From assembly GCA_015179125.1 (NCBI GenBank), contig WHVA01000087.1:124001-188000 (forward strand): a stretch of 64,000 nucleotides of DNA, in the 5' to 3' direction. The translations under genes were made by a program, and so were the position numbers. This document shows, piece after piece, positions 1 through 64,000 of the stretch (position 1 is its first letter; each line of letters begins with the position of its first letter). The DNA is from Gautieria morchelliformis. Lineage: Eukaryota; Basidiomycota; Agaricomycetes; Gomphales; Gomphaceae. Below the pieces are notes generated by a model that saw only the letters and a program-made list of their open reading frames with translations, had not been told where the DNA came from and searched no databases.

Positions 1-1136
1 ATGCAGACAGTGGCAAGGTCGTCTCAGGACCCTTTGAAGGCCACGCTTACCCCGTTAGCTCTGCTCGCGGATGGCAAGCCTATCATGTCGATATCCGGCG
101 ACAAGCCGATCCGAGTGTGGGATACTGAGTCAGGCGAGCTTGTTTCAGGACCATTTGAAGGCCATACTGGGTGGGTGCAGGCTGTGGCGTTCTCGCAGGA
201 TTCCCGGCGCATGGTGTCGGGATCTCATGACGAAACGATCCTCGTATGGGATGTAAAGTCAGACAAGCTCGTTTCAGGACCATTAAGAGGCCAACGCCTG
301 ACTTGTCTACTCTGTAGCGTTCTCGCAGGATGGCAAGCGTATCGTGTCGGGATCCGAGGACGGCACGATCCGATTATGGATGCAGAGAACGAGGTCATGT
401 CAAGGTCGTTCGATTGCGATTCTGACGAAGTCAGGTCTGTCGCCTTTTCTCAGGATAGCCAACGCATCGTGTTGGGCTCTTGGGACCAGACCATCTGTGT
501 GTGGAATACAGGGACCGGATTGCTTGTCTCGGGTCCATTCAAAGGCCACACGTGGGTTGTCAGCTCGGTGGCATTCTCGCCCGACGGTAAACGTATCGTC
601 TGGGGACCTTATGATAGGGGGTGTGGGATGGGGAATCTGCAAGGCCATTTCTGGGCCATTCACATGCCACACGCGAAAGCGGTCCAGTAGCGTTCTCTCC
701 AGACGGCAAGCGCGTTGTCTCGGGATCCAATGACAAGACGATCCGCGTGTGGGACCCAGAGACTGGCAATGCCGTTTCAGGACCATTCGAAGGTCACACC
801 CATAATGTTAACTCTGTGGCGTTCTCGCCTGACAGCAAGCAGATTATGTCAGGATCTCAGGACGGCACTTCCCGAGTATGGCATGTAGACACTGGCCAGC
901 TCGTTTCAGGACCTTTCAACCACACTTCGTCTGTCGACTCTGTGGCGTTCTGTCAATACGGCAAACGCATCGTCTCAGGGGTTCATAACATGATCTTGGT
1001 GAGGGATATCACAACTGGCGAGGTCGTTCCTGGACCATTCCAGGGCCACACCAAAGCAGTCAGCTCTGTGGCGTTGTCGCTGGACGACAAGCGGATCGTC
1101 TCGAGATCGCAAACGGACCAAAGTAGCATCCTATGA
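1..1136 (+). pseudogene. WD40-repeat protein, decayed 3' part
   Basis: Tandem WD40 blades are readable on the plus strand, with signatures such as SVAFSPDGKRIVSGS and IRVWD. About seven blades can be traced. The frame used up to the stop at 690 (frame 1) has to switch to frame 3 near 640-690 for the blades to continue to the stop at 1136. A segment around 290-400 has also lost its blade signature. WD40 propellers of this kind form the C-terminal sensor of fungal NACHT/WD40 (NLR-like) proteins, but no NTPase domain is present and the 5' end lies outside the window. The single frameshift plus degenerate blades argue for a pseudogene. The alternative is a gene with an unrecognised intron near 650. 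Confidence 0.75.
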
Positions 1137-1910
1137 GCTGAGGCGTTCATTCCGTCAAAACATGGAATGAGATGTCATGGGGAACGTCCTGCCATCGCGG
1201 GCAATGCTCCCGATCTTCCTGCTTCCCATATCAGGGACGGTGGTGAACAGCGTGTGCAAAAATCGGTTACATGGTTCAGGACCAGCTTCCGCGGCACAGC
1301 TCCACCGGCTGAAGACTATTCTATGTGCCTGTAGAATGCGTGCGACAGAATTTCTCTCAAAGTCAATTCTTGTGGACGACTGGCAAGTACCATATCATAG
1401 TATTGTTGGTTCCTCTACTATTCTGGTAGTGAGAATTCTAATGAACACCGCATGTCTCACTGTACATAAGTTCGGTTTACCCTGTGTTGCTGCATGACCT
1501 AATGATTAACCTGCCATAATTTCTTCTCACATTGTGGACCTGATCTAGGACAATTGGCTTTGAATATCTTGAATGAGACCTGCGATGTCTGTTCCAGTAC
1601 CAACTGAATGACCTGCAATAAGTAGCTTGTCGGACATAGCTAAAATATACTTACCTATCACTGCGGCCTACCAGATTTGATCTACAAATATCCATGAGAC
1701 GCGCCGCGCGCGCAGCAATATGTGAGCCTCTGACTGGCCGGTTAGTGTAAACAGGACCAAGAGACTGACTACTAAGTCCCAGACTCTGAATCAGCACACC
1801 AACTTTTCACGCATCATGAGCGGGGTCTATGCCATGGTGTGGCGATTTTTCCCACAGTGGCGTGGGTTGGCTGCGTGCCTCAAGCATACGGGTGACGACG
1901 GTTTCTGCCA
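1137..1910. other. Interval without recognisable gene
   Basis: About 770 bases follow the WD40 stop. The first 150 bases may be a decayed C-terminal tail of the WD40 gene. An open frame at 1177-1497 has no recognisable motif. I see no promoter, RNA gene or mobile-element end here. Confidence 0.4.
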
Positions 1911-2150
1911 CGTGACCCATCCGGCGCTTGAGAGATGAATTGTGCGCATGGCAGGCACGTGCCGCGAGCGTTGCTGCGTTGCTAATGCATTCCTTCGGGT
2001 TCCTGGCTTCGGGTTGCTGGGTATTTCACTTCGTGCGCGTCTTCCTCCTGATCTTGGAAACTTGCCGCTGTCTGTCGTGCTTCTGTTGCCAATCGGAGCT
2101 TGGCGCTGGATGCTTCCGTTGATTGCCTTTTTTGCTGCTTTCCTCGTTCC
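1911..2150 (+). repeat. Dispersed repeat S, copy 1 (pair at 19336-19605)
   Basis: A block starting CGTGACCCATCCGGCGCTTG recurs at 19336-19605 in the same orientation. Both copies share the GAGAGATGAATTGTGCGCATGGC stretch in part, then a pyrimidine-rich tail with TTCGGGTTCCTGG minisatellite units and a shared TGGATGCTTCC. The two copies diverge through gain and loss of TTCGGGTTCC units. No coding potential is convincing. It may be part of a non-autonomous element or an LTR, but no termini are visible. Confidence 0.6.
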
Positions 2151-2247
2151 GTGTGCCGGTTATAGCCCTGAGCCCCACTTTCTGTACGGCGCAACCATAT
2201 TTTGTCCATGAGCGCGGAGACATATGTTCCATGAGGTGTCTAATCTG

Positions 2248-2335
2248 CAGCGTTCTCTCCAGACAGCAAACGCACCGTCTCGGGATCCGATGACAAGATG
2301 ATCCGGGTCACCGGGTGTGGGACCCAGAGACATTA
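2248..2335 (+). pseudogene. WD40 blade remnant
   Basis: A short stretch matches the WD40 coding sequence at 690-770: an AGCGTTCTCTCCAGAC start, a GATCCGATGACAAGA middle and a GTGTGGGACCCAGAGAC end. It contains an 8-9 bp duplication that breaks the blade. It is an isolated relic of the same WD40 family as 1-1136. Confidence 0.6.
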
Positions 2336-2493
2336 TGTCAGATCTCGGAGAGGTACCGTAGGTGATGGATTCTCCTGCATACAAGGTTGACCCAGCTGGT
2401 ACTCCCAGGGTTGTTTCTTGTATCACCGAGCTTGAGTAGCCGATATCCCGAGAGCTTCCGATTCGACACGCCGATCTGGGCATCGATTGATGA

Positions 2494-2578
2494 GTGTGGC
2501 GTGATCGTGATCGCGTGGGATGATGGATGACCGCCGCGTGATCGTGATCGTGACCGCGTGGCGTAATCGTGACCGCGT
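2494..2578 (+). repeat. GCGTGATCGTGATCG minisatellite, left of the transposon
   Basis: The sequence consists of degenerate units such as GCGTGATCGTGATCG and GCGTGGCGTAATCGTGACC. The same units, in the same orientation, resume at 8071. This is the presumed pre-existing target into which the 2579-8070 element inserted. The last four bases, GCGT at 2575-2578, are repeated at 8071-8074 and are the proposed target-site duplication. Confidence 0.75.
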
Positions 2579-2721
2579 GTACGGTGCCCGACTGGGCTCA
2601 GGTCTATTTCACTTTAGCTATGTGATATTAAGATATTGAAAATTACTTACGATGATCGGTTTTGATCAGGGGTGCCTCACATGGGTCGGGCACCGTACAC
2701 GTGACACCGGCACGCTGCGAG
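2579..2721 (+). repeat. Left terminal inverted repeat, 143 bp
   Basis: It begins GTACGGTGCCCGACTGGGCT and is the exact reverse complement of 7928-8070. Its outer 120 bases (2579-2698) are themselves bounded by a 13-bp inverted repeat, GTACGGTGCCCGA at 2579 and TCGGGCACCGTAC ending at 2698, so each TIR looks like a complete miniature inverted-repeat unit. The final 23 bases (2699-2721) extend the match beyond that unit. These ends are the presumed transposase binding and cleavage sites. Confidence 0.92.
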
Positions 2722-2763
2722 CCGTTCGACGCGTTCCAAATCTAACTTCTGGCCTGGGGTCCC

Positions 2764-2806
2764 GCGTCTCAGACAGTGGACACTTTTTGGCCACTGTCTG
2801 AGACGC
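2764..2806. repeat. Perfect 16-bp-stem hairpin inside the transposon
   Basis: GCGTCTCAGACAGTGG (2764-2779) pairs perfectly with CCACTGTCTGAGACGC (2791-2806) around an 11-nt loop. The hairpin lies between two near-identical 23-bp direct repeats (2741-2763 and 2818-2840, starting TCTAACTTCTGGCCTGG and TCTACCTTCTGGCCTGG). It lies about 335 bases upstream of the kinase start codon. It could be a subterminal transposase site, a regulatory structure or the scar of a small insertion. Confidence 0.75.
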
Positions 2807-2859
2807 ATTAATGTAAGTCTACCTTCTGGCCTGGGCTCCCTTACCGTTGAGGCCTGAGG

Positions 2860-3050
2860 ACTCGCTCGACGTTGCTCTCGGCGACTGGGCTCAGGTATAT
2901 TTGAGGTACGCTGTGATACTAAAAAAGGACATTATAGGAACTTGTCTCATTGCAAGTGTAAGGTCGAGCGAGTGCTCCCTTACCGGTGAGGACTCGCTCG
3001 ACCTTGCTCTCGGCGACTGGGCTCAACTACATTTTAGGTACGCTATGTGA
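2860..3050. repeat. Subterminal repeats related to the TIR start
   Basis: Two copies of a motif resembling the TIR (CGACTGGGCTCA followed by a pyrimidine-rich stretch and TACGCTRTGTGAT) lie at about 2881-2925 and 3011-3050. A 14-bp inverted repeat, AAGGTCGAGCGAGT (2960-2973) and ACTCGCTCGACCTT (2992-3005), overlaps them. Arrays of degenerate end-like motifs inside the ends are typical of transposase-binding subterminal regions of cut-and-paste elements. Their position also makes them candidate promoter elements for the kinase gene. Confidence 0.6.
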
Positions 3051-3140
3051 TGTTATAGGAACATGGCCGATCAGGGGCCGTCCCTGGTCATCTAAATTTA
3101 TCGGTAAGTTTTCACTCGCAAATTCTCCCGTTTGTCCATC

Positions 3141-5479
3141 ATGCAGTGTGACGGCTGTGGACAGATATTTGACCAGAACAACGATCCAACTGTAAAAACC
3201 TGCGCAAAATGTGACAAGCTATCTAAAGCCACGTTTGCTGAGCAGAAGGAGGAGATTAAGGTGAGCTAGAAGTACCCTGCCGTGTTCCTGTAGGCTAACA
3301 TCGCATGCCGCGCAGAAAATGCCGCAATGCACAGGGTGCGGTGCGGTATATTTGAACTTACTTGGCACACGTTGTGGCGCTTGCAAACTGGTGCCAAGTG
3401 AGTGGTGGAGTAGTCGGTATGCACTTGACTGACTTTATGGATAGATAGCAGCCAGTCAACCATGGCGGGGGCTTCCACTGCCGTTATGTCAAGGATGGCT
3501 TCGCACCAGTCACAAGCCACTAATTTCCGTGTCAATGTTCCTGCTAGGCAGTCACCCAACCTGGGACTTAGAAATGCAGCGCAGGCTCGGAACTTGAATC
3601 AGGCCGTTCGTGAGGCAAGCAAGCAGCCCAACATTTCGATTGAAGGTACATTATGGATTTATCCTAGGCATGCTGCGAAGAAGCCTCAGCAGGTGCGTAT
3701 CTCTCTGTGCTTTGGATTATTCCTAAATTCAGAGCATTCCTAGATTTCACATCCCGGCTCCAGGCATGTGGTGCCATATACCACACCAGCCACGGAGGCT
3801 CTTGCCGGGTTTCTTGCAGAATTGCGCAAGGATTATTCAACTGTGCCGTGTGATGATATGGAGGAGCGTCAAGCAATCATGGATTCCATTGCAACGTAAG
3901 TCATTGATTTATGGGCCAGTTAGTAACTGATTGTCTTTGAAGATATGGGCCACATACGACACTTCGTGTACAGAAGGACAATACGACATTGTCTCCCCTG
4001 GCTGTGACAGCCCAGGATTCAACAATACGTGCACTACACAGTCGGTTGTCACAGATTGACGATATTTCCAACAAAGATGCCACAGGTAATAAACTGACTC
4101 TTCGTGCGTATACATGGGCACCACGGCTTGGTGCTAAAAGAGGACGGGATGTAAGTCACAGTGTAATGAACTGGCTGGACTGTCTGACAGATTACTCCCT
4201 TAGCTCTTTGAAGAAGACGGGGAAGACGAAACTGGTGATCATGATAGCATTGGATCAAAGCGTGTCATTCCATCCAGCTCAAGAACACTTCGTGTAAGCC
4301 CTCGCTGTGGACGTGGCAGTAGCCAAGCCCTTTCCCAGCCTTCTTCTTTAACTGAATATCGGAGCACGTATAATGCTGCACTTGCTGCACCCTCCCTCAA
4401 TCTTCCCTTGTCCGCTTTGCGATACGATGCATACCCTTTCTGCCGTGTCACCTGGAAAACTAGCACGTTTGGACAGGTTGAACTGGTATATGGATCAGCT
4501 CAAGAACTCATTCTAGTAGCTAATGACTGGACCTCACACTGCTACCAAAGTGCACCTCGCGGGGGATACCTTGGCCGCGGAATTGAGAAATACGCATTTC
4601 GGGTGAGTCGTGGCGTGTGATGTGTAGTAATGCATTGATGTATCTATTATCAGGGCCGAGTTGCCGAGACTGAACTGGCCATCTTCCAGATCAATCCCCT
4701 CTCCTCACTGTTTATTATGTCAAATGATGACAATCAAGAAAGTCTGTCGCGTGCCTTGACCCACCTAGCCACTGGAGATTATTTCATGGAATCTTTCCAT
4801 CGCCGCGCTGAAGCGTGCAACGTACAACTTCCAAGTGAGTTGTCCAATTGTATCTGCTTGCTAGTGCATCCCTAATGTCTATTTAGGGATGCGCTTTAAT
4901 GCAAAAGGGGCCTTCCTTGGTATAGTAGACCAAGACCGGATCAAGCCACGGCCTCACACAGGGGTTGACAACCAGTCTTTGCAGCATCCTACATTCCTGG
5001 CTGGCCCCCTCTTGCAGCGAGAGTTCCGAAAATACTCTGGATCCGAACGTACTGGGCGCAATGGCGAAACAGGATATGGGGCAGCTGTGGATGCTTTTGC
5101 GCATCATACCGTTATTGACAGCAATAAACAGGTCCTTCTGTGTGACCTTCAAGGTATTCTAACTGATGATGAATTCGTCTTATTTGACCCACAAGTATGC
5201 ATGTAAGTGGTTTGCTCAGAACTGCTTTGAGGCTTATCTCACTTTTTGAAATGCAGCGCCCAGAAAACCGACTCGGGTTCTAGTGCCATCAACACGTTCC
5301 TGAGGGAACATGTGTGGAATCACATTTGCATGGTTTTGAAGCTGCCGGCACATGCAAGATCTTCAGCAAGTGAAGAGCATGCTGAAACGGCTACACAACC
5401 AAGACGTGGGGCTTTGAGAATCGAAGACCTGTTCGTCACACTGTATTGTACTCCGAGCATGACTGACAACAGCCTATAG
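3141..5479 (+). CDS. Alpha-type protein kinase carried by the transposon
   Basis: Nine exons (3141-3260, 3316-3397, 3445-3692, 3744-3895, 3943-4150, 4204-4602, 4654-4834, 4887-5202, 5257-5479) join through 47-55 nt GT-AG introns into 642 residues with no internal stop. Residues 1-65 hold two zinc-ribbon-like CxxC pairs (Cys3/6/21/24 and Cys45/48/60/63). A polar linker follows to about residue 300. The alpha-kinase catalytic domain occupies about 310-600: a GYLGRG segment, then LLCDLQG, LFDPQV and NTFLREH...NHIC, the conserved C-terminal signature. In this family the signature is normally HxCNxxC; here the first Cys is Trp. Alpha-kinases phosphorylate Ser/Thr; the substrate is unknown. The gene lies within the TIRs and converges on the transposase gene, so it travels with the element. 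Confidence 0.85.
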
Positions 5480-5573
5480 TGTTGACAATGAATCAACGTG
5501 ATTGTAGGAGCTTGAGGGTTATGAAAACGTACATAAAACAAATTGCGATTTGGCTATTCCTTCGAGTACAAAG

Positions 5574-5972
5574 TTAACTAAAAGGCCACAAAATATACAA
5601 AAAAAAATATAATTTGTAATTATCGCACACCCCGGACTCCAGATAACGGTCCACCTTTATGTCGACAAAGGCAGGGGAGGGGCCGCGGAACAAATTGACG
5701 AGTGGACCATAGCCAGGTGCGTCCGCCGCAAAGTCGATGTAGGACTGTACAGTGTTTGAGACCTCTAGCCATATTTCAAGGGAACGCGACACGTACCCTG
5801 TATTGGAGCAGAGGGTCGAATCATCCACTGCAATGAGATAGTGGTTAGATATGCTCCAGGAGTGGAAAAGAACCGAAACAGACTTGTTGATCGTCAAGGC
5901 ACTGACAACAATTTTCTCCGCTATGAGTTGGCCGTGGGATCGACACATATTCTTGTCTATGGTATGGGTCAC
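5574..5972 (-). CDS. Small hypothetical ORF between the two transposon genes
   Basis: An open frame of 132 codons lies downstream of the transposase stop, on the same strand, and antisense to the kinase 3' flank. The middle portion is rich in hydrophobic and small polar residues; the last ten residues are aromatic and AT-driven. I recognise no domain. It could be a third cargo gene, an extra 3' exon of the transposase, or a chance frame. An upstream exon joined across 5973-6073 is possible but unproven. Confidence 0.3.
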   Translation of the reverse strand: MTHTIDKNMCRSHGQLIAEKIVVSALTINKSVSVLFHSWSISNHYLIAVDDSTLCSNTGYVSRSLEIWLEVSNTVQSYIDFAADAPGYGPLVNLFRGPSPAFVDIKVDRYLESGVCDNYKLYFFLYILWPFS

Positions 5973-6073
5973 CGAGCGTGAATAATACTGCGTATTGTGA
6001 CAATTTGTCTTCAGCCCTCTGGATGAGGGTAAATATTATTTGAAAAATGATACAAAAGTTGCATTCTTTCCAT

Positions 6074-7718
6074 CTAAATCGTGGTGTGAGTATACATGAT
6101 ACGCATCATTGCTTGAAAGACGGCCCAGACATTCTCTAATGTCACTACCGTCTGTAAAGATTGAAAGGCCGTCTGTGCGTGAGCAGCATATTCAGTGCTG
6201 GAGAACCGAATGATATCCTCCCCACCCAGCTCTTCCTTGAGCTTCCGGATCAATGAAACATCTACCAGCTGCAGGCAATCTTCACCACCATATTTATGTG
6301 GCAATGCCATAGAAATGTTTGGGGCAACCCCTGAAGGGTTTTTCTTACCACGGTCCTTGCGTACATAGTGATTGTTGAAATGATCCCGCAGCTGGTCTAG
6401 CTCTTGTTGAATTAATGTTGGCCAAAGCCATTGCACAAGATCACTCACATGGAAGTAAGTCCAAATATTCAACCTCACAAAATACACTTACTACTGCCGA
6501 TTATCATTGCTATCATAACCATAAAGTTCTGAACCTTTCTGCCACACAACCTTGACATTGTCTCCCCACTGAAGGCGCACACGAAGCCATCCACGCTCAA
6601 TGGTCGTGTTATGAATGCTTGGCAGGAAGCGATGTGCAGGAAGGTCGGTTACTGGTAGTTCTGGGGAAAAGGCCTCACTAGATGTCATCAAAGTTAAATC
6701 AGATTGTAAAATACAGTAATGCAAATATACTACCGTAATGCACTTGCAAAACCATAAACCTGGGTTGTCTCCGATCCACAGTCTGTTGTGGATTGGATAG
6801 GCATTCCTGGATAACCAGTCAGTTTCAGATATCCAGTGACGCAAGAAGTACAAACTTACCACCAAGCTCTTCCACCAACGAAAGATACAGGTAAGCGATC
6901 GCCACTCCAATGCGATTGTTTGGAACTACCCATAGGCCAAGCCATTTTCCTGACCATACGTCCCGAATGCCCCAGACTGGGAAGCCGATTGAACTTAACT
7001 TATCATGCCCATCTCCACTCCACTCATAGTGGGGTCCCGGGACCAGCAATGAGCCACGAGGGACTTTCTTCATGGTGGGATCACGTAATGAAAATCCCTC
7101 GGGGTCTTGGAGGTGCATCTCAGTTTCAACATAGTCTCTGCAAAATCTTCATGAGTATCTTCAAAATATTAAGATATATAGTGCATCTTACCTGGTAAGA
7201 TGCACCCCTTGACTCCTTGCAATGTTTTCTTTGACGATTCGTGGACCGCGTCGCTTCATGGGATCTTTCGCCATCTCGTCCAATACAAGCTGCCGTTTAA
7301 CCGAATCTGGCAATGCCGCAGTTGTTCGTCCGCTGGCTTTGAGTCCCAATTTGGCTCGGCATCTGACAATAGATGCCGGACTATAGCATGATAAAAATCA
7401 GTTTATTCAACACAATAAAATAAAACCGCACCTGATTGACAACTGGTGCTCGGCCTTAAGGAGTTGGCTGAGGGTGTGCTTGTTGATGACACCACGGCGG
7501 TCGTATTCCCGAAGTAGCGTCTGTAGTTGAGGGTCATCACTTGAAGCTAAGCAAAAGGTTAGGGTGAACTTCGCCTGGAAACGCGTTCAGAACTCACGGC
7601 AGTCCTTGTATTGATTTTTCCCAGTTGGGTTTCGGGTATAAGAGCTGGAACTGGCGCCGGAATGTGGCAGATCGCCAATCCTAGGCTCCTCGTCGATCCC
7701 AGCCTCCTCTCGGCTCAT
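6074..7718 (-). CDS. DDE integrase-core transposase (Ginger-like)
   Basis: Seven exons on the minus strand (7718-7598, 7546-7432, 7380-7192, 7137-6860, 6806-6734, 6677-6492, 6443-6074) splice through 48-56 nt GT-AG introns into 443 residues without a stop. The N-terminal half holds a helix-turn-helix-like region (RREYDRRGVINKHTLSQLL style). The integrase core follows with three acidic residues: Asp184 in SGDGHDK, Asp243 in TTDCGSE and Glu286 in NTTIERGW. The C-terminal part has the QWLWP and RDHFNNH segments seen in basidiomycete integrase-core proteins. All three catalytic residues are retained. The start at 7718 was chosen because upstream sequence contains a GTAAGT...CCAG segment; an in-frame ATG at 7841 is the alternative. 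It presumably acts on the 143-bp TIRs. Confidence 0.85.
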
Positions 7719-7927
7719 CGCTGGACAAGAAAGGAGAGTAGTAGTACAACTTACTGCGCCGAAACTAAGTGCAGGAAGCGGCCGCGACGAATTTGAAGAG
7801 TGCGCGCCTGTACAGCTGTTAGTGGCTGTGTTTGCTGCCACAGCGATTCGCGCAGACAGAGGCCAAAAAAGTCAGAGAGCAACGCGTCGCACCGCACGCA
7901 CCGTGCCGCTATCACGTGAGACACCAA

Positions 7928-8070
7928 CTCGCAGCGTGCCGGTGTCACGTGTACGGTGCCCGACCCATGTGAGGCACCCCTGATCAAAACCGATCATCGT
8001 AAGTAATTTTCAATATCTTAATATCACATAGCTAAAGTGAAATAGACCTGAGCCCAGTCGGGCACCGTAC
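7928..8070 (-). repeat. Right terminal inverted repeat, 143 bp
   Basis: Exact reverse complement of 2579-2721, ending ...CGGGCACCGTAC at 8070 and followed directly by the GCGT target duplication. It lies about 210 bases upstream of the chosen transposase start, so it probably also contributes to its promoter. Confidence 0.92.
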
Positions 8071-8413
8071 GCGTGGCGTAATCGTGACCGCGTGGCGTGA
8101 TTGATGATCATCGCGTGATCGTGATCGCTTGGCGTAAGGTCTTCGCGTGATCGCGATCACGTGGCGTCATTGCGTCCGCGTGGCGTGATCATGACGGGTG
8201 GCGCGTGCCTGATCGGCGCCCTGACACGCGTCATCGTGGCTCGGCGATTCTCAATAGCCGCCTGGCGTGCAGTCTAAGCCACGTGCCGGGCGTGTCGTGG
8301 TGTTGCTTGGGTCCCCCGTTCTTCAGGCGGGGCGCCCTCCCTTCCCACATTCGCATCCCAATGCCATTTCGCGTTTTCGTCTAACAGCTTTGTCAGGTCG
8401 GGCGTGACGTAGG
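8071..8413. other. Minisatellite and host flank between transposon and Copia A
   Basis: 8071-8240 continues the GCGTGGCGTAATCGTGACC / GCGTGATCGTGATCG minisatellite. 8241-8413 is unique-looking sequence. Read on the minus strand across the Copia A insertion, it could belong to a short frame starting near 13063, but this is weak. No other gene is visible. Confidence 0.5.
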
Positions 8414-8617
8414 TGTTAAACGCAGTACAGGTATATTACTCCGATCTGAGTTCGGAGGAAGAAGCAAGTGAGTACGATGTTACGCTAGGGGACTAGCTAC
8501 TCACCTGAGTTCGGAGGAAGAAGCAAGTAAGGCTTCTACACTCCGAACTCAGGGTACTGTACAGCACGATGTCTGACTAAGCGGTTGATCGCGTCATGTG
8601 ACAACGTCGCTGCAACA
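8414..8617 (-). repeat. Copia A 3' LTR, 204 bp, with internal 59-bp duplication
   Basis: Same sequence as the 145-bp 5' LTR (12904-13048) except for 59 extra bases, which include a second copy of GAGTTCGGAGGAAGAAGCAA. Both LTRs contain a 12-bp inverted repeat, CTGAGTTCGGAG and CTCCGAACTCAG. Confidence 0.9.
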
Positions 8618-8643
8618 CACCCCCCTGACGCGGGCAATCCACC

Positions 8644-11600
8644 CTAGAATAGTCCCATGGCTCGGCGATGCCGTTCCACTGATTCGCGAGGCAAGGCCTT
8701 CATCAATAGGTCCGCCGGCATGTCCTTTGTAGGTACGTAATCCATTTGGATGATTTTATGTGCAACTTTCTCCCGCAGCCAGAAGTACCGTAGATCGAGG
8801 TGCTTCATTCGCCCGTGATGCTCCGGATTTTTGGCAACGGATAGAGCGGACTGGTTGTCGATGCAGAGGTGAGACGGCTTATTTATTGTTGAGCCGAGCT
8901 CATCCAATAAAGTGCGCAGCCAGACGATCTCGGTTCCAGCTAATGCCGCTGCTACGAATTCGGCTTCCGTCGTGGATAGGGTAACGATGTGCTGTAGTTT
9001 GCTGGCCCAACTGACAGCTCCGGTCCCTATTTTAGCGAGGAATCCTGAGGTCGACCGTCCGTTATCCGGATTTCCTCCATGATCGACATCTGTCCATGTC
9101 TGGAACGCTTCGGTAGAGTTGTTTGGTGCAAAAGTGAGTGCCAAATCAGTGGTTCCTTTTAGATAACGAAGGAGATGTTTTACTGCTGCCCAGTGAGCTG
9201 GGCCTGGATTCGAGTTGAACCGTGCGAGGCATCCGATGGCGTAGGCAATGTCGGGGCGGGTTGCGATGGCCAAATAGTTCAACGCTCCGACTGCATTTAA
9301 ATAAGGTAGGCCTCGCATCTCTTCTATCTCCTCAGGCGTTGATGGTCCCATGGTTGCGTTTAGGTTCAATCCTGGGGACATCGGCGTGGTCACAGGGCAG
9401 CAGTCTGACATGTGGAATCTCTCAAGAATTTCTCCGATGTACTGCTTTTGTGTGAGCTTCAGCGTTCTCTGTGAGCGGTTGTAATCCACCTCCACACCTA
9501 ACAGCGACGTTATTTCACCTAGATCCCTCAGCTTGAATACCTTGGCCAATCCCTTTTTCACTCGGTCGAGTTCTGACTTTGAGTTCGATACTAGCGTCAG
9601 GTCATCCACAAATACGGGTATGATGATTTTGGTCTCATCACTTGTCCAGACGTAGATGCTTGGGTCTGATTGGAGGCGCTTGAATCCCAGGCCTTCCAGC
9701 GCTGTCCCGAGTCGCTCGTACCACAATCTCCCACTTTGTTTCAGTCCGTAGAGTCCCCTCTTCAGCTTGCATACCCAGTCCGCACCCCCTTGATGGTAGC
9801 CTTCTGGTTGCTCCATGTATATCTGGGCATCGTCGCTCAGTATTCCGTTCAGGTAAGCGTTGGATATGTCTATGGATTCGATGTACGCTCCCTGAAGCGC
9901 TCCTTGAGCTAGTATGGTGCGTAGCGCTGCCCATCGTGCCGTTGGAGCAAAAACTTCGTCGTAGTCAATGCCTGGCCGTTGCGTATATCCTTTTGCAACT
10001 AGGCCACTCTTGTATTTGTCTAACGTTCCATCAGAGTTGAGTTTGATTCGGAAAACCCATCGTGAGCCTATGGCTTTCTCTCCGGGTGGTAGCTGTACTA
10101 ACTCCCAGGTGCCGTTGTTCAGGAGCGCTTGGATCTCTGCGTCAGTTGAACCTCTCCATATTGGTGCATCAGGGCGCTGCATTGCTTCGGCGAATGTCTT
10201 TGGGACACGGTCATCTTTGATTGTGGCATTGAATGCAAGTTCAACTTCATTTGGTGAGATTGTATACGCTCTAGCAATGTCAGACTCATTGCATATGTAT
10301 TCCAAGGCCTGAATAATTGATGCACTGGCTGCTGCGCCCCCTCAGGGCCTGGGTCATCGTGATCAGGCGGTGGCCTCGGTCTCAGGAACGGGTCATTAAG
10401 GTGCCGGTAGTCCAGCCGTGAGATTGCTCTGCTTGAGCGATGGGGTTGATCGACGGGTGCAGGTGCTGGCGGTAGAGGCAGGGCCTGGTCTGGTTCAGGT
10501 GGAGCAGGGATGACTGGGTCTGGAGTTGGGTCAGGCTGGTGGTCCCCCGGAGGGTCAGGAGCAGGATCGTGCTCGGGAGCGAGCGCATCATCTCCAGGAT
10601 TTCGGTCGGGTGCATCTGGCAGGGTGACGATATTTCTCTCTAATGGAGCGGGTGTGGGTAGGAGTGAACTGTAGTCGGAGGCTTTGGTGGAGAGGCCCGG
10701 GAACTCCGATTCGTCGAAAATGATGTCGCGTGATATGATATAACGCTTTGTGATGGGGTCAAGGCAGCGCCACCCTTTGTAGCCATCCTCGAATCCAAGA
10801 TAGATACATTTCCGAGATCGTGGTTCTAGTCCATTTCTCTCATCCTTCTGTACGTGAACATAGGCAGTGCAGCCAAATACGCGCAACATCCCAAGGTCTG
10901 GCTTTTGGCCATGCCAGGCCTCGTATGGGGTCATGTCTGGCAATGCGGACGTTGGTGTAGCATTGATTATTCGAACTAGTAGTCGTAGAGCGTCCCCCCA
11001 CATCGAAGCTGGGAGACGAGCTTGATGCAGTAGCACTATCGTTCCTTCGATGAGGGTGCGATTGGTACGCTCGGAGATCCCGTTCTGTTGTGGGGTGCCC
11101 TTAGTTGTGTGCTCATGAATTATTCCCCGGCGTCGGAAGTGTTCGTCCCATTTTCTGCCGATGTATTCGCCTCCTTTGTCATCTCTGAATTTCCTTACTC
11201 TCAGGTTCAGTTGGTTTTCTGCCAGCGCCTCATAGGATAGATAGGCATCGAAGACCTCGTCCTTTGTTTTCAAGAGGTATACGCATCTGTATCTTGTGCA
11301 GTTGTCTGTGAAGGTTACCCAGTATCTGTGTCCGGATGACGTCCTGACTGGGAGAGGTCCGTGTACGTCAGATACAATGAGGTCGAGCGGTTTGGAGGAT
11401 TGGTTGTTACTGGCCCCTGGGAAGGGGTCGCGATGCTGTTTTGCAGCAATACAAGGTTCGCAAATGTTGGGAATTTTATCGTTTGAGCTCACGTTTACTC
11501 CTTTTGCCATACCGTTTTCAAGGAGCTTGTCCAGGCGCGCCGATCCGATGTGAGCCAACCGCTTGTGTAGCAACAATCTGTCCACAGCCGGCGATGAGGT

Positions 11601-12859
11601 CGTTAGGGCGAACTCCAGGATTGGGATCGTTTCTCCGACAAGGAAGCCTGTTCCGTTTCGTACTGTCGCACAAAACCGCAGATTTCCATCCTGCATGAAA
11701 GAAATGCGATCTTTTATGATATTGACGACAAAACCGTGGTGCGTGGTAAGGTGAAGGACTGCGAGTAGATTATTTTGAAGCATGGGTACATGTAAGACTT
11801 CTGATAAGACGATACTTTGCGCTGGCTTCCCATTTATGATAGGTGTAAACAAGATGCGCCCCTTTCCAACTGAATACACGATCTCGTTGGTTGCGAGGCG
11901 GATGGGCACGCGATAGGGTTCGTAGTCCCGAAGCCAATGTCGGTGTGGGGTCATATGGCTTGTAGCGCCCGTGTCTGTGTTCCAGCGTGTGTTAGCATCG
12001 CTAGTGGAAATGGGCGGGGATGAGGAGCGCAGACTGCATTTCCAGCAAGTTCCTGCGCCGCTCCGTCTTGCCCATTCTCCACTGCCTGGTGCGCATTTCT
12101 CCTTTTCTCGTTCTCCTCCCCCCATCGCGCAGGTTTAAGTTCCGGATGAGCTATCCAACAGCGATCCGCTGAGTGCCCCCGCTTCCTGCACGCGGTACAC
12201 GTCGGGATGGGGGACTTCTTTCCTCGAGTTGTGGCGAGGGCGGCTGTTGTGGAGGCCGAGGACGTCTGGCGCTTCAGGTCCTCGTTGCGGAAAGCTGTGG
12301 ATACGGTCGCGCGGTCAAGGGTGCTGATTAAGAGAAGGGAGGAGGTGAATGCTCCGTATTCCGTTTGGTCGAGTCCTGTGATCGCAGCATGGATGCCAAC
12401 TTCGTCCACGATGTTTTGGACGGTAAGCGTGCTCGGCGTGAGTGCTATGAGGTCGCTGGTGGCTGCGTTGATGCGGGTGATATAATCAGTGAGTGATTCC
12501 GTGTTGTCTTTTCATATGCTCAACAGTTTCTGTACCGCGTGGAAGCGGCTGTTCGCTACCTGTGATCGGTGTGCGGCTCTCAATCTCTTCCACATCTCAA
12601 TAGGATCGTCCATCGCGCCTTCGACGTGGACGTATTGCGTTGGCGAGAGAGACTTGAGTAGGATTCCAGCTGCCTCCTCTCTTTTTAATAGCCATTTAGA
12701 TACTTCTACTGCGTCGGTCGGTCTTCTGAATTCCTCAGTGACTATTCGCCACGCGTTCATGGTCATGAGCTTTCCTTGCAGTGCGATAGCCCATACGTTG
12801 TAGTTGGAACTCGTGAGTCTCACGCTGCTAGTGCGGTGCTCGGTTTCTGAATCTGACAT
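8644..12859 (-). pseudogene. Copia A Gag-Pol, frameshifted
   Basis: The polyprotein starts at 12859 and is spread over four open segments: 12859-12512 (Gag N-terminus, UBN2-like), 12409-11951 (Gag with zinc knuckle CTACRKRGHSADRC), 12125-10119 (protease DTGATSHM, integrase with HHCC and SDVHGP, DDKGGEY and QQNGISER motifs) and 10305-8644 (reverse transcriptase with FVDD at the YVDD position, and RNase H with ADLLMKALPRE at the end). Moving between segments needs at least three frame changes, near 12510-12410, 12100 and 10300-10120. All domains are recognisable, so decay is moderate. Confidence 0.88.
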
Positions 12860-12890
12860 GGTTGGCGACTTCTTCTTCGATTTAGAGCAC

Positions 12891-12903
12891 GGGGCCCATA
12901 ACC
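12891..12903 (-). promoter_or_regulatory. Primer-binding site of Copia A
   Basis: On the coding strand it reads GGTTATGGGCCCC, directly after the 5' LTR. This resembles the complement of the anticodon stem-loop half of initiator tRNA-Met, the type of primer used by Drosophila copia and Ty5. The same 13 bases follow the 5' LTRs of elements B and C. Confidence 0.7.
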
Positions 12904-13048
12904 TGTTAAACGCAGTACAGGTATATTACTCCGATCTGAGTTCGGAGGAAGAAGCAAGTAAGGCTTCTACACTCCGAACTCAGGGTACTGTACAGCACGA
13001 TGTCTGACTAAGCGGTTGATCGCGTCATGTGACAACGTCGCTGCAACA
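12904..13048 (-). repeat. Copia A 5' LTR, 145 bp
   Basis: Starts TG, ends CA, and is followed by the GTAGG target duplication at 13049-13053. It is identical to the 3' LTR apart from the 59-bp expansion in the latter. At 145 bp it is short for the superfamily. Confidence 0.9.
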
Positions 13049-13053
13049 GTAGG

Positions 13054-13131
13054 ATGGCATCCTGCAGTGCCTCCTTCCCTGGGAATCTCGCCCACGTCAA
13101 CGACCAGCTGCGCAGTACAAGCTCTCACCCA
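13054..13131. other. Host sequence between Copia A and Copia B
   Basis: These 78 bases are the only original DNA left between two independently inserted Copia elements; each element has its own distinct target duplication (GTAGG and ACCCA). The reverse strand has an ATG at about 13063 whose frame continues into 8413 if Copia A is ignored. Confidence 0.6.
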
Positions 13132-13352
13132 TGTTAGTAATCGGGACGATGACACCGCCGAGGCAGAGCCGGCACGCATTTAGCCGGAGGTTCGAGATCG
13201 CTCTCGACCCCGGGTTGCTGGTGCACCGGCATCGCATCGGCACAGCAGCTCGAAGAGATTGGTAATAGAATGGACATCATATTTTGTATATAAGGCAGAT
13301 GATCTTGTACAGATCGTAGAACAACAGATTATTATATCTCCTTCGTTCCACA
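13132..13352 (+). repeat. Copia B 5' LTR with TATA box
   Basis: It starts TGTTAGTAATCGGG and ends CGTTCCACA. A TATATAAGG box lies at about 13287-13295, placing the transcription start roughly 30 bases downstream. Related LTRs are at 17401-17621 and, reversed, at 19833-20054. Confidence 0.92.
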
Positions 13353-13365
13353 GGTTATGGGCCCC
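13353..13365 (+). promoter_or_regulatory. Primer-binding site of Copia B
   Basis: GGTTATGGGCCCC follows the 5' LTR directly. It fits half-tRNA priming by initiator tRNA-Met (complement of its CAU anticodon loop). Confidence 0.7.
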
Positions 13366-13431
13366 GCGCATAACTAAACTACTACAAATCTAACTACGCT
13401 CCATACTCCAATAACTCAATACCGATCAACG

Positions 13432-16400
13432 ATGTCGAGTAGCAATAACACGTACAAGATCGATCCCTTGAACGGGGATAATTACGCGGCGTGGCGCCGG
13501 CGGCTCGAGTGGATACTCGATGACTCAGATCTGTGGGACGTGGCTATCGGCAGGGAGACGGAACCGAGACCGGCAGATGCCGACAACGTCACTGCGACCG
13601 AACAGCAGGAGATCGACGATTGGAGAAGGAAGGACAAGAAGGCTAGAAAAGAGATTTGCCTCAGAGTTGCCGATGAACAACTAGTTTACATCAATCAGAC
13701 GATGTCTGCGTTTGCTGTATGGACTACTCTACAAGCAATATTCGAATCAAAGGGAGCAGTGGGGATTGTAAATCTCCGAAGAGATTTCTTCCGGACGCTT
13801 GCCGAGGATGGCGCGAACATGGAGGAGCACGTACGCAAGCTCCGCGGCATTCAACAGGAACTGAATGCGCGGGGGCATTACATCAGTGACACCGAGTTCT
13901 CGAACACGTTGCTGACGTCATTACCAGATTCTTGGTCGGCGTTTATTACGGCAGTAAACGCCAGTGGAGCCGGGACAACAGCTGATATATTAATAGCTCG
14001 GGTCCTCGACGAGGATCGAGCACGGAAAGCTGGATCGGCACGGCAGACGGCGCTTAAGGCGCAACAACGTCACAGGACCAGGAAAGATGACTCAGGAGCA
14101 ACAAAGGGAAAGTGCCAAAATTGCGGCAAGAAGGGTCATTACGTGAAGGACTGTTGGGCGAAAGGTGGCGGCAAGGAGGGCCAAGCACCAAAATGGTTCA
14201 AATCAGGGAACAAAGAAACAGTCAAACAAGCAGAAGAAAAAGACTTCGCATTTGTATCTAAGGAGGTAGCATACAGTGCTATATCCGCATCCGACTGGTT
14301 AGCCGATTCAGCGGCAACAACACATAGCTAGAAGCCGAAATGATTTTGCTAGCTATGCCGAGGAACCATCAGAAATCGAAGGAATTTCACCCGGTGCGGT
14401 ACTACATACACAAGGCCGAGGCACTATATACATGGAATTCAAGATCGGTGCCAAGACGAACACGATCGAGCTACGTGACGTCAAACACGCACCAGATGCG
14501 CCGAACAACCTTATCAGCGTAGGGCGTTTAACTGATAAGGGTAACACGGCCACATTTTCAGGCACCGGCGTCGAATTCAAATCACGCGCCGGAGTTACCT
14601 TCGCACAGGGACAGAAGCGTGGGCGGCTATTCTGTATGAAGGCACGGGTCACTCGATCAGTCGAGGCACGGGACTTTGCCGCAGCGGCAAAAGGACGGTC
14701 ATGGGACAAATGGCACAGGATACTAGGGCACGTCAATATAAACTCCATAAAATTGTTGAAGTCTAACGATCTAGTCACCGGACTTGAGATCGACGAGTCA
14801 AACGAGCCGAGCCAGTGCAAGGCATGCATACAAGGCAAGCGGCATGTGGAGCCGTTCCCCAAAAGAGCCGAGGACACTGTAGAACAGGTCGGTGACCTGA
14901 CAGTATCCGATGTATGGGGACCTGCCCAGACTGAGGGACCATCACGTGAAAAGTACTTTTATTCTTTCACGGACATCAAATCGAGGTACACGGTCATCTA
15001 TTTTGGGAGCGCCAAAGATGAAGCGCTCAAACACTTCGAGACGTACAAGGCATTCCTCGAGACCCAAACAGGTCAGAAACTGAAGAAGTTTAGCTCGGAT
15101 AATGGAGGGGAATATGTCAATAAAAATTTCAAGGAATTTTGTGCAAAATATGGCATTATCATGGAGACCACAGCTCCATACTCCCCAGCCCAGAATGGAA
15201 TTGCCGAACGACTCAACCGGACCTTACTCGAGCACGCACGGGCAATGATATTTGCCAAGAACCTGCCAAAAATACTCTGGCCCGAGGCCGTGGCTTACGC
15301 GTGTTATATCAAAAATCGATCACCCACGCGAGCGCTTGGAGATGACGCAACGCCGTTCCAAGCACTATTCGGCAAGAAGCCGAACATAGCACGTCTAGAG
15401 GAATTCGGGACAAATTGTTGGGTTATGGTGCCGGATCAACGTCGAGCCAAACTTGATCCAAAAGCAGAAGAACATATATTCGTTGGAGTAGCTGAACATG
15501 CAAAGGCCTGGAGGTACTACAATAAAGCCTCAAAGCACGTTCAAGTATCTAGGAACATTACATTTGACGAAAATGACAACCGACTCTACCCCATCCCAGA
15601 TAACGACGATGACGACACAGCACCGCTCGAGGGGGAGCACTCACCGCGCGAGCATGTGCCAGACCCGATCACATCTACCCCACAGACGTCATCACCCCAG
15701 ACAACGCCCGTTCCTGATCCACCTGAACAAGCGCCAGCTCCAGAGATCCGACGGAGCGCGCGTATCACTCAAAGACCGGATTACCGGAAGCTGAATAATT
15801 CAGGACGCACCGAGCAGGTTTACATAACGAGAGAAATCGTCACTGAACCTGAGAATTACAGAGCGGCGGTATCACGTGATGATGCGCCGATCTGGGAGAA
15901 AGCGATGGAAATTGAGATGGATCAACACAAGACATTAGGAACATGGGAATTAACAGAACTACCACCCGGACGAGTAGCTATCGGTTGCCGATGGGTATAC
16001 GCTGTCAAAACGCAACCGGATGGACAATTCGATAAGGCTAAAGCAAGGGTTGTGGCTCAAGGATTCACACAGAGGCCAGGGATGGATTACTACGAGATAA
16101 CCTCACCCGTGGTCAAATTCGATTCACTACGTGTTCTATTAGCGATCGCAAACACACTCGATTGGGAAATCGAAATGATGGATGTCAAAGGCGCCTACCT
16201 CAATTCAACCATAGATGAGGAGATCTACATGCGCCAGCCCGACGGTTTTGACGATGGATCTGGACGCGTTCTAAGAATATACAGAGCGCTCTACGGACTC
16301 AAGCAATCGGGGCGAGCTTGGCATCAGCGCTTACGCAAATTACTACTCGATCTCGGCTTCCATCAAAGTACAGCCGATGAATGCGTCTACATCAGACAAG

Positions 16401-17452
16401 ATAAGGATTCAATCGAAGTCATATCAGTATATGTGGACGACTTTGGACTATTTGCTGACTCCAAAGCAGGGATGATTAAGCTCAAGGGGGAGCTTCATGG
16501 GAAATTCCCTTTAACAGATTTAGGAGAAATGAAGAAAATCTTGGGAATTAGAGTTGAGAGGAATAGGGATGAGGGAACACTGATCATGTCTCAAGGACAT
16601 TACATCGACATCATACTCGATCGATTCAACATGACAACGGCACATTCCGTATCTACACCTCTGCATAAAATGATCAAACTCACGACACCCATGGACTCAA
16701 CAGGTCCAACTGCCGAAGTACCCTATGCCAAGGCGATCGGATCACTCATGTATGCAGCACTCAGCACGCGACCTGATTTGGCTTTTACCGTACAACACTT
16801 GAGCCAATTCACTACTACTTACGGAACCGAGCACTGGACGGCGATCAAGCACGCGCTCAGGTACCTCAAGGGGTCACGTGACGACGGCATAATCTTCCAA
16901 CGAGACGCTGGTCTCGACCTCGAAATATTTGTCGACTCGGATTATGCTAATAGAAACGACGCACTATCTATTAGTGGCTATGTAGCTATACTAGGAGGGG
17001 GAGCTATCGCATGGAGCTCGAAGAAGCAGCGAACGATCGCGCTATCTACCACGGAGGCCGAATACATGGCACTTACCGAGGGCGCCAAGCAATTAATCTG
17101 GCTGAGGCGTTTTATCGAGGAACTTGGAATCGATCAAACCCAGCCCACGTCACTTCGATCAGACAATCTAGGCGCCATTACACTATCGCATGACGCAACG
17201 TATCATGCGCGTACCAAACACATCAATGTCGCATATCATTTCATCCGTGAGAAAGTGGTCTCTCACGAGGCATCACTTACATACGTACCGACGAAGGAGA
17301 ACGTAGCGGACATATTTACAAAGGGATTAGACATGCACCAACATAGGTATCTATTAGGGAAATTAGGATTCTGCCGAAGGGACTTCTCGCTGAGGGGGAG
17401 TGTTAGTAATCGGGACGATGACACCGCCGAGGCAGAGCCGGCACGCATTTAG
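13432..17452 (+). pseudogene. Copia B Gag-Pol polyprotein, single frameshift
   Basis: Gag starts at ATG 13432 and runs 299 residues, with a UBN2-type capsid region and the zinc knuckle CQNCGKKGHYVKDC, into the protease motif LADSAATTH. There the frame stops at 14331. In the sister copy at 24813-25451 the same site reads on, because it has one more CA dinucleotide. After that 2-bp loss the frame resumes to 17452: integrase (H...C zinc motif near CKACIQGK, then SDVWGP, SDNGGEY, AQNGIAER), reverse transcriptase (YVDDFGLF) and RNase H (STTEAEYMAL, VADIFTKGL). The frame ends 52 bases inside the 3' LTR. Apart from this lesion the element looks functional. A sequencing error at the CA run would be an alternative explanation. 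Confidence 0.9.
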
Positions 17453-17621
17453 CCGGAGGTTCGAGATCGCTCTCGACCCCGGGTTACTGGTGCACCGGCA
17501 TCGCATCGGCACAGCAGCTCGAAGAGATTGGTAATATAGGAACATCATAATTAGTATATAAGGACAGATGATCTTGTACAGATCATAATATAACAGATTA
17601 TTATATCTCCTTCGTTCCACA
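17401..17621 (+). repeat. Copia B 3' LTR
   Basis: Counterpart of 13132-13352, same length, with around ten differences clustered in the last 100 bases. The preceding GGGGG tract is the plus-strand primer site. Confidence 0.92.
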
Positions 17622-19832
17622 ACCCACACCCTACAACCCTCGCGTCCCGCTATTGCTTCCTGTAAGAAGCTCCGCGCCAACGGTACCTGGTAGCCGTAGC
17701 CAGCTCGACGGCGGCGAAGGCTGCTTCACGTCCGCCTGTCTTTACGTCACCACGTTTGTGTAGGCCCTTGGGGAGTTAAATGGTGCTGATGAGTGTCGCT
17801 GGAGATAGAGGATGTGATGTTGAAGACGGAATGAAACGACACGGTGAGAGGACAACATGAGCTGATGTGGAGTGGGACGACTCGGATGTGCGAGCGCCCA
17901 CGCCCGCACCCGCACCCGCATGGACTCTGAGACAAGGGAGAATGGCGGGTGGGGACGATCAGATGAGAGGATGAGAGGATGGGGATGAGATGGAAGGATG
18001 TGAGAATCACCTGTGTCGATGAAACGGTAAGACAATGCCACGCACGAACGATGAAGGACGGACGAAACCTCGTCTGGCGCCTACTCGTGCACGGGCCCAC
18101 GGCGCGCCCGGAGGGGGGCGCGGGGGATCATTCCCGCACCGGCTCTGGGCTCGGTGCACCCGCAGAGTCGGAAGTTGATGACGGGGAGGAGGTTGGTGGA
18201 CACGCTGATGGTATGGGCGATTTGGGCAGGGACGGGTTGGGGCTGGAGGAAGATAGTGGATTGAATTGAGGACGTGGCTGCCGTGAGTGTTCCTTCGGTA
18301 TGTTTGTTGTGTGCTTCGTGCTCTCAGTCTCTGGGGGTGTTTCTTCTTCTCTGGGCGGCATTGTCGTTTCTTTTCTTTTTCATGCTCCATTGTCCCTGTC
18401 TCGTGTCGAGGTCGATGGTTTCAGAGTGGGGGCGTGAGTGCGCATCCCGTGCAAGGCGGATGTCTATGCGATTACCCTTTTCGTCAGACGGGTTCTTCCA
18501 ATGGATGACCCGACCGTCTAGAAACGGGTGGCATGGCAGTGGATGCAGGGTGAAGGCGAGACTCGATGGGCCCGTCGGGTTCAAGGTGGGATTCGAGCCC
18601 ACAGATGGTTCTGCATCTCTGTCTCTATCTCTGTCTCGGACCTGTCTGCCTGACTCGCACGCACGGCAGGGGTGGTATCCACGTGGGCGGCTGGGCGGTG
18701 CGTTTTTGTGGCCCTGCGTGGTTCCTTGTGCGGGGATTTGTGGAGCCGCTTGACAAGCTTATTCAGCCCCTGTCGCTCTTTGACTCCATGGAGCGTGTCT
18801 CGTGCGCTGCCCCTGCTGCTTTACACTTGTCTTTCTTGGTGGGGCCCTCGCGAATGGGATTGGTGGAGTGTTTTCTGCGCGGGGTTTCTCGTGGTTCCCT
18901 GGAAGCGTGCCGCTTCGTTCTCTGTCGTCGCATGTCGTTTCATCGATCTCTGTATTTTTTCCCGCCTACCATTTAGGCCAGGGCGCTTGGTGACGTGCTG
19001 CTTGAAGGCCATTGTGTACGTGGCCTACCCCGAGTCTCAGGTCTGCGCTCTTTCTTTCTGTCATAACCTTAACGATGCGCGACATGTGCTGAGCCACGTT
19101 TGCATTCCATTGGGGCTGTTCTTTCCGTCGTCTTGCCGTGCGTCGGCCCTCTACCCCCCGCGCCCGCACGGCCCACACCCTGTCTGTCTACGTGCCGCGC
19201 AGCGTGTAGTGGATGGGCGTGGGCGGTGTTGTGTCATTGAGGGGACGGAATGAGGAAGCAGACTCGTACCGCGTTGTCCTCTCTGCTCTGCGTATCCGAG
19301 GTTCTGCCGCGTCCCACAGACGCCTGTTTCTCCAACGTGACCCATCCGGCGCTTGAGAGATGAATTGTGCGCATGGCGGGCACGTGTCACGACCGTTACT
19401 CGGTCCTTCGGCTTCGGGTTCCTGGTTGATGGGTCCTGGTTTCGGGTTCCAGACTTCGGGTTCCTGACTGCGGGTTCCTAGCTTCGGGTTCTTCCTACTG
19501 CGCTTCTGCCCCTGATCTTGGCAACTCTGTCGTGCTTCTGTTGTGACTCGGAGTTTGGTGCTGGATGCTTCCATTGATTACATTTTCAGCTGCTTCCGTC
19601 GAAGCAGTGACGTGTTCATGCAAGTAGCGCGCACCACGCAGAGGACGACCGAGGCCGAGGTGCAGATGTTATGTAATGTTCGGGTTTAGCGTCGGGATTG
19701 GGGTTTAGTCTAGTCTGCGCGAGTGGGTGCCGCGGGGATACGGGGCATGATCGGTCTATTTATATACACAACGGTTCTCCATGGGCTCTTATGGTGGCAG
19801 TGGCTTCTGAGGAGCCAAGTTATGGGTAACTG
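17622..19832. other. Non-transposon interval, no recognisable gene
   Basis: About 2.2 kb of moderately GC-rich DNA with T-rich and C-rich strand asymmetry. Several open frames over 100 codons exist (for example 18274-18753 and 18672-19253, plus) but they are Cys/Ser/Leu/Arg-rich, overlap each other and show no motif. The only identified content is dispersed repeat S at 19336-19605. This may be diverged intergenic or intron-rich host DNA. Confidence 0.5.
19336..19605 (+). repeat. Dispersed repeat S, copy 2, with TTCGGGTTCC minisatellite
   Basis: Matches 1911-2150 in the same orientation. This copy has at least five TTCGGGTTCC-type units at 19405-19490, expanded relative to copy 1. Confidence 0.6.
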
Positions 19833-20054
19833 TGTGGAACGAAGGAGTTATAATAGACTGGTTATTCTACGATCTACTTGAGATCGTCTGCCTTTATATA
19901 CAAAATACGATGTCCATTGTATTATTAATATCTTCGAGCTGCTGTGCCGATGTGGTGCCGGTGCACCAGCAACCCGGAGTCGAGAGCATTCTCGAACTTC
20001 CGGCTAAGTGCATGCCGGCTCTGCATCGGCTGTATCATTGTCCCGATACTAACA
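19833..20054 (-). repeat. Copia D 3' LTR
   Basis: Starts TGTGGAACGAAGGAG on the plus strand and ends ...ACTAACA; the reverse complement matches the Copia B LTR with scattered substitutions and small indels. The GAGGGGGAGT polypurine context is kept next to it. Confidence 0.88.
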
Positions 20055-22174
20055 CTCCCCCTCAGCGAGAAGTCCCTTTGGCAAAATCCTAATTTCCCTG
20101 ATAAATACCTATGCTGGTGTAAGTCCAGTCCCTTCGTAAATATGTCCGCTACGTTCTCCTTCGTTGGTACGTACGTAAGTGATGCCTCGTGAGAGGCCAC
20201 TTTCTCACAGATGAAATGATATGCGACGCTGATATGTTTGGTACACACATGGTACGTTGCGTCATGCGATAGTGTGATGGCACCTAAATTGTCAGATCGA
20301 AGTGACCTGGGATGGGTTTGATCTATTCCTAGCTCTTCGATGAAGCGCCTTAGCCAGATCAATTGCTTGGCGCCTTCGGTGAGTGCCATGTATTCGACCT
20401 CCGTAGTAGATAGCGCAATCGTTTGCTGCTTCTTCGAGCTCCATGCAATGGATCCCCCTCCTAGTATAGCTACATAGCCACTAATAGACAGTGCATTGGT
20501 TCTATTAGCATAGTCTGAGTCAACAAATATTTCAAGGTCGAGACCAGTGTCTTGTTGGAAGGTTATGCCGTCGTCACGTGACCCCTTGAGGTACCTGAGC
20601 GCGTGCTTGATCGCCGTCCAGTGCTCGGCTCCGTAAGTAGTAGTGAATTGGCTCAGATGTTGTACGGTAAAAGCCAAATCGGGTCGTGTGCTGAGTGCTG
20701 CATCCATTAGTGATCCGATTGCTTTAGCATAGGGTACTTCGGTAGTTGGACCTATTGAGTCCATAGGTGTTGTGAGCTTGATCATTTTGTGTAGAGGTGT
20801 AGATACGGAATGAGCCGTCGCCATGTTGAATTGATCGAGTATGATGTCGAGGTAATGTCCTTGAGAGATATTCAGTGTTCCCTCATCCCTATTCCTCTCA
20901 ACTCTAATTCCCAAGATTTTCTTCATTTCTCCTAAATCTGTTAAAGGGAATTTTCCATGGAGCTCCCCCTTGAGCTTAACCATCCCTCCTTTGGAATCAG
21001 CAAATAGTCCAAAGTCATCCACGTATACTGATATGACTTCGATTGAGTCCTCACCTTGTCTGATATAGACACATTCATTGGCTGTGCTTTGGTGGAAGCT
21101 GAGATCGAGTAGTAATTTGCGTAAGCGCTGATGCCAAGCTTGTCCTGATTGCTTGAGTACGTAGAGCACTCTGTATATTCTTAGAACGTGTCCAGATCCA
21201 TCATCAAAACCATCGGGCTGACGCATGTAGATCTCCTCATCTATGGTTGAATTGAGATAGGCGCCTTTGACATCCATCATTTCGATTTCCCAATCGAGTG
21301 TGTTTGCAATGGCTAATAGAACGTGTAGTGAATCGAACTTGACCACAGGTGAAGTTATTTCATAATAATCCATCCCTGGCCTCTGTGTGAATCCCTGAGC
21401 CACAACCCTCGCTTTGGCTTTATCAAATTGTCCATCCGGTTGTGTTTTGACAGAGTATACCCATCGGCAACTGATAGCTACTCATCCAGGTGGTAGTTCT
21501 GTTAATTCCCATGTTCCTGGCATCTTATGTTGATCCATTTCAATTTCCATCGCTTTCTCCCAGATCGGCGCATCATCACATGATACCGCCGCTCTGTAAT
21601 TCTCGGGTTCAGTAATGATTTCTTTTGTTATGTAAACCTGCTCGGTGCGTCCTGAATCATTCAGTTTCCTGTAATCCAGCCTTTAAGTGATACGTGCTCT
21701 CCGTCGAATCTGTGGAGCTGGCGCTTGTTCAGGTGGATCAGGGACGGGCGTCGTCTGGGGTGGTGACGTATGCGGGGTAGATGGGATAGGGTCCAGCACA
21801 TGCTTACACGGTGGGTGCTCCCCCTCGAGCGGTGCCGTATCAGTGGTGTCATCATCGTTGTTATCCGGGATAGGATACAGTTTATTGTCGTTTTCGTTGA
21901 ATGTAATATTTCTTGAGATTTGAACGTGCTTTGATGCTTTATTATAATACCTCCAGGCTTTTGCATGTTCAGCTACTCCAACGAATATGTGTTCTTCTGC
22001 TTTTGGATCAAGTTTAGCTTGACGTTGATCCGGCACCATAACCCAGCAGTTTGTCCCGAATTCCTCTAGATGTGCTACGTTTGGCTTCTTGCCAAATAGT
22101 GCCTGGAACGGTGTTGCGTCGTCTCCAAGCGCTCACGTGGGTGATCAATTTTTGATATAACACGCGTAAGCCAG
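19925..22174 (-). pseudogene. Copia D Pol, RT/RNase H and distal integrase part
   Basis: The 21403-19925 segment is a long open frame covering reverse transcriptase (YVDDFGLF) and RNase H (ADIFTKGL), ending inside the LTR. Upstream, in-frame stops appear at 21482-21484 (TGA where B has CGA) and 21683-21685 (TAA where B has CAA). The 22039-21683 segment encodes the end of integrase and the linker. The break at 22175 is the solo LTR insertion. Confidence 0.85.
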
Positions 22175-22374
22175 TGTCAGGGGACACCCTGTTTTCCATT
22201 TCCATTTCCGACACCACACCCAGTTCTGACTCAATTTCCGACTCCGCTTCCGGTTCTGATTCCATCTCCGCCTCCGCTTTCGGAAATGATTCCGCTTCTG
22301 GGAGAACTTCCACCAGTTCTGTTTGCCTTGCCAGTTCCACTCCAATTTCCGACTTCCACTCTTGGAACAGTGTC

Positions 22375-23903
22375 TGTTTTGGAACCCTTCAAGACTTTGG
22401 TGTTATTGCTAACACTTCAATCTATCAGAACGTGTCGTTTACGAGACTCAAAGAATATTAAACAATGCTGCAGCACAACTCCGGAAATAATTTAATATTT
22501 GTACCTTGGTTGCAATCCACGTAAGAACTAGTCCAAGTTAATACGGATGGAAGGCAATGCGTTTCTTAGCAGCACTGAACAATAAACTAAAAGACTGTAG
22601 GTTCAAGGACACTATCGGGGTCCAAGCATATTCCAAAATATAAAGGAATGTACTTAGCAGGCGAGTTTATAAATGGACTGCCCTGATAATCTACCAGCGC
22701 ACAGCAATAAAACGAGGGACGAGTTTTGTGAACAAAGCGACTTGTGAAAGTCTCTAATCAGGAAAATCAACTGACTAGATCGTCTCGGGTATTGGAGTGC
22801 GAATGGCAAGACTTTCAATTGACAGACTCACTCTGTAGAATTACACCCGGAGGATTAGTCCAAGTGGCTAAGCAGTAAAGTAACTACTTAACAAGGAATT
22901 AGACACTAAAGTAAGTGAATAACCCTAGCTGGGATTAGCAGCTTAGTAAGATGCAAGTCACACGAGGTCACGTGTAGGATAGAAGATGGGTAGATTGGCT
23001 GATGAAAGGCAGGCAAAAAGGGCCTCCTTTTATATCGTATTGTACAGGCGCTTAACTAAGCGGTAGGACCTTCTATCTATTAATGGAATGGGGGAATGAG
23101 TCATGAAGAAGCTTTAGGAGGGTTCTGTCTGACTCATAATGACTCACAGTGACTAGAAATGACTCCTACTGGTGACTCCACTAGGTTTTCCACCAATCAG
23201 GGCTTGATTTGTCAGGAATGAGTCATTAATTGGGCCCATGTGATTCATGACAGCTTGGGTGAGTCATGAGCATGTGACTCTAGGAAGGTTCTGTCTGACT
23301 CATAATGACTCACAGTGCCTAGAAATGACTCCTACTGGTGACTCCACTGGGTTTTCCACCAATCAGGGCTTGATTTGTCAGGAATGAGTCATTAATTGGG
23401 CCCATGTGATTTATGACAGCTTGGGTGAGTCATGAGCATGTGACTCACCAAGGAGTGCATGAGTCAGTTGAGTCATTGAGGCTGTACAAGCAAATGACTA
23501 GGCTTTTCAAACTCAGAGGCTGAGTCTGAAGGAGCCACCTGACCGGATTTGTGGGTGACCGCGGGTGCACAAGCCGCGAGTGACGCGAGCGTCCGGTCGG
23601 AGTTTGAAATCGGAAGTCCGAAACAGAGTTGTGGGGACATGTGTATCCACAACTCTGCTGCACAGAAATAAGTGAGTTTGAGTGGAGACAGCCTCGGAAA
23701 AATAGGTAAAATTCATAGATAATTAGAGGGATGTTTGAATAGGCCTTATGAGGACAGTAGACATTTTTTATGGGCGATAATTGGTTATTTTTAAAGGCCT
23801 TTGATGCAGACTACAAATTTACAATAAAGAGACATTTGAGAGCTGGTTGAACAGCTAGAACTGAGACCATGTAGAGTGCTGGTTGAACAGCGGTTCCCAT
23901 ACA
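22375..23903. mobile_element. 1.53-kb LTR-like insertion with TGACTCA array
   Basis: It starts TGTTTTGGAACCC and ends GGTTCCCATACA, and is flanked by the 5-bp duplication GTGTC (22370-22374, 23904-23908) inside the solo Gypsy LTR. It carries no coding frame. TG...CA ends and a 5-bp duplication suggest a long solo LTR. It contains a tandem duplication of about 170 bp (about 23110-23455) loaded with TGACTCA/TGAGTCA motifs. Confidence 0.85.
23090..23485. promoter_or_regulatory. Array of about 12 TGACTCA/TGAGTCA motifs
   Basis: About twelve copies of the 7-bp palindromic motif TGASTCA occur in under 400 bases, in two tandem 170-bp blocks plus flanks. TGASTCA is the consensus of fungal Gcn4-type and AP-1-type bZIP activators. 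Such density in an LTR suggests an enhancer, but binding is inferred only from the motif. Confidence 0.6.
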
Positions 23904-24189
23904 GTGTCGGAAATCAAGCGACTCGCATAATAGGCGGCATCAAGGGTCGATCAAGGGTCAGGGAGATGCAGGGTTGATGGCGGGTGCCAAGTGTTGTCCC
24001 TGGCTGCGCAGCGTAGTATAATACGGGCTCGCTGACATTGGGGGTCCTTAGACTTTTCTCTTTGGATTTCCCCTTGTCAGGTGAGAATCCCTTCTCTTTT
24101 ATACTCTGTTCATTTATACATACTTTGGATTTCCCCTTGTCAGTTGTGTGGCAGTGTGATCTCCACAACCATCCAGGGTTGCCCTTACA

Positions 24190-25628
24190 GCCAGGGCCTC
24201 GGGCCACAGTATTTTTGGCAGGTTCTTGGCGAATATCATCGCCCATGCATGCTCGAGTAAGGTCCAGTTGAGTTGTTCTGCAATTCCATTCTGGGCTGGG
24301 GAGTATGGAGCTGTGGTCTCCATGATAATGCCATGTTTTGCACAAAATTCTTTGAAAATTTTATTGACATATTCCCCGCCGTTGTCCGAGTGAAACCTCT
24401 TCAGTTTCTGACCTGTTTGGGTCTCGAGAAACACTTTGTATGTTTTGAAGTGCGTGAGCGCTTCATCTTTGGCGCTCCCAAAATAAACGACCATGTATCT
24501 CGATTTGATGTCCATGAAAGAATAGAAGTACTTTTCATGCGACGGTCCCTCGGTCTGGGCAGGCCCCCATACATCGGATACTGTTAGGTCACCGACCTGA
24601 TCAACAGTGTCCTCGGCTCTTTTGGGGAACGGCTCCACAAGCCGTTTGCCTTGTATGCAAGCCTTGCACTGACTTGGCTCCTTTGACTGGTCGATCTGGA
24701 GTCCAGTAACTAGGTTGTTAGATTTCAACATTTTTATAGAGTTTATGTTGACGTGCCCGAGTATCCTGTGCCGTTTGTCCCATCACCGTCCCTTTTCCGC
24801 TGCGGCAAAATCTCATGCCTTGACTGATCGAGTGACCCTTGGCTTCATACAGAATACCCTCCCGCGCTTCTGTCCCTGTGCAAAAACAGCTCCGGCGTGG
24901 GTTTTGAATTCCACGCCGGTGCCTGTAAATGTGGCCGTGTTGCCCTTATCAGTTAGACGCCCTACACTGATAAGGTTGTTTGCCGCATCTGGTGCATGCT
25001 TGACGTCACGTAGTTCGATCGTGTTCGTCTTGGCACCGACCTTAAATTCCATGTATATAGTGCCTCGGCCTTGTGTATGTGGTACTGCTCCAGGTGAAAT
25101 TCCTTCGATTTCCAATGGCTCCTCGGCATAGCTAGCGAAATCGTTTTGGCTTCGAGCTATGTGTGTTGTTGCCGCTGAGTCGGCTAGCCAGTCAGATGCA
25201 TATATAGCACTGTATGCTACCCCCTTAGATACAAACACGAAGTCCTTTTCTTCTGCTTGTTTAACCATTTCTTTGTTCCCTGATTTGAACCACTTCGGTG
25301 CTTGGCCTTCCTTGCCGCCACCTTTCGCCCAACCGTCCTTCACGTAATGACCCTTCTTGCTGCAATTTTGGCACTTTCCCTTTGTTGCTCCTGAGTCATC
25401 TTTCCTGGGCCTGTGACGTTGTTGCGCCTTAAGCGCCATCTGCCGTGCCAACCCAGCTTTCCATGCTCGATTCTCATTGAGGACTCAAGCTATTCATATA
25501 TCAGCCATCGTTCCGGCTCCACTGGCCTTTACTGCGGTAATAAATGCCGACCAAGAATCTGGTAGTGACGTCAGCAACGTGTTCGAGAACTCGGTGTCAC
25601 TGATGTAATGTCCCCGCGAATTCAGTTC
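24190..25628 (-). pseudogene. Copia D integrase N-terminal part, protease and Gag C-terminal part
   Basis: 24731-24190 encodes the integrase zinc motif (CKACIQGK) and catalytic core (SDVWGP, SDNGGEY, AQNGIAEQ). 25451-24813 encodes the zinc knuckle region (CQNCSKKGHYVKDG, last Cys changed) and protease (LADSAATTH) in one frame, showing the ancestral state of the site deleted in Copia B. Gag continues to 25628 with stops. Confidence 0.85.
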
Positions 25629-25862
25629 TGTCAGGGGACACCCTGTTTTCCATTTCCAATTCCGACACCACACCCAGTTCCGACTCCATATCCGACTCTG
25701 CTTCCGATTCCGATTCCATCTCCGCCTCCGCTTTCGGAAATGATTCCGCTTCTGGGAGAACTTCCACCAGTTCTGTTCGCTTTGTCAGTTCCACTCCAAT
25801 TTCCGACTTCCACTCTTGGAACAGTGTCGGAAATCAAGCGACTCGCATAATAGGTGGCATCA
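25629..25862 (+). repeat. Partial Gypsy LTR
   Basis: The first 230 bases of the LTR family seen at 22175 and 45898 (TGTCAGGGGACACC... through GTGTCGGAAATCAAGCGACT). It breaks off at about 25862 and cuts the Copia D Gag on its left. Confidence 0.85.
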
Positions 25863-26282
25863 ATTGTGGCGAAATACAAGGAGGGGGGAAGAGAGGTGAC
25901 ATGAGAGAGGAGAGGTCGAGGTGGGGGGCGAAACCGAGCGAACACTGAGGAGGAGTAGCGAAAGGGAAAAATGGGGATACCAAGGTGCAGGAAATGCACA
26001 GGTTACGGCAACCCAACTATTCGAACACCATTGGAAGAGGGTCGAGCAGAGGAGGTGGTAGGCCCAGTGATGACTGCCGAGTCAGCCCCAGGACGTCAAT
26101 TGTGCGTTTGGCGGCGCGGCTGTGGTAGTTGGCGCGAACAGCGAGAGTTGGTTACCGAACATGACAATGGTGGTCGGAACGAACGCAAAGGTGGGGTGAA
26201 AGTAGGAAAACTGAGCTTCTGAGTATGAGAGATAAACGCGTCATGACAGTAGCGCGCTAGGAGAAATAACCCTGTCATGACA
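25863..26282 (-). repeat. Fragment of LTR family L3
   Basis: The right end, GAGAAATAACCCTGTCATGACA at 26261-26282 in part, matches the end of the complete L3 solo LTR at 37982 (read toward TGTCATGAC). The inner part is only loosely similar. No gene is visible. Confidence 0.5.
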
Positions 26283-27741
26283 ATAGGCATTTGGAAGCCA
26301 TAGAGTTGAAAGTGAACGCTAGCGGTATGGATTGGGATGGGTGGGATTTGAGAGCATGTTGATGTGGAAGTGAATGGTTAGTGTATCTGATTAGGAAGGT
26401 TGGATTTGGAGGACATTGATCCTCAGAATGTATTTTCGAGTGTATCTAACTATTTTATGCTCTACCACAACTACCTAGGTGCCTGTGAGCCAGACCAGAA
26501 TTTAAGCTGTGTGTCAAATCCATACCCGCCTCGCCAATCACATGTGATAAGCGCCCATTACACATGACGCCCGGCAGGCGACACACGTGAGCTGTGGCGC
26601 CTAAAAGCCTCATATATAGGGTTGACAGGATATATTTATTCAGATATCATATCAATAGATTCAACTAATGGTGTCTATTCTGTTGGACTCTTGGTACAAT
26701 GCATGATGGTGATCCGAGCAAGTCTCAATGCTTGGTGCAGAAAGAAGACAGAGAACAGCCCAGGTGGGGTCTGTCTAGGATGCTACCAAGCCCCAGGTGA
26801 AGTTCCAGGAGAATTGCTGTACATGGAACGGTGTGGACACACTAGATTTGGAAGACATAGAGTTGGAAGTGAATGTTTGTGTTGTGGACTGGGAATGGCC
26901 AGATTTGGATGCCTGGATTGGGGAGACATTGATTTGGAAGTAGCCGGAGTGGGACGCGGGAGGGCACTGATATGGAATTGAACTGTTCGGGTAACCCATT
27001 GGGAATGGCTGGATTTGGAAGGCACAGATTGGGAAGTGCATGGTTGGGTTAACGGATTGGGACGGTCAAATTGGGAAGCCAGGAGAGGGATAGGCATGTG
27101 GAAGACATAGAGTTGAAAGTGAACAGTAGTGGTATGGATTGGGATGTGTGCGATTTGAGAGCATGTTGATGTGGAAGTGAATGGTTGTGGTATCTGATTA
27201 GGAAGGCTGGATGTTGAAGATGATGGGTTCGAACCGAATGGTGGGGGTACAGATTGGGATGTCCAGATTGGGGTGCTGCGGATTGGTAATGACCGGATTT
27301 GGAAGGACATTGAGTTGGAACTGAATGGTGGGGGTATGGATTGGGATGTCCAGATTGGGATGCTGCGGATTGTTCATGGCCAGATTGGGGCACTGCGGAT
27401 GGTTCACGGCCGGATTGGGGTGCTGCGGATTGGTAATTTCCGTATTTGGGAGGACATTGAGTTGGAACTGAATGGTTGGGGTATGGATTCGGACGTCCAG
27501 ATTGGGGTGCTGCGGATTTGTAATGGCCGGATTGGGATGCCCGGATGGGGGATGGCCGTATTTGGCAAGACATAGAGTGTGGACTGAATGGTTGGACGAA
27601 AAGGGACGGCGGGTTTGATCGTTTTGATGGGATCGAGCCGGAAAAGGACACAATGCCCCATGTGGATGTGGGCACATGTGGATGTCATCCGAAGGCGGAC
27701 ATTTAGCCGAGGGGCTCGGCTAGGGGCGACAAGAGATTGGA
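26283..27741. repeat. Dispersed GGATTGG-rich repeat R, copy 1
   Basis: Nearly the same sequence recurs at 60549-61948 in the same orientation. 26620-27200 is a highly similar core with a CATATATAGGG TATA-like site before it. The right half is a degenerate minisatellite of units such as GGATTGGGATGTCC and GTGCTGCGGATTGG. Long antisense open frames rich in Ser, Pro, Gln and Ile (27675-27049, for example) arise from the repeat unit and are not convincing genes. Both copies stop sharing sequence right after GACAAGAGATTGGA. Confidence 0.75.
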
Positions 27742-28608
27742 GTTCTTCGAGACTATGCTACTCTACTGGCTTGAAGTTTTGAGTCTGATCAAGAAGGTAC
27801 CCGATCCTTCAGCAGCGCTCTCCTCAATAATGGACTGGAGTCAGGGGAGTGCCCAAGTTGTTATGAGATCCGACGTGAGTCTAATGAACTTCAGGATAAC
27901 GATGATGACATTGCATCATTCGTAAAGGATACCCACCATTTTGTACGTGCGTTTGGGAGTGTGATCTCTCAGAGTGCTCCACATCTCTATTTGTCGACAC
28001 TCCCGTTTGCACCTGAAAGGTTGAAACTATGCGAGATTTACCTCCCACGATTTCCACGACTACTCCGCATTGAGACAGGGAAAGCGACGACGTGGCCACC
28101 TATTCAAACCGTACTAGTGGGCCGCACTAACACCATCACGTCAGTGGCATTCTCGCAGGATGGCAACCGCATCGTCTCTCGGTCTCATGACAACACAGTC
28201 CGTGTGTGGGATACAGACACGGGGGATGTCATTTCAGCACCATTCGAAGGCCACACCCACTGGGTCACGTCGGTGGCGTTCTCGAAGGACGGCGAGCGCA
28301 TCGTCTCTGGGTCTCGTGACAAGACAATCCGTATGTGGAATGCAGACACCGGGGAGGTCATTTCAGCACCATTCGAAGGCCACACCCAGGTGGTCACGTC
28401 GGTGTCTTTCTGGGAGGATGGCAAGCGCATAGTCTCCGGGTCCATAGACAACACAATCCGGGACATTTTCTCACGCCTACCACCACCACCAAAATTTTCA
28501 AATCCACACAAAACACGCACGCACATTTTTCAGCGTTAGCTAGCCTACTGAAAGTACGAGCCAGTCACAGCCTGAACACGCTCCAAAAAAGGAGCAACCA
28601 AAAGTGTG

Positions 28609-30297
28609 ATGCCGCCCAACACAGACTCGCAGCCACCGGCCACGTCACAGGGCCAAAGCGGCCGCACGAGGGCCACAGCGCAACAAGGGGGGGCGAAAAG
28701 TCGAGCAGACCTACTGGCGGACCTAGCTTGCGCCATTCGAACAAGGGAACAAGCCAGATCCTTCCTGGACAAACAGGGATACCTCGCAAAGGAAGACCCA
28801 TTGTCCATCGAACAGCTCAGTTACACCCTACTATCCCTAGCTCACAACGCAACCCTAAAGCCGCTGCTGGAGGGCGCCAGGGCAGTAGCGATCCTCATGA
28901 TGGATGAAGCGGCTAGAGGGACAGGGACGGCAGTCCTCCAGTATGTGGAAAAAAGGCTGGCTCTGGCCCTCAACAACATCAATGCCCTGATCGAAACTGC
29001 GAGAGACACGACGAGCGTAGCCAAAGCAGCAGCGGCGGAGGCGCTCCAGGTGAATGAGAGAGCGAGCAGTACACAAAAAGAAAGTGAGAACAGCAGAGGA
29101 GATGGGGCAGCGTGAGTGACATACACGGCTGCCCTCAAAGGTAACGTACCTCTGTCGCATCCGAACACCTTAGCGCGAGCAAAAGCGAGGGAGAGCCAAA
29201 TACTAATAGACAAAGACCCAAACGCAGACAACAACGCCTTGCACGAGCTCACGGAGCGAGAGCTGGTGGCCAAGGCTAACGAAGCAGTCGGGAACCTAGA
29301 GCACATAAGGGGTGACAACGAGATCAGCGTGATTGGGGCTAAGAAGCTGGCGAACGGGGGGATCATCCTAGACTTAAGCGACCGGAAAGGGGCAAGATGG
29401 ATCCACACACACAATAAACACTTCCTAGAGAAGTTTAGCACAACATCGATAGTCAAGGACAGAGCCCTTTCAGTAATCGTCGAATACGTCCCGATTAGCC
29501 ACTCACCATAAGCCTTCGCGGAGCTAAGAAAGATAGAACGAGACTCAAGGCTTCCAACCGAAACACTCATATCAACGAGATGGATAAAACCACCACACAG
29601 ATGCACGGAGGGACAGAGAACAGCTCACCTAATTGCAAAATTCACAACGACACAGGCCGGGAACCAGTGCATAAGAGACGGAGTGATAAGAGTGGGGAAG
29701 CAGACATGGGCGAGGAGGATGAGACGAGAGCCCCGAAGGTGCCTCAAGTGCCAGAAATACGACACCAGGCACATGGAAGCAGAATGTAGCAACCCAAACG
29801 TGTGCGGCACCTGCGGAGAAAACCACACAACTGCCGAGTGCGAAGAGACGGACCCGGCCAAGCTCAAATGCGTCAGCTGCAACAAAAACGGACAGGCTTC
29901 GTGGGACAGAACATGCCCGACCTTCACAGCAGTGTCTCACAGAATCGAAAAGGCAGACCTGGAAAGTACGTACAAACACTACCCGGACGGAAACCCATGG
30001 ACGTGGGAACAGCAGGGCGGCGATCACGAGACAGCGGATGCGGGAGAGATCTTCAGACAAGCTGAAGAACCCGCGAACGAAAGGTGCCAACAGTACGACC
30101 GACGCACCAGCGGGGGGGATGTGGGAAACCGAGGGCAGGACGAGTACAGAGGCGGCAACCCGCCAAGGAGCCAGAGAGACAGTGGATGGCCCGGCCAGGG
30201 AAACCGACAGAGAATGCTTGACGAATATGAGCTAAGGAGTGACAGAGTAGACGACCCGCACGGAGGAGACAACAACCACGACCAACACCAGGGATGA
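28609..30297 (+). pseudogene. LINE 1 ORF1 (nucleic-acid-binding, zinc knuckles), two stops
   Basis: One frame from ATG 28609 to TGA 30297 is interrupted only by stops at 29113-29115 and 29509-29511. The C-terminal third holds Cys/His clusters in the order CLKCQKYDTRH, CGTCGENHTTAEC and CVSCNKNGQASWDRTC, as in LINE gag-like ORF1 proteins. It aligns along its length with the intact ORF1 at 57523-55766. Confidence 0.88.
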
Positions 30298-33200
30298 GCG
30301 CTACACCCCACGATCTCACACAGCTGCGAGTTAGACAACAGAACGTCAACAAATCACTTACCACTACGCTAGACATGCTGATGAAGTGCCCACCCGACAA
30401 ATATGACATCCTAGCGATCCAAGAGCCCTACCTAGATTTCTTAGGCGATGCGAGAGCTACCCCCCACTGGTACCCAGTATACCCCAAAACGCACTACAAC
30501 GACAGGGAAAAGAGAACTAGGTCGATGATTTTGGTCAACAAACGGATAGCCACAAGCGAGTGGGCAAGTGTCGACGCTGACACACCAGATGTAACCGCGA
30601 TCTCGATAAAAACACAAGCCAGTACAGTTATTCTATTCAACCTATACGTAGACTGCACACACGCTAACAGTATACACAAACTCCAAGCCAGCGTACAGAA
30701 GGAAACACAGACGAACAACACACAAACCGGCCGCACGGCAGGAATGGTATGGATAGGGGGCTTCAATAGACACCACCCGTACTGGGACGAGGAACACAAC
30801 AACCACCTCTTTACCAGGAACAATCTCGATGCCGCCCAGCTAATTCTAGACGCTATAGCCAAATGAGATATGCAAATGGCGCTCCCCAGCGGGATGCCTG
30901 TGCTTAAGGCAATGTCCACCGGAAACCTGACACGCACTGACAATGTTTTTGTATCAACAGAGCTATTAGAAAGCATAATTACCTGCACAACGGTGCCAGA
31001 GGACCAGCCAGCCAAAAGCGACCATTACCTGGTGGATACAACGCTCAAAGTCACCACCAAAGTCACAGTCGACACCCCAAGATGCAATTACAAACAGGCG
31101 GACTGGGGACCCTTCAATGAAGGGCTCGCGACAAGATTAAGAGACAGTATCGACAGACCCGAGCCAACTAGCAAAGAAGAGTTCCTGCAGCAACTCAGAG
31201 CAGCAGTAGATGCGATCACGGAGACGGCGGAGGAGATCGTACCGAAGACTAAGCCCTCCCCGTATATGAAAAGATGGTGGATGAGACAGCTGACCCAACT
31301 AAGGACAGATACAAGAAGGGCCGGGAGGAAGTCATACTCGAACAGAGCAGACGCAACGCACGAAGCTCACAACGCGTACAAAATCCTTCAAAACCAATAT
31401 GCATTGGCGATAAAACATTCAAAGCAAGAACACTGGGACGATTTTCTAGAAGGAATCAACCAGCAAACACTTTGGATGGCACACAAGTACGCATTGTCAG
31501 ACGCATCGGATGGGGGGCACACGAGAGTACCAACCCTTATAGCTAAGCATGAGGATGGAACGAGAAAACGGCTGACACCAATGAAAAGAAAGCAGATATG
31601 TTCTTCAAAACATTTTCCCCAATACAAGAGAGGGAAGAGAGAACATCCCGTCGAGCCCCAGATATCCAAGGGATGCCTTCGACTACACGCCCGTAACTGA
31701 CGACCAAATCAGAAGGGCCGTAAACAAGCTGAACTCATTCAAGGCCCCCGGCCCCAACGGTATTCCGAATGTTGTCATAAAGCAGTGCATTAACACTCTC
31801 CTCCTAGGCCCGATGTTCCGAGCAACTTTCAACCTAAAGATGTACCCCGACGAGTGGAAAGACTCAATAACACGAGTGCTCTGGAAGCCGGACAAGTCAG
31901 ACTATACAGTCCCGGGCGCATACAGGCCCATCGCCCTACTTGACACTATAGGGAAAGTACTGTCTGGGTGTGTCGCAGAGGACTTGGTTAAGATGACTGA
32001 AAGGTACTACCTCTTACCCGACAACCATTATGGATGTAGACCTGGACGCACGACAACGGATGCTATCCATTACACAGTCGTGACAGCCAAAGATGCCTTG
32101 AGGAAAGGAAAAGTCTTGGGAGTCCTTTTTCTGGACATCAAAGGAGCCTTCCCGAGCATAATGCTAGACAGACTAGTGCACAACATGTGCCACAGGGGAA
32201 TACCCCAGGAATACACCGACTGGATTGAAAGGAAAGTACAGGGGCGCCGCACAGTAGTCAGCTTCGATGACTACAGCACACAGATGTGGGAAATAGGAAG
32301 GGGCATGGACCAGGGCTGCCCACTATCAGCCGTTGCATACCAATACTACAATGCGGACCTAGTGGAAGTGGCAAAACACAGGAACGGCGAGAGCTGCGTG
32401 GGCTTCGTCGACGACACCACGCTGATGGCAGAAGGAGCGGATTTCCAAGATGCGTTCAAAAAACTAGTTGATATGATGACCAGAAGAGGCGGCGCCCTTA
32501 GCTGGGCACAGACTCATGAGTGCCATTTCACGGTAGAGAAATTCGCGCTGATCGGATTTACTAGGAAGCGAGAGAAAGACCCAACGCACCCTAGGAAAAC
32601 CAGACCGGCCACACGACCCTCAGTGAAAATCGGCCAACACACGATCAACCCGTCCACCTCGCACAAGTTCCTAGGAATTATCATGGATCAGGAGCTACGT
32701 TTCAGAGAACATGTGAACTACGCTCTGGGAAAGGGAGAAAAATTTATTGGACAGTACAAGAGACTGACTAGACCCATGAAAGGAGCCGCAGCCGGGCAGT
32801 CGCAGTAGCAAAAATGCTTTACACGGCAGACATGTTCCTAATCCCAAGCACAGCACACAGCAAGGGGACGAAGGGTCACATCAATAAATTACCCAGGGTC
32901 CAGCGGCAAGCTGGACTGATCATCACAGGAGCTATGAGAACTACTGCTACAGATGTCCTTGATGCACACACTGATTTACTTCCCTTTCAGTCACTCCTAG
33001 CGAAACCATCACGCAGCGGTACGCCTCGCCTGCCTTCCCAACAAACACCCGCTTGCGAGCAAAATACAAAGAGCCTCCCTCCGATATGTAAAAAAGCACA
33101 GAGGCCCCCTGCACGATATCATGAAAGCGTTCAGTATCGAGCCCAGCAGAATGGAAAAGATACAAATGGTAGTGAACGGCCCTAAATGGGGACCCGCCTT

Positions 33201-34705
33201 CGACATACGGATACCGCCCAATAAAGAGCAAGCACTGGCGGAGGTGGAGGCAGACCGAGCCCACATTCAAGTGTTCTCTGACGCCTCATGCGTGGAAGGG
33301 GGAGTAGGAGCGGCGGCAGTACTTTACAGGAACGGGGAGGAGATCAGAGCAGTAAGGCTGTACCTAGGGTCCGAGGACTACACACGGTATTCGAGGCAGA
33401 GCTAATAGCGGGGGCCATGGGGGCGAAGCTCCTAAACATGGAGAGGTCAGGAGAGCACATGATAGGAGTGGACAGCCAAGCGACCATCCGAACAATGAGA
33501 GAGGAAAAAGCCATACCAGGCCAATACCTAGTGCACGCGTTACACAGACAAATCGAAGGACTCACCAAGTGGTGAGTGGCAGCAAAAGTACGCATGCGAT
33601 GGGTACCGGGACACGAGGGGAACTGGGGAAACGAAAGGGCAGACGAGGAGGCCAAGCGAGCAGCTGGGGGAGCATCTAGCGAGGAAGTAGACATACCGAT
33701 CGAATGCAGAGGAGCGCTACCAAGGAGCAAAGCGGCTGAACTGCAAAGATATAAGAAGGAGCTCAAACGGGAAGCCAAGAGGATCCTTGCTAAGTCCCCA
33801 TGAGCGAGATGTGCACACAGAATTGACCCATCCATGCCATCCACAGCCTACATGAAACTATGCACAGAACTCCCGAGGCGACAAGCCGCGCTGCTCATCC
33901 AGTTGAGAACCGGACACGCTCCACTGAACAAGCATCTTCATAAGATCGGCAAAGCTCACACACTGCTGTGCCCCGCATGCAGAAGAGCGGTCAATTCCGT
34001 GCACCACTTTCGATTTGTATGCCCTGTTAGCAACTAGGGGCTATGGCAGGGAAGGTTCGGTAGAGTTCTTAGAAAGCTAGAATCAAATGTACTCTCTCAG
34101 TGAATTTATTGTCACTGATGTATTAATACAATACCTAGAATCAAATGTACTACATGATTTTCAGTCAACATGCTATGAAAATACAAGGAATACTACTCGC
34201 CTCTCTCAGTGAATTTATTGTCACTGAGAGAGGAGTACAATCCTGTCTCAGAAGGCATATACGTGCACCCGGCCCTTTAGCGCCCAAGGGCTCGCGCGTC
34301 AAAGTCATTTCAAACTCCGCTGGGTGCAGCCGCCTATGAAAATAGAAATAACAGAATGGAATGGAGAGGTAAAGAGTGACTGGAAAATTTCGAAAATAAG
34401 CAGAGAAATGGATGCATGGTACAAGAACAATGTGAGAAACAATTGGAAAAACCACACAATAAATTGGACATATTATGCTTGATTTTGGTGCAGGAGCATA
34501 AATGCACCCAACATGCCCCAAGTACAAACAGCAGAGGCAGGTGCTACAAGGGAAGTTAAGAAGAGGAGCGACGTCAGTCAGGACGCTACTAGGGAGACCC
34601 AAAGCAATGAAACCCCTTTTCAAGTACATCCATGACACGCAGAGACTGCAGAGCGCAAGCAGGAACACGACACCGCTGGAAGAGAACGGAAACCGAGAGA
34701 GGTAG
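30294..34705 (+). pseudogene. LINE 1 ORF2: endonuclease, reverse transcriptase, RNase H
   Basis: It starts at ATG 30294, overlapping the ORF1 stop. The endonuclease motifs QNVN, IQEP, GGFNRHHP (GDFN in the sister copy) and TDNVF are readable, then KSDHYLV. A stop lies at 30864. The reverse transcriptase spans about 31690-32700 (KAPGPNGIP, YRPIALLDTIGK, DIKGAFPS, GMDQGCPLS, GFVDDTTLMA). RNase H spans 33260-33720 with its acidic residues in SDAS, FEAEL, VDSQA and ADEEAKR. A C-terminal CPACRR...HHFRFVCP motif is cut by the solo LTR at 34025, and the reading resumes after 34519 to the stop at 34705. At least five frame or stop lesions are present. Confidence 0.88.
34025..34513 (-). mobile_element. 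Solo LTR of the Copia C family, inserted in LINE 1
   Basis: 489 bp with TG...CA ends (TGTTAGCAACTAGG and TGCACCCAACA) and a 5-bp duplication TGCCC (34020-34024, 34514-34518). Its reverse complement matches the 5' LTR of Copia C at 53245-53738, including the TGTTGGGTGCATTTATGCTC start and a GCGGCTGCACCCAGCGGAGT-type internal segment. It splits the LINE C-terminal zinc-knuckle region. Confidence 0.92.
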
Positions 34706-35360
34706 AGGACACAAGACGGAGGAGCAGCGCAACGCGCAATCAGGATACAACCACCCCGCCTACGCAGGCACGGACACACCCAGGGCTTCGCTCATGGAGC
34801 ACTAGCAGAGACAGAGACAAAGGAGGAAATGGAAACATATGTCAACGGGCGATGTGTAGCAACCGTCTTACATTGATCTCAGCTCCAAAAGACTATAAAT
34901 AGGATATAAAAATAAAAATAAAAATAAAAACACAATCCGGGTGTGGAATGCAGACAGCGGGGAGGTCATTTCAGCACCATTCAAAGGCCACACCCAGGTG
35001 GTCACGTCGGTGTCATTCTCACAGGATGGCAAGCGCATAGTCTCCGGGTCTGCAGACAGCGGGGAGGTCATTTCAGCACCATTCGAAGGCCACACCCAGG
35101 TGGTCATGTCAGTGGTGTTCTCACATGATGGCAAGCGCATCGTCTCCGGCTCTTTTGACAACATGATCCGTGTGTGGAATGCAGACACCGGGGAGGCCAT
35201 TTCAGGACCATTCGAAGGCCACACACAGGTGGTCACGTCGGTGGCATTCTCCCATGACAGCAAGCGCATCGTCTCCGGGTCTGAGGACAAGACGATTGGT
35301 GTGTGGAATGCAGACACCAGGGAGGTCATTTCAGCACCATTCAAAGGCCACACTCTGTGA

Positions 35361-35885
35361 AGGCCTCACCATACCGTCTTACACTGACTGTTGGTCCTCT
35401 CTGCTGTGTCTTCCTTCCCCTTGCAGCATTTTCCAGCCATTGCGGTAGTTCCAGGTGAGTGGTTTTCGTGGTTCAGGCTGAAGCCTCCATGTTGTCATGA
35501 CTCATTTATTTCTTGTACCCAGCTATCCCCATTTTCCCTTTTCATCACTCCACCTCTATGTTCGCTCCATTTCACCCTTTGCCGAACGACCATTCACTAC
35601 TCGCATCATTCGCCAGTAGGCATGCCATCAAACACGATTGACATGTTGTGATACATGCAATTATTCTATTTTAAGTCATCTTTATATGCAAAGAAACTAA
35701 TAAAAGAAAAAACAAAATAATCGACTAAAAAGAATAGGGACGACACTCATGACAGATATTGACACATACAGACGACAGACACATGACATCATGAATGGCT
35801 ATCTTATCTGTAGATCAGATAAGATACAGGGACAAGGGCATCGACCACATGCGGTTGATCAGAGATAGCACGCCTATCGACTGAT
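35361..35885. other. Post-WD40 interval with an L3 LTR fragment
   Basis: 35493-35645 matches the start of LTR family L3 (TGTCATGACTCATTTATTTC, then GTTCGCTCCAT and CGCCAGTAGGCATGCCATCAAA) in plus orientation; the complete version is the solo LTR at 36951-37982. The remaining sequence is AT-rich and shows no gene. Confidence 0.55.
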
Positions 35886-36683
35886 TGTTAGGGATCATCC
35901 ACAAAGTAGCTACCTATTTATGAACATTTACTAGGTAGTTAATTAGTTTCAAATGTCCTCAAAGAAGGTTGTATTAATATTTCTATGCTACACTCACATT
36001 GTGTCCACAAGGTACAACAATCTCTTGATAGTTTAGCTAAGAATCCCCCATGGTCACATGACTATCACATGACCTCAAAAACAGCTCAAAATCACCTGAT
36101 TATCTACAGTCACCTGACAATCACCTGACCTCAAAGTCACTTGATTATCTACGGTCACCTGACAATCACATGACACAGTCACATGACCTCAATCCAGCTC
36201 TAAGTCACATGACTTTCCTTCGTCACATGATAATCACATGAGCGTGGGAGTTTCTTACATACTCTTAGCTTTACTGTCACAGAGCTGTGACTTTAACCCA
36301 AAATAGCAATAGAACCGTCCACAGCCTTCCAATAGTTTCCAAACCTTTCCTGAAGCTTCTCTAAGCTTCCACAAGGTCCTTCACAGTAGTAGAAGCCTCT
36401 ACAAGGTTCCTAGCAGTAGTTACATAAGCTAGATAGATGCAGTATAAATAGCCTGCAGTTTTAGCAGTGAAGCAATCAATCATCTTTCACCCAAACCACT
36501 CATATCTTGAGTAACTGAAGTGTGACTTCAACACAGCCTTGTACCGAAGTATTGGCTCACTGACTGGGCTACAGTCTAAGATTGCAGAAACTCTGATTGG
36601 CTCTGAGAAATACAAGAGTGCTCTATTTTAATTGCAGTAGGCTCTGAATAATCGCGCTGCGAACAGCAACATTACTAAGAGCA
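35886..36683 (+). mobile_element. Candidate solo LTR with TCACATGA array and TATA box
   Basis: It could run from TGTTAGGGATC at 35886 to ACTAAGAGCA at 36683, bounded by ACTGAT on both sides (35880-35885 and 36684-36689). A GTATAAATAG box at about 36440 followed by a CAATCAATCATC region looks like a U3/R boundary. The duplication is 6 bp instead of the usual 5, so the ends are tentative. Confidence 0.4.
36047..36246. promoter_or_regulatory. Array of about 12 TCACATGA / TCACCTGA motifs
   Basis: Roughly twelve copies of TCAC(A/C/T)TGA occur in 200 bases, spaced 10-25 bases apart and mixed with AATCACCTGATTATCTAC units. TCACATGA is a near-palindromic E-box-like site of bHLH/bHLH-zip factors. It sits about 200 bases upstream of a TATA-like box. 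Confidence 0.55.
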
Positions 36684-36950
36684 ACTGATTAGTAATCCTG
36701 TACCATTAGATGCCACTCTGAGCAGTGCTCTAATAAACTTGGTTAATAGTTATTCAATTCACACAATAGATTATTAACTTAACTCTGAGTTACGTGGGTA
36801 AATAGCCTTTTGAGTAATTGATCTTTCTTGATCAATCAACGCACTGCAGATATTAACCTAACTCAGGGTAAGTGAGTTAATATCCTACGTTTGTTGAGTT
36901 GGAAAACCAGAAAAGCCATGATAATAGTGACACACTTGAACTGAGGAAGA

Positions 36951-37982
36951 TGTCAAGATTGGTTTTTAGGCGTTAATATCGTGTACTAGTGAACACAGCG
37001 AATGCCCGAATAACTTGTGCGAATAAGTATGCCGTTCGGCGAATAAGTGAACCGATGGACGTTTCACGAAACAAAGGGGTTCCCCGAACGGGGCTCGCCC
37101 TGTCTACAGTCGTAGCGAAACAGCTCGCAGTACTTGACGATACAATGTGCAAGATATTGCGGAAGGGCTGTCTAAGTTTCGACAGTCCCTTCGCTGGCAA
37201 AGGTGCTCCTTAGGAGCCCTTTGCGAACAGCACAGAAAGTAGTTCGAAGGATAAGGTAACGAATATGAAGTATGAGAACTCACCAGTGATGCCTAAGTCC
37301 TTGGCTGGTCAAAGATAGAAATCTTCAAGGAGAGGCTCAAGACGATGATCACAGCGAGGTCAAGTTTGCACAAGATGAACAACATATGATAATTGAACTG
37401 GGGAATATATATGCGAATGTAAACTACTTATATCGAATGCTCGCAAGGTATTAGCGAATAGGAAAGAGGCCGTCGTGAGCTAGGACCGGATCGGGGTGTG
37501 CAGTCATGATACTAAGGAGATGGAATAAACATACAATAGAGTGAGGGAAGAATGCGAACATGAAATGACGGAGAGTAAAGGGGGCGAAAGCACTTATGGA
37601 CAAAACCATGTCTTGGGACCCGCATACATGCTACCCTGCACGGACTCTTCGTTTACTGGGTTGATCCTGCACGACCTATAGAAGGAACACCCTGCGAACA
37701 CACCTTGGCCATACGAACACCCAATGGGGTTGGATTAAGAAAATGATGGGGTTAATGATGAACCATCATGCCGGGTGACTGGTATCGATCATATTTGATG
37801 GCGTGCCTGCTGGCGAAATGGGCGAGCAGCGAATAGCGGTTCGGAGGATGGAGCGAACAACGAGTAGAGTGGATGTAGAGGAGGAGTGGTCGGTAGATGC
37901 GGCGAACTCTGACGAAGATGCTAGGGAGTGACGAGGGGGAACATGAAAGTAACGCGGTAGGAGAAATAAACCGGTCATGACA
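36951..37982 (-). mobile_element. Solo LTR of family L3, 1,032 bp
   Basis: On the minus strand it starts TGTCATGACCGGTTTATTTC and ends ...CCAATCTTGACA. A perfect 5-bp duplication GAAGA flanks it (36946-36950, 37983-37987). No internal coding sequence is present. Other L3 pieces are at 26090-26282, 35493-35645, 39140-39915 and 45276-45408. Confidence 0.88.
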
Positions 37983-37987
37983 GAAGA

Positions 37988-39139
37988 GTTCAAGCACAGA
38001 ACTATCTTTTCACGTCTTGGGGAATATTGTTGTCTTTAATTCACTCGACCCACAGTCCTAAGACTCTAGGTAGCTTTCCCCCTTAAGGTATCTGGACCCT
38101 TGGACGCCTATAAACATTCTTTGATCTCACAAAGTATTGCACAATCTAAGAACTACATGTGTTCAGTTAAATCTCTATTGCTACACTTCCTGTACCAATA
38201 CTGATTCTGACTGTTCACCGGATAATAATTTCTTAATTGGGTCCTCCGTTAAAATAGTTTTGAAGCTTGCGTGTGCTTGTAAGGCCAAATCTCTGATTGA
38301 ACTTTAGAATTGTGTTTAACACCACAGTTTTACGTTTAGTTCAACGGGTTCCAAAACACTGCTGGCATCGGCCATGACGTCGACAGGTGCCAGGCCACAG
38401 GCACCGAGGAGGTGCGGCACCAAACGTCGCAGAGGAGCACAGACTGTGCAGGAGCATCGGATGTCACAGAATGACTGTAGAATGTCATTCCAAGTACGTA
38501 TGCTCAATCAGCTGCCCCATAGAAGAGGCACAGAGACAGCGGCCCCATCACCAAGACTAGCATTTATGTTACACTGGAGGAATTTGATTTCTGTTTTTCT
38601 ATTGAGTTCCATGACACGACCAGCTGACTACTATCTTGACACCATGTAGACAGGGGCTTTGTATAATACATACAAGACTCTATTCCAAAGCTTAACACCC
38701 CTGACACTATCCCCATCACTCCCATGGCTTTATGACTATAAGTAGTCACCCCTCTAGTTATACATAGTCTTTCAACCCATTAACTCACTATCTCGAACAC
38801 TAGTAGTTACCACTAGTATAGTATAAGTAGCTACCACAAATGTATGAATCAATCATCCAGAATCAACTGTTTCACCCCCTGAAGTTACTGTAGTCTTGTT
38901 TGATAGCTACAGAACTTAAATTTCCATAGTTTACTCTAGACTACCTCAAAAGCGAAGCCTTTTGATATAGTTATCCTCTAGATCGAGACCATTCTCTTGT
39001 CGACACAGTCACGTGACCTTCATCCATCAGTGTCGGACGCACCTCGGAAGGCTTAGTCAGCACACAGGCAAGGGACTGATATATTGCGGTCCCAACCGCT
39101 GAGCAGTAGGAATCATTTGCTAAAGGCATTGATCAAACA
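37988..39139. other. AT-rich interval, no recognised gene
   Basis: A small open frame at 38374-38649 (plus) starts with an Arg/Gln-rich stretch (MTSTGARPQAPRRCGTKRRR) and could be the N-terminus of a Gag-like protein downstream of an LTR leader. Nothing else supports this. The rest is AT-rich without termini. Confidence 0.35.
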
Positions 39140-39915
39140 TGTTAATCATAAAACGACATCCTTTACCCGGTGTGATGTTTCATCACTGGCCCCATCATCT
39201 TCCTGACTCAACCCCCTTTGGGTGTTCCTATGACCGGAATGCATTCACAGGACATCCTACCCATAGATCGTGTGGGATCAACCCAGCAGGCCAAGAGTCT
39301 GTGCAGGGTAACATGTATGCAGGTCTCAAGGCATGTTTTCTTACATAGGTACCTTTGTCCTCTCTCCCCCCATTGTTTCACGTTCGCACTCCTCTCTATT
39401 TTCCATTGTATATGTGTTTCATCTATTTGTATCCTGACTGTGCACCCCTATCCAATCCTGACTCATGATGGCCTCTTTCCTATTCGCTGATATCATATGA
39501 GCATTCAGTATAAGTAGTTGACGTTCACATGTATATTCTGCAGTTCAATTATCGTATGTCTACCTTGTGCAAAACTTGACCTCACTGTGACTATCATCTT
39601 GAGCCCTCTTCTATAGACTCCTGTCTTAGACCAGATGAGGACTTAAGCACCACTGGTGAGTTTTCATACTTCACCTTCATTACCTTAGCCTTCATACTAT
39701 TATTGGTGCTGGTAGCGAAGGGCTCCAAAGGAGTGCCTTCACCGGCGAAAGGATTGTTACTACTAGACAACCTTTCCATGAGACCTTGTATGTTACATCG
39801 TCAAGTATCATGGGCTATTTTGCTACAACTGTAGATAGGGCGAGGCTGCCCTCTTACCTTCTGAACGATTATTGGGTCATCTTATTCACCGAACTACACA
39901 CTTCATTTCCACAAG
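39140..39915 (+). repeat. Diverged L3 LTR copy, inverted relative to 36951-37982
   Basis: Reverse-complement similarity to 36990-37760 is seen throughout: the CCCTTTGGGTGTTCCTATG, GTGGGATCAACCCAGCAGG and AGTTCAATTATCGTATG segments, and the GCGAAGGGCTCC hairpin region. This copy has lost many of the CG dinucleotides present in the solo LTR, suggesting C-to-T decay. Its ends are not clear. Confidence 0.6.
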
Positions 39916-41881
39916 CTGTCCAGGCAAGTCACTTTCAAACTGTTTATTTGCTTAATTTCCACCCTTGGGTCACCTGCATGTTTCTTGCAGTGACACAAGT
40001 TTGATAAGGCAATGTCTCACAATGAGAAAGAGATTCTTAAGGTCAAATGAAACCTTCATTGGTAACTCCCTATTTTAACCTCAGCAGAGAGAGAGTCAGG
40101 CACTGGGGTGGCAGCCACCACTGCTATGATCATAGTTTGGTGGGGTGGTGCACAATGAAACAGAAACCTCCAGCTCTTCACTCAGAATTATCAGTATCCA
40201 GTCGATAAGTATTTTCAAAAATTCGATGAATAAATTACAAACACAGTCAAAGTATCACCCTGCATATATATATATATGGTTTTTTGACAATATGGGTGGC
40301 TGGGGTGAGTAGATAGCCAATATTCTATGGCAACTAATTCCAGAGTGCTGCAATAGATCGGTAGATTGGAAAGATGAGAACAGGATGGTTAATGTAAGTC
40401 TCTGCATCTTGGCCACTGGGCTGTTTGTATTGGAATTGCAGTTATGATGTGTTAGCTTGGATGCTGTCATCATCAAACTGTGCCATGCTTCCAGACTCTA
40501 CTGAAAAATTAACCAGTTTCTGATGGAGACACTAACTGCTCACCGGAGACAATAGGCCCCACCATTTCTATATCTCCAGCACATCCAGTTGCCCAAGGAA
40601 ACTCATTCAACTCTATCCCAGAAGGCCCAGCCTCTTCATGTGGGCCCCAAACAGTCATATTGTCCTCCAAGGTCTCAGCACTAAAAGCCTGGCACAAGTC
40701 TGGGTTCCCAAATTCAGCCACTATGGCATTGTGAACACTTTGTCTGGCAGCTTGGAAAGTGGAGAAAGAAAGGTTAGGTAATGAGGGGCTGTGAAGTTGA
40801 CTGTGTCTCTCTTGTAGAGTTAGATGGAATCGGCAGATGATAATTATTGCCAAGCTATATGTGCACTGTTAGTACAATCATGTCCTTCTTCTTAAATTGG
40901 TGAGAATAGACCTGTTCTGAAGATTGTTTAAGAGGCCAGCAAGGCTTGACTTTATAGCACAAAGGAACTGATATTAGCCATATTATTACCATGATCAATA
41001 CCTTACATACTCTTAACACCTAAATTAAGAGAGAACACCAAGTGAACTCTGAAGCTCAACAGGTTTATAAGTAACCATACCTTTGTTGTGATAGTATTAG
41101 CCAAAGTAATTGTAAGCACAAATCTGAATATGAATCAGAGATATGAAATATTATAGGAATAATATTCCATACCCATATCTGGCAAAGCCTACCTGTAGAT
41201 TAATGATATGTCCACACATATAAGCAATATGTTGTATACTCACCTTGGTAAATCACTAGGCTAATGAGAGATTTCTTATCTTGCCTTTCACCTTTCTGCC
41301 AAAGCTTCAAGGTTTGAAGTGAACTCCAAATGGTTACCATTACAACTCCAGTGTCAAAAAGTATTCCAGAAACATTACCAATGGTAACCACTGTCAAAGG
41401 TATTCAGAGACAGATTGGGCAATTCCAGGCCTCTATATCTTACACCTGGAGAATTTTTGAGTCTCAATCTAGGTAGAGAGTCCTAGTCCATACTGACAAA
41501 TGCATTTTATTAGCTTGTGGACCAGTGGGATTGCAGCTGTCCAAAACAGACACATACTATATCCAGTGAATTGAATATATGTCATTTATGTAAAGTCTGG
41601 AAAGGCACATACCACTTCAGGGATAATAGCACCAAGAATAAGCAGCCCCAGGACACCCAAAACTCTTTGATTCTGAGAGGAGATAGCATAGGTTCGAGCA
41701 AGCAGGAGGCCTAGACAAGTAAATTGTGTCAATAATTCTAATTGAAAGTATTTGGGTATTATCACTCACCCTGTACTCCGATCAGACCAGGGACAACGAA
41801 AGCATCATTTAGGTGAAGTATAGTATTACATTTCCTCCGAACATTTCAGTCATTATGTTGCATCTTCATAAGGAATGAAAG
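39916..41881. other. AT-rich interval with one possible exon
   Basis: The minus strand at 40790-40510 contains a hydrophilic coding-like segment (QAARQSVHNAIVAEFGNPDL..., then WGPHEEAGPSGIEL and ATGCAGDIEM). It could be an exon of a diverged gene, but flanking exons, start and stop are not secure. A (TA)n run lies at 40264-40276. No other features are apparent. Confidence 0.3.
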
Positions 41882-42289
41882 TCATACTACATTCTCGTTC
41901 AAATCAGTAGGGTTGTTACACATGAGAACCTTGGTAATCACCTCAAGGGACTGGTTAAATAACTCGTTATATATTTGAGCAAGGAACAAGGCCAAGGTCA
42001 GGTAACGAGCGAGTAAATAGAGAATGGTGCCGATTTTGATGTCCTTGCTCCAAATGTACCTGACCTCAGATGGCAGGGTGAGAAGAGTGTCGTATATGAG
42101 CAGTGCTGTGGAATTAGCTATGTGAGTTGTGGAATTAGACGTGACATGTACGCATACCAAGCGCTGCGAAGGTGACGCAGCGGAACACAAAGCTAGTTCA
42201 GATAAATTCTTCTGCATCTCACTGAATGCAGTAAGTACGTACTTCTCTGATAGTAGCTGGATAATAGCCGAGGGGTCTGCCTGAGCCAT
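41882..42289 (-). CDS. DUF6533-type membrane protein, N-terminal part
   Basis: The frame starts at ATG 42289 (MAQADPSA...) and contains TALLIYDTLLTL, SEVRYIW and GTILYLLARY, the hallmark segments of the DUF6533 domain at the N-terminus of multi-pass membrane proteins abundant in agaricomycetes. Two hydrophobic segments are visible. The normal family protein is about 300 residues, so this 135-residue frame is truncated or needs further exons. A TATATAAG box lies about 60 bases upstream, and its promoter is shared with the paralogue at 51668. Function of the family is unknown. Confidence 0.6.
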   Translation of the reverse strand: MAQADPSAIIQLLSEKYVLTAFSEMQKNLSELALCSAASPSQRLVCVHVTSNSTTHIANSTALLIYDTLLTLPSEVRYIWSKDIKIGTILYLLARYLTLALFLAQIYNELFNQSLEVITKVLMCNNPTDLNENVV

Positions 42290-42299
42290 GGCAGACGAG

Positions 42300-43010
42300 G
42301 GACTAAGTTTTGCGTAGTGATGTGGGGTTAGAGCGGACGGCGGAAGGTGTCTATATAAGATTATGGTCATGGGTGCTGCCAGGTCAACAGATATTCATAG
42401 CATCCTATATCAGTGCCGCAACATGGCACAACTTTCAAGCCTTGGCTGAAGGTCTGATAGACGAATATCATATGGAAAGAATTAACAGTTTGTTATACTA
42501 CGTAGAAGCATCAGATAGCTGGCCGCTCGGGCGAGTAATTGAGGCTTCCAATTGGCTTTTTGCCAGGAGTTGTTATTACTCCGATTTGCATGGGCGGAAT
42601 GGTCGTCAAGAGCCATTTGGAATTTGTCGTCATGTAAGCACACTTGGCACTCATTCATGACTCACAGCGCCGTGTCAGCGCAACACCACATGAAAACCAA
42701 CCGCAACACAGCTCACTGAGGTGTATTAAGATGACGCATCTCCAGTGTGTTACCTTTGAAGAGGAAGCGAGATGAGATGATATAAAAGATCTAGCCAGGC
42801 CAGAGCGACGTCATACATGTGGCTGTAATTCTATAGCGATGCTGGATGATCTCGGCAGATGTATCAGCCCGTGTCAATGTTGCTGGATGCTGTATGGGGC
42901 CACGCCGTTGATTCTCATTCTGGCGGCATGTCCTGCGCGACGTGTGAAGAGGTCGTATGGAGACGCCATCGAATATCAAATGGAGCACCTGACATGGTAT
43001 CCGCGATATT
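42300..43010 (-). repeat. Inverted duplication arm 1 (pair about 50890-51660)
   Basis: Reverse complement of 42830-43000 matches 50990-51145 (CTTCATACGACCTCT, CCAGCAACATTGACACG, GAGATCATCCA). The promoter and DUF6533 coding region also match between the two loci. Divergence is substantial and indels are frequent. Together with the genes, the two arms span about 41882-43010 and 50890-51943. Confidence 0.65.
42340..42355 (-). promoter_or_regulatory. TATA box of the DUF6533 gene
   Basis: On the minus strand, ATCTTATATAGACACCTT lies about 60 bases before the start codon. The corresponding site upstream of the paralogue is ATCCTATATATACACCTT at about 51569. The surrounding 100 bases are conserved between the two loci. 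Confidence 0.55.
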
Positions 43011-43254
43011 GTGCTCTCGGGGTATCATCTATTGATATAGAGTTGTGCCCGGTGGCCCAGGAAGCTACTGAGGTGAGCTGCGACGTGTTTGCAGTTCTAA
43101 CTTGGTATGACATACTAGTATGAAGACAACACCACCTAACAGGAATATAACGTATAGGTCCTCTAGCATTGCTTGTACAGTCATCCGCTGTAGTGGATCA
43201 TAATGTCAGCCCCCTTAGAACACCGGTAACAAGCTAACCTGGTTGGATCCACAG

Positions 43255-43563
43255 TCAAACAATGTAAGCAACATTACCTAGACTCACTTCATCGAGTTTC
43301 ACAGTATTTCCTTGCATGCGTATAGCGTTATCGACCGGATACTGGCGATTCTGAGCGAATTGAGGTTTCGTCGTGCGTGGACACATCAGAATGTTGGCAA
43401 GGGCGAGCGCTACCAAACCAAGACAACATGGAACACCGACGCCTGCCTCGATAACTAAAAGGAATTGCAGGAGCATGACACAGTCACAATATATGGACGA
43501 CGCTGGGTTCCTTGGGGAGCTCGCAGTGTCGGACCACACGAGTGCACCGCACCCGCACCGCAC
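43255..43563 (-). pseudogene. Probable C-terminal fragment of a membrane protein
   Basis: The minus-strand frame contains a hydrophobic helix (QFLLVIEAGVGVPCCLGLVA) and a polar tail ending LGNVAYIV. This is the arrangement at the C-terminus of DUF6533-type proteins. It lies upstream of the 42289 gene on the same strand, so it would be the end of a separate tandem copy. The N-terminal exons are not recognisable. Confidence 0.35.
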
Positions 43564-44221
43564 GATACCCGCGTCACACGCGACGTGGGGCCGGAGGCAC
43601 GTGCGGTCGATCCTGCTGGATTATGATTATGGGGTAGTGTACGATGGGGCGATATATGACAGGACAGACCGAGATGGATGGCGGCAAACCAACGAGCACA
43701 GCACGAGAGGACGCGACGTCACAACAATACGAGACGATAAAGCAGCAGAACAACGTCGACATGGAAACAAATTCCCTGGCAAGAATCATGATCCTGATCC
43801 TGATGGCAGTGGGTGGGTGGTCTTGTCTGGACGTCCCTCCCTTTCCACCCTGCCCATCCTCACTCTTGTTCCATTGCTTGTCGCTGAGCTATGTGGAGCA
43901 CCCGTGGCCGGAGGAAGAAACACAAATAGACACATAAACACCACAATTCAAGGTCCCCAATCATCGCACAGCGCGCATCCCCAATCACCCATCCCTTCTC
44001 AAGCCCCTTTCCCCCAAATATGGCGTCTCCCCCTCTCGTGCGTACGTGATACGTGGCGGCCCAGCACGAATCAGCGCTACGAAGGAGACGTGGAGGCAGA
44101 GAAGGATAGCGAGGGATTAATATTAAGCATTGACGATCTGATGGGTGAGCTCCAACGTTACGGCGCTGGCGAGAGGGCCGAGGGTCGGGCATTACATATT
44201 TTCGGAGATACGTCGGGTTGA
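43373..44221 (+). CDS. Hypothetical ORF, 282 codons
   Basis: A long open frame rich in Arg, His, Thr and Asp, with a mildly hydrophobic segment near residues 155-175 (LSTLPILTLVPLLVAELCG). It overlaps the membrane-fragment frame on the other strand. No domain is recognised. Composition is only partly protein-like, so it may be a chance frame. Confidence 0.25.
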   Translation: MRGHIRMLARASATKPRQHGTPTPASITKRNCRSMTQSQYMDDAGFLGELAVSDHTSAPHPHRTIPASHATWGRRHVRSILLDYDYGVVYDGAIYDRTDRDGWRQTNEHSTRGRDVTTIRDDKAAEQRRHGNKFPGKNHDPDPDGSGWVVLSGRPSLSTLPILTLVPLLVAELCGAPVAGGRNTNRHINTTIQGPQSSHSAHPQSPIPSQAPFPQIWRLPLSCVRDTWRPSTNQRYEGDVEAEKDSEGLILSIDDLMGELQRYGAGERAEGRALHIFGDTSG

Positions 44222-44278
44222 GCAACCGCTTGTGAGTTTTGATAAGCAAGGTGCGGCCTCGGCCGCCTCATGGGGCGT

Positions 44279-44840
44279 GGCTTTTTTCTTTCTTTTTTTT
44301 TTTTTTTTCTTTGTCATTTTATTTGACCTTAGGTGTACCTATGATGGTTGCTGCACACATTGTACCCAATAACAGGGTGGGCCTTCTTTCCAGGTGACTT
44401 TGAGCTTGACTGTGAGGGCAACTCTCCCTAGACAGCAGACTCATGCAGTCTGGTAAAGGAGGATCCAAAGATATGAATAACAGCTACCTATATGACAAAC
44501 AACTCACCTGGTAGAGGAGGATCCAAAGAGGAAAAGCTAAAGACCTCTGCCACCAGTGTGCTACCTATATACCTCACACCCCTGATCGAAGTCAGGGACG
44601 TTCACTCCACTCCTGACACACATCCGTGTCCCCGTGGCCTTCGCCTACTACACGCATCTCAACCCACCACCTTTGCCCCATTCGGGGACAATTTCCAAAG
44701 CCAAAGCTTTGGAAACTCGGCTGGACCCTCGAGATGGGTTCAGGTCAGACCGGATCTTGGGTCGGAGCCGAAGCTGAGGCTAGAAATGTCCTCGGGAGGG
44801 GGTTCCCCTGACAATTCCCGGGTTGGGAAGGTTACATAAG
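44279..44840 (-). repeat. Diverged Gypsy LTR preceded by a poly-T tract
   Basis: 44281-44320 is a T-rich run. From about 44395, segments GAGGGCAACTC, CAACTCACCTG and GGATCCAAAGAGGAAAAG line up in order with the Gypsy LTR at 45409-45570 (TAAGGGCAACCC, TCTCACCTGACAAGG, AAATCCAAAGAGAAAAG). It is probably the 3' LTR of the Gypsy remnant whose chromodomain lies at 45056-45265. Confidence 0.55.
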
Positions 44841-45055
44841 CTTTGTTTCGCGTTCTGCCTCTTGGCTTCTCCCATCATCATTGGAATTTGCGGATCATGT
44901 CAGAAACACGCGAGCTTCCCCTCGACAAACTCGACGCTGAGGAATCGGAATCAGGAACGGAAGTGAAATGAACAGACAGAGAGAAAAGCTGAGAACTACA
45001 AGTGTAGCTATTCGGCAAAACGGCCGAGATAAAACATAGCAAAAGAGTGTTGTGT

Positions 45056-45265
45056 CTAACTAAGAAAGTGGCTGTAACATGAGGGAAAGGGAACGGGGGA
45101 GCCGAAGCTTGGGTTCAATTTGAACCCATGGTCCAGGCTTGGCAGGGTAGGCCAAGTGAAAGTCGGTCTCGATCTCAGCCACATGGCCAAGCTCAGTCGC
45201 AAGGACCCATGACATCTGTTCATTGGTAACTTCATAACCAGCCCAGCAGACAAGGTACAGGAGGT
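45056..45265 (-). pseudogene. Gypsy chromodomain remnant
   Basis: Minus-strand reading gives LYLVCWAGYEVTNEQMSWV, with the aromatic cage-type positions of an integrase chromodomain, followed by a Pro-rich tail to the end of the frame. The upstream part is replaced by an L3 LTR fragment. It belongs to a different Gypsy copy from the one starting at 45409. Confidence 0.55.
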
Positions 45266-45275
45266 TACTGTCAAT

Positions 45276-45408
45276 ATTGGTTTTTAGGTGTTAATATCGT
45301 GTATTAGTGAACACAGCGAATGCCCGAATAACTTGTGTGAATAGGTATGCCGTTCGGCGAAGAGGGTGAACCAATAAATGTTCAGAAGATAAGAGGACGG
45401 CCTGATCG
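45276..45408 (-). repeat. L3 LTR 3'-end fragment
   Basis: TGTCAATATTGGTTTTTAGG and GAACACAGCGAATGCCCGAA match the left end of the L3 solo LTR at 36951. It is cut by the Gypsy LTR that starts at 45409. Confidence 0.8.
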
Positions 45409-45898
45409 TGTAAGGGCAACCCTGGCTGGTTGTGTAGATCACACTACCACACAACTGACAAGGGGAAATCCAAAGTATGTATAAATGAACAGAGTAGACA
45501 AGAGAGGGGATTCTCACCTGACAAGGGGAAATCCAAAGAGAAAAGTCTAAGGACCCCCGATGTCAGCGAGCCCGTATTATACTACGCTGCGCAGCCAGGG
45601 ACAACACTTGGCACCCGCGATCAACCCTGCATCCTCCTGACCTCCCTGACCTTTGATCGACCCTTGATGCCACCTATTACGCGAGTCGCTTGATTTCCGA
45701 CACTGTTCTGAGAGTGGAAGTCGGAAATTGGAGTGGAACTGGAAAAGCAAACAGAACTGGTGGAAGTTCTCCCAGAGGCAGAATCATTTCCGAAAGCGGA
45801 GGCGGAGATGGAATCGGAACCGGAACCGGAGTCGGAAATGGAGTCGGAACTGGGTGCGGTGTCAGAATTGGAAATGGAAAACAGGGTGTCCCCTGACA
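45409..45898 (-). repeat. Gypsy 3' LTR, 490 bp
   Basis: It starts TGTCAGGGGACACCC on the minus strand and ends ...GGGTTGCCCTTACA. The first 200 bases are made largely of degenerate TTCCGA(C/T)TCC-like hexamer repeats. Family members: 22175-24189 (solo) and 25629-25862 (partial). Confidence 0.9.
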
Positions 45899-48800
45899 TC
45901 ACCCTGCCTCTAGCGTGCTGTGTCCTCAAAGCACGGGACACGAGGGATTGAAAGGCCAGTGAGCGGATTCGGCAAGGGGCACCAGGGTGTGTCCTATATA
46001 ACTCGCGGATTTTGTCCGGAGCGGAGACATCTCGCCCCGGGACCCACGAATTCTCTTCATACCTATACCCTTCCCATTTCATGAGGAATTGGAGTTGTCC
46101 TCGCACAAACTGGCTGTCCAGGATTCGTTCCACCACATAGTGCTCTTCCCCATCTACAATTTCCAGTGGAGGTGGCGGACAAGCCTTCCTGATAGAGTGA
46201 TAAGTTTTCTAATAGAGTAGGGGTACGGCTTTTTGCTCGAGGCCGAGTTCGGTATAAAGCACAAGGGAGGAAGGTAACTCGAAGTTCGACTAGGGACGAA
46301 GTCAAACAAGACATAAAAGAGGTTCGTGTTCGTTATTGTTCTTCAGTCATACACTGCGTACTACTTATAGCTACTCGGATAGGGGTCTCGGTACGTGGGG
46401 ATAAGCGACGGGGATAGTGGAATTGTGCATATGGTAGGTGCGTACATACCACCGCTACCGTACATCCGTGCTGTGGATCGCTTACTCGGTCTGGCCTGGA
46501 CGTGAGGCGGAAGGGAATACCCTTGTGTGGTGGCTCGAAGGATGAGGCGGGATGGTAGGAGAGACTGGGTAGGAATAATATGTGCGGCTCGAAGGTAATG
46601 GAGAATATATGTTGCGTTCCCTGATCGTGATGTGTGATCGACTCGTTCCATCCTGGTACTCAGCTCGTCAACAGTGCTCGTGCCTCAACTTGACTCGTGA
46701 TACGGATCTAGGTGCTCGGGAGTAATGTGTTGGTCTCGACTCGACTCGGAGATTTAAGGAACTCGGCGGTGGCGTGTTGTACTCGGCTCGACTCGGTGAG
46801 TGTGACTCGGCTCGGACTCGATGAGGGGCTTGTAGGCTCGGGTGTGTGTGCATGTGTCTCGCGGTGCTCGGGGTAAGATTGGATAGTAAGAGGGAGATCG
46901 TTAGAACAAGAGCAATCATGAATAGAAATTGTTGTAAGGAATTCACAGCTGATAAGTCTTTCTTCACGACACTTCCGACCTGGAATTGTGTCCTCAAGCA
47001 CAGGGAGCAACTTCACCACATTGAAGACGGGGTGGAGGCGGGACATGGACATCAGAAGTCAGAGGGGGTATGCATTCCGTCCAACCCTCTGCATGACCGT
47101 GAAGGGCCCCAGGTAGCGGTGGGCAAGCTTCTGCAAAGGGCGTGTGGTGCGGATGTCACTTGCATCTAGATACACCTTGTCTCCAACTTGGTACTCCGGG
47201 GCAGGAAATCGGTGTTGGTTGTAGTACCTTGCCATATCATCCTTGGCCTTCGCAAGGGCCGACTTGGCTTCCAAAAGGGTGGAGTCCACGCGGTCTCCAA
47301 ACTCATTGACTGTCTCGAGTCGAGACTCTGCTTGGCGTGGTTCGAAGCCCATCCGTGGGTGTCATCCGGAGTCAAGCATGAAGGGAGTCTGTTGTGTGGC
47401 GGAATGTACATGGTTGTTGTATTGGAATTCCGCCAGTGGAAGTAACTCGTCCCAGTCATCCTGCCTCTCATTGACAAAGAGGCGGAGATATTGCTCCAAC
47501 TCCTGATTGACCCGTTCCGTCTGTCCGTCACCCTGTGGATGGTATGCTGTGGTGGTAGCCAGCTTTATACCAAGCAGGCGGTAGAGCTCCCGAGTCAGTT
47601 CTGCGACAAACTGCGGACCTCGGTCGGAAACGACTTGCTTCGGGAGCCCATGCAACTTCCAGACATGCGCAAGGAACAGGCGGGCCGCTCCAAGGGCTGT
47701 GATCATTGTGTGCGTCAGAATTAAATGGGACACCTTGCTTACTGAGTCTACGACATTCATGATCGCATCATAGCCATGAGACTCTGGGAGTTCAACAATG
47801 AAGTCGACACTGATGGTGTCCCAGCGGGATTGTGGAACAAGTTCTCCGACGGGCGGATGTCGCTGTGCTTTGGTTCGGAGACAAAGGTCACATGTCTTCA
47901 CATACTGTCCAATGTAGCGGGACATCTGAGGCCACCAGTTGTTCCCAGCCACTAACTCCAGCGTCTTCCACCTGCCAGCATGCCCGGAGACCCGTGTGTC
48001 ATGGTGCTGGGACACAATGCGGCGGCGGAGGTCCGCCCCACCTGGAACATAGACCTTGCCTCTGAAGTGGAGCAGCCCATCATGTTCCGACCATTCTGCT
48101 GCCCGTACAGACCGTGAGTGCCCTTTCCGAAGTTCCTCCACCGCCTTCACCACCGACTCCTCCTTCTCTCCATTCCTGTACTGCCTCTGGATGTCCCGGA
48201 GCATTTCCACTTCCACCCCAACTGCAGTCACTACTTCGAGGGCGCGGATTGCAAAGAGACATGGGAGGAGCAGTGTCATATCAGCATTGTCTCCGCTTCC
48301 ACTTCCATGATCCGCACGGCGGGATAGGGCATCGGGCTTGCCCATGGTGCGGCCGGGGCGGTGGTGGAGCATGAAGTCGAACCGGGACAGGTGTAGGGAC
48401 CACCGTGTTTGTCGTCGGTTCAACTTCTTAGACATGCGGAAGTACTCGAGGTTCTTGTGGTCTGTCCAGATCTTAAATGGGCATAGAGCACCCTCAAGGA
48501 AGTGTCGCCACTCCTCCAGCACTCGGATGATTGCCAGCATCTCCTTGTCGTGGATCTCGTAGTTCCGCTCGACTGGACTAAGGCTTTTAGAGAAGAAGGC
48601 AATTGGATGCCACCCCCACCATCTTCCGATGACTGTTGTGACAAGACCGCTCCGGTAGCTGTGTCGGAAGAATCCACCTCAACTTGATAAGGGAGAGAGT
48701 CATCTGGAAAGATCAGGACTGGGGCAGAAGTGATCAGCTCCTTGAGTTTGTCAAAGGAGGCTTGTTCCGTCTCCCCCCACCGCCATCCAACCTCCTTCTT

Positions 48801-49799
48801 GGTGAGGTCGAAGAGGGCATGGGCATGGCAGGAGAAACCCTTGATGAACCGCCAGTAGAAATTGACAAACCCAATGAAAGACTGGACCTCCTTCTTGTTC
48901 CACGGCATGGGCCAATCCGATACACTGGAAACTTTGACTGGGTCCATTTCCACCTTCCCTTCCGACACAATCACCCCAAGATACTCTATTTGCGTCCGCT
49001 CAAATTCGCACTTTTCCGGCTTGAGACACAGGTTGTACTCCCGGAGCCGTTCCAGCACTCTCCACACAACCTCCCGATGTTGCGACATTGTTTTTGTGAA
49101 GATGAGGATGTCATCGAGGTAGACGCTGACAACCCCTTCTGCTATCATGTCGCGGAAGATGTCATTCATCATCGTCTGGAACGTGGCAGGACTGTTGGTG
49201 AGGCCAAAGAACATGACCTGTGGTTCAACGAGTCCTCGGTTGGTGCGGAATGCGGCCTTCCACTCATCTCCCTCACGGATCCGAACATTATTGAAGCCCC
49301 AGCGGACATCCAGCTTAGTGAAGTACTTTGCCCCACGGAGTTGTGTGATCAGTTCGGAAATGAGTGGAATGGGGTACCAGTTCTTGATCGTGATCGCATT
49401 CAAGGCCCGGTAATCCTGCACAAGTCTGAGCGAGCCGTCCTTCTTCTTGATGAAGAACACCGGAGATGCCATGGGTGACTTGGAGGGGCGGATTCTCCCT
49501 GTACGGAGGTTTTCCGCAAGGAATGCATCGAGCTCTACCTGCTCCTTGGGTGACAGCGGGTAGACCTTGCAGTTGGTGGGCTTTGACCCAGGCTCCAACT
49601 CGATGGCATGGTCCCACAGCTTCCGTGGAGGCAGGGCATCAAATGACTCCTTGGCAAAGACGTCCTTGAACTCCCGCAGGTACTCCGGAATTTCCCCCTC
49701 CACCTTATCATGCTTCTTGGAGGCTTCAGCAAGGCGTTGCGACATATTTCCGGTGGCGTGGATGTGTTCCACTTCCGGTGGAAGGTTCACGTACAGCAA
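45621..49799 (-). pseudogene. Gypsy Pol: RT, RNase H, integrase, chromodomain
   Basis: Reverse transcriptase motifs include SPVFFIKKKDGSLRLV, DYRALN and YLDDILIF. RNase H shows KIWTDHKNLEYF. Integrase has the H2C2 region ending CDLCLRTK, then SVDFIVELP, SDRGPQF and PQGDGQTERVNQ, with D, D and E all present. The C-terminal domain has the YQVGDKVYLDASDI and RYLGPF segments. The chromodomain reads QFLMKWEGYRYEENSWV. The last frame continues through the LTR start to 45621, adding a Ser/Asp-rich tail. Frame changes near 48650 and 47360 and an insertion at 46205 inactivate it. Confidence 0.88.
46205..46949. mobile_element. 745-bp insertion in the Gypsy integrase-chromodomain linker
   Basis: TGATAAG occurs on both sides (46198-46204 and 46950-46956). 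Removing the insert plus one TGATAAG restores an open linker between the integrase C-terminus and the chromodomain. The insert has no coding frame but is rich in CTCGG and CTCGACTCGG units (about 46620-46830). The ends are not TG...CA, so the class is unclear. Confidence 0.65.
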
Positions 49800-50560
49800 G
49801 CGCTCCCCTTCCGCCAGAGTCTCTTCTGGGCCGAGTCGTATGACATTGGAGTCGGAATTGGAATTGGAATTGGAAGTGGGATCTGGTTCAGATTCCGCTT
49901 CCGAGTCTTATTCTGCAAGGAGTGGATGGGGGCCAGAACGACATGTCTGTATGAGCCGTTCGGTCTTCCGCTGCTCCTGGCGCTCCTTCCGCACTTCCGA
50001 CCGCTCGTCCTTCAGGCGCCTATTCTTTTCGAGCTTGCCCCATGCCTTGCATGGGCAGCGTGCGTCCTCCACGGGGAAGCCACCCACGTCCCAGTACGCG
50101 TGCTGCTCGTGCAGGAAGGAGCCGCCGCTCGGGGACAGGCTGGGAAGAACTTCATAAGCTCGTGATGGCCGGTGGGCAAGGGCGGGAAGGGCCCACCACG
50201 GGGTGGAGGGCGGGGCGGGACATGAGGGGCGGGAGGGTGGAGTCTAGGGAGCAGCGAGTGGCATTCGGTAAGAGACACGAGGGACTGGGCAACGGGACGT
50301 ACCATCCGCATCTCCAGGGTTGTGCTTGTGTCTCTGTGTGGGTAATGCTGGTGGATGTATGGATGGCGAGACATGGTGGAGAGGACAGCAAACGTGTCAT
50401 CCAGGATGGACGGCCTGTTTATATGGAAAGGGAAATACCGTATACTGCACTCGTTCCCCTTGCTGGCCTCATCTACACCCGGCACAGACACACACACCCC
50501 ACCTCCCTCCGCTGGCAGACCCAAGGGGAACATCGTTATAAGTTCAAGATATGAAGCCTG
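49800..50560 (-). pseudogene. Gypsy 5' coding remnant and leader
   Basis: 49910-49840 encodes a Ser/Asn/Asp-rich stretch before the RT region. 50040-49925 encodes a Lys/Arg/Glu-rich segment (RRLKDERSEVRKERQEQRK) closed by a stop. 50381-50150 on the same strand reads MSRHPYIHQHYPHRD..., then a Pro-rich stretch ending GHHELMKFFPAC, resembling the start of a Gypsy Gag. The middle of Gag and the protease are deleted. No 5' LTR is recognised upstream. Confidence 0.45.
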
Positions 50561-50889
50561 GGAGGGGAGGCTGTTAGTTTTATGTGAGGGGAGGTGAACT
50601 GACGTTTGGAGTGGCCGGGTAAAATACGTGGCCGGGATGACATGTGCGTATCATGGAAAGGCAACAATGTCAGGGCTTGTTGTCTGTGTCCATGTCCGTG
50701 TCAGGTGTGTATGTTTGCCTTTGTTTGGTAGGTTCCTCATTCTCCGAGCTCCGCTCAGAATCATCAGTAAGTATCCGGGCGTTAAGTGTTTATGAAGTTC
50801 GATGGGGATGTGCTGTGATACTGCCTAAATATTCTCAGTAGGTGGCACTGTCGTCATTCTAATAATAGCATAGATAAAACAACAAACAC

Positions 50890-51660
50890 GTTGCAGATCA
50901 CCCTGGGCTTTCCCAGACACAGCTATATGGTCATCGTCACAGCCGATACACTGAATGCACGATGTCGTTGTTACCAGTCGTTGTGCCTCATGTCGAAATT
51001 CCATGGTCTCTTCATACGACCTCTACCCACGCCAGGACATACTGCCAAAATCAGAAATTTCCTGTATCGCTATATCCAGCAACATTGACACGAGCTAGTA
51101 TGCCTGCAGAGATCATCCAACGTCGCTTTAGAAGACAGACCCATGCAATCTCTGGAGATTGAGGTGAGATCTCCCAATCGTCTCGCTTCCTCGTGTTCCC
51201 TTCTTTATAACACACTGGATACTATGCTGCATCTTAATACCCGTCAGTGAGCCTTCCCGCAGTTGGTTTTCATGTGTCGTTATGCTGACACGGAACTTGC
51301 AGTCATCAATGAGTGCCGGGTGTGCTTCCATGACATGAAGTTTTATACGCATTTTCGAGACCATCCGCGGATATAATAACCAGTTCCTGGGAAGAACCCA
51401 AGGCTCAATTACTCGTCCGAGCAGATCGCTGTATCTGATCCTTCGACCTTGTATTAATCATTTTACACATGGCGTTCTTCTATCAAACCCCCCCACCTTG
51501 CAAATTGTGCCATGCTTCGCTGATGGGATGTTGTGAATATCTGTTGACCTGGCAGCACCCATGGCGAGAATCCTATATATACACCTTGCGCGATCTGCTA
51601 CTTTAACCCCACATCGCTACGCACAACTTAGTCCCTCGTCTGCATCCCAGATTTTCTTGC
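50890..51660 (+). repeat. Inverted duplication arm 2
   Basis: Counterpart of the 42300-43010 arm in opposite orientation, ending at the DUF6533 paralogue. It shares AATATCTGTTGACCTGGCAG, CTTAGTCCCTCGTCTGC and further upstream blocks. Confidence 0.65.
51569..51586 (+). promoter_or_regulatory. TATA box of the DUF6533 paralogue
   Basis: ATCCTATATATACACCTT lies about 90 bases before ATG 51668. It is conserved with the promoter of the 42289 gene. Confidence 0.55.
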
Positions 51661-51667
51661 TTATATC

Positions 51668-51943
51668 ATGTCTCAGGCGGACCCCTCTGCTGAAATCCAG
51701 GCGCTATCAGACCTGTATGTACTTACCACATTAAGTGGGATGCAGAAGAACTCACCTGAACTAGCTTTGCGCTCAACTCAGTCACCCTCGCAACGCTTGG
51801 TATGGGTATATTCCCTGGCCAATTCCACGATTTCCATAGCTAGTTATACAGCACTGCTCATATACGGCACTCTCCCCACACTGCCACATCAGGAAAACAC
51901 CAAAAACCTGGTAGCCGAGCCCAAAAATGTAAGACTTGGTTAA
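51668..51943 (+). pseudogene. DUF6533-type gene, truncated paralogue
   Basis: MSQADPSAEIQALSDLYVLT... parallels the 42289 protein through TALLIYGTLPTLP and then diverges into a short unrelated tail with a stop at 51943. The conserved EVRYIW...LLARY segment is missing. It is either 3'-truncated or spliced into exons I cannot identify. Confidence 0.6.
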
Positions 51944-52595
51944 AAATATATTTATCTATAGAAGTAATTTCAGTAGTGCAAAGTACTAATATAAGTTCAC
52001 CTATAGAAGTAATCTATACATGCGTATAAGTAAAGTGAACATAAGAAATATGCCAAATGTCTTACCTCAGTAGTTGCGCGAGTGCAAAGTACTGAGGAAA
52101 CAGGGGCTTCTAGCTACCTGCTATATAGTGTAGAAGAACAATGGAATCTAGACTACAATAGGCATGTAGAACAATAGACGAGTGGAACAATGAGACTGCG
52201 GCGCATATTGTGTCACAATGGGGTGACATGGGGTGACGCGGTTTGCCCCTGGCTTACGTGTTCTCCTCCTACAAAAAATACATCGGCCGACGGGTGCTAC
52301 TGCTGTCCACGTAACTCGGGCCTGCCTATGTAGCATGCGTAGGCCGATGTATATCATGTATATTGCAGATGCCTCCGTAACCTCCATAGGCTGAGGGAGC
52401 GGCTCTTGGACCCATACCACCACCTTCCACAATTTTCCCACGGTCCGACAGGCCCAGTTCAGCCTCGCAGACCCAAGGACAGGCCCAAGACAGCTAAGTT
52501 CTCTCTCTATTTGCACGCGTGCTGATACATCCACATGTATCTACAATCCATGCTGACCCCCCCCCAGCATCCCTGTCGGTTCACAGTCACAGGGA
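51944..52595. other. Interval without gene; possible LINE 3 leader
   Basis: No motif is visible to about 52530. A CCCCCCCCC run at 52557-52565 and the sequence just before ATG 52596 may be the 5' leader of LINE 3. Confidence 0.35.
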
Positions 52596-53244
52596 ATGGG
52601 GACGTTGGCGCCCAACCAGACCATCCCGCAAAGCAGGACGATCCGCTCGCCGACACCAGTACCTGATCCAGGCGACCCGGTAGCCGTCCTGAACGCCAAG
52701 GGAATCAACGAGGGAAACAGAACCGACATATCTGCCCTAGCTACGGTCCTCGAATCCTTCAGCGACTTCAAGCGAGGCACCTCCTGGAACCTAGGCAAAG
52801 AAGGCGCTATACAACTAGTTGCCATCACTAAGCTGCTAAGAGAGGCCTCACACTTGTATGGCGACAACAGAGTAGCGACCAACACCGACCTGCAGAAGGC
52901 CGTCTCCGACATCAAGGAAGTGGTCACCAGCGCCCACGGTCAGCCCTCCACAGCCCAGGCCGGTATCTCCTATGCTGCTGTCGCCAAACGAGGTCTGGGA
53001 ACCGCATCAGCCCAGGGCAACATCCAAAAACAGAAGATGGCTGCCGAGCTACAACAGAAACAGATCTTCTTATCGATGAAGAACGTCCCAAAAGACGCCA
53101 CCATCTTCAGATGGGAGCCAGCGGTTGTCACAAGGTACTGTAGTGACATAATCGCTAACTACTTTGAGGACAGCCCAGACAATGCCCTGCCGATGGCCCA
53201 GCCCCTGCGAGGCATCACCAAATTGGCCATCGGTAACATCACCC
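52596..53244 (+). pseudogene. LINE 3 ORF1, cut by Copia C
   Basis: An open frame of about 216 residues contains ISYAAVAKRG and QKQIFLSMKNVPKD, typical of basidiomycete LINE ORF1 proteins, and ends at the Copia C LTR at 53245. The frame then reads on artificially into the LTR. It differs in sequence from LINEs 1 and 2 and so represents a second LINE family. The rest of this element is not in the window. Confidence 0.65.
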
Positions 53245-53738
53245 TGTTGGGTGCATTTATGCTCCTGCACCCAAAATCAAGCATAATATATTTGATTTAT
53301 TGTATGGTGTTTCAATTTCTTCTCACATTGTTCTTGTACCATGCATCCATTTCTCTGATTATTTTCGAAAATTTCCTGTCACTCCCTACCTCTCCATTTC
53401 ATCTTGTTATTTCTATTTTCACAAGCGGCTGCACCCAGCGGAGTCTGAAATGACTTCGACGCACGAGCTCTTGGGCGCTAGAGGGCCGGGTAGTAGTACA
53501 TGCACAGTGAGACAGATTTTCCCCTCTCTCAGTGACAACTAAATTCACTGAGAGAGGCAAGTAAATTAGTCTAGTATTCTCTCGATTTATTGACGAAATT
53601 CTCTGTAGTGAATTAATTTCTAGGTAGTGTATAATATATTTAAAGTGACAACTAAATTCACTGAGAGAGTGAATTAATTTCTAGTCTTCTTTTGAGCACC
53701 AAGTCCAACCCTACTGCCTATAATTCCTGTCCTCTACA
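53245..53738 (+). repeat. Copia C 5' LTR, 494 bp
   Basis: Starts TGTTGGGTGCATTTATGCTC, ends CCTCTACA. It contains short tandem CTCTCAGTGACAACTAAATTCACTGAGAGAG-type inverted repeats (53518-53555, repeated near 53645-53675). The solo LTR at 34025-34513 is its reverse-oriented relative. Confidence 0.9.
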
Positions 53739-53739
53739 G

Positions 53740-53752
53740 GGTTATGGGCCCC
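53740..53752 (+). promoter_or_regulatory. Primer-binding site of Copia C overlapping the Gag start
   Basis: GGTTATGGGCCCC lies two bases after the LTR, as in Copia A and B. The ATG inside it (53744) opens the Gag frame, so priming and translation start sites overlap. Confidence 0.65.
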
Positions 53753-55010
53753 GGAGACACTTCTGAGAAGCTATTGGGTGTTGAGAAGCTTGCTACTGAT
53801 GGAAGTAATTGGCCATTGTGGCGAGCCACTCTCATCAGCTATTTCGAGTCCAAGAATCTACTCAAGCATGTAGAAGGGAGAGTCACCCGACCTCCTGATC
53901 CTCCAGTCATGCCCCCAGGCCATATTCTTACAGAAGCTGAGGAAACTCAGATGGATAAGGCTGAGGAGAAGCTGGAGAGATATCTTGCTAGAGAAGGCCA
54001 AGCCAAGACCCAAATCATCGTCTCAGTGTCAGAGTCACTAGCTCTGATGCTACAGAAACAAAAGACAGCAAAAGAGACTTGGGATGCATTGGTCAATGAA
54101 ATGACCAAAAAGCCCAAGATGGTCCTCACCAGCCTGCAGAGACAACTCCGCAGTATGAGATGTCCTGAGGATGGAGACTTGAGAGACCACTTGGACAAGG
54201 CCCAAGACCTATATGCTCGTCTTAATGAGATGGGAGCTAGAGTTTCTGAAGAAGAATTTATGGACATAATCCTTGCGTCACTTCCACCATCCTATGAGGC
54301 AGTCATGAATGCCCTCACCACTTCGCTTGAAGAATGCGGGAGACCCTTAGTCCCTGATGACATTATTAGGGTACTAAAGGCTCAGTATGACAGGAAGAAA
54401 ACACTCCCGCAAGAAGAGCAGGTGTTTATTGGCTCATCTACTAAGAAGGACCAGAAGGGGCAGAAGGCGCATGTATGCACCAACTGCAAAAAGCCTGGAC
54501 ATTCCATCGAAAATTGCTGGGCTAAAGGGGGCGGTAAAGAAGGTCAAGGACCACGTCAGAAGAAAAAAGCCAAAGGCAAGGGAGAAGAAGAAGGGTAAAG
54601 CAAAAGCGAATGTTGCCGAAGAAGAGTCCTCTTCTGAGGAAAGTGATGATGGGGATCTTGCCTTCACCAATTTCGACGAGTGCTCTAATTTTAATTTGAG
54701 CACGTCCTCAGGAGTTATAGTCATACTCGACACCGGAACAACATCGCATATGACTCCTCACAAAAATTTATTGAGGAACTACTGTCAATTCTCACAGCTG
54801 GGGACTATCCGAGCAGCCAACAAAGGCACCTTTGATGCCTTTGGTTCAGGACTGCTCGTATTATCCAATAAGGTTGGAGATAAACCAGTAGAAGTCATGT
54901 TGCAAGATACATACTATGCACCAAAAATTGCTGCTACCCTCGTCTCGATCGGTCGGTGCGATGATGCTGGCTGCGATATTCGACTTGGTTGCCAGAACAC
55001 TTTTTGGAGG
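53744..55010 (+). pseudogene. Copia C Gag and protease, frameshifted and truncated
   Basis: Gag runs from 53744 to a stop at 54598: a UBN2-type capsid region (KETWDALVNEM, LDKAQDLYARLNEMG, ILASLPPSYEAVMN) and the zinc knuckle CTNCKKPGHSIENC. A frame change near 54560-54595 in an A/G-rich stretch leads into an acidic linker and protease (VILDTGTTSHMTPHKN). Coding ends at the junction with LINE 2. Confidence 0.85.
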
Positions 55011-55769
55011 TTGATCTTCCGGCTCTGCTGTGCAGCTGATCAGATTTTCTACTAGCGAGGATGATATAAAGACGTTATCTGTGCACGTGTGATTTCCTGT
55101 GCACATGGCCCTGAGCGTTGGAATCTCTTTTGGAAGCGCCATGTGCATCCCATGCTCTGCTATGGCATCCAACAACGTTTGTGCTTCGTCTAGGTTGGCC
55201 CTAGTGAATAGGTGCGAATTTCGTAGTTCATCCCACATCGGGTGATGTCTATTGAAATCCCCCAGCCATATCATCCCTTCTACTTCTAGTTCCCTCGATC
55301 CCCTTTCTGCTGCTTTTTCTCGCAGGTGTCGCTGAATAGCTCTGATGCTGTCAGACCTTGCACAGTCCAAGTAGATGTTAATTATTAGCACGTCACCGTT
55401 GCTGGTTTTCACCCGTACCGCCGAGACATCCGGCGAGCCTATGTCTACTGCGCTCCATCCGTTTGTGGCGAGTCTCTTGCTTATTAACATCATGGATCTC
55501 ATTCTTTCACCTTTATGTATGTAGTGGGTCTTCAGGTACACCGTGTACCATCTAGGTGTGGCCCTGGCGTTTCCCAAAAAGTCAATATACGGTTCCTGTA
55601 TCGCGAGAATGTCATATTGGTCGTGTGGGCACTTAGCTAGTATTTCTGCCGTTGCTGTTAGCGATTTATTTACGTTCTGTTGCCTGATTCTTAACGTTTT
55701 GATCTGCGAGGTTTCGTCATTCATTCTCGGTGTATGTCGTTTTCGCTGCCACTTTGCCGTCTTGCTCAT
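55010..55769 (-). pseudogene. LINE 2 ORF2, endonuclease domain only
   Basis: Starting at ATG 55769, the frame shows QNVNKSL, DILAIQEPYIDFLG, GMIWLGDFNRHHP and TDNVFISS. The final SDH motif and the whole reverse transcriptase are missing. Compared with LINE 1, the catalytic GDFN motif is preserved here. Confidence 0.88.
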
Positions 55770-57523
55770 GTCTGGTCGTTGTTTCCGCCGATTCCATAGT
55801 CATCTAGTCGGCTCTGCCTGATTTCTCCTTGCTCTAGCCTCTGCCATCCCTGGTCTCTGTTGCCGATTTGTGGATTCGCGCCCCTTCTTTCTCCCCTGGC
55901 TGCTTCTCTGCCCTCCATCCTCGCTTGCAGCCATGGTATGTCATGTCTCCCTTGTGGTTCTTGTTGGTCCCCGCTATCTGTCCACTCTCCATTTCGGTGC
56001 ATCTCTTGCATTGCTCTCCACCTTCTGTCCTCCTGGGCGCTCAGCTTCTTTAAAAGTTCCCCTGCGTCTACTGCGTCCGCTGTGTCACCTTGTTGCTCCC
56101 ATGTCCACGGGCTCTCGTCCGGGAAGTATTTATAGGGATGTTCTGGGTCGCTTCTTTCTGCTGCGGTGCACGCTTCTCTGAACACGGGGCATGTTCTGTC
56201 CCACGAGGCATGCCCATGGGTGTCACAGTTTGCACAGTAACATTTGCCTGGGTCATTTTCTTCACAGTTGGCAGTTCTGTGCTCGTCTCCGCACGTTCCA
56301 CATGTGTCCTGGCTGGTGCAATCTGCAGCGATGTGGCGGGCATTATACTTTTGACACTTCAAGCATCGACGCGGTTCTCTTTTCATCCTCCTCGCCCACA
56401 TGTGTTTTCTGGCTACTATTATACCGTCCCTTATGCTCCGATTTGCAGCTTCGGTGGTGGCGAACTTTGCAATAACATGAGCGGACCTTTGACCCGGTGC
56501 TCTCCTATGTATTGGTTTTATCCATCGTGTTGATAGCAGCGAGCCTTCAGGTAGTCTCGATTCTCTTTTGATCTCCCTCATCTCCACCAGGGCATCCGGT
56601 GAGTGACTTAGGGGTATGTACTTGATTATTACTGATAGCGCTTTGTCTTTTATAGTGGCCGTGCAGCTGAATTTGCTTAGAAACATTATTTTGTTCATCT
56701 GTATCCATTTTTCCGCCTGTTCCCTTTCTAGGTCGAATACTATCCCTCTGTTGGCGAGTTTTTTGGCGGCGATGAAAACTACGTTGTCTTGCTCGATGTC
56801 TTCCTCTAGGTTGCTGATAGCTTCGTTTGCTTTCGCGACCAACTCTTGTTCTGTTAGGTTTGCTAGGGTGTCTTGCTCTCCTTGCAGGTCTCTGTCAATC
56901 AGTATCTGCCTCGCTTTCGCCAGGTTATTGTGGTGTGAGAGCGGTACGTTACCTCTTACTGCAGCTGTGTATGTCGCGTTCCCTGCTCCGTTTTCCCGCT
57001 CCTGCTCTCTCTCCTTGCACATGCTGCCCAAATGTTCTATTACGTTGCAGGCTCCTTCTGTATTTGTCTTCACCATCTCTGCAGCTTCCTTCGTGTCTTC
57101 TATTACCTTCTCAATCTTTGTGAGGACCGGTTCCAGTCCTCTTTCTACGTGCCGCTTCACCGCCGCTCCTACCGTCCTCGCCGCCTCTTCCATCATCAGG
57201 ATTGCTACGGCTCTGACCCCTTCTTGTAGGGTCTTTCCACTGACGTTGTGGACTAATGACAGCAGCGTATTGCTCAGCTGTTCCGTTGACAATGGGTCGT
57301 CTTTTGCTAGGTAGCCGTATCTGTCGAGGAAGCCCCTAGCTTGTTCCCTGCTGTGCACTGTCGCGCTCGGGTCTTCTAACAGGTTGGCTCTAGTCTTACT
57401 TGTGGATTGCTGAGCGGTGGTTGCCCTTGTGCGACTTTGTGACATGGCAGGCGGCTGGGGGTCTATGTGCGTCGGCATCGTCTTTTTGGTCGCTTCTTTT
57501 TGGTAGAAGCTTAGTGGTATCAC
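55766..57523 (-). CDS. LINE 2 ORF1 protein, zinc knuckles
   Basis: An uninterrupted frame of 585 codons; the more likely start is the internal ATG that matches LINE 1 (MPTHIDPQPP, about 57478), giving about 570 residues. A coiled-coil-prone central region (KIEKVIEDTKEAAEMVKTN) precedes the RNA-binding C-terminus with Cys/His clusters CLKCQKYNARH, CGTCGDEHRTANC and CANCDTHGHASWDRTC. The stop overlaps the ORF2 start as ATGA. The protein would bind the LINE RNA, but the element lacks its RT. Confidence 0.85.
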   Translation of the reverse strand: MIPLSFYQKEATKKTMPTHIDPQPPAMSQSRTRATTAQQSTSKTRANLLEDPSATVHSREQARGFLDRYGYLAKDDPLSTEQLSNTLLSLVHNVSGKTLQEGVRAVAILMMEEAARTVGAAVKRHVERGLEPVLTKIEKVIEDTKEAAEMVKTNTEGACNVIEHLGSMCKEREQERENGAGNATYTAAVRGNVPLSHHNNLAKARQILIDRDLQGEQDTLANLTEQELVAKANEAISNLEEDIEQDNVVFIAAKKLANRGIVFDLEREQAEKWIQMNKIMFLSKFSCTATIKDKALSVIIKYIPLSHSPDALVEMREIKRESRLPEGSLLSTRWIKPIHRRAPGQRSAHVIAKFATTEAANRSIRDGIIVARKHMWARRMKREPRRCLKCQKYNARHIAADCTSQDTCGTCGDEHRTANCEENDPGKCYCANCDTHGHASWDRTCPVFREACTAAERSDPEHPYKYFPDESPWTWEQQGDTADAVDAGELLKKLSAQEDRRWRAMQEMHRNGEWTDSGDQQEPQGRHDIPWLQARMEGREAARGERRGANPQIGNRDQGWQRLEQGEIRQSRLDDYGIGGNNDQT

Positions 57524-57662
57524 TGACTATGACCAGCGATCCACTATAGTGTGTTATGTTTAGTGTGTGGGTTGGCAAAACGGCTTTGGTATTGTAGGGA
57601 TTCTTAAGCGCCTGGACTATGGTGGTGGTCGGAGTGCAAAAGAGTTCCCCCCACAACAGTTA

Positions 57663-58040
57663 CAGCACTTTGCAGTACGTAAGGCAGGCGCTGATTTTGC
57701 GCGTGCTTTAGCTGCAAGACTTAAAACAGTGATAACTCAGGGAATACTGCTCTGATTGCTTTGAAATTTTGTATATTGCTTTATGTAGATCATATGCAGG
57801 GCACAGAGCAATAATATCCAGCAAATTCATCCACTTTGAAATTCACACAAAAATTGGGACTTTCAAATTGCTTGATTTCTAGTGAGGTTATTACTCTGTT
57901 CCCTGCCTATGCTCTACATAAAGCTATATACAAAATTTCGAAACAATCGGAGCAGTATTACCTGAGTTATCGCTGTTTTAAGTCTTGCAGCTAAAACAAT
58001 GCACAAAATCAGCACCTGCCTTATGTACTGCAAAGCGCTG
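57663..58040. mobile_element. Mariner-like MITE, 378 bp, with about 150-bp inverted repeats
   Basis: The left arm, CAGCACTTTGCAGTACGTAAGG, and the reverse complement of the right arm, CAGCGCTTTGCAGTACATAAGG, match with scattered substitutions for about 150 bases (in part: GCTGATTTTG, TTTAGCTGCAAGACTTAAAACAG). TA flanks both ends (57661-57662, 58041-58042). It carries no coding frame. A TA duplication with CAG-starting ends fits non-autonomous Tc1/mariner elements. Confidence 0.8.
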
Positions 58041-58044
58041 TAAT

Positions 58045-59330
58045 GGTTCAGGATATTACATAGGGCCTGAAGTATATCAGTGGCTGCAAGTATATGAAGC
58101 CTTTGACAGGTCTCTAGAAATGAACTCCTGGCTGGTCAAAGTCCAGGTCAGTCTGATTCCAATGTAAGCCCATCGGTCATTCTTACCTGGATAGCATCAA
58201 TGTTGACTTTGTTCGATTCGGTGTTCTCCACGTACATGATAAATCTGTGTATCAAACTTGCGTTACCATCCATTGTCTTATGTTCAGCGTTCTTAGCCGC
58301 ATCTCTGGCATAGACCCCCTCGCTGACGATCTTGCCTATGAAACTTTGTCCACGCTCATTCGGGCCCCCCTGGCAGTACAAGGCATGGAAATGGAGATGG
58401 ATATCATCCGGCTTATTGCACGTGAGCTTGCTCAGCCCAAGTGCATGTTTCAGTACTCGTGGCTTGGCATCTGGTTATTACATATCGTCGATGAAAGCTT
58501 GAGGGTGAGGCCATTTTCTACGGATGTGATCCAGGCTATTAGAGAGGTGGCCGCTAGAAGAGAGTTGTACGTGCAAGCTTACACGCTGTGCTCGAAAAAT
58601 GTCTGAATACTTTACATGGGCCTGGAACTGATGATGAATTGGATGACACCAGGGAGGATACTGAGTACAATGGCAAAGACCTCTGGCGGCCGTGGGAAGT
58701 AGCACTCTTTGCCCAGTGTGCAGCACAGGACAAATCGTTTAAAGCCATCATCAGAGGCCCACATGGCCTCCCTAGCCTTATCGTAGCCCTGGATTCGATG
58801 CTCATGCATAAAGGGAGGGTTCGTGGGGTCGGAGTCGACTGGGAGAATATGGCATTGACCCTGCGTGCGCTTGCATTTCTGGCGGAGCAGGAGTGGGTGG
58901 CACAGGCTGTAAACAGAGTGATTGTACGGTCTATATTGGGAGTATTCAGGTGTGCCATTTCTCTGGTGTCTCCATATATGGCCATATTTCTGCAGACTTC
59001 CTCCATTAATTGCACAGTCGCTGACAATTACTGACATCTATATCAGATGAACTATCCCTGAACGCTGGTTTTGCATGCATTTGTGGGCAGCTGATGCGTT
59101 GCACAGCATGGTTCCACACCACCAAGACCTTGCACAAATTCTTCGCAGGAAGATGCCATGGCGGCATTTGCAACGCTTACCAACCCAGTGATTGTCCATC
59201 AATTCTCTGCCAATTCTCAGTTAGATTGTCAGTGACAAAATATGCCAGGAACCCACCGATACCAGCACCCCACCATTGCCAGCGTCCCCAACCCCAATTT
59301 CTCGTTGGCCGTGAGTGATTTAACACTCAT
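58045..59330 (+). CDS. Unknown host gene, multi-exon, incomplete
   Basis: Several coding-like stretches lie on the plus strand: 58045-58146 (GPEVYQWLQVYEAFDRSLEMN, then a GTCAGT donor), about 58313-58600 (after a CATAG acceptor: DPLADDLAYETLSTLIRAP ... ELAQPKCMFQYSWLGIW) and 58588-58950 (GPGTDDELDDTREDTEYNG ... LTLRALAFLAEQEWVAQAV). Joining the last two needs a one-base frame change near 58570, so the gene is spliced unusually or broken. Leucine-rich helical content would fit an ARM/HEAT-like helical fold, but I do not recognise a family. The MITE at 57663 lies just upstream. Confidence 0.45.
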
Positions 59331-60548
59331 TAGAACACTCCCTCAATGAATACTATCTCCAACGCAGCTTCGACATGCACTCGGAAGACACATGTGGACT
59401 CCTGGAGTACAGGGGACTTGAAATGGTAATTGTAATAATGCACTACTTGAATGAGTGGTTAGTGGGTTGGTAACTGGAAATGGTCACGTGGGGCCCAATA
59501 AGGATAGGTGTGACAGTCCCTTGTGGGTGCAGCACGCGAGGTGATACTGTTGCAATAGTTCAGTGGGTTTTGTGTTAAGAGTGGGATTGCATAGCTTTGT
59601 TTGTATATTTATAATTCTCTTCGGGGTTGACACATTGTTAGAAGAGACCCTCTGAGATACATAATTACATACCATAGTTGGATTTGCCATGAATGGGACA
59701 AGGTGAATAATTTTTCTGTACCCAGGCAGGCGGATTGCCACTTGATTTTTGGCCAATGTGTGAGGTGAGGGTATGTATAACATTGGCTTCATATATTGTT
59801 GTGTATTTTCACCTGAAATTATGCTGACATTCATTCTATGATTTTTAAACATTTTCCTTAACTTTGTTGAGGCTGTATTACGAATCTTGTCATGTTCTCC
59901 CTTTGTGGGTGGTGGTGGACAAACTTCCTTTTCGGGCTGCGGCGGTTCACTGAAGTGTTACGTTCTACCTCACGGGCGCTTATAAATGGCCTGAACCAAG
60001 GAGATGCGAGTGAAACACGTGAATGCACAGCCTCCCCTCCCCACTGTTGACTATGACCGAGGAGGTGGATTTATTAGTGTAGCTTCATAGTAGAACACTA
60101 AATAGTCTCCTGAAGGTTCCATCCATTGAACTACTGGTCTATATTATTCCACTGTGTCCATACCGAGTGGGTACATTAACAACACCCACTCAAGGGTAAC
60201 CCAGGCCTCAGTGGGCCTATTCAGTGGAGTCTATAGCATTTAGTGATATCTGCCCTTAGATATGTTGTAAATTGGTAGTATCTACTTATACCATAATGGT
60301 TGCGACTACTAGTGTTTAAGATAATGAGTGAATGGGTCGGAATACTAGTTATGGATCTGGGAAATGCTCCATAGTGTCCATTGGAAGGAGCCCAGGAGTG
60401 ATGGGGATGACGTCCTGCTGATAACTATCTAAGCGGGGACGTGGGGATGATACATGATGCGGAAATGGCAGATTTGGAAGGCACATTGTGAAGTGGATGG
60501 TTGGGTTAATGGATTAGGAATGGCCAAATTGGGAAGCCTGGAGTGGGA
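59331..60548. other. Interval without recognisable gene
   Basis: AT-rich DNA. An open frame at 59852-59484 (minus) lacks motifs. 60100-60250 contains the palindromic-looking CACCCACTCAAGGG region but no clear element ends. 60430-60548 already shows GGAATGGCCAAATTGGGAAG units related to repeat R. Confidence 0.4.
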
Positions 60549-61948
60549 TAGGCATTTGGAAGCCATAGAGTTGAAAGTGAACGCTAGAGGTATGGATTGG
60601 GATGGGTGGGATTTGAGAGCATGTTGATGTGGAAGTGAATTGTTAGTGTATCTGATTAGGAAGGTTGGATTTGGAGGACATTGATCCTCACAATGTATTT
60701 TCAAGTGTATCTAACTATTTTATGCTATACCAAAACTACCTAGGCGCCTGTGAGCCAGCCCAGGATTTACGCTTTGTGTCAAATCCATACCCGCCTCCCA
60801 AAACCTGGCTTTACTTGGCAAATTTGCAGCTCGGCTCGCGGGTTAGCCGGAGCCATGCCCAGCCGGCGGCAACACTAGCGGACATGCCAATCACATTCCC
60901 TAAGCGCCCATTACAGATGACGCCCGGCAGGCGACATGCTTGAGCTGTGGCAGCTAAAAGCCTCGTATATAGGGTAGACCGGATATATTTATTCAGATAT
61001 CATATCAATAGATTCAACTAATGGTGTCTATTCTGTTGGACTCTTGGTACAATGCATGATGGTGATCCGAGAAAGTCTCAATGCCTGGTGCAGAAAGAAG
61101 ACAGAGAACATACCAGGTGGGGTCTGTCTAGGATGCTACCAAGCTCCAGGTGAAGTTCCAGGAGAATTGCTGTACATGGAACAGTGTGGACACACTAGAT
61201 TTGGAAGACATAGAGTTGGAAGTGAATGTTTGTGTTGTGGACTGGGAATGGCCAGATTTGGATGCCTGGATTGGGGAGACATTGATTTGGAAGTAGCCGG
61301 AGTGGGACGCGGGAGGGCACTGATATGGAATTGAACTGTTCGGGTAACCCATTGGGAATGGCTGGATTTGGAAGGCACAGATTGGGAAGTGCATGGTTGG
61401 GTTAACGGATTGGGACGGTCAAATTGGGAAGCCAGGAGAGGGATAGGCATGTGGAAGACATAGAGTTGAAAGTGAACAGTAGTGGTATGGATTGGGATGT
61501 GTGCGATTTGAGAGCATGTTGATGTGGAAGTGAATGGTTGGGGTATCTGATTAGGAAGGGCGGATGTGGAAGACAGTGAGTTCGAACCGAATGGTGGGGG
61601 TACGGATTGGGATGTCCGGATTGGGGTGCTGCAGATTGGTAATGTCCATATTTGGGAGGCCATTGAGTTGGAACTGAATGGTTGGGGTACGGATTGGGAT
61701 GTCTGGATTGGGGTGCTGCGGATTTGTAATGGCCGGATTGGGGCGCCCGGATGGGGGATGGCTGTATTTGGCAAGACATACAGTGTGGACTGAATGGTTG
61801 GATGAAAATGGACGGCGGGTTTGATCGTTTTGGTGGGATCGAGCTGGAAAAGTAAACAATGCCCCGTATGGGATGTGGGCGCCCATGGGCATCGTCCAAA
61901 AGCGGATGTTTAGCCGAGGGGCTCGGCTAGGTGCGACAAGAGATTGGA
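60549..61948. repeat. Dispersed GGATTGG-rich repeat R, copy 2
   Basis: Same order and orientation as 26283-27741, with about 80 extra bases at 60799-60878 and loss of several minisatellite units near 61630. The 60975-61560 core is highly similar to 26620-27200. Both copies end at GACAAGAGATTGGA. Confidence 0.75.
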
Positions 61949-62641
61949 CATGGCTGGTTTGGGATATGCTGTATATGGAAGTGAATGGGGTGTGGATTGG
62001 GCATGGCCGGATTCAGATCCACCGGATGTGGAAGTGAATGGTGTTCCGATTGGGAAAGGACGGATTTGGATGCCCTAGATGTGGAAGTGAATGGGGTGCA
62101 GATTAGGAATGGCCGGATTTGGATGCACTGGATGTGGACCACAATAGAGTTACAAGTGAATGGAAGGACAAAAAATGAGTGGTTTTGATGGGATCATCGG
62201 TGGGTTGATGAGATCAGCTGTGGAGTGCCCTCTAAAAGGAAATAAAGAATCAGCGCACATCCGAATGCAGGCACTTTGCCAAGGTGCTCAGTTAAGCTCA
62301 ACAAGAGATTGAAGTTAAATTACGCTAGCAGGAGATGTAATATCCATGTGTCAATGAGAGTTTGCCCAGGGAAACTCATGCAGCCCCTCTACATTGCATC
62401 CACCAAGTCCCATGATCAAACCGACTGAGATCAAGCCTTGTGGACCCCTTCACGATAACAGCAGTATTTGCTGGCCACTACAAACCTGACCGAGACCAGG
62501 GTGGAACCCAAAATAAAAGTTCGGAACGTGAGTTGAGTACCCAGCCATCTTCTACCCTGGAGTCATTTCGAAACCCAAGCCGCATAGCTGTGCAAGGGAT
62601 ATTAGCAGATGTTGTCATGTTCCGACAAATGAAGATAACAG
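61949..62641. other. Minisatellite tail and WD40 3' flank
   Basis: 61970-62165 has further units of the type GGATGTGGAAGTGAATGG. 62166-62641 shows no gene; it includes GCTCAACAAGAGATTGAAGTT (62291 onward in part), which resembles the end of repeat R, and then the 3' flank of the WD40 gene. Confidence 0.5.
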
Positions 62642-64000
62642 CTACTGACTAGCCTGACCCGCGAATGGTGCTGAAATGGCCTCCCCAGTGTCTGCATTCC
62701 ACACACAGATCGTGTTGTCACCAGACCCGGAGACGATGCGCATGCCGTCGTGCGAGAACGCCACCGACCTGACCCCGTCGGTGTGGCCCTCGAATGGTGC
62801 TGAAATGGCCTCCCCGGTGTCTGCATTCCACACACAGATCGTGGGGTCACCAGACCCAGAGACGATGCGCTTGCCGTCGTGCGAGAACGCCACCGACGTG
62901 ACCTCGTCGGTGTGGCCTTCGAATGGTGCTGAAATGGCCTCCCCGGTGTCTGCATTCCACACACGGATCGTCTTGTCACCAGACCCAGAGACGATGCGCT
63001 TGCCGTCGTGCAAGAACGCCACCGACGTGACCTCGTCGGTGTGGCCTTCGAATGGTGCTGAAATGGCCTGCCCGGTGTCTGCATTCCACACACAGATCGT
63101 GTTGTCACCAGACCCAGAGACGATGCGCTTGCCGTCGTGCAAGAACGCCACCGACGTGACCTCGTCGGTGTGGCCCTCGAATGGTGCTGAAATGGCCTCC
63201 CCGGTGTCTGCATTCCACACACAGATCGTGTTGTCACCAGACCCAGAGACGATGCGCTTGCCGTCGTGCGAGAACGCCACCGACGTGACCTCGTCGGTGT
63301 GGCCTTCGAATGGTGCTGAAATGGCCTCCCCGGTGTCTGCATTCCACACACGGATCGTGTTGTCACCAGACCCAGAGACGATGCGCTTGCCGTCGTGCGA
63401 GAACGCCACCGACGTGACCTCGTCGGTGTGGCCTTCGAATGGTGCTGAAATGGCCTCCCCGGTGTCTGCATTCCACACACGGATCGTCTTGTCACCAGAC
63501 CCAGAGACGATGCGCTTGCCGTCGTGCAAGAACGCCACCGACGTGACCTCGTCGGTGTGGCCTTCGAATGGTGCTGAAACGGCCTGCCCGGTGTCTGCAT
63601 TCCACACACAGATCGTGTTGTCACCAGACCCAGAGACGATGCGCTTGCCGTCGTGCAAGAACGCCACCGACGTGACCTCGTCGGTGTGGCCTTCGAATGG
63701 TGCTGAAATGGCCTCCCCGGTGTCTGCATTCCACACACGGATCGTCTTGTCACCAGACCCAGAGACGATGCGCTTGCCGTCGTGCGAGAACGCCACCGAC
63801 GTGACCTCGTCGGTGTGGCCTTCGAATGGTGCTGAAACGGCCTGCCCGGTGTCTGCATTCCACACACAGATCGTGTTGTCACCAGACCCAGAGACGATGC
63901 GCTTGCCGTCGTGCAAGAACGCCACCGACGTGACCTCGTCGGTGTGGCCTTCGAATGGTGCTGAAATGGCCTGCCCGGTGTCTGCATTCCACACACAGAT
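62642..64000 (-). CDS. WD40-repeat protein (NLR-like C-terminus), partial
   Basis: The minus-strand frame is open from the window edge to TAG at 62642-62644: ten complete 43-residue blades plus part of an eleventh, each starting EGHTDEVTSVAF and ending NADTGxAxSAPF. Blades are almost identical; variation is limited to a few positions (Ser/Leu after VAF, Asn/Lys/Pro in GDxTI, Arg/Cys in TIxVW, Glu/Gln after DTG, Ile/Val in AxS). The last blade is more diverged and ends FAGQASQ. Such uniform blades are typical of concertedly evolving fungal NLR propellers. The N-terminal effector and NACHT domains would lie beyond 64000. No defect is visible within the window. Confidence 0.9.
   Translation of the reverse strand: MCVWNADTGQAISAPFEGHTDEVTSVAFLHDGKRIVSGSGDNTICVWNADTGQAVSAPFEGHTDEVTSVAFSHDGKRIVSGSGDKTIRVWNADTGEAISAPFEGHTDEVTSVAFLHDGKRIVSGSGDNTICVWNADTGQAVSAPFEGHTDEVTSVAFLHDGKRIVSGSGDKTIRVWNADTGEAISAPFEGHTDEVTSVAFSHDGKRIVSGSGDNTIRVWNADTGEAISAPFEGHTDEVTSVAFSHDGKRIVSGSGDNTICVWNADTGEAISAPFEGHTDEVTSVAFLHDGKRIVSGSGDNTICVWNADTGQAISAPFEGHTDEVTSVAFLHDGKRIVSGSGDKTIRVWNADTGEAISAPFEGHTDEVTSVAFSHDGKRIVSGSGDPTICVWNADTGEAISAPFEGHTDGVRSVAFSHDGMRIVSGSGDNTICVWNADTGEAISAPFAGQASQ

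Follow-up and report, generated by a model that had tools for sequence, protein, structure and literature searches.

We show that the window, a 64,000-nt stretch of the genome of the truffle-like mushroom Gautieria morchelliformis, contains a transposon of 5,490 bp (positions 2580-8069) carrying two convergent, intron-rich genes, and that one of them, coding an alpha-type protein kinase, belongs stably to the element as its second gene and is not an adjoining host gene, as indicated by its linkage to the transposase and by the repeats enclosing both. Based on its termini, the length of its target-site duplication and its gene partner, the element is most likely a cut-and-paste DNA transposon of the IS3EU (IS3EU/GingerRoot) superfamily. 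We hold with high confidence the reading as a whole, i.e., an IS3EU cut-and-paste transposon with the kinase as a stable second gene that probably acts in trans for the propagation of the element. Cut-and-paste transposons do not usually carry a protein kinase as a fixed component. The features, in window positions, are as follows.

2580..8069, no strand: complete element, most likely of IS3EU type, 5,490 bp, termini TACGG..CCGTA
2580..2721, plus strand: left terminal inverted repeat, 142 bp
7928..8069, minus strand: right terminal inverted repeat, 142 bp, the perfect complement of the left repeat
2574..2579, no strand: left target-site duplication, CGCGTG
8070..8075, no strand: right target-site duplication, CGCGTG
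2502..2579, no strand: 19-bp tandem repeat, the insertion target
3141..5479, plus strand: alpha-kinase gene, 9 exons, 642 aa (script-predicted exons, frame checked)
Alpha-kinase exons, plus strand: 3141-3260, 3316-3397, 3445-3692, 3744-3895, 3943-4150, 4204-4602, 4654-4834, 4887-5202, 5257-5479
7718..6074, minus strand: DDE transposase gene, 7 exons, 443 aa (script-predicted exons, set by relatives, frame checked)
Transposase exons, minus strand: 7718-7598, 7546-7432, 7380-7192, 7137-6860, 6806-6734, 6677-6492, 6443-6074
5574..5933, no strand: intergenic remnant beside a missing segment, crossed by a minus-strand open frame (5574-6035)
5933..5936, no strand: junction of the missing segment, where about 1.8 kb of the sibling copies L023, L024 and L025 is absent

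The inverted arms (2573-2721 and 7928-8076) extend over 149 nt at 99% complementarity and are perfect across the 142 bp within the element, a length above the 30 bp required for IS3EU. An earlier note on this DNA had described perfect terminal repeats of 143 bp; the perfection stands, while the 143rd base belongs to the duplication. Similarly, what was read there as a 4-bp GCGT duplication proved to be the 6-bp CGCGTG. Among the five window-family copies with both ends, four carry an exact 6-bp duplication (CGCGTG, CCCAGG, CTCGAC and ATTGTC) and the fifth matches at 5/6 bases; the single family B copy likewise has 6 bp (1/1), and the duplications of family A measure 5 bp in 4/6 copies and 4 bp in 1/6, with none in 1/6. 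The window element is also bordered by a direct repeat of 25 bp, which we rejected as a duplication since the element inserted into a 19-bp tandem repeat. The termini TACGG..CCGTA are common to the window element and its sibling copies, and a TA..TA terminus was found at the transposase-side end in 7/8 copies of family A (the match in C477 begins further in, its end not being displayed) and 5/7 of family B. Neither an empty site nor an excision event was observed.

The spliced transposase forms a full open frame (443 aa) with a catalytic triad of D184, D243 and E286, the second D and the E being spaced by 42 residues. Across 21 aligned proteins, columns 184 and 286 are invariant and 243 nearly so. 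The window transposase matches the Pfam integrase core rva_4 (9.6e-08), which together with the triad bears out the DDE integrase-core protein recognized earlier, and rva_4 recurs in 21/21 of the aligned transposases. A search of the window transposase against Pfam at E-values up to 1 returned nothing besides rva_4, and no HHCC domain; single exons gave no Pfam match, and the transposase alignment searched against solved structures had no transposase or integrase among its matches. HTH_21, which is typical of IS3 transposases, was detected in 4/21 and may lend indirect support to the IS3EU placement.

The integrase-core transposase had led the earlier note to a Ginger-type assignment, and GCGT can indeed be read at both edges, being contained in CGCGTG. 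Ginger1 and Ginger2 share the integrase-like DDE core with our element; however, an HHCC domain is reported for Ginger1 and 4- or 5-bp duplications for Ginger elements in the sections of PMC10045372 that treat them, and neither occurs in the window family. A Ginger-type transposon with a 4-bp GCGT duplication is therefore very improbable and was rejected on the duplications of the sibling copies, which are 6 bp long and accompanied by TA..TA ends, although the 5-bp duplications of family A alone do not separate Ginger2 from IS3EU. In the corresponding sections of PMC10045372, IS3EU/GingerRoot elements have TA..TA termini, mostly 6-bp duplications and an IS3/IS481-type DDE core without HHCC. 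These traits are shared by the element described here; the differences are its accessory kinase, which those sections leave unmentioned, and the mostly 5-bp duplications of family A.

We examined whether kinase and transposase are paired across the genome. A convergent transposase lies within 8 kb at 36/70 alpha-kinase loci, in four diverged groups and with the redundant contig C60 included once, whereas random placement of 70 + 56 loci (2000 draws) gave a mean of 0.52 pairs and a maximum of 4. Inverted repeats, sought for three families among the 36 pairs, flank both genes on both sides in 14 pairs from all three families (one of them, C2, with one end cut), on one side only in 9/36 and on neither side in 13/36. 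Both ends could be read as sequence in 10 of the 14 enclosed pairs, each with distinct flanks. At the C892 pair, the inverted repeats within the 6.5 kb examined amount to a single AT-rich 24-bp match, and the transposase-side end is not intact. As for other integrase-like genes, of the 62 rva_4 loci among the matches listed, which do not include C970, none is closer than 8 kb to any of the 70 kinase loci. C60 itself was rejected as an independent copy, since all of the compared left flank (1,507/1,507 bp) is identical; it represents either a redundant contig or an allele.

A Pfam Alpha_kinase search, which is not tuned to the transposon-borne kinase, found 46 loci, of which 18 are transposon-borne (i.e., in convergent pairs) and 28 lack such a transposase in convergent order. 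Other alpha-kinase genes thus exist, and a transposon's inverted repeats could in principle flank a fixed host kinase gene by chance. Such an arrangement is practically out of the question, given 36 convergent pairs against 0.5 expected, and is refuted by the enclosed copies, with repeats around both genes at 14 places, 10 of which could be read as sequence at both ends and have flanks of their own. The view of the kinase as stable cargo, already taken in the earlier note, is upheld by these pairs, by the enclosing repeats and by the co-divergence of the two genes between families. Since 18/46 of the Pfam loci are transposon-borne, such copies account for some of the abundance of alpha-kinases here, and to this extent, for this genome, the proposed link to kinase expansion holds. 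As an annotation warning, alpha-kinase genes of mushrooms may belong to transposons. Conversely, at 15/56 transposase loci no kinase was detected within 8 kb, so the kinase either is not universal in these transposons or is too diverged for detection.

Kinase and transposase distances across 21 loci are strongly correlated between families (r = 0.91, reached by 0/9999 permutations). Within family B the correlation is r = 0.18 (reached by 1688/9999 permutations) and within family A the value is undefined; the expectation that kinase divergence follows that of the transposase is thus confirmed between families and not shown within them. Compared stretches of the transposase have 51-67% of residues in common among the four groups. 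Between the window family and family B, the kinase shows pS 0.81 and pN 0.38 (615 codons). Among recent copies, dN/dS is 0.46-0.75 for the kinase and 0.34-0.52 for the transposase, and constraint, as read from these ratios, is weak. A cross-species kinase search, with a single protein and then an alignment, had only 2 proteins among the matches listed.

These data bear on whether the kinase is a passive passenger, i.e., a captured host gene that is slowly decaying within an IS3EU element and has no role in transposition. In its favor are the dN/dS of recent kinase copies, above that of the transposase, the presumed zinc ligand lost from the window copy, the transposase loci without a nearby kinase, and the unrelated fragments that sibling intergenic regions also hold. 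Nevertheless, we consider it improbable, as gene order and orientation are identical in four groups whose transposases have diverged to the extent given above, kinase codons show an excess of synonymous over nonsynonymous difference between families, and an alpha-kinase is present in rust IS3EU elements as well, according to the section on those elements in PMC12730594.

The kinase likewise splices into a full open frame (642 aa). Its N-terminus bears two zinc-ribbon-like CxxC..CxxC sets (C3/C6/C21/C24 and C45/C48/C60/C63) and its C-terminus a PF02816 Alpha_kinase domain (Pfam, 7e-16; 59.3 bits against a curated cut-off of 21.3), in agreement with the alpha-kinase with a zinc-ribbon N-terminus proposed before. 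The C-lobe matches solved alpha-kinases (4kuj, 7.3e-09), and the D-(L/I)-Q-G, D-P-Q and H-x-C-N-x-x-C motifs are shared with PF02816 alpha-kinases (MHCK A, TRPM7-type, 4kuj), from which the present protein differs in an N-lobe beyond sequence alignment, its two N-terminal cysteine sets and its location in a transposon. In the window copy, the H-x-C-N-x-x-C motif, which we take to be the zinc site of alpha-kinases, reads H587-V-W-N-H-I-C593, with W replacing the C of H-V-C-N-x-x-C. The W variant otherwise occurs only in the redundant C60 contig; the siblings L023, L024 and L025 have C, which is also retained in those members of other groups that are readable at this motif. Because one presumed zinc ligand is gone, the window kinase is probably weakened. 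The transposase is probably sound. Of the two convergent intact genes claimed earlier, the convergence and the full frames are therefore confirmed, and the intactness of the kinase is not (HVWNHIC).

Alternatively, the kinase-like protein, with two zinc-ribbon-like sets and a degenerate kinase fold, might lack catalytic activity and serve as a scaffold or DNA-binding helper. No sequence alignment of the N-lobe to solved alpha-kinases was obtained, and at the place where alpha-kinases would be expected to have a lysine, in a register that is uncertain, the sequence is AIFQ, AVFQ, ALFQ or AVLQ depending on the group. Against this, (C/V)-D-(L/I)-Q-G, FDPQ and H-x-C-N-x-x-C are retained in most members read, and in Pfam the family B kinase aligns over model positions 2-185, making a dead scaffold unlikely in our assessment. 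For a catalytic helper we see roughly an even chance, the remainder falling to a passive passenger or a non-catalytic scaffold.

Mechanistically, the ends, the duplication and the catalytic triad are observed, and the chemistry is presumably that of the superfamily: the DDE transposase would bind the 142-bp inverted repeats, excise the element and join it to staggered target nicks, leaving the 6-bp duplication. The kinase probably acts in trans, favoring the propagation of the element. It would do so by phosphorylating the transposase, a partner, or a host protein involved in silencing or chromatin, with the zinc-ribbon-like N-terminus possibly targeting it. A bolder reading, which we offer tentatively and think somewhat doubtful, is that a fungal IS3EU lineage has retained the kinase as a core second gene from a time before the rust-mushroom split, that by phosphorylation the kinase either stimulates transposition or disables host silencing, and that transposon copies account for much of the alpha-kinase abundance of mushrooms. 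If true, a transposon superfamily would count a protein kinase among its standard equipment.

The earlier note knew of no described element of this design; the kind is, however, already in print for rusts. The relevant parts of Kojima 2025 (PMC12730594) describe rust fungal TET+ IS3EU elements with TAYGG..CCRTA ends, terminal repeats above 30 bp, 6-bp target-site duplications and, in section 4.1, oppositely oriented transposase and alpha-kinase genes, all of which our element shares. They differ by a TET/JBP gene between transposase and kinase, which was found here neither in the frames of the L023 insert nor by a genome search whose controls were silent too. Those parts contain no kinase analysis and name no Agaricomycete IS3EU with TET/JBP. 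Within the literature on alpha-kinase transposons, judged by titles and abstract openings, only PMC12730594 was on point. What we add are mushroom families for which the search for TET/JBP found nothing, and counts by which the kinase is a standing component of the element and not chance cargo.

The region between the two genes differs among copies. Three siblings (L023, L024 and L025) carry about 1.8 kb extra, at the same place in each. We rejected this insert as a TET/JBP gene, as eight L023 frames matched no Pfam family at E-values up to 1; the whole genome, searched with Tet_JBP, gave no match, and neither did the control genomes. Matches elsewhere in the genome suggest that the sibling insert is a patchwork of dispersed fragments.

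The window holds one complete element (2580-8069) whose arms are inverted repeats, perfect over 142 bp within the element; with flanking bases included, the inverted match covers 149 nt at 99%. Its termini are TACGGTGCCCGACT and the complement at the other end, and CGCGTG lies directly outside both. The insertion target was a 19-bp tandem repeat; consequently, a 25-bp direct repeat also borders this copy, and the duplication length is not readable from it by itself. We noticed that a 565-aa open frame adjoining the element (8644-10341, minus strand) carries motifs resembling a reverse transcriptase/RNase H end and may belong to a Ty1/copia-type element. The element encodes two convergent genes:

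Alpha-kinase gene, plus strand: nine predicted exons that splice without a stop, 642 aa
Transposase gene, minus strand: seven predicted exons that splice without a stop, 443 aa

The transposase scores 32.4 bits against the Pfam integrase-core family rva_4 (cut-off 26) and has 185 relatives (E up to 0.001); those named among the best 120 appear to come from mushrooms and their kin. In an alignment of 21 proteins (the window protein and 20 of its relatives), D184 and E286 of the triad are invariant and D243 is nearly so. The kinase matches Pfam Alpha_kinase (59.3 bits; cut-off 21.3), and its C-lobe aligns to solved alpha-kinases (4kuj, 7.3e-09; MHCK A, 0.0012), while sequence comparison of its N-lobe with solved structures gave no alignment. 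Its N-terminus has two CxxC..CxxC sets, which recur in the kinase of a second family (family B, below) and in a protein of Ramaria rubella. A tryptophan replaces a cysteine of the H-x-C-N-x-x-C motif, a residue that we take, from alpha-kinase structures, to be a zinc ligand. This variant is common only to the window copy and its redundant counterpart on contig C60; three sibling copies and all readable members of the other groups have cysteine. In the C60 copy, a GLGLGL-reading run replaces part of a kinase exon (L028, about 4015-4185), probably a simple-repeat expansion or an assembly error. The best relative of the kinase (P0001) and one relative of the transposase (P0051), both from Ramaria rubella, each lie on a contig of 1,021,241 bases, and the two genes are possibly adjacent.

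Across the 122 Mb assembly holding the window contig (C970), the inverted repeat gave 22 matches, including four further two-ended copies: C222 (7.2 kb, duplication CCCAGG), C637 (8.5 kb, atcaat/gtcaat), C781 (2.5 kb, CTCGAC) and C51 (1.1 kb, ATTGTC). With the window copy included, four of five copies have an exact 6-bp duplication and one matches at 5/6 bases. An additional copy on C2 has its right end cut, and C60 was rejected as an independent copy, its left flank being identical to the window over the 1,507 bp compared. The copies at C781:452430-454885 and C51:10019-11135 are short non-autonomous derivatives that retain both ends and exact 6-bp duplications and lack most of both genes. Three siblings (L023, L024 and L025) carry an extra intergenic segment (L023:4438-6204, i.e., C222:6037-7803; L024:5433-7223; L025:5287-7420), the first half of which differs in L025. 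Parts of it match separate genomic sites at 89-97% (C737, C944, C468, C2:535476 and C1:695090), so that it looks like a patchwork, as though the transposon had picked up fragments in a Pack-TIR-like manner.

The two-gene unit recurs in other families. Family A copies stop sharply at TACGGTGCGTGAGC in 7/8 cases (in the eighth, on C477, the match begins further inward) and family B copies at TACGGTGCCCGAGC in 5/7, and each copy at these breakpoints has its own flank. The opposite ends were located by pattern search (matches versus reversed-pattern controls: A, 56 vs 3; B, 26 vs 0). Family A (C250, C565, C637:233088, C327) has the same kind of ends as the window's family. Its duplications, however, are mostly 5 bp (CTTAA, CCTGG, CGCAG and CCCGG, in 4/6 copies examined) rather than 6 bp, with 4 bp in one copy and none in another; the script sought 6 bp, and the 5- and 4-bp matches were read from printed flanks. 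The single family B copy tested has a 6-bp duplication (GTCCAG). The earlier note proposed testing whether the repeats bound both genes in other copies, and we found them on both sides of the two genes in 14 of 36 convergent pairs, across three families. Nine pairs have a repeat on one side only; the 13 with neither were not counted as negatives, because repeats of only three families were sought.

These 36 pairs come from at least 56 transposase loci and at least 70 kinase loci (at least 39 by protein search and 46 by Pfam); the counts are lower bounds, and some lists are exon-wise. Among the matches listed, 36/70 kinase loci had a convergent transposase within 8 kb (the redundant C60 being one), compared with a mean of 0.52 and a maximum of 4 under random placement, which was uniform and disregarded contigs and orientation. 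The Pfam search, not tuned to the window kinase, gave 18/46 when considered separately. None of the 70 lay within 8 kb of the 62 rva_4 loci among the matches listed, none of these on C970, suggesting that the kinase accompanies this transposase and not those other integrase-like genes. No kinase was detected within 8 kb of 15/56 transposase loci. Seven of the 39 protein-found kinase loci lack a transposase within that distance; among them, C42, C43 and C47 have a family B repeat 0.6-1.7 kb away, and C1004:8716 has one of the window's family at 1.7 kb.

The ends and 6-bp duplication of the window's family are shared with rust IS3EU, for which Kojima 2025 (PMC12730594) gives TAYGG..CCRTA and 6 bp; PMC10045372 gives TA..TA ends and usually 6-bp duplications for IS3EU generally. 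The earlier note knew of no described element of this design, a statement overtaken by Kojima 2025, where transposase and alpha-kinase of TET+ IS3EU are in opposite orientations with, in all TET+ families, a TET/JBP gene between them. In contrast, we found no TET/JBP gene in the mushroom lineage, either in eight frames of the intergenic insert of one sibling, L023 (Pfam, E up to 1), or in a whole-genome Tet_JBP search whose controls also gave nothing. Searches of open-access literature on alpha-kinases with transposases or transposons, or on their basidiomycete expansion, brought up no relevant paper other than PMC12730594. Added here are the mushroom lineage, its several families and a count of transposon-owned kinases.

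Transposase and kinase distances correlated strongly (r = 0.91, 0/9999 permutations as high; 21 loci in four groups, one a single locus). The signal lies between the groups: inside family B the correlation was 0.18 (reached by 1688/9999 permutations), and inside family A it was undefined. Between window-family and family B kinases (615 codons, 45% amino acid identity), pN was 0.38 against a pS of 0.81, indicating that the protein is constrained while silent sites are saturated. Recent copies seem to be under weak constraint (dN/dS of the window versus L023, L024 and L025: kinase 0.75, 0.75, 0.46; transposase 0.52, 0.34, 0.35), as expected if some of them are decaying: all three siblings have premature stops in the transposase, and L025 has them in the kinase as well.

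The transposase would most likely cut and join in the manner of other DDE enzymes, and the putative kinase would help the element in trans. We favour such a helper over passive carriage because gene order, orientation and sequence constraint last between groups, and because rusts carry the pair too; between groups, identity is 51-67% in the compared transposase stretch.

At each of two places, C278:84317-94160 and C332:35369-44447, a pair of elements lies in mirror image within 10 kb; such pairs may reflect independent insertions, duplication in inverted orientation or misassembly. Eight similar alpha-kinase loci without this transposase in a convergent position (C898:11148, C366:110048, C1004:53407, C622:34865, C493:22285, C342:11323, C560:246480 and C179:125497) share Pfam positions of about 72-185 and the same kinds of internal stop, and are perhaps another multiplied family.
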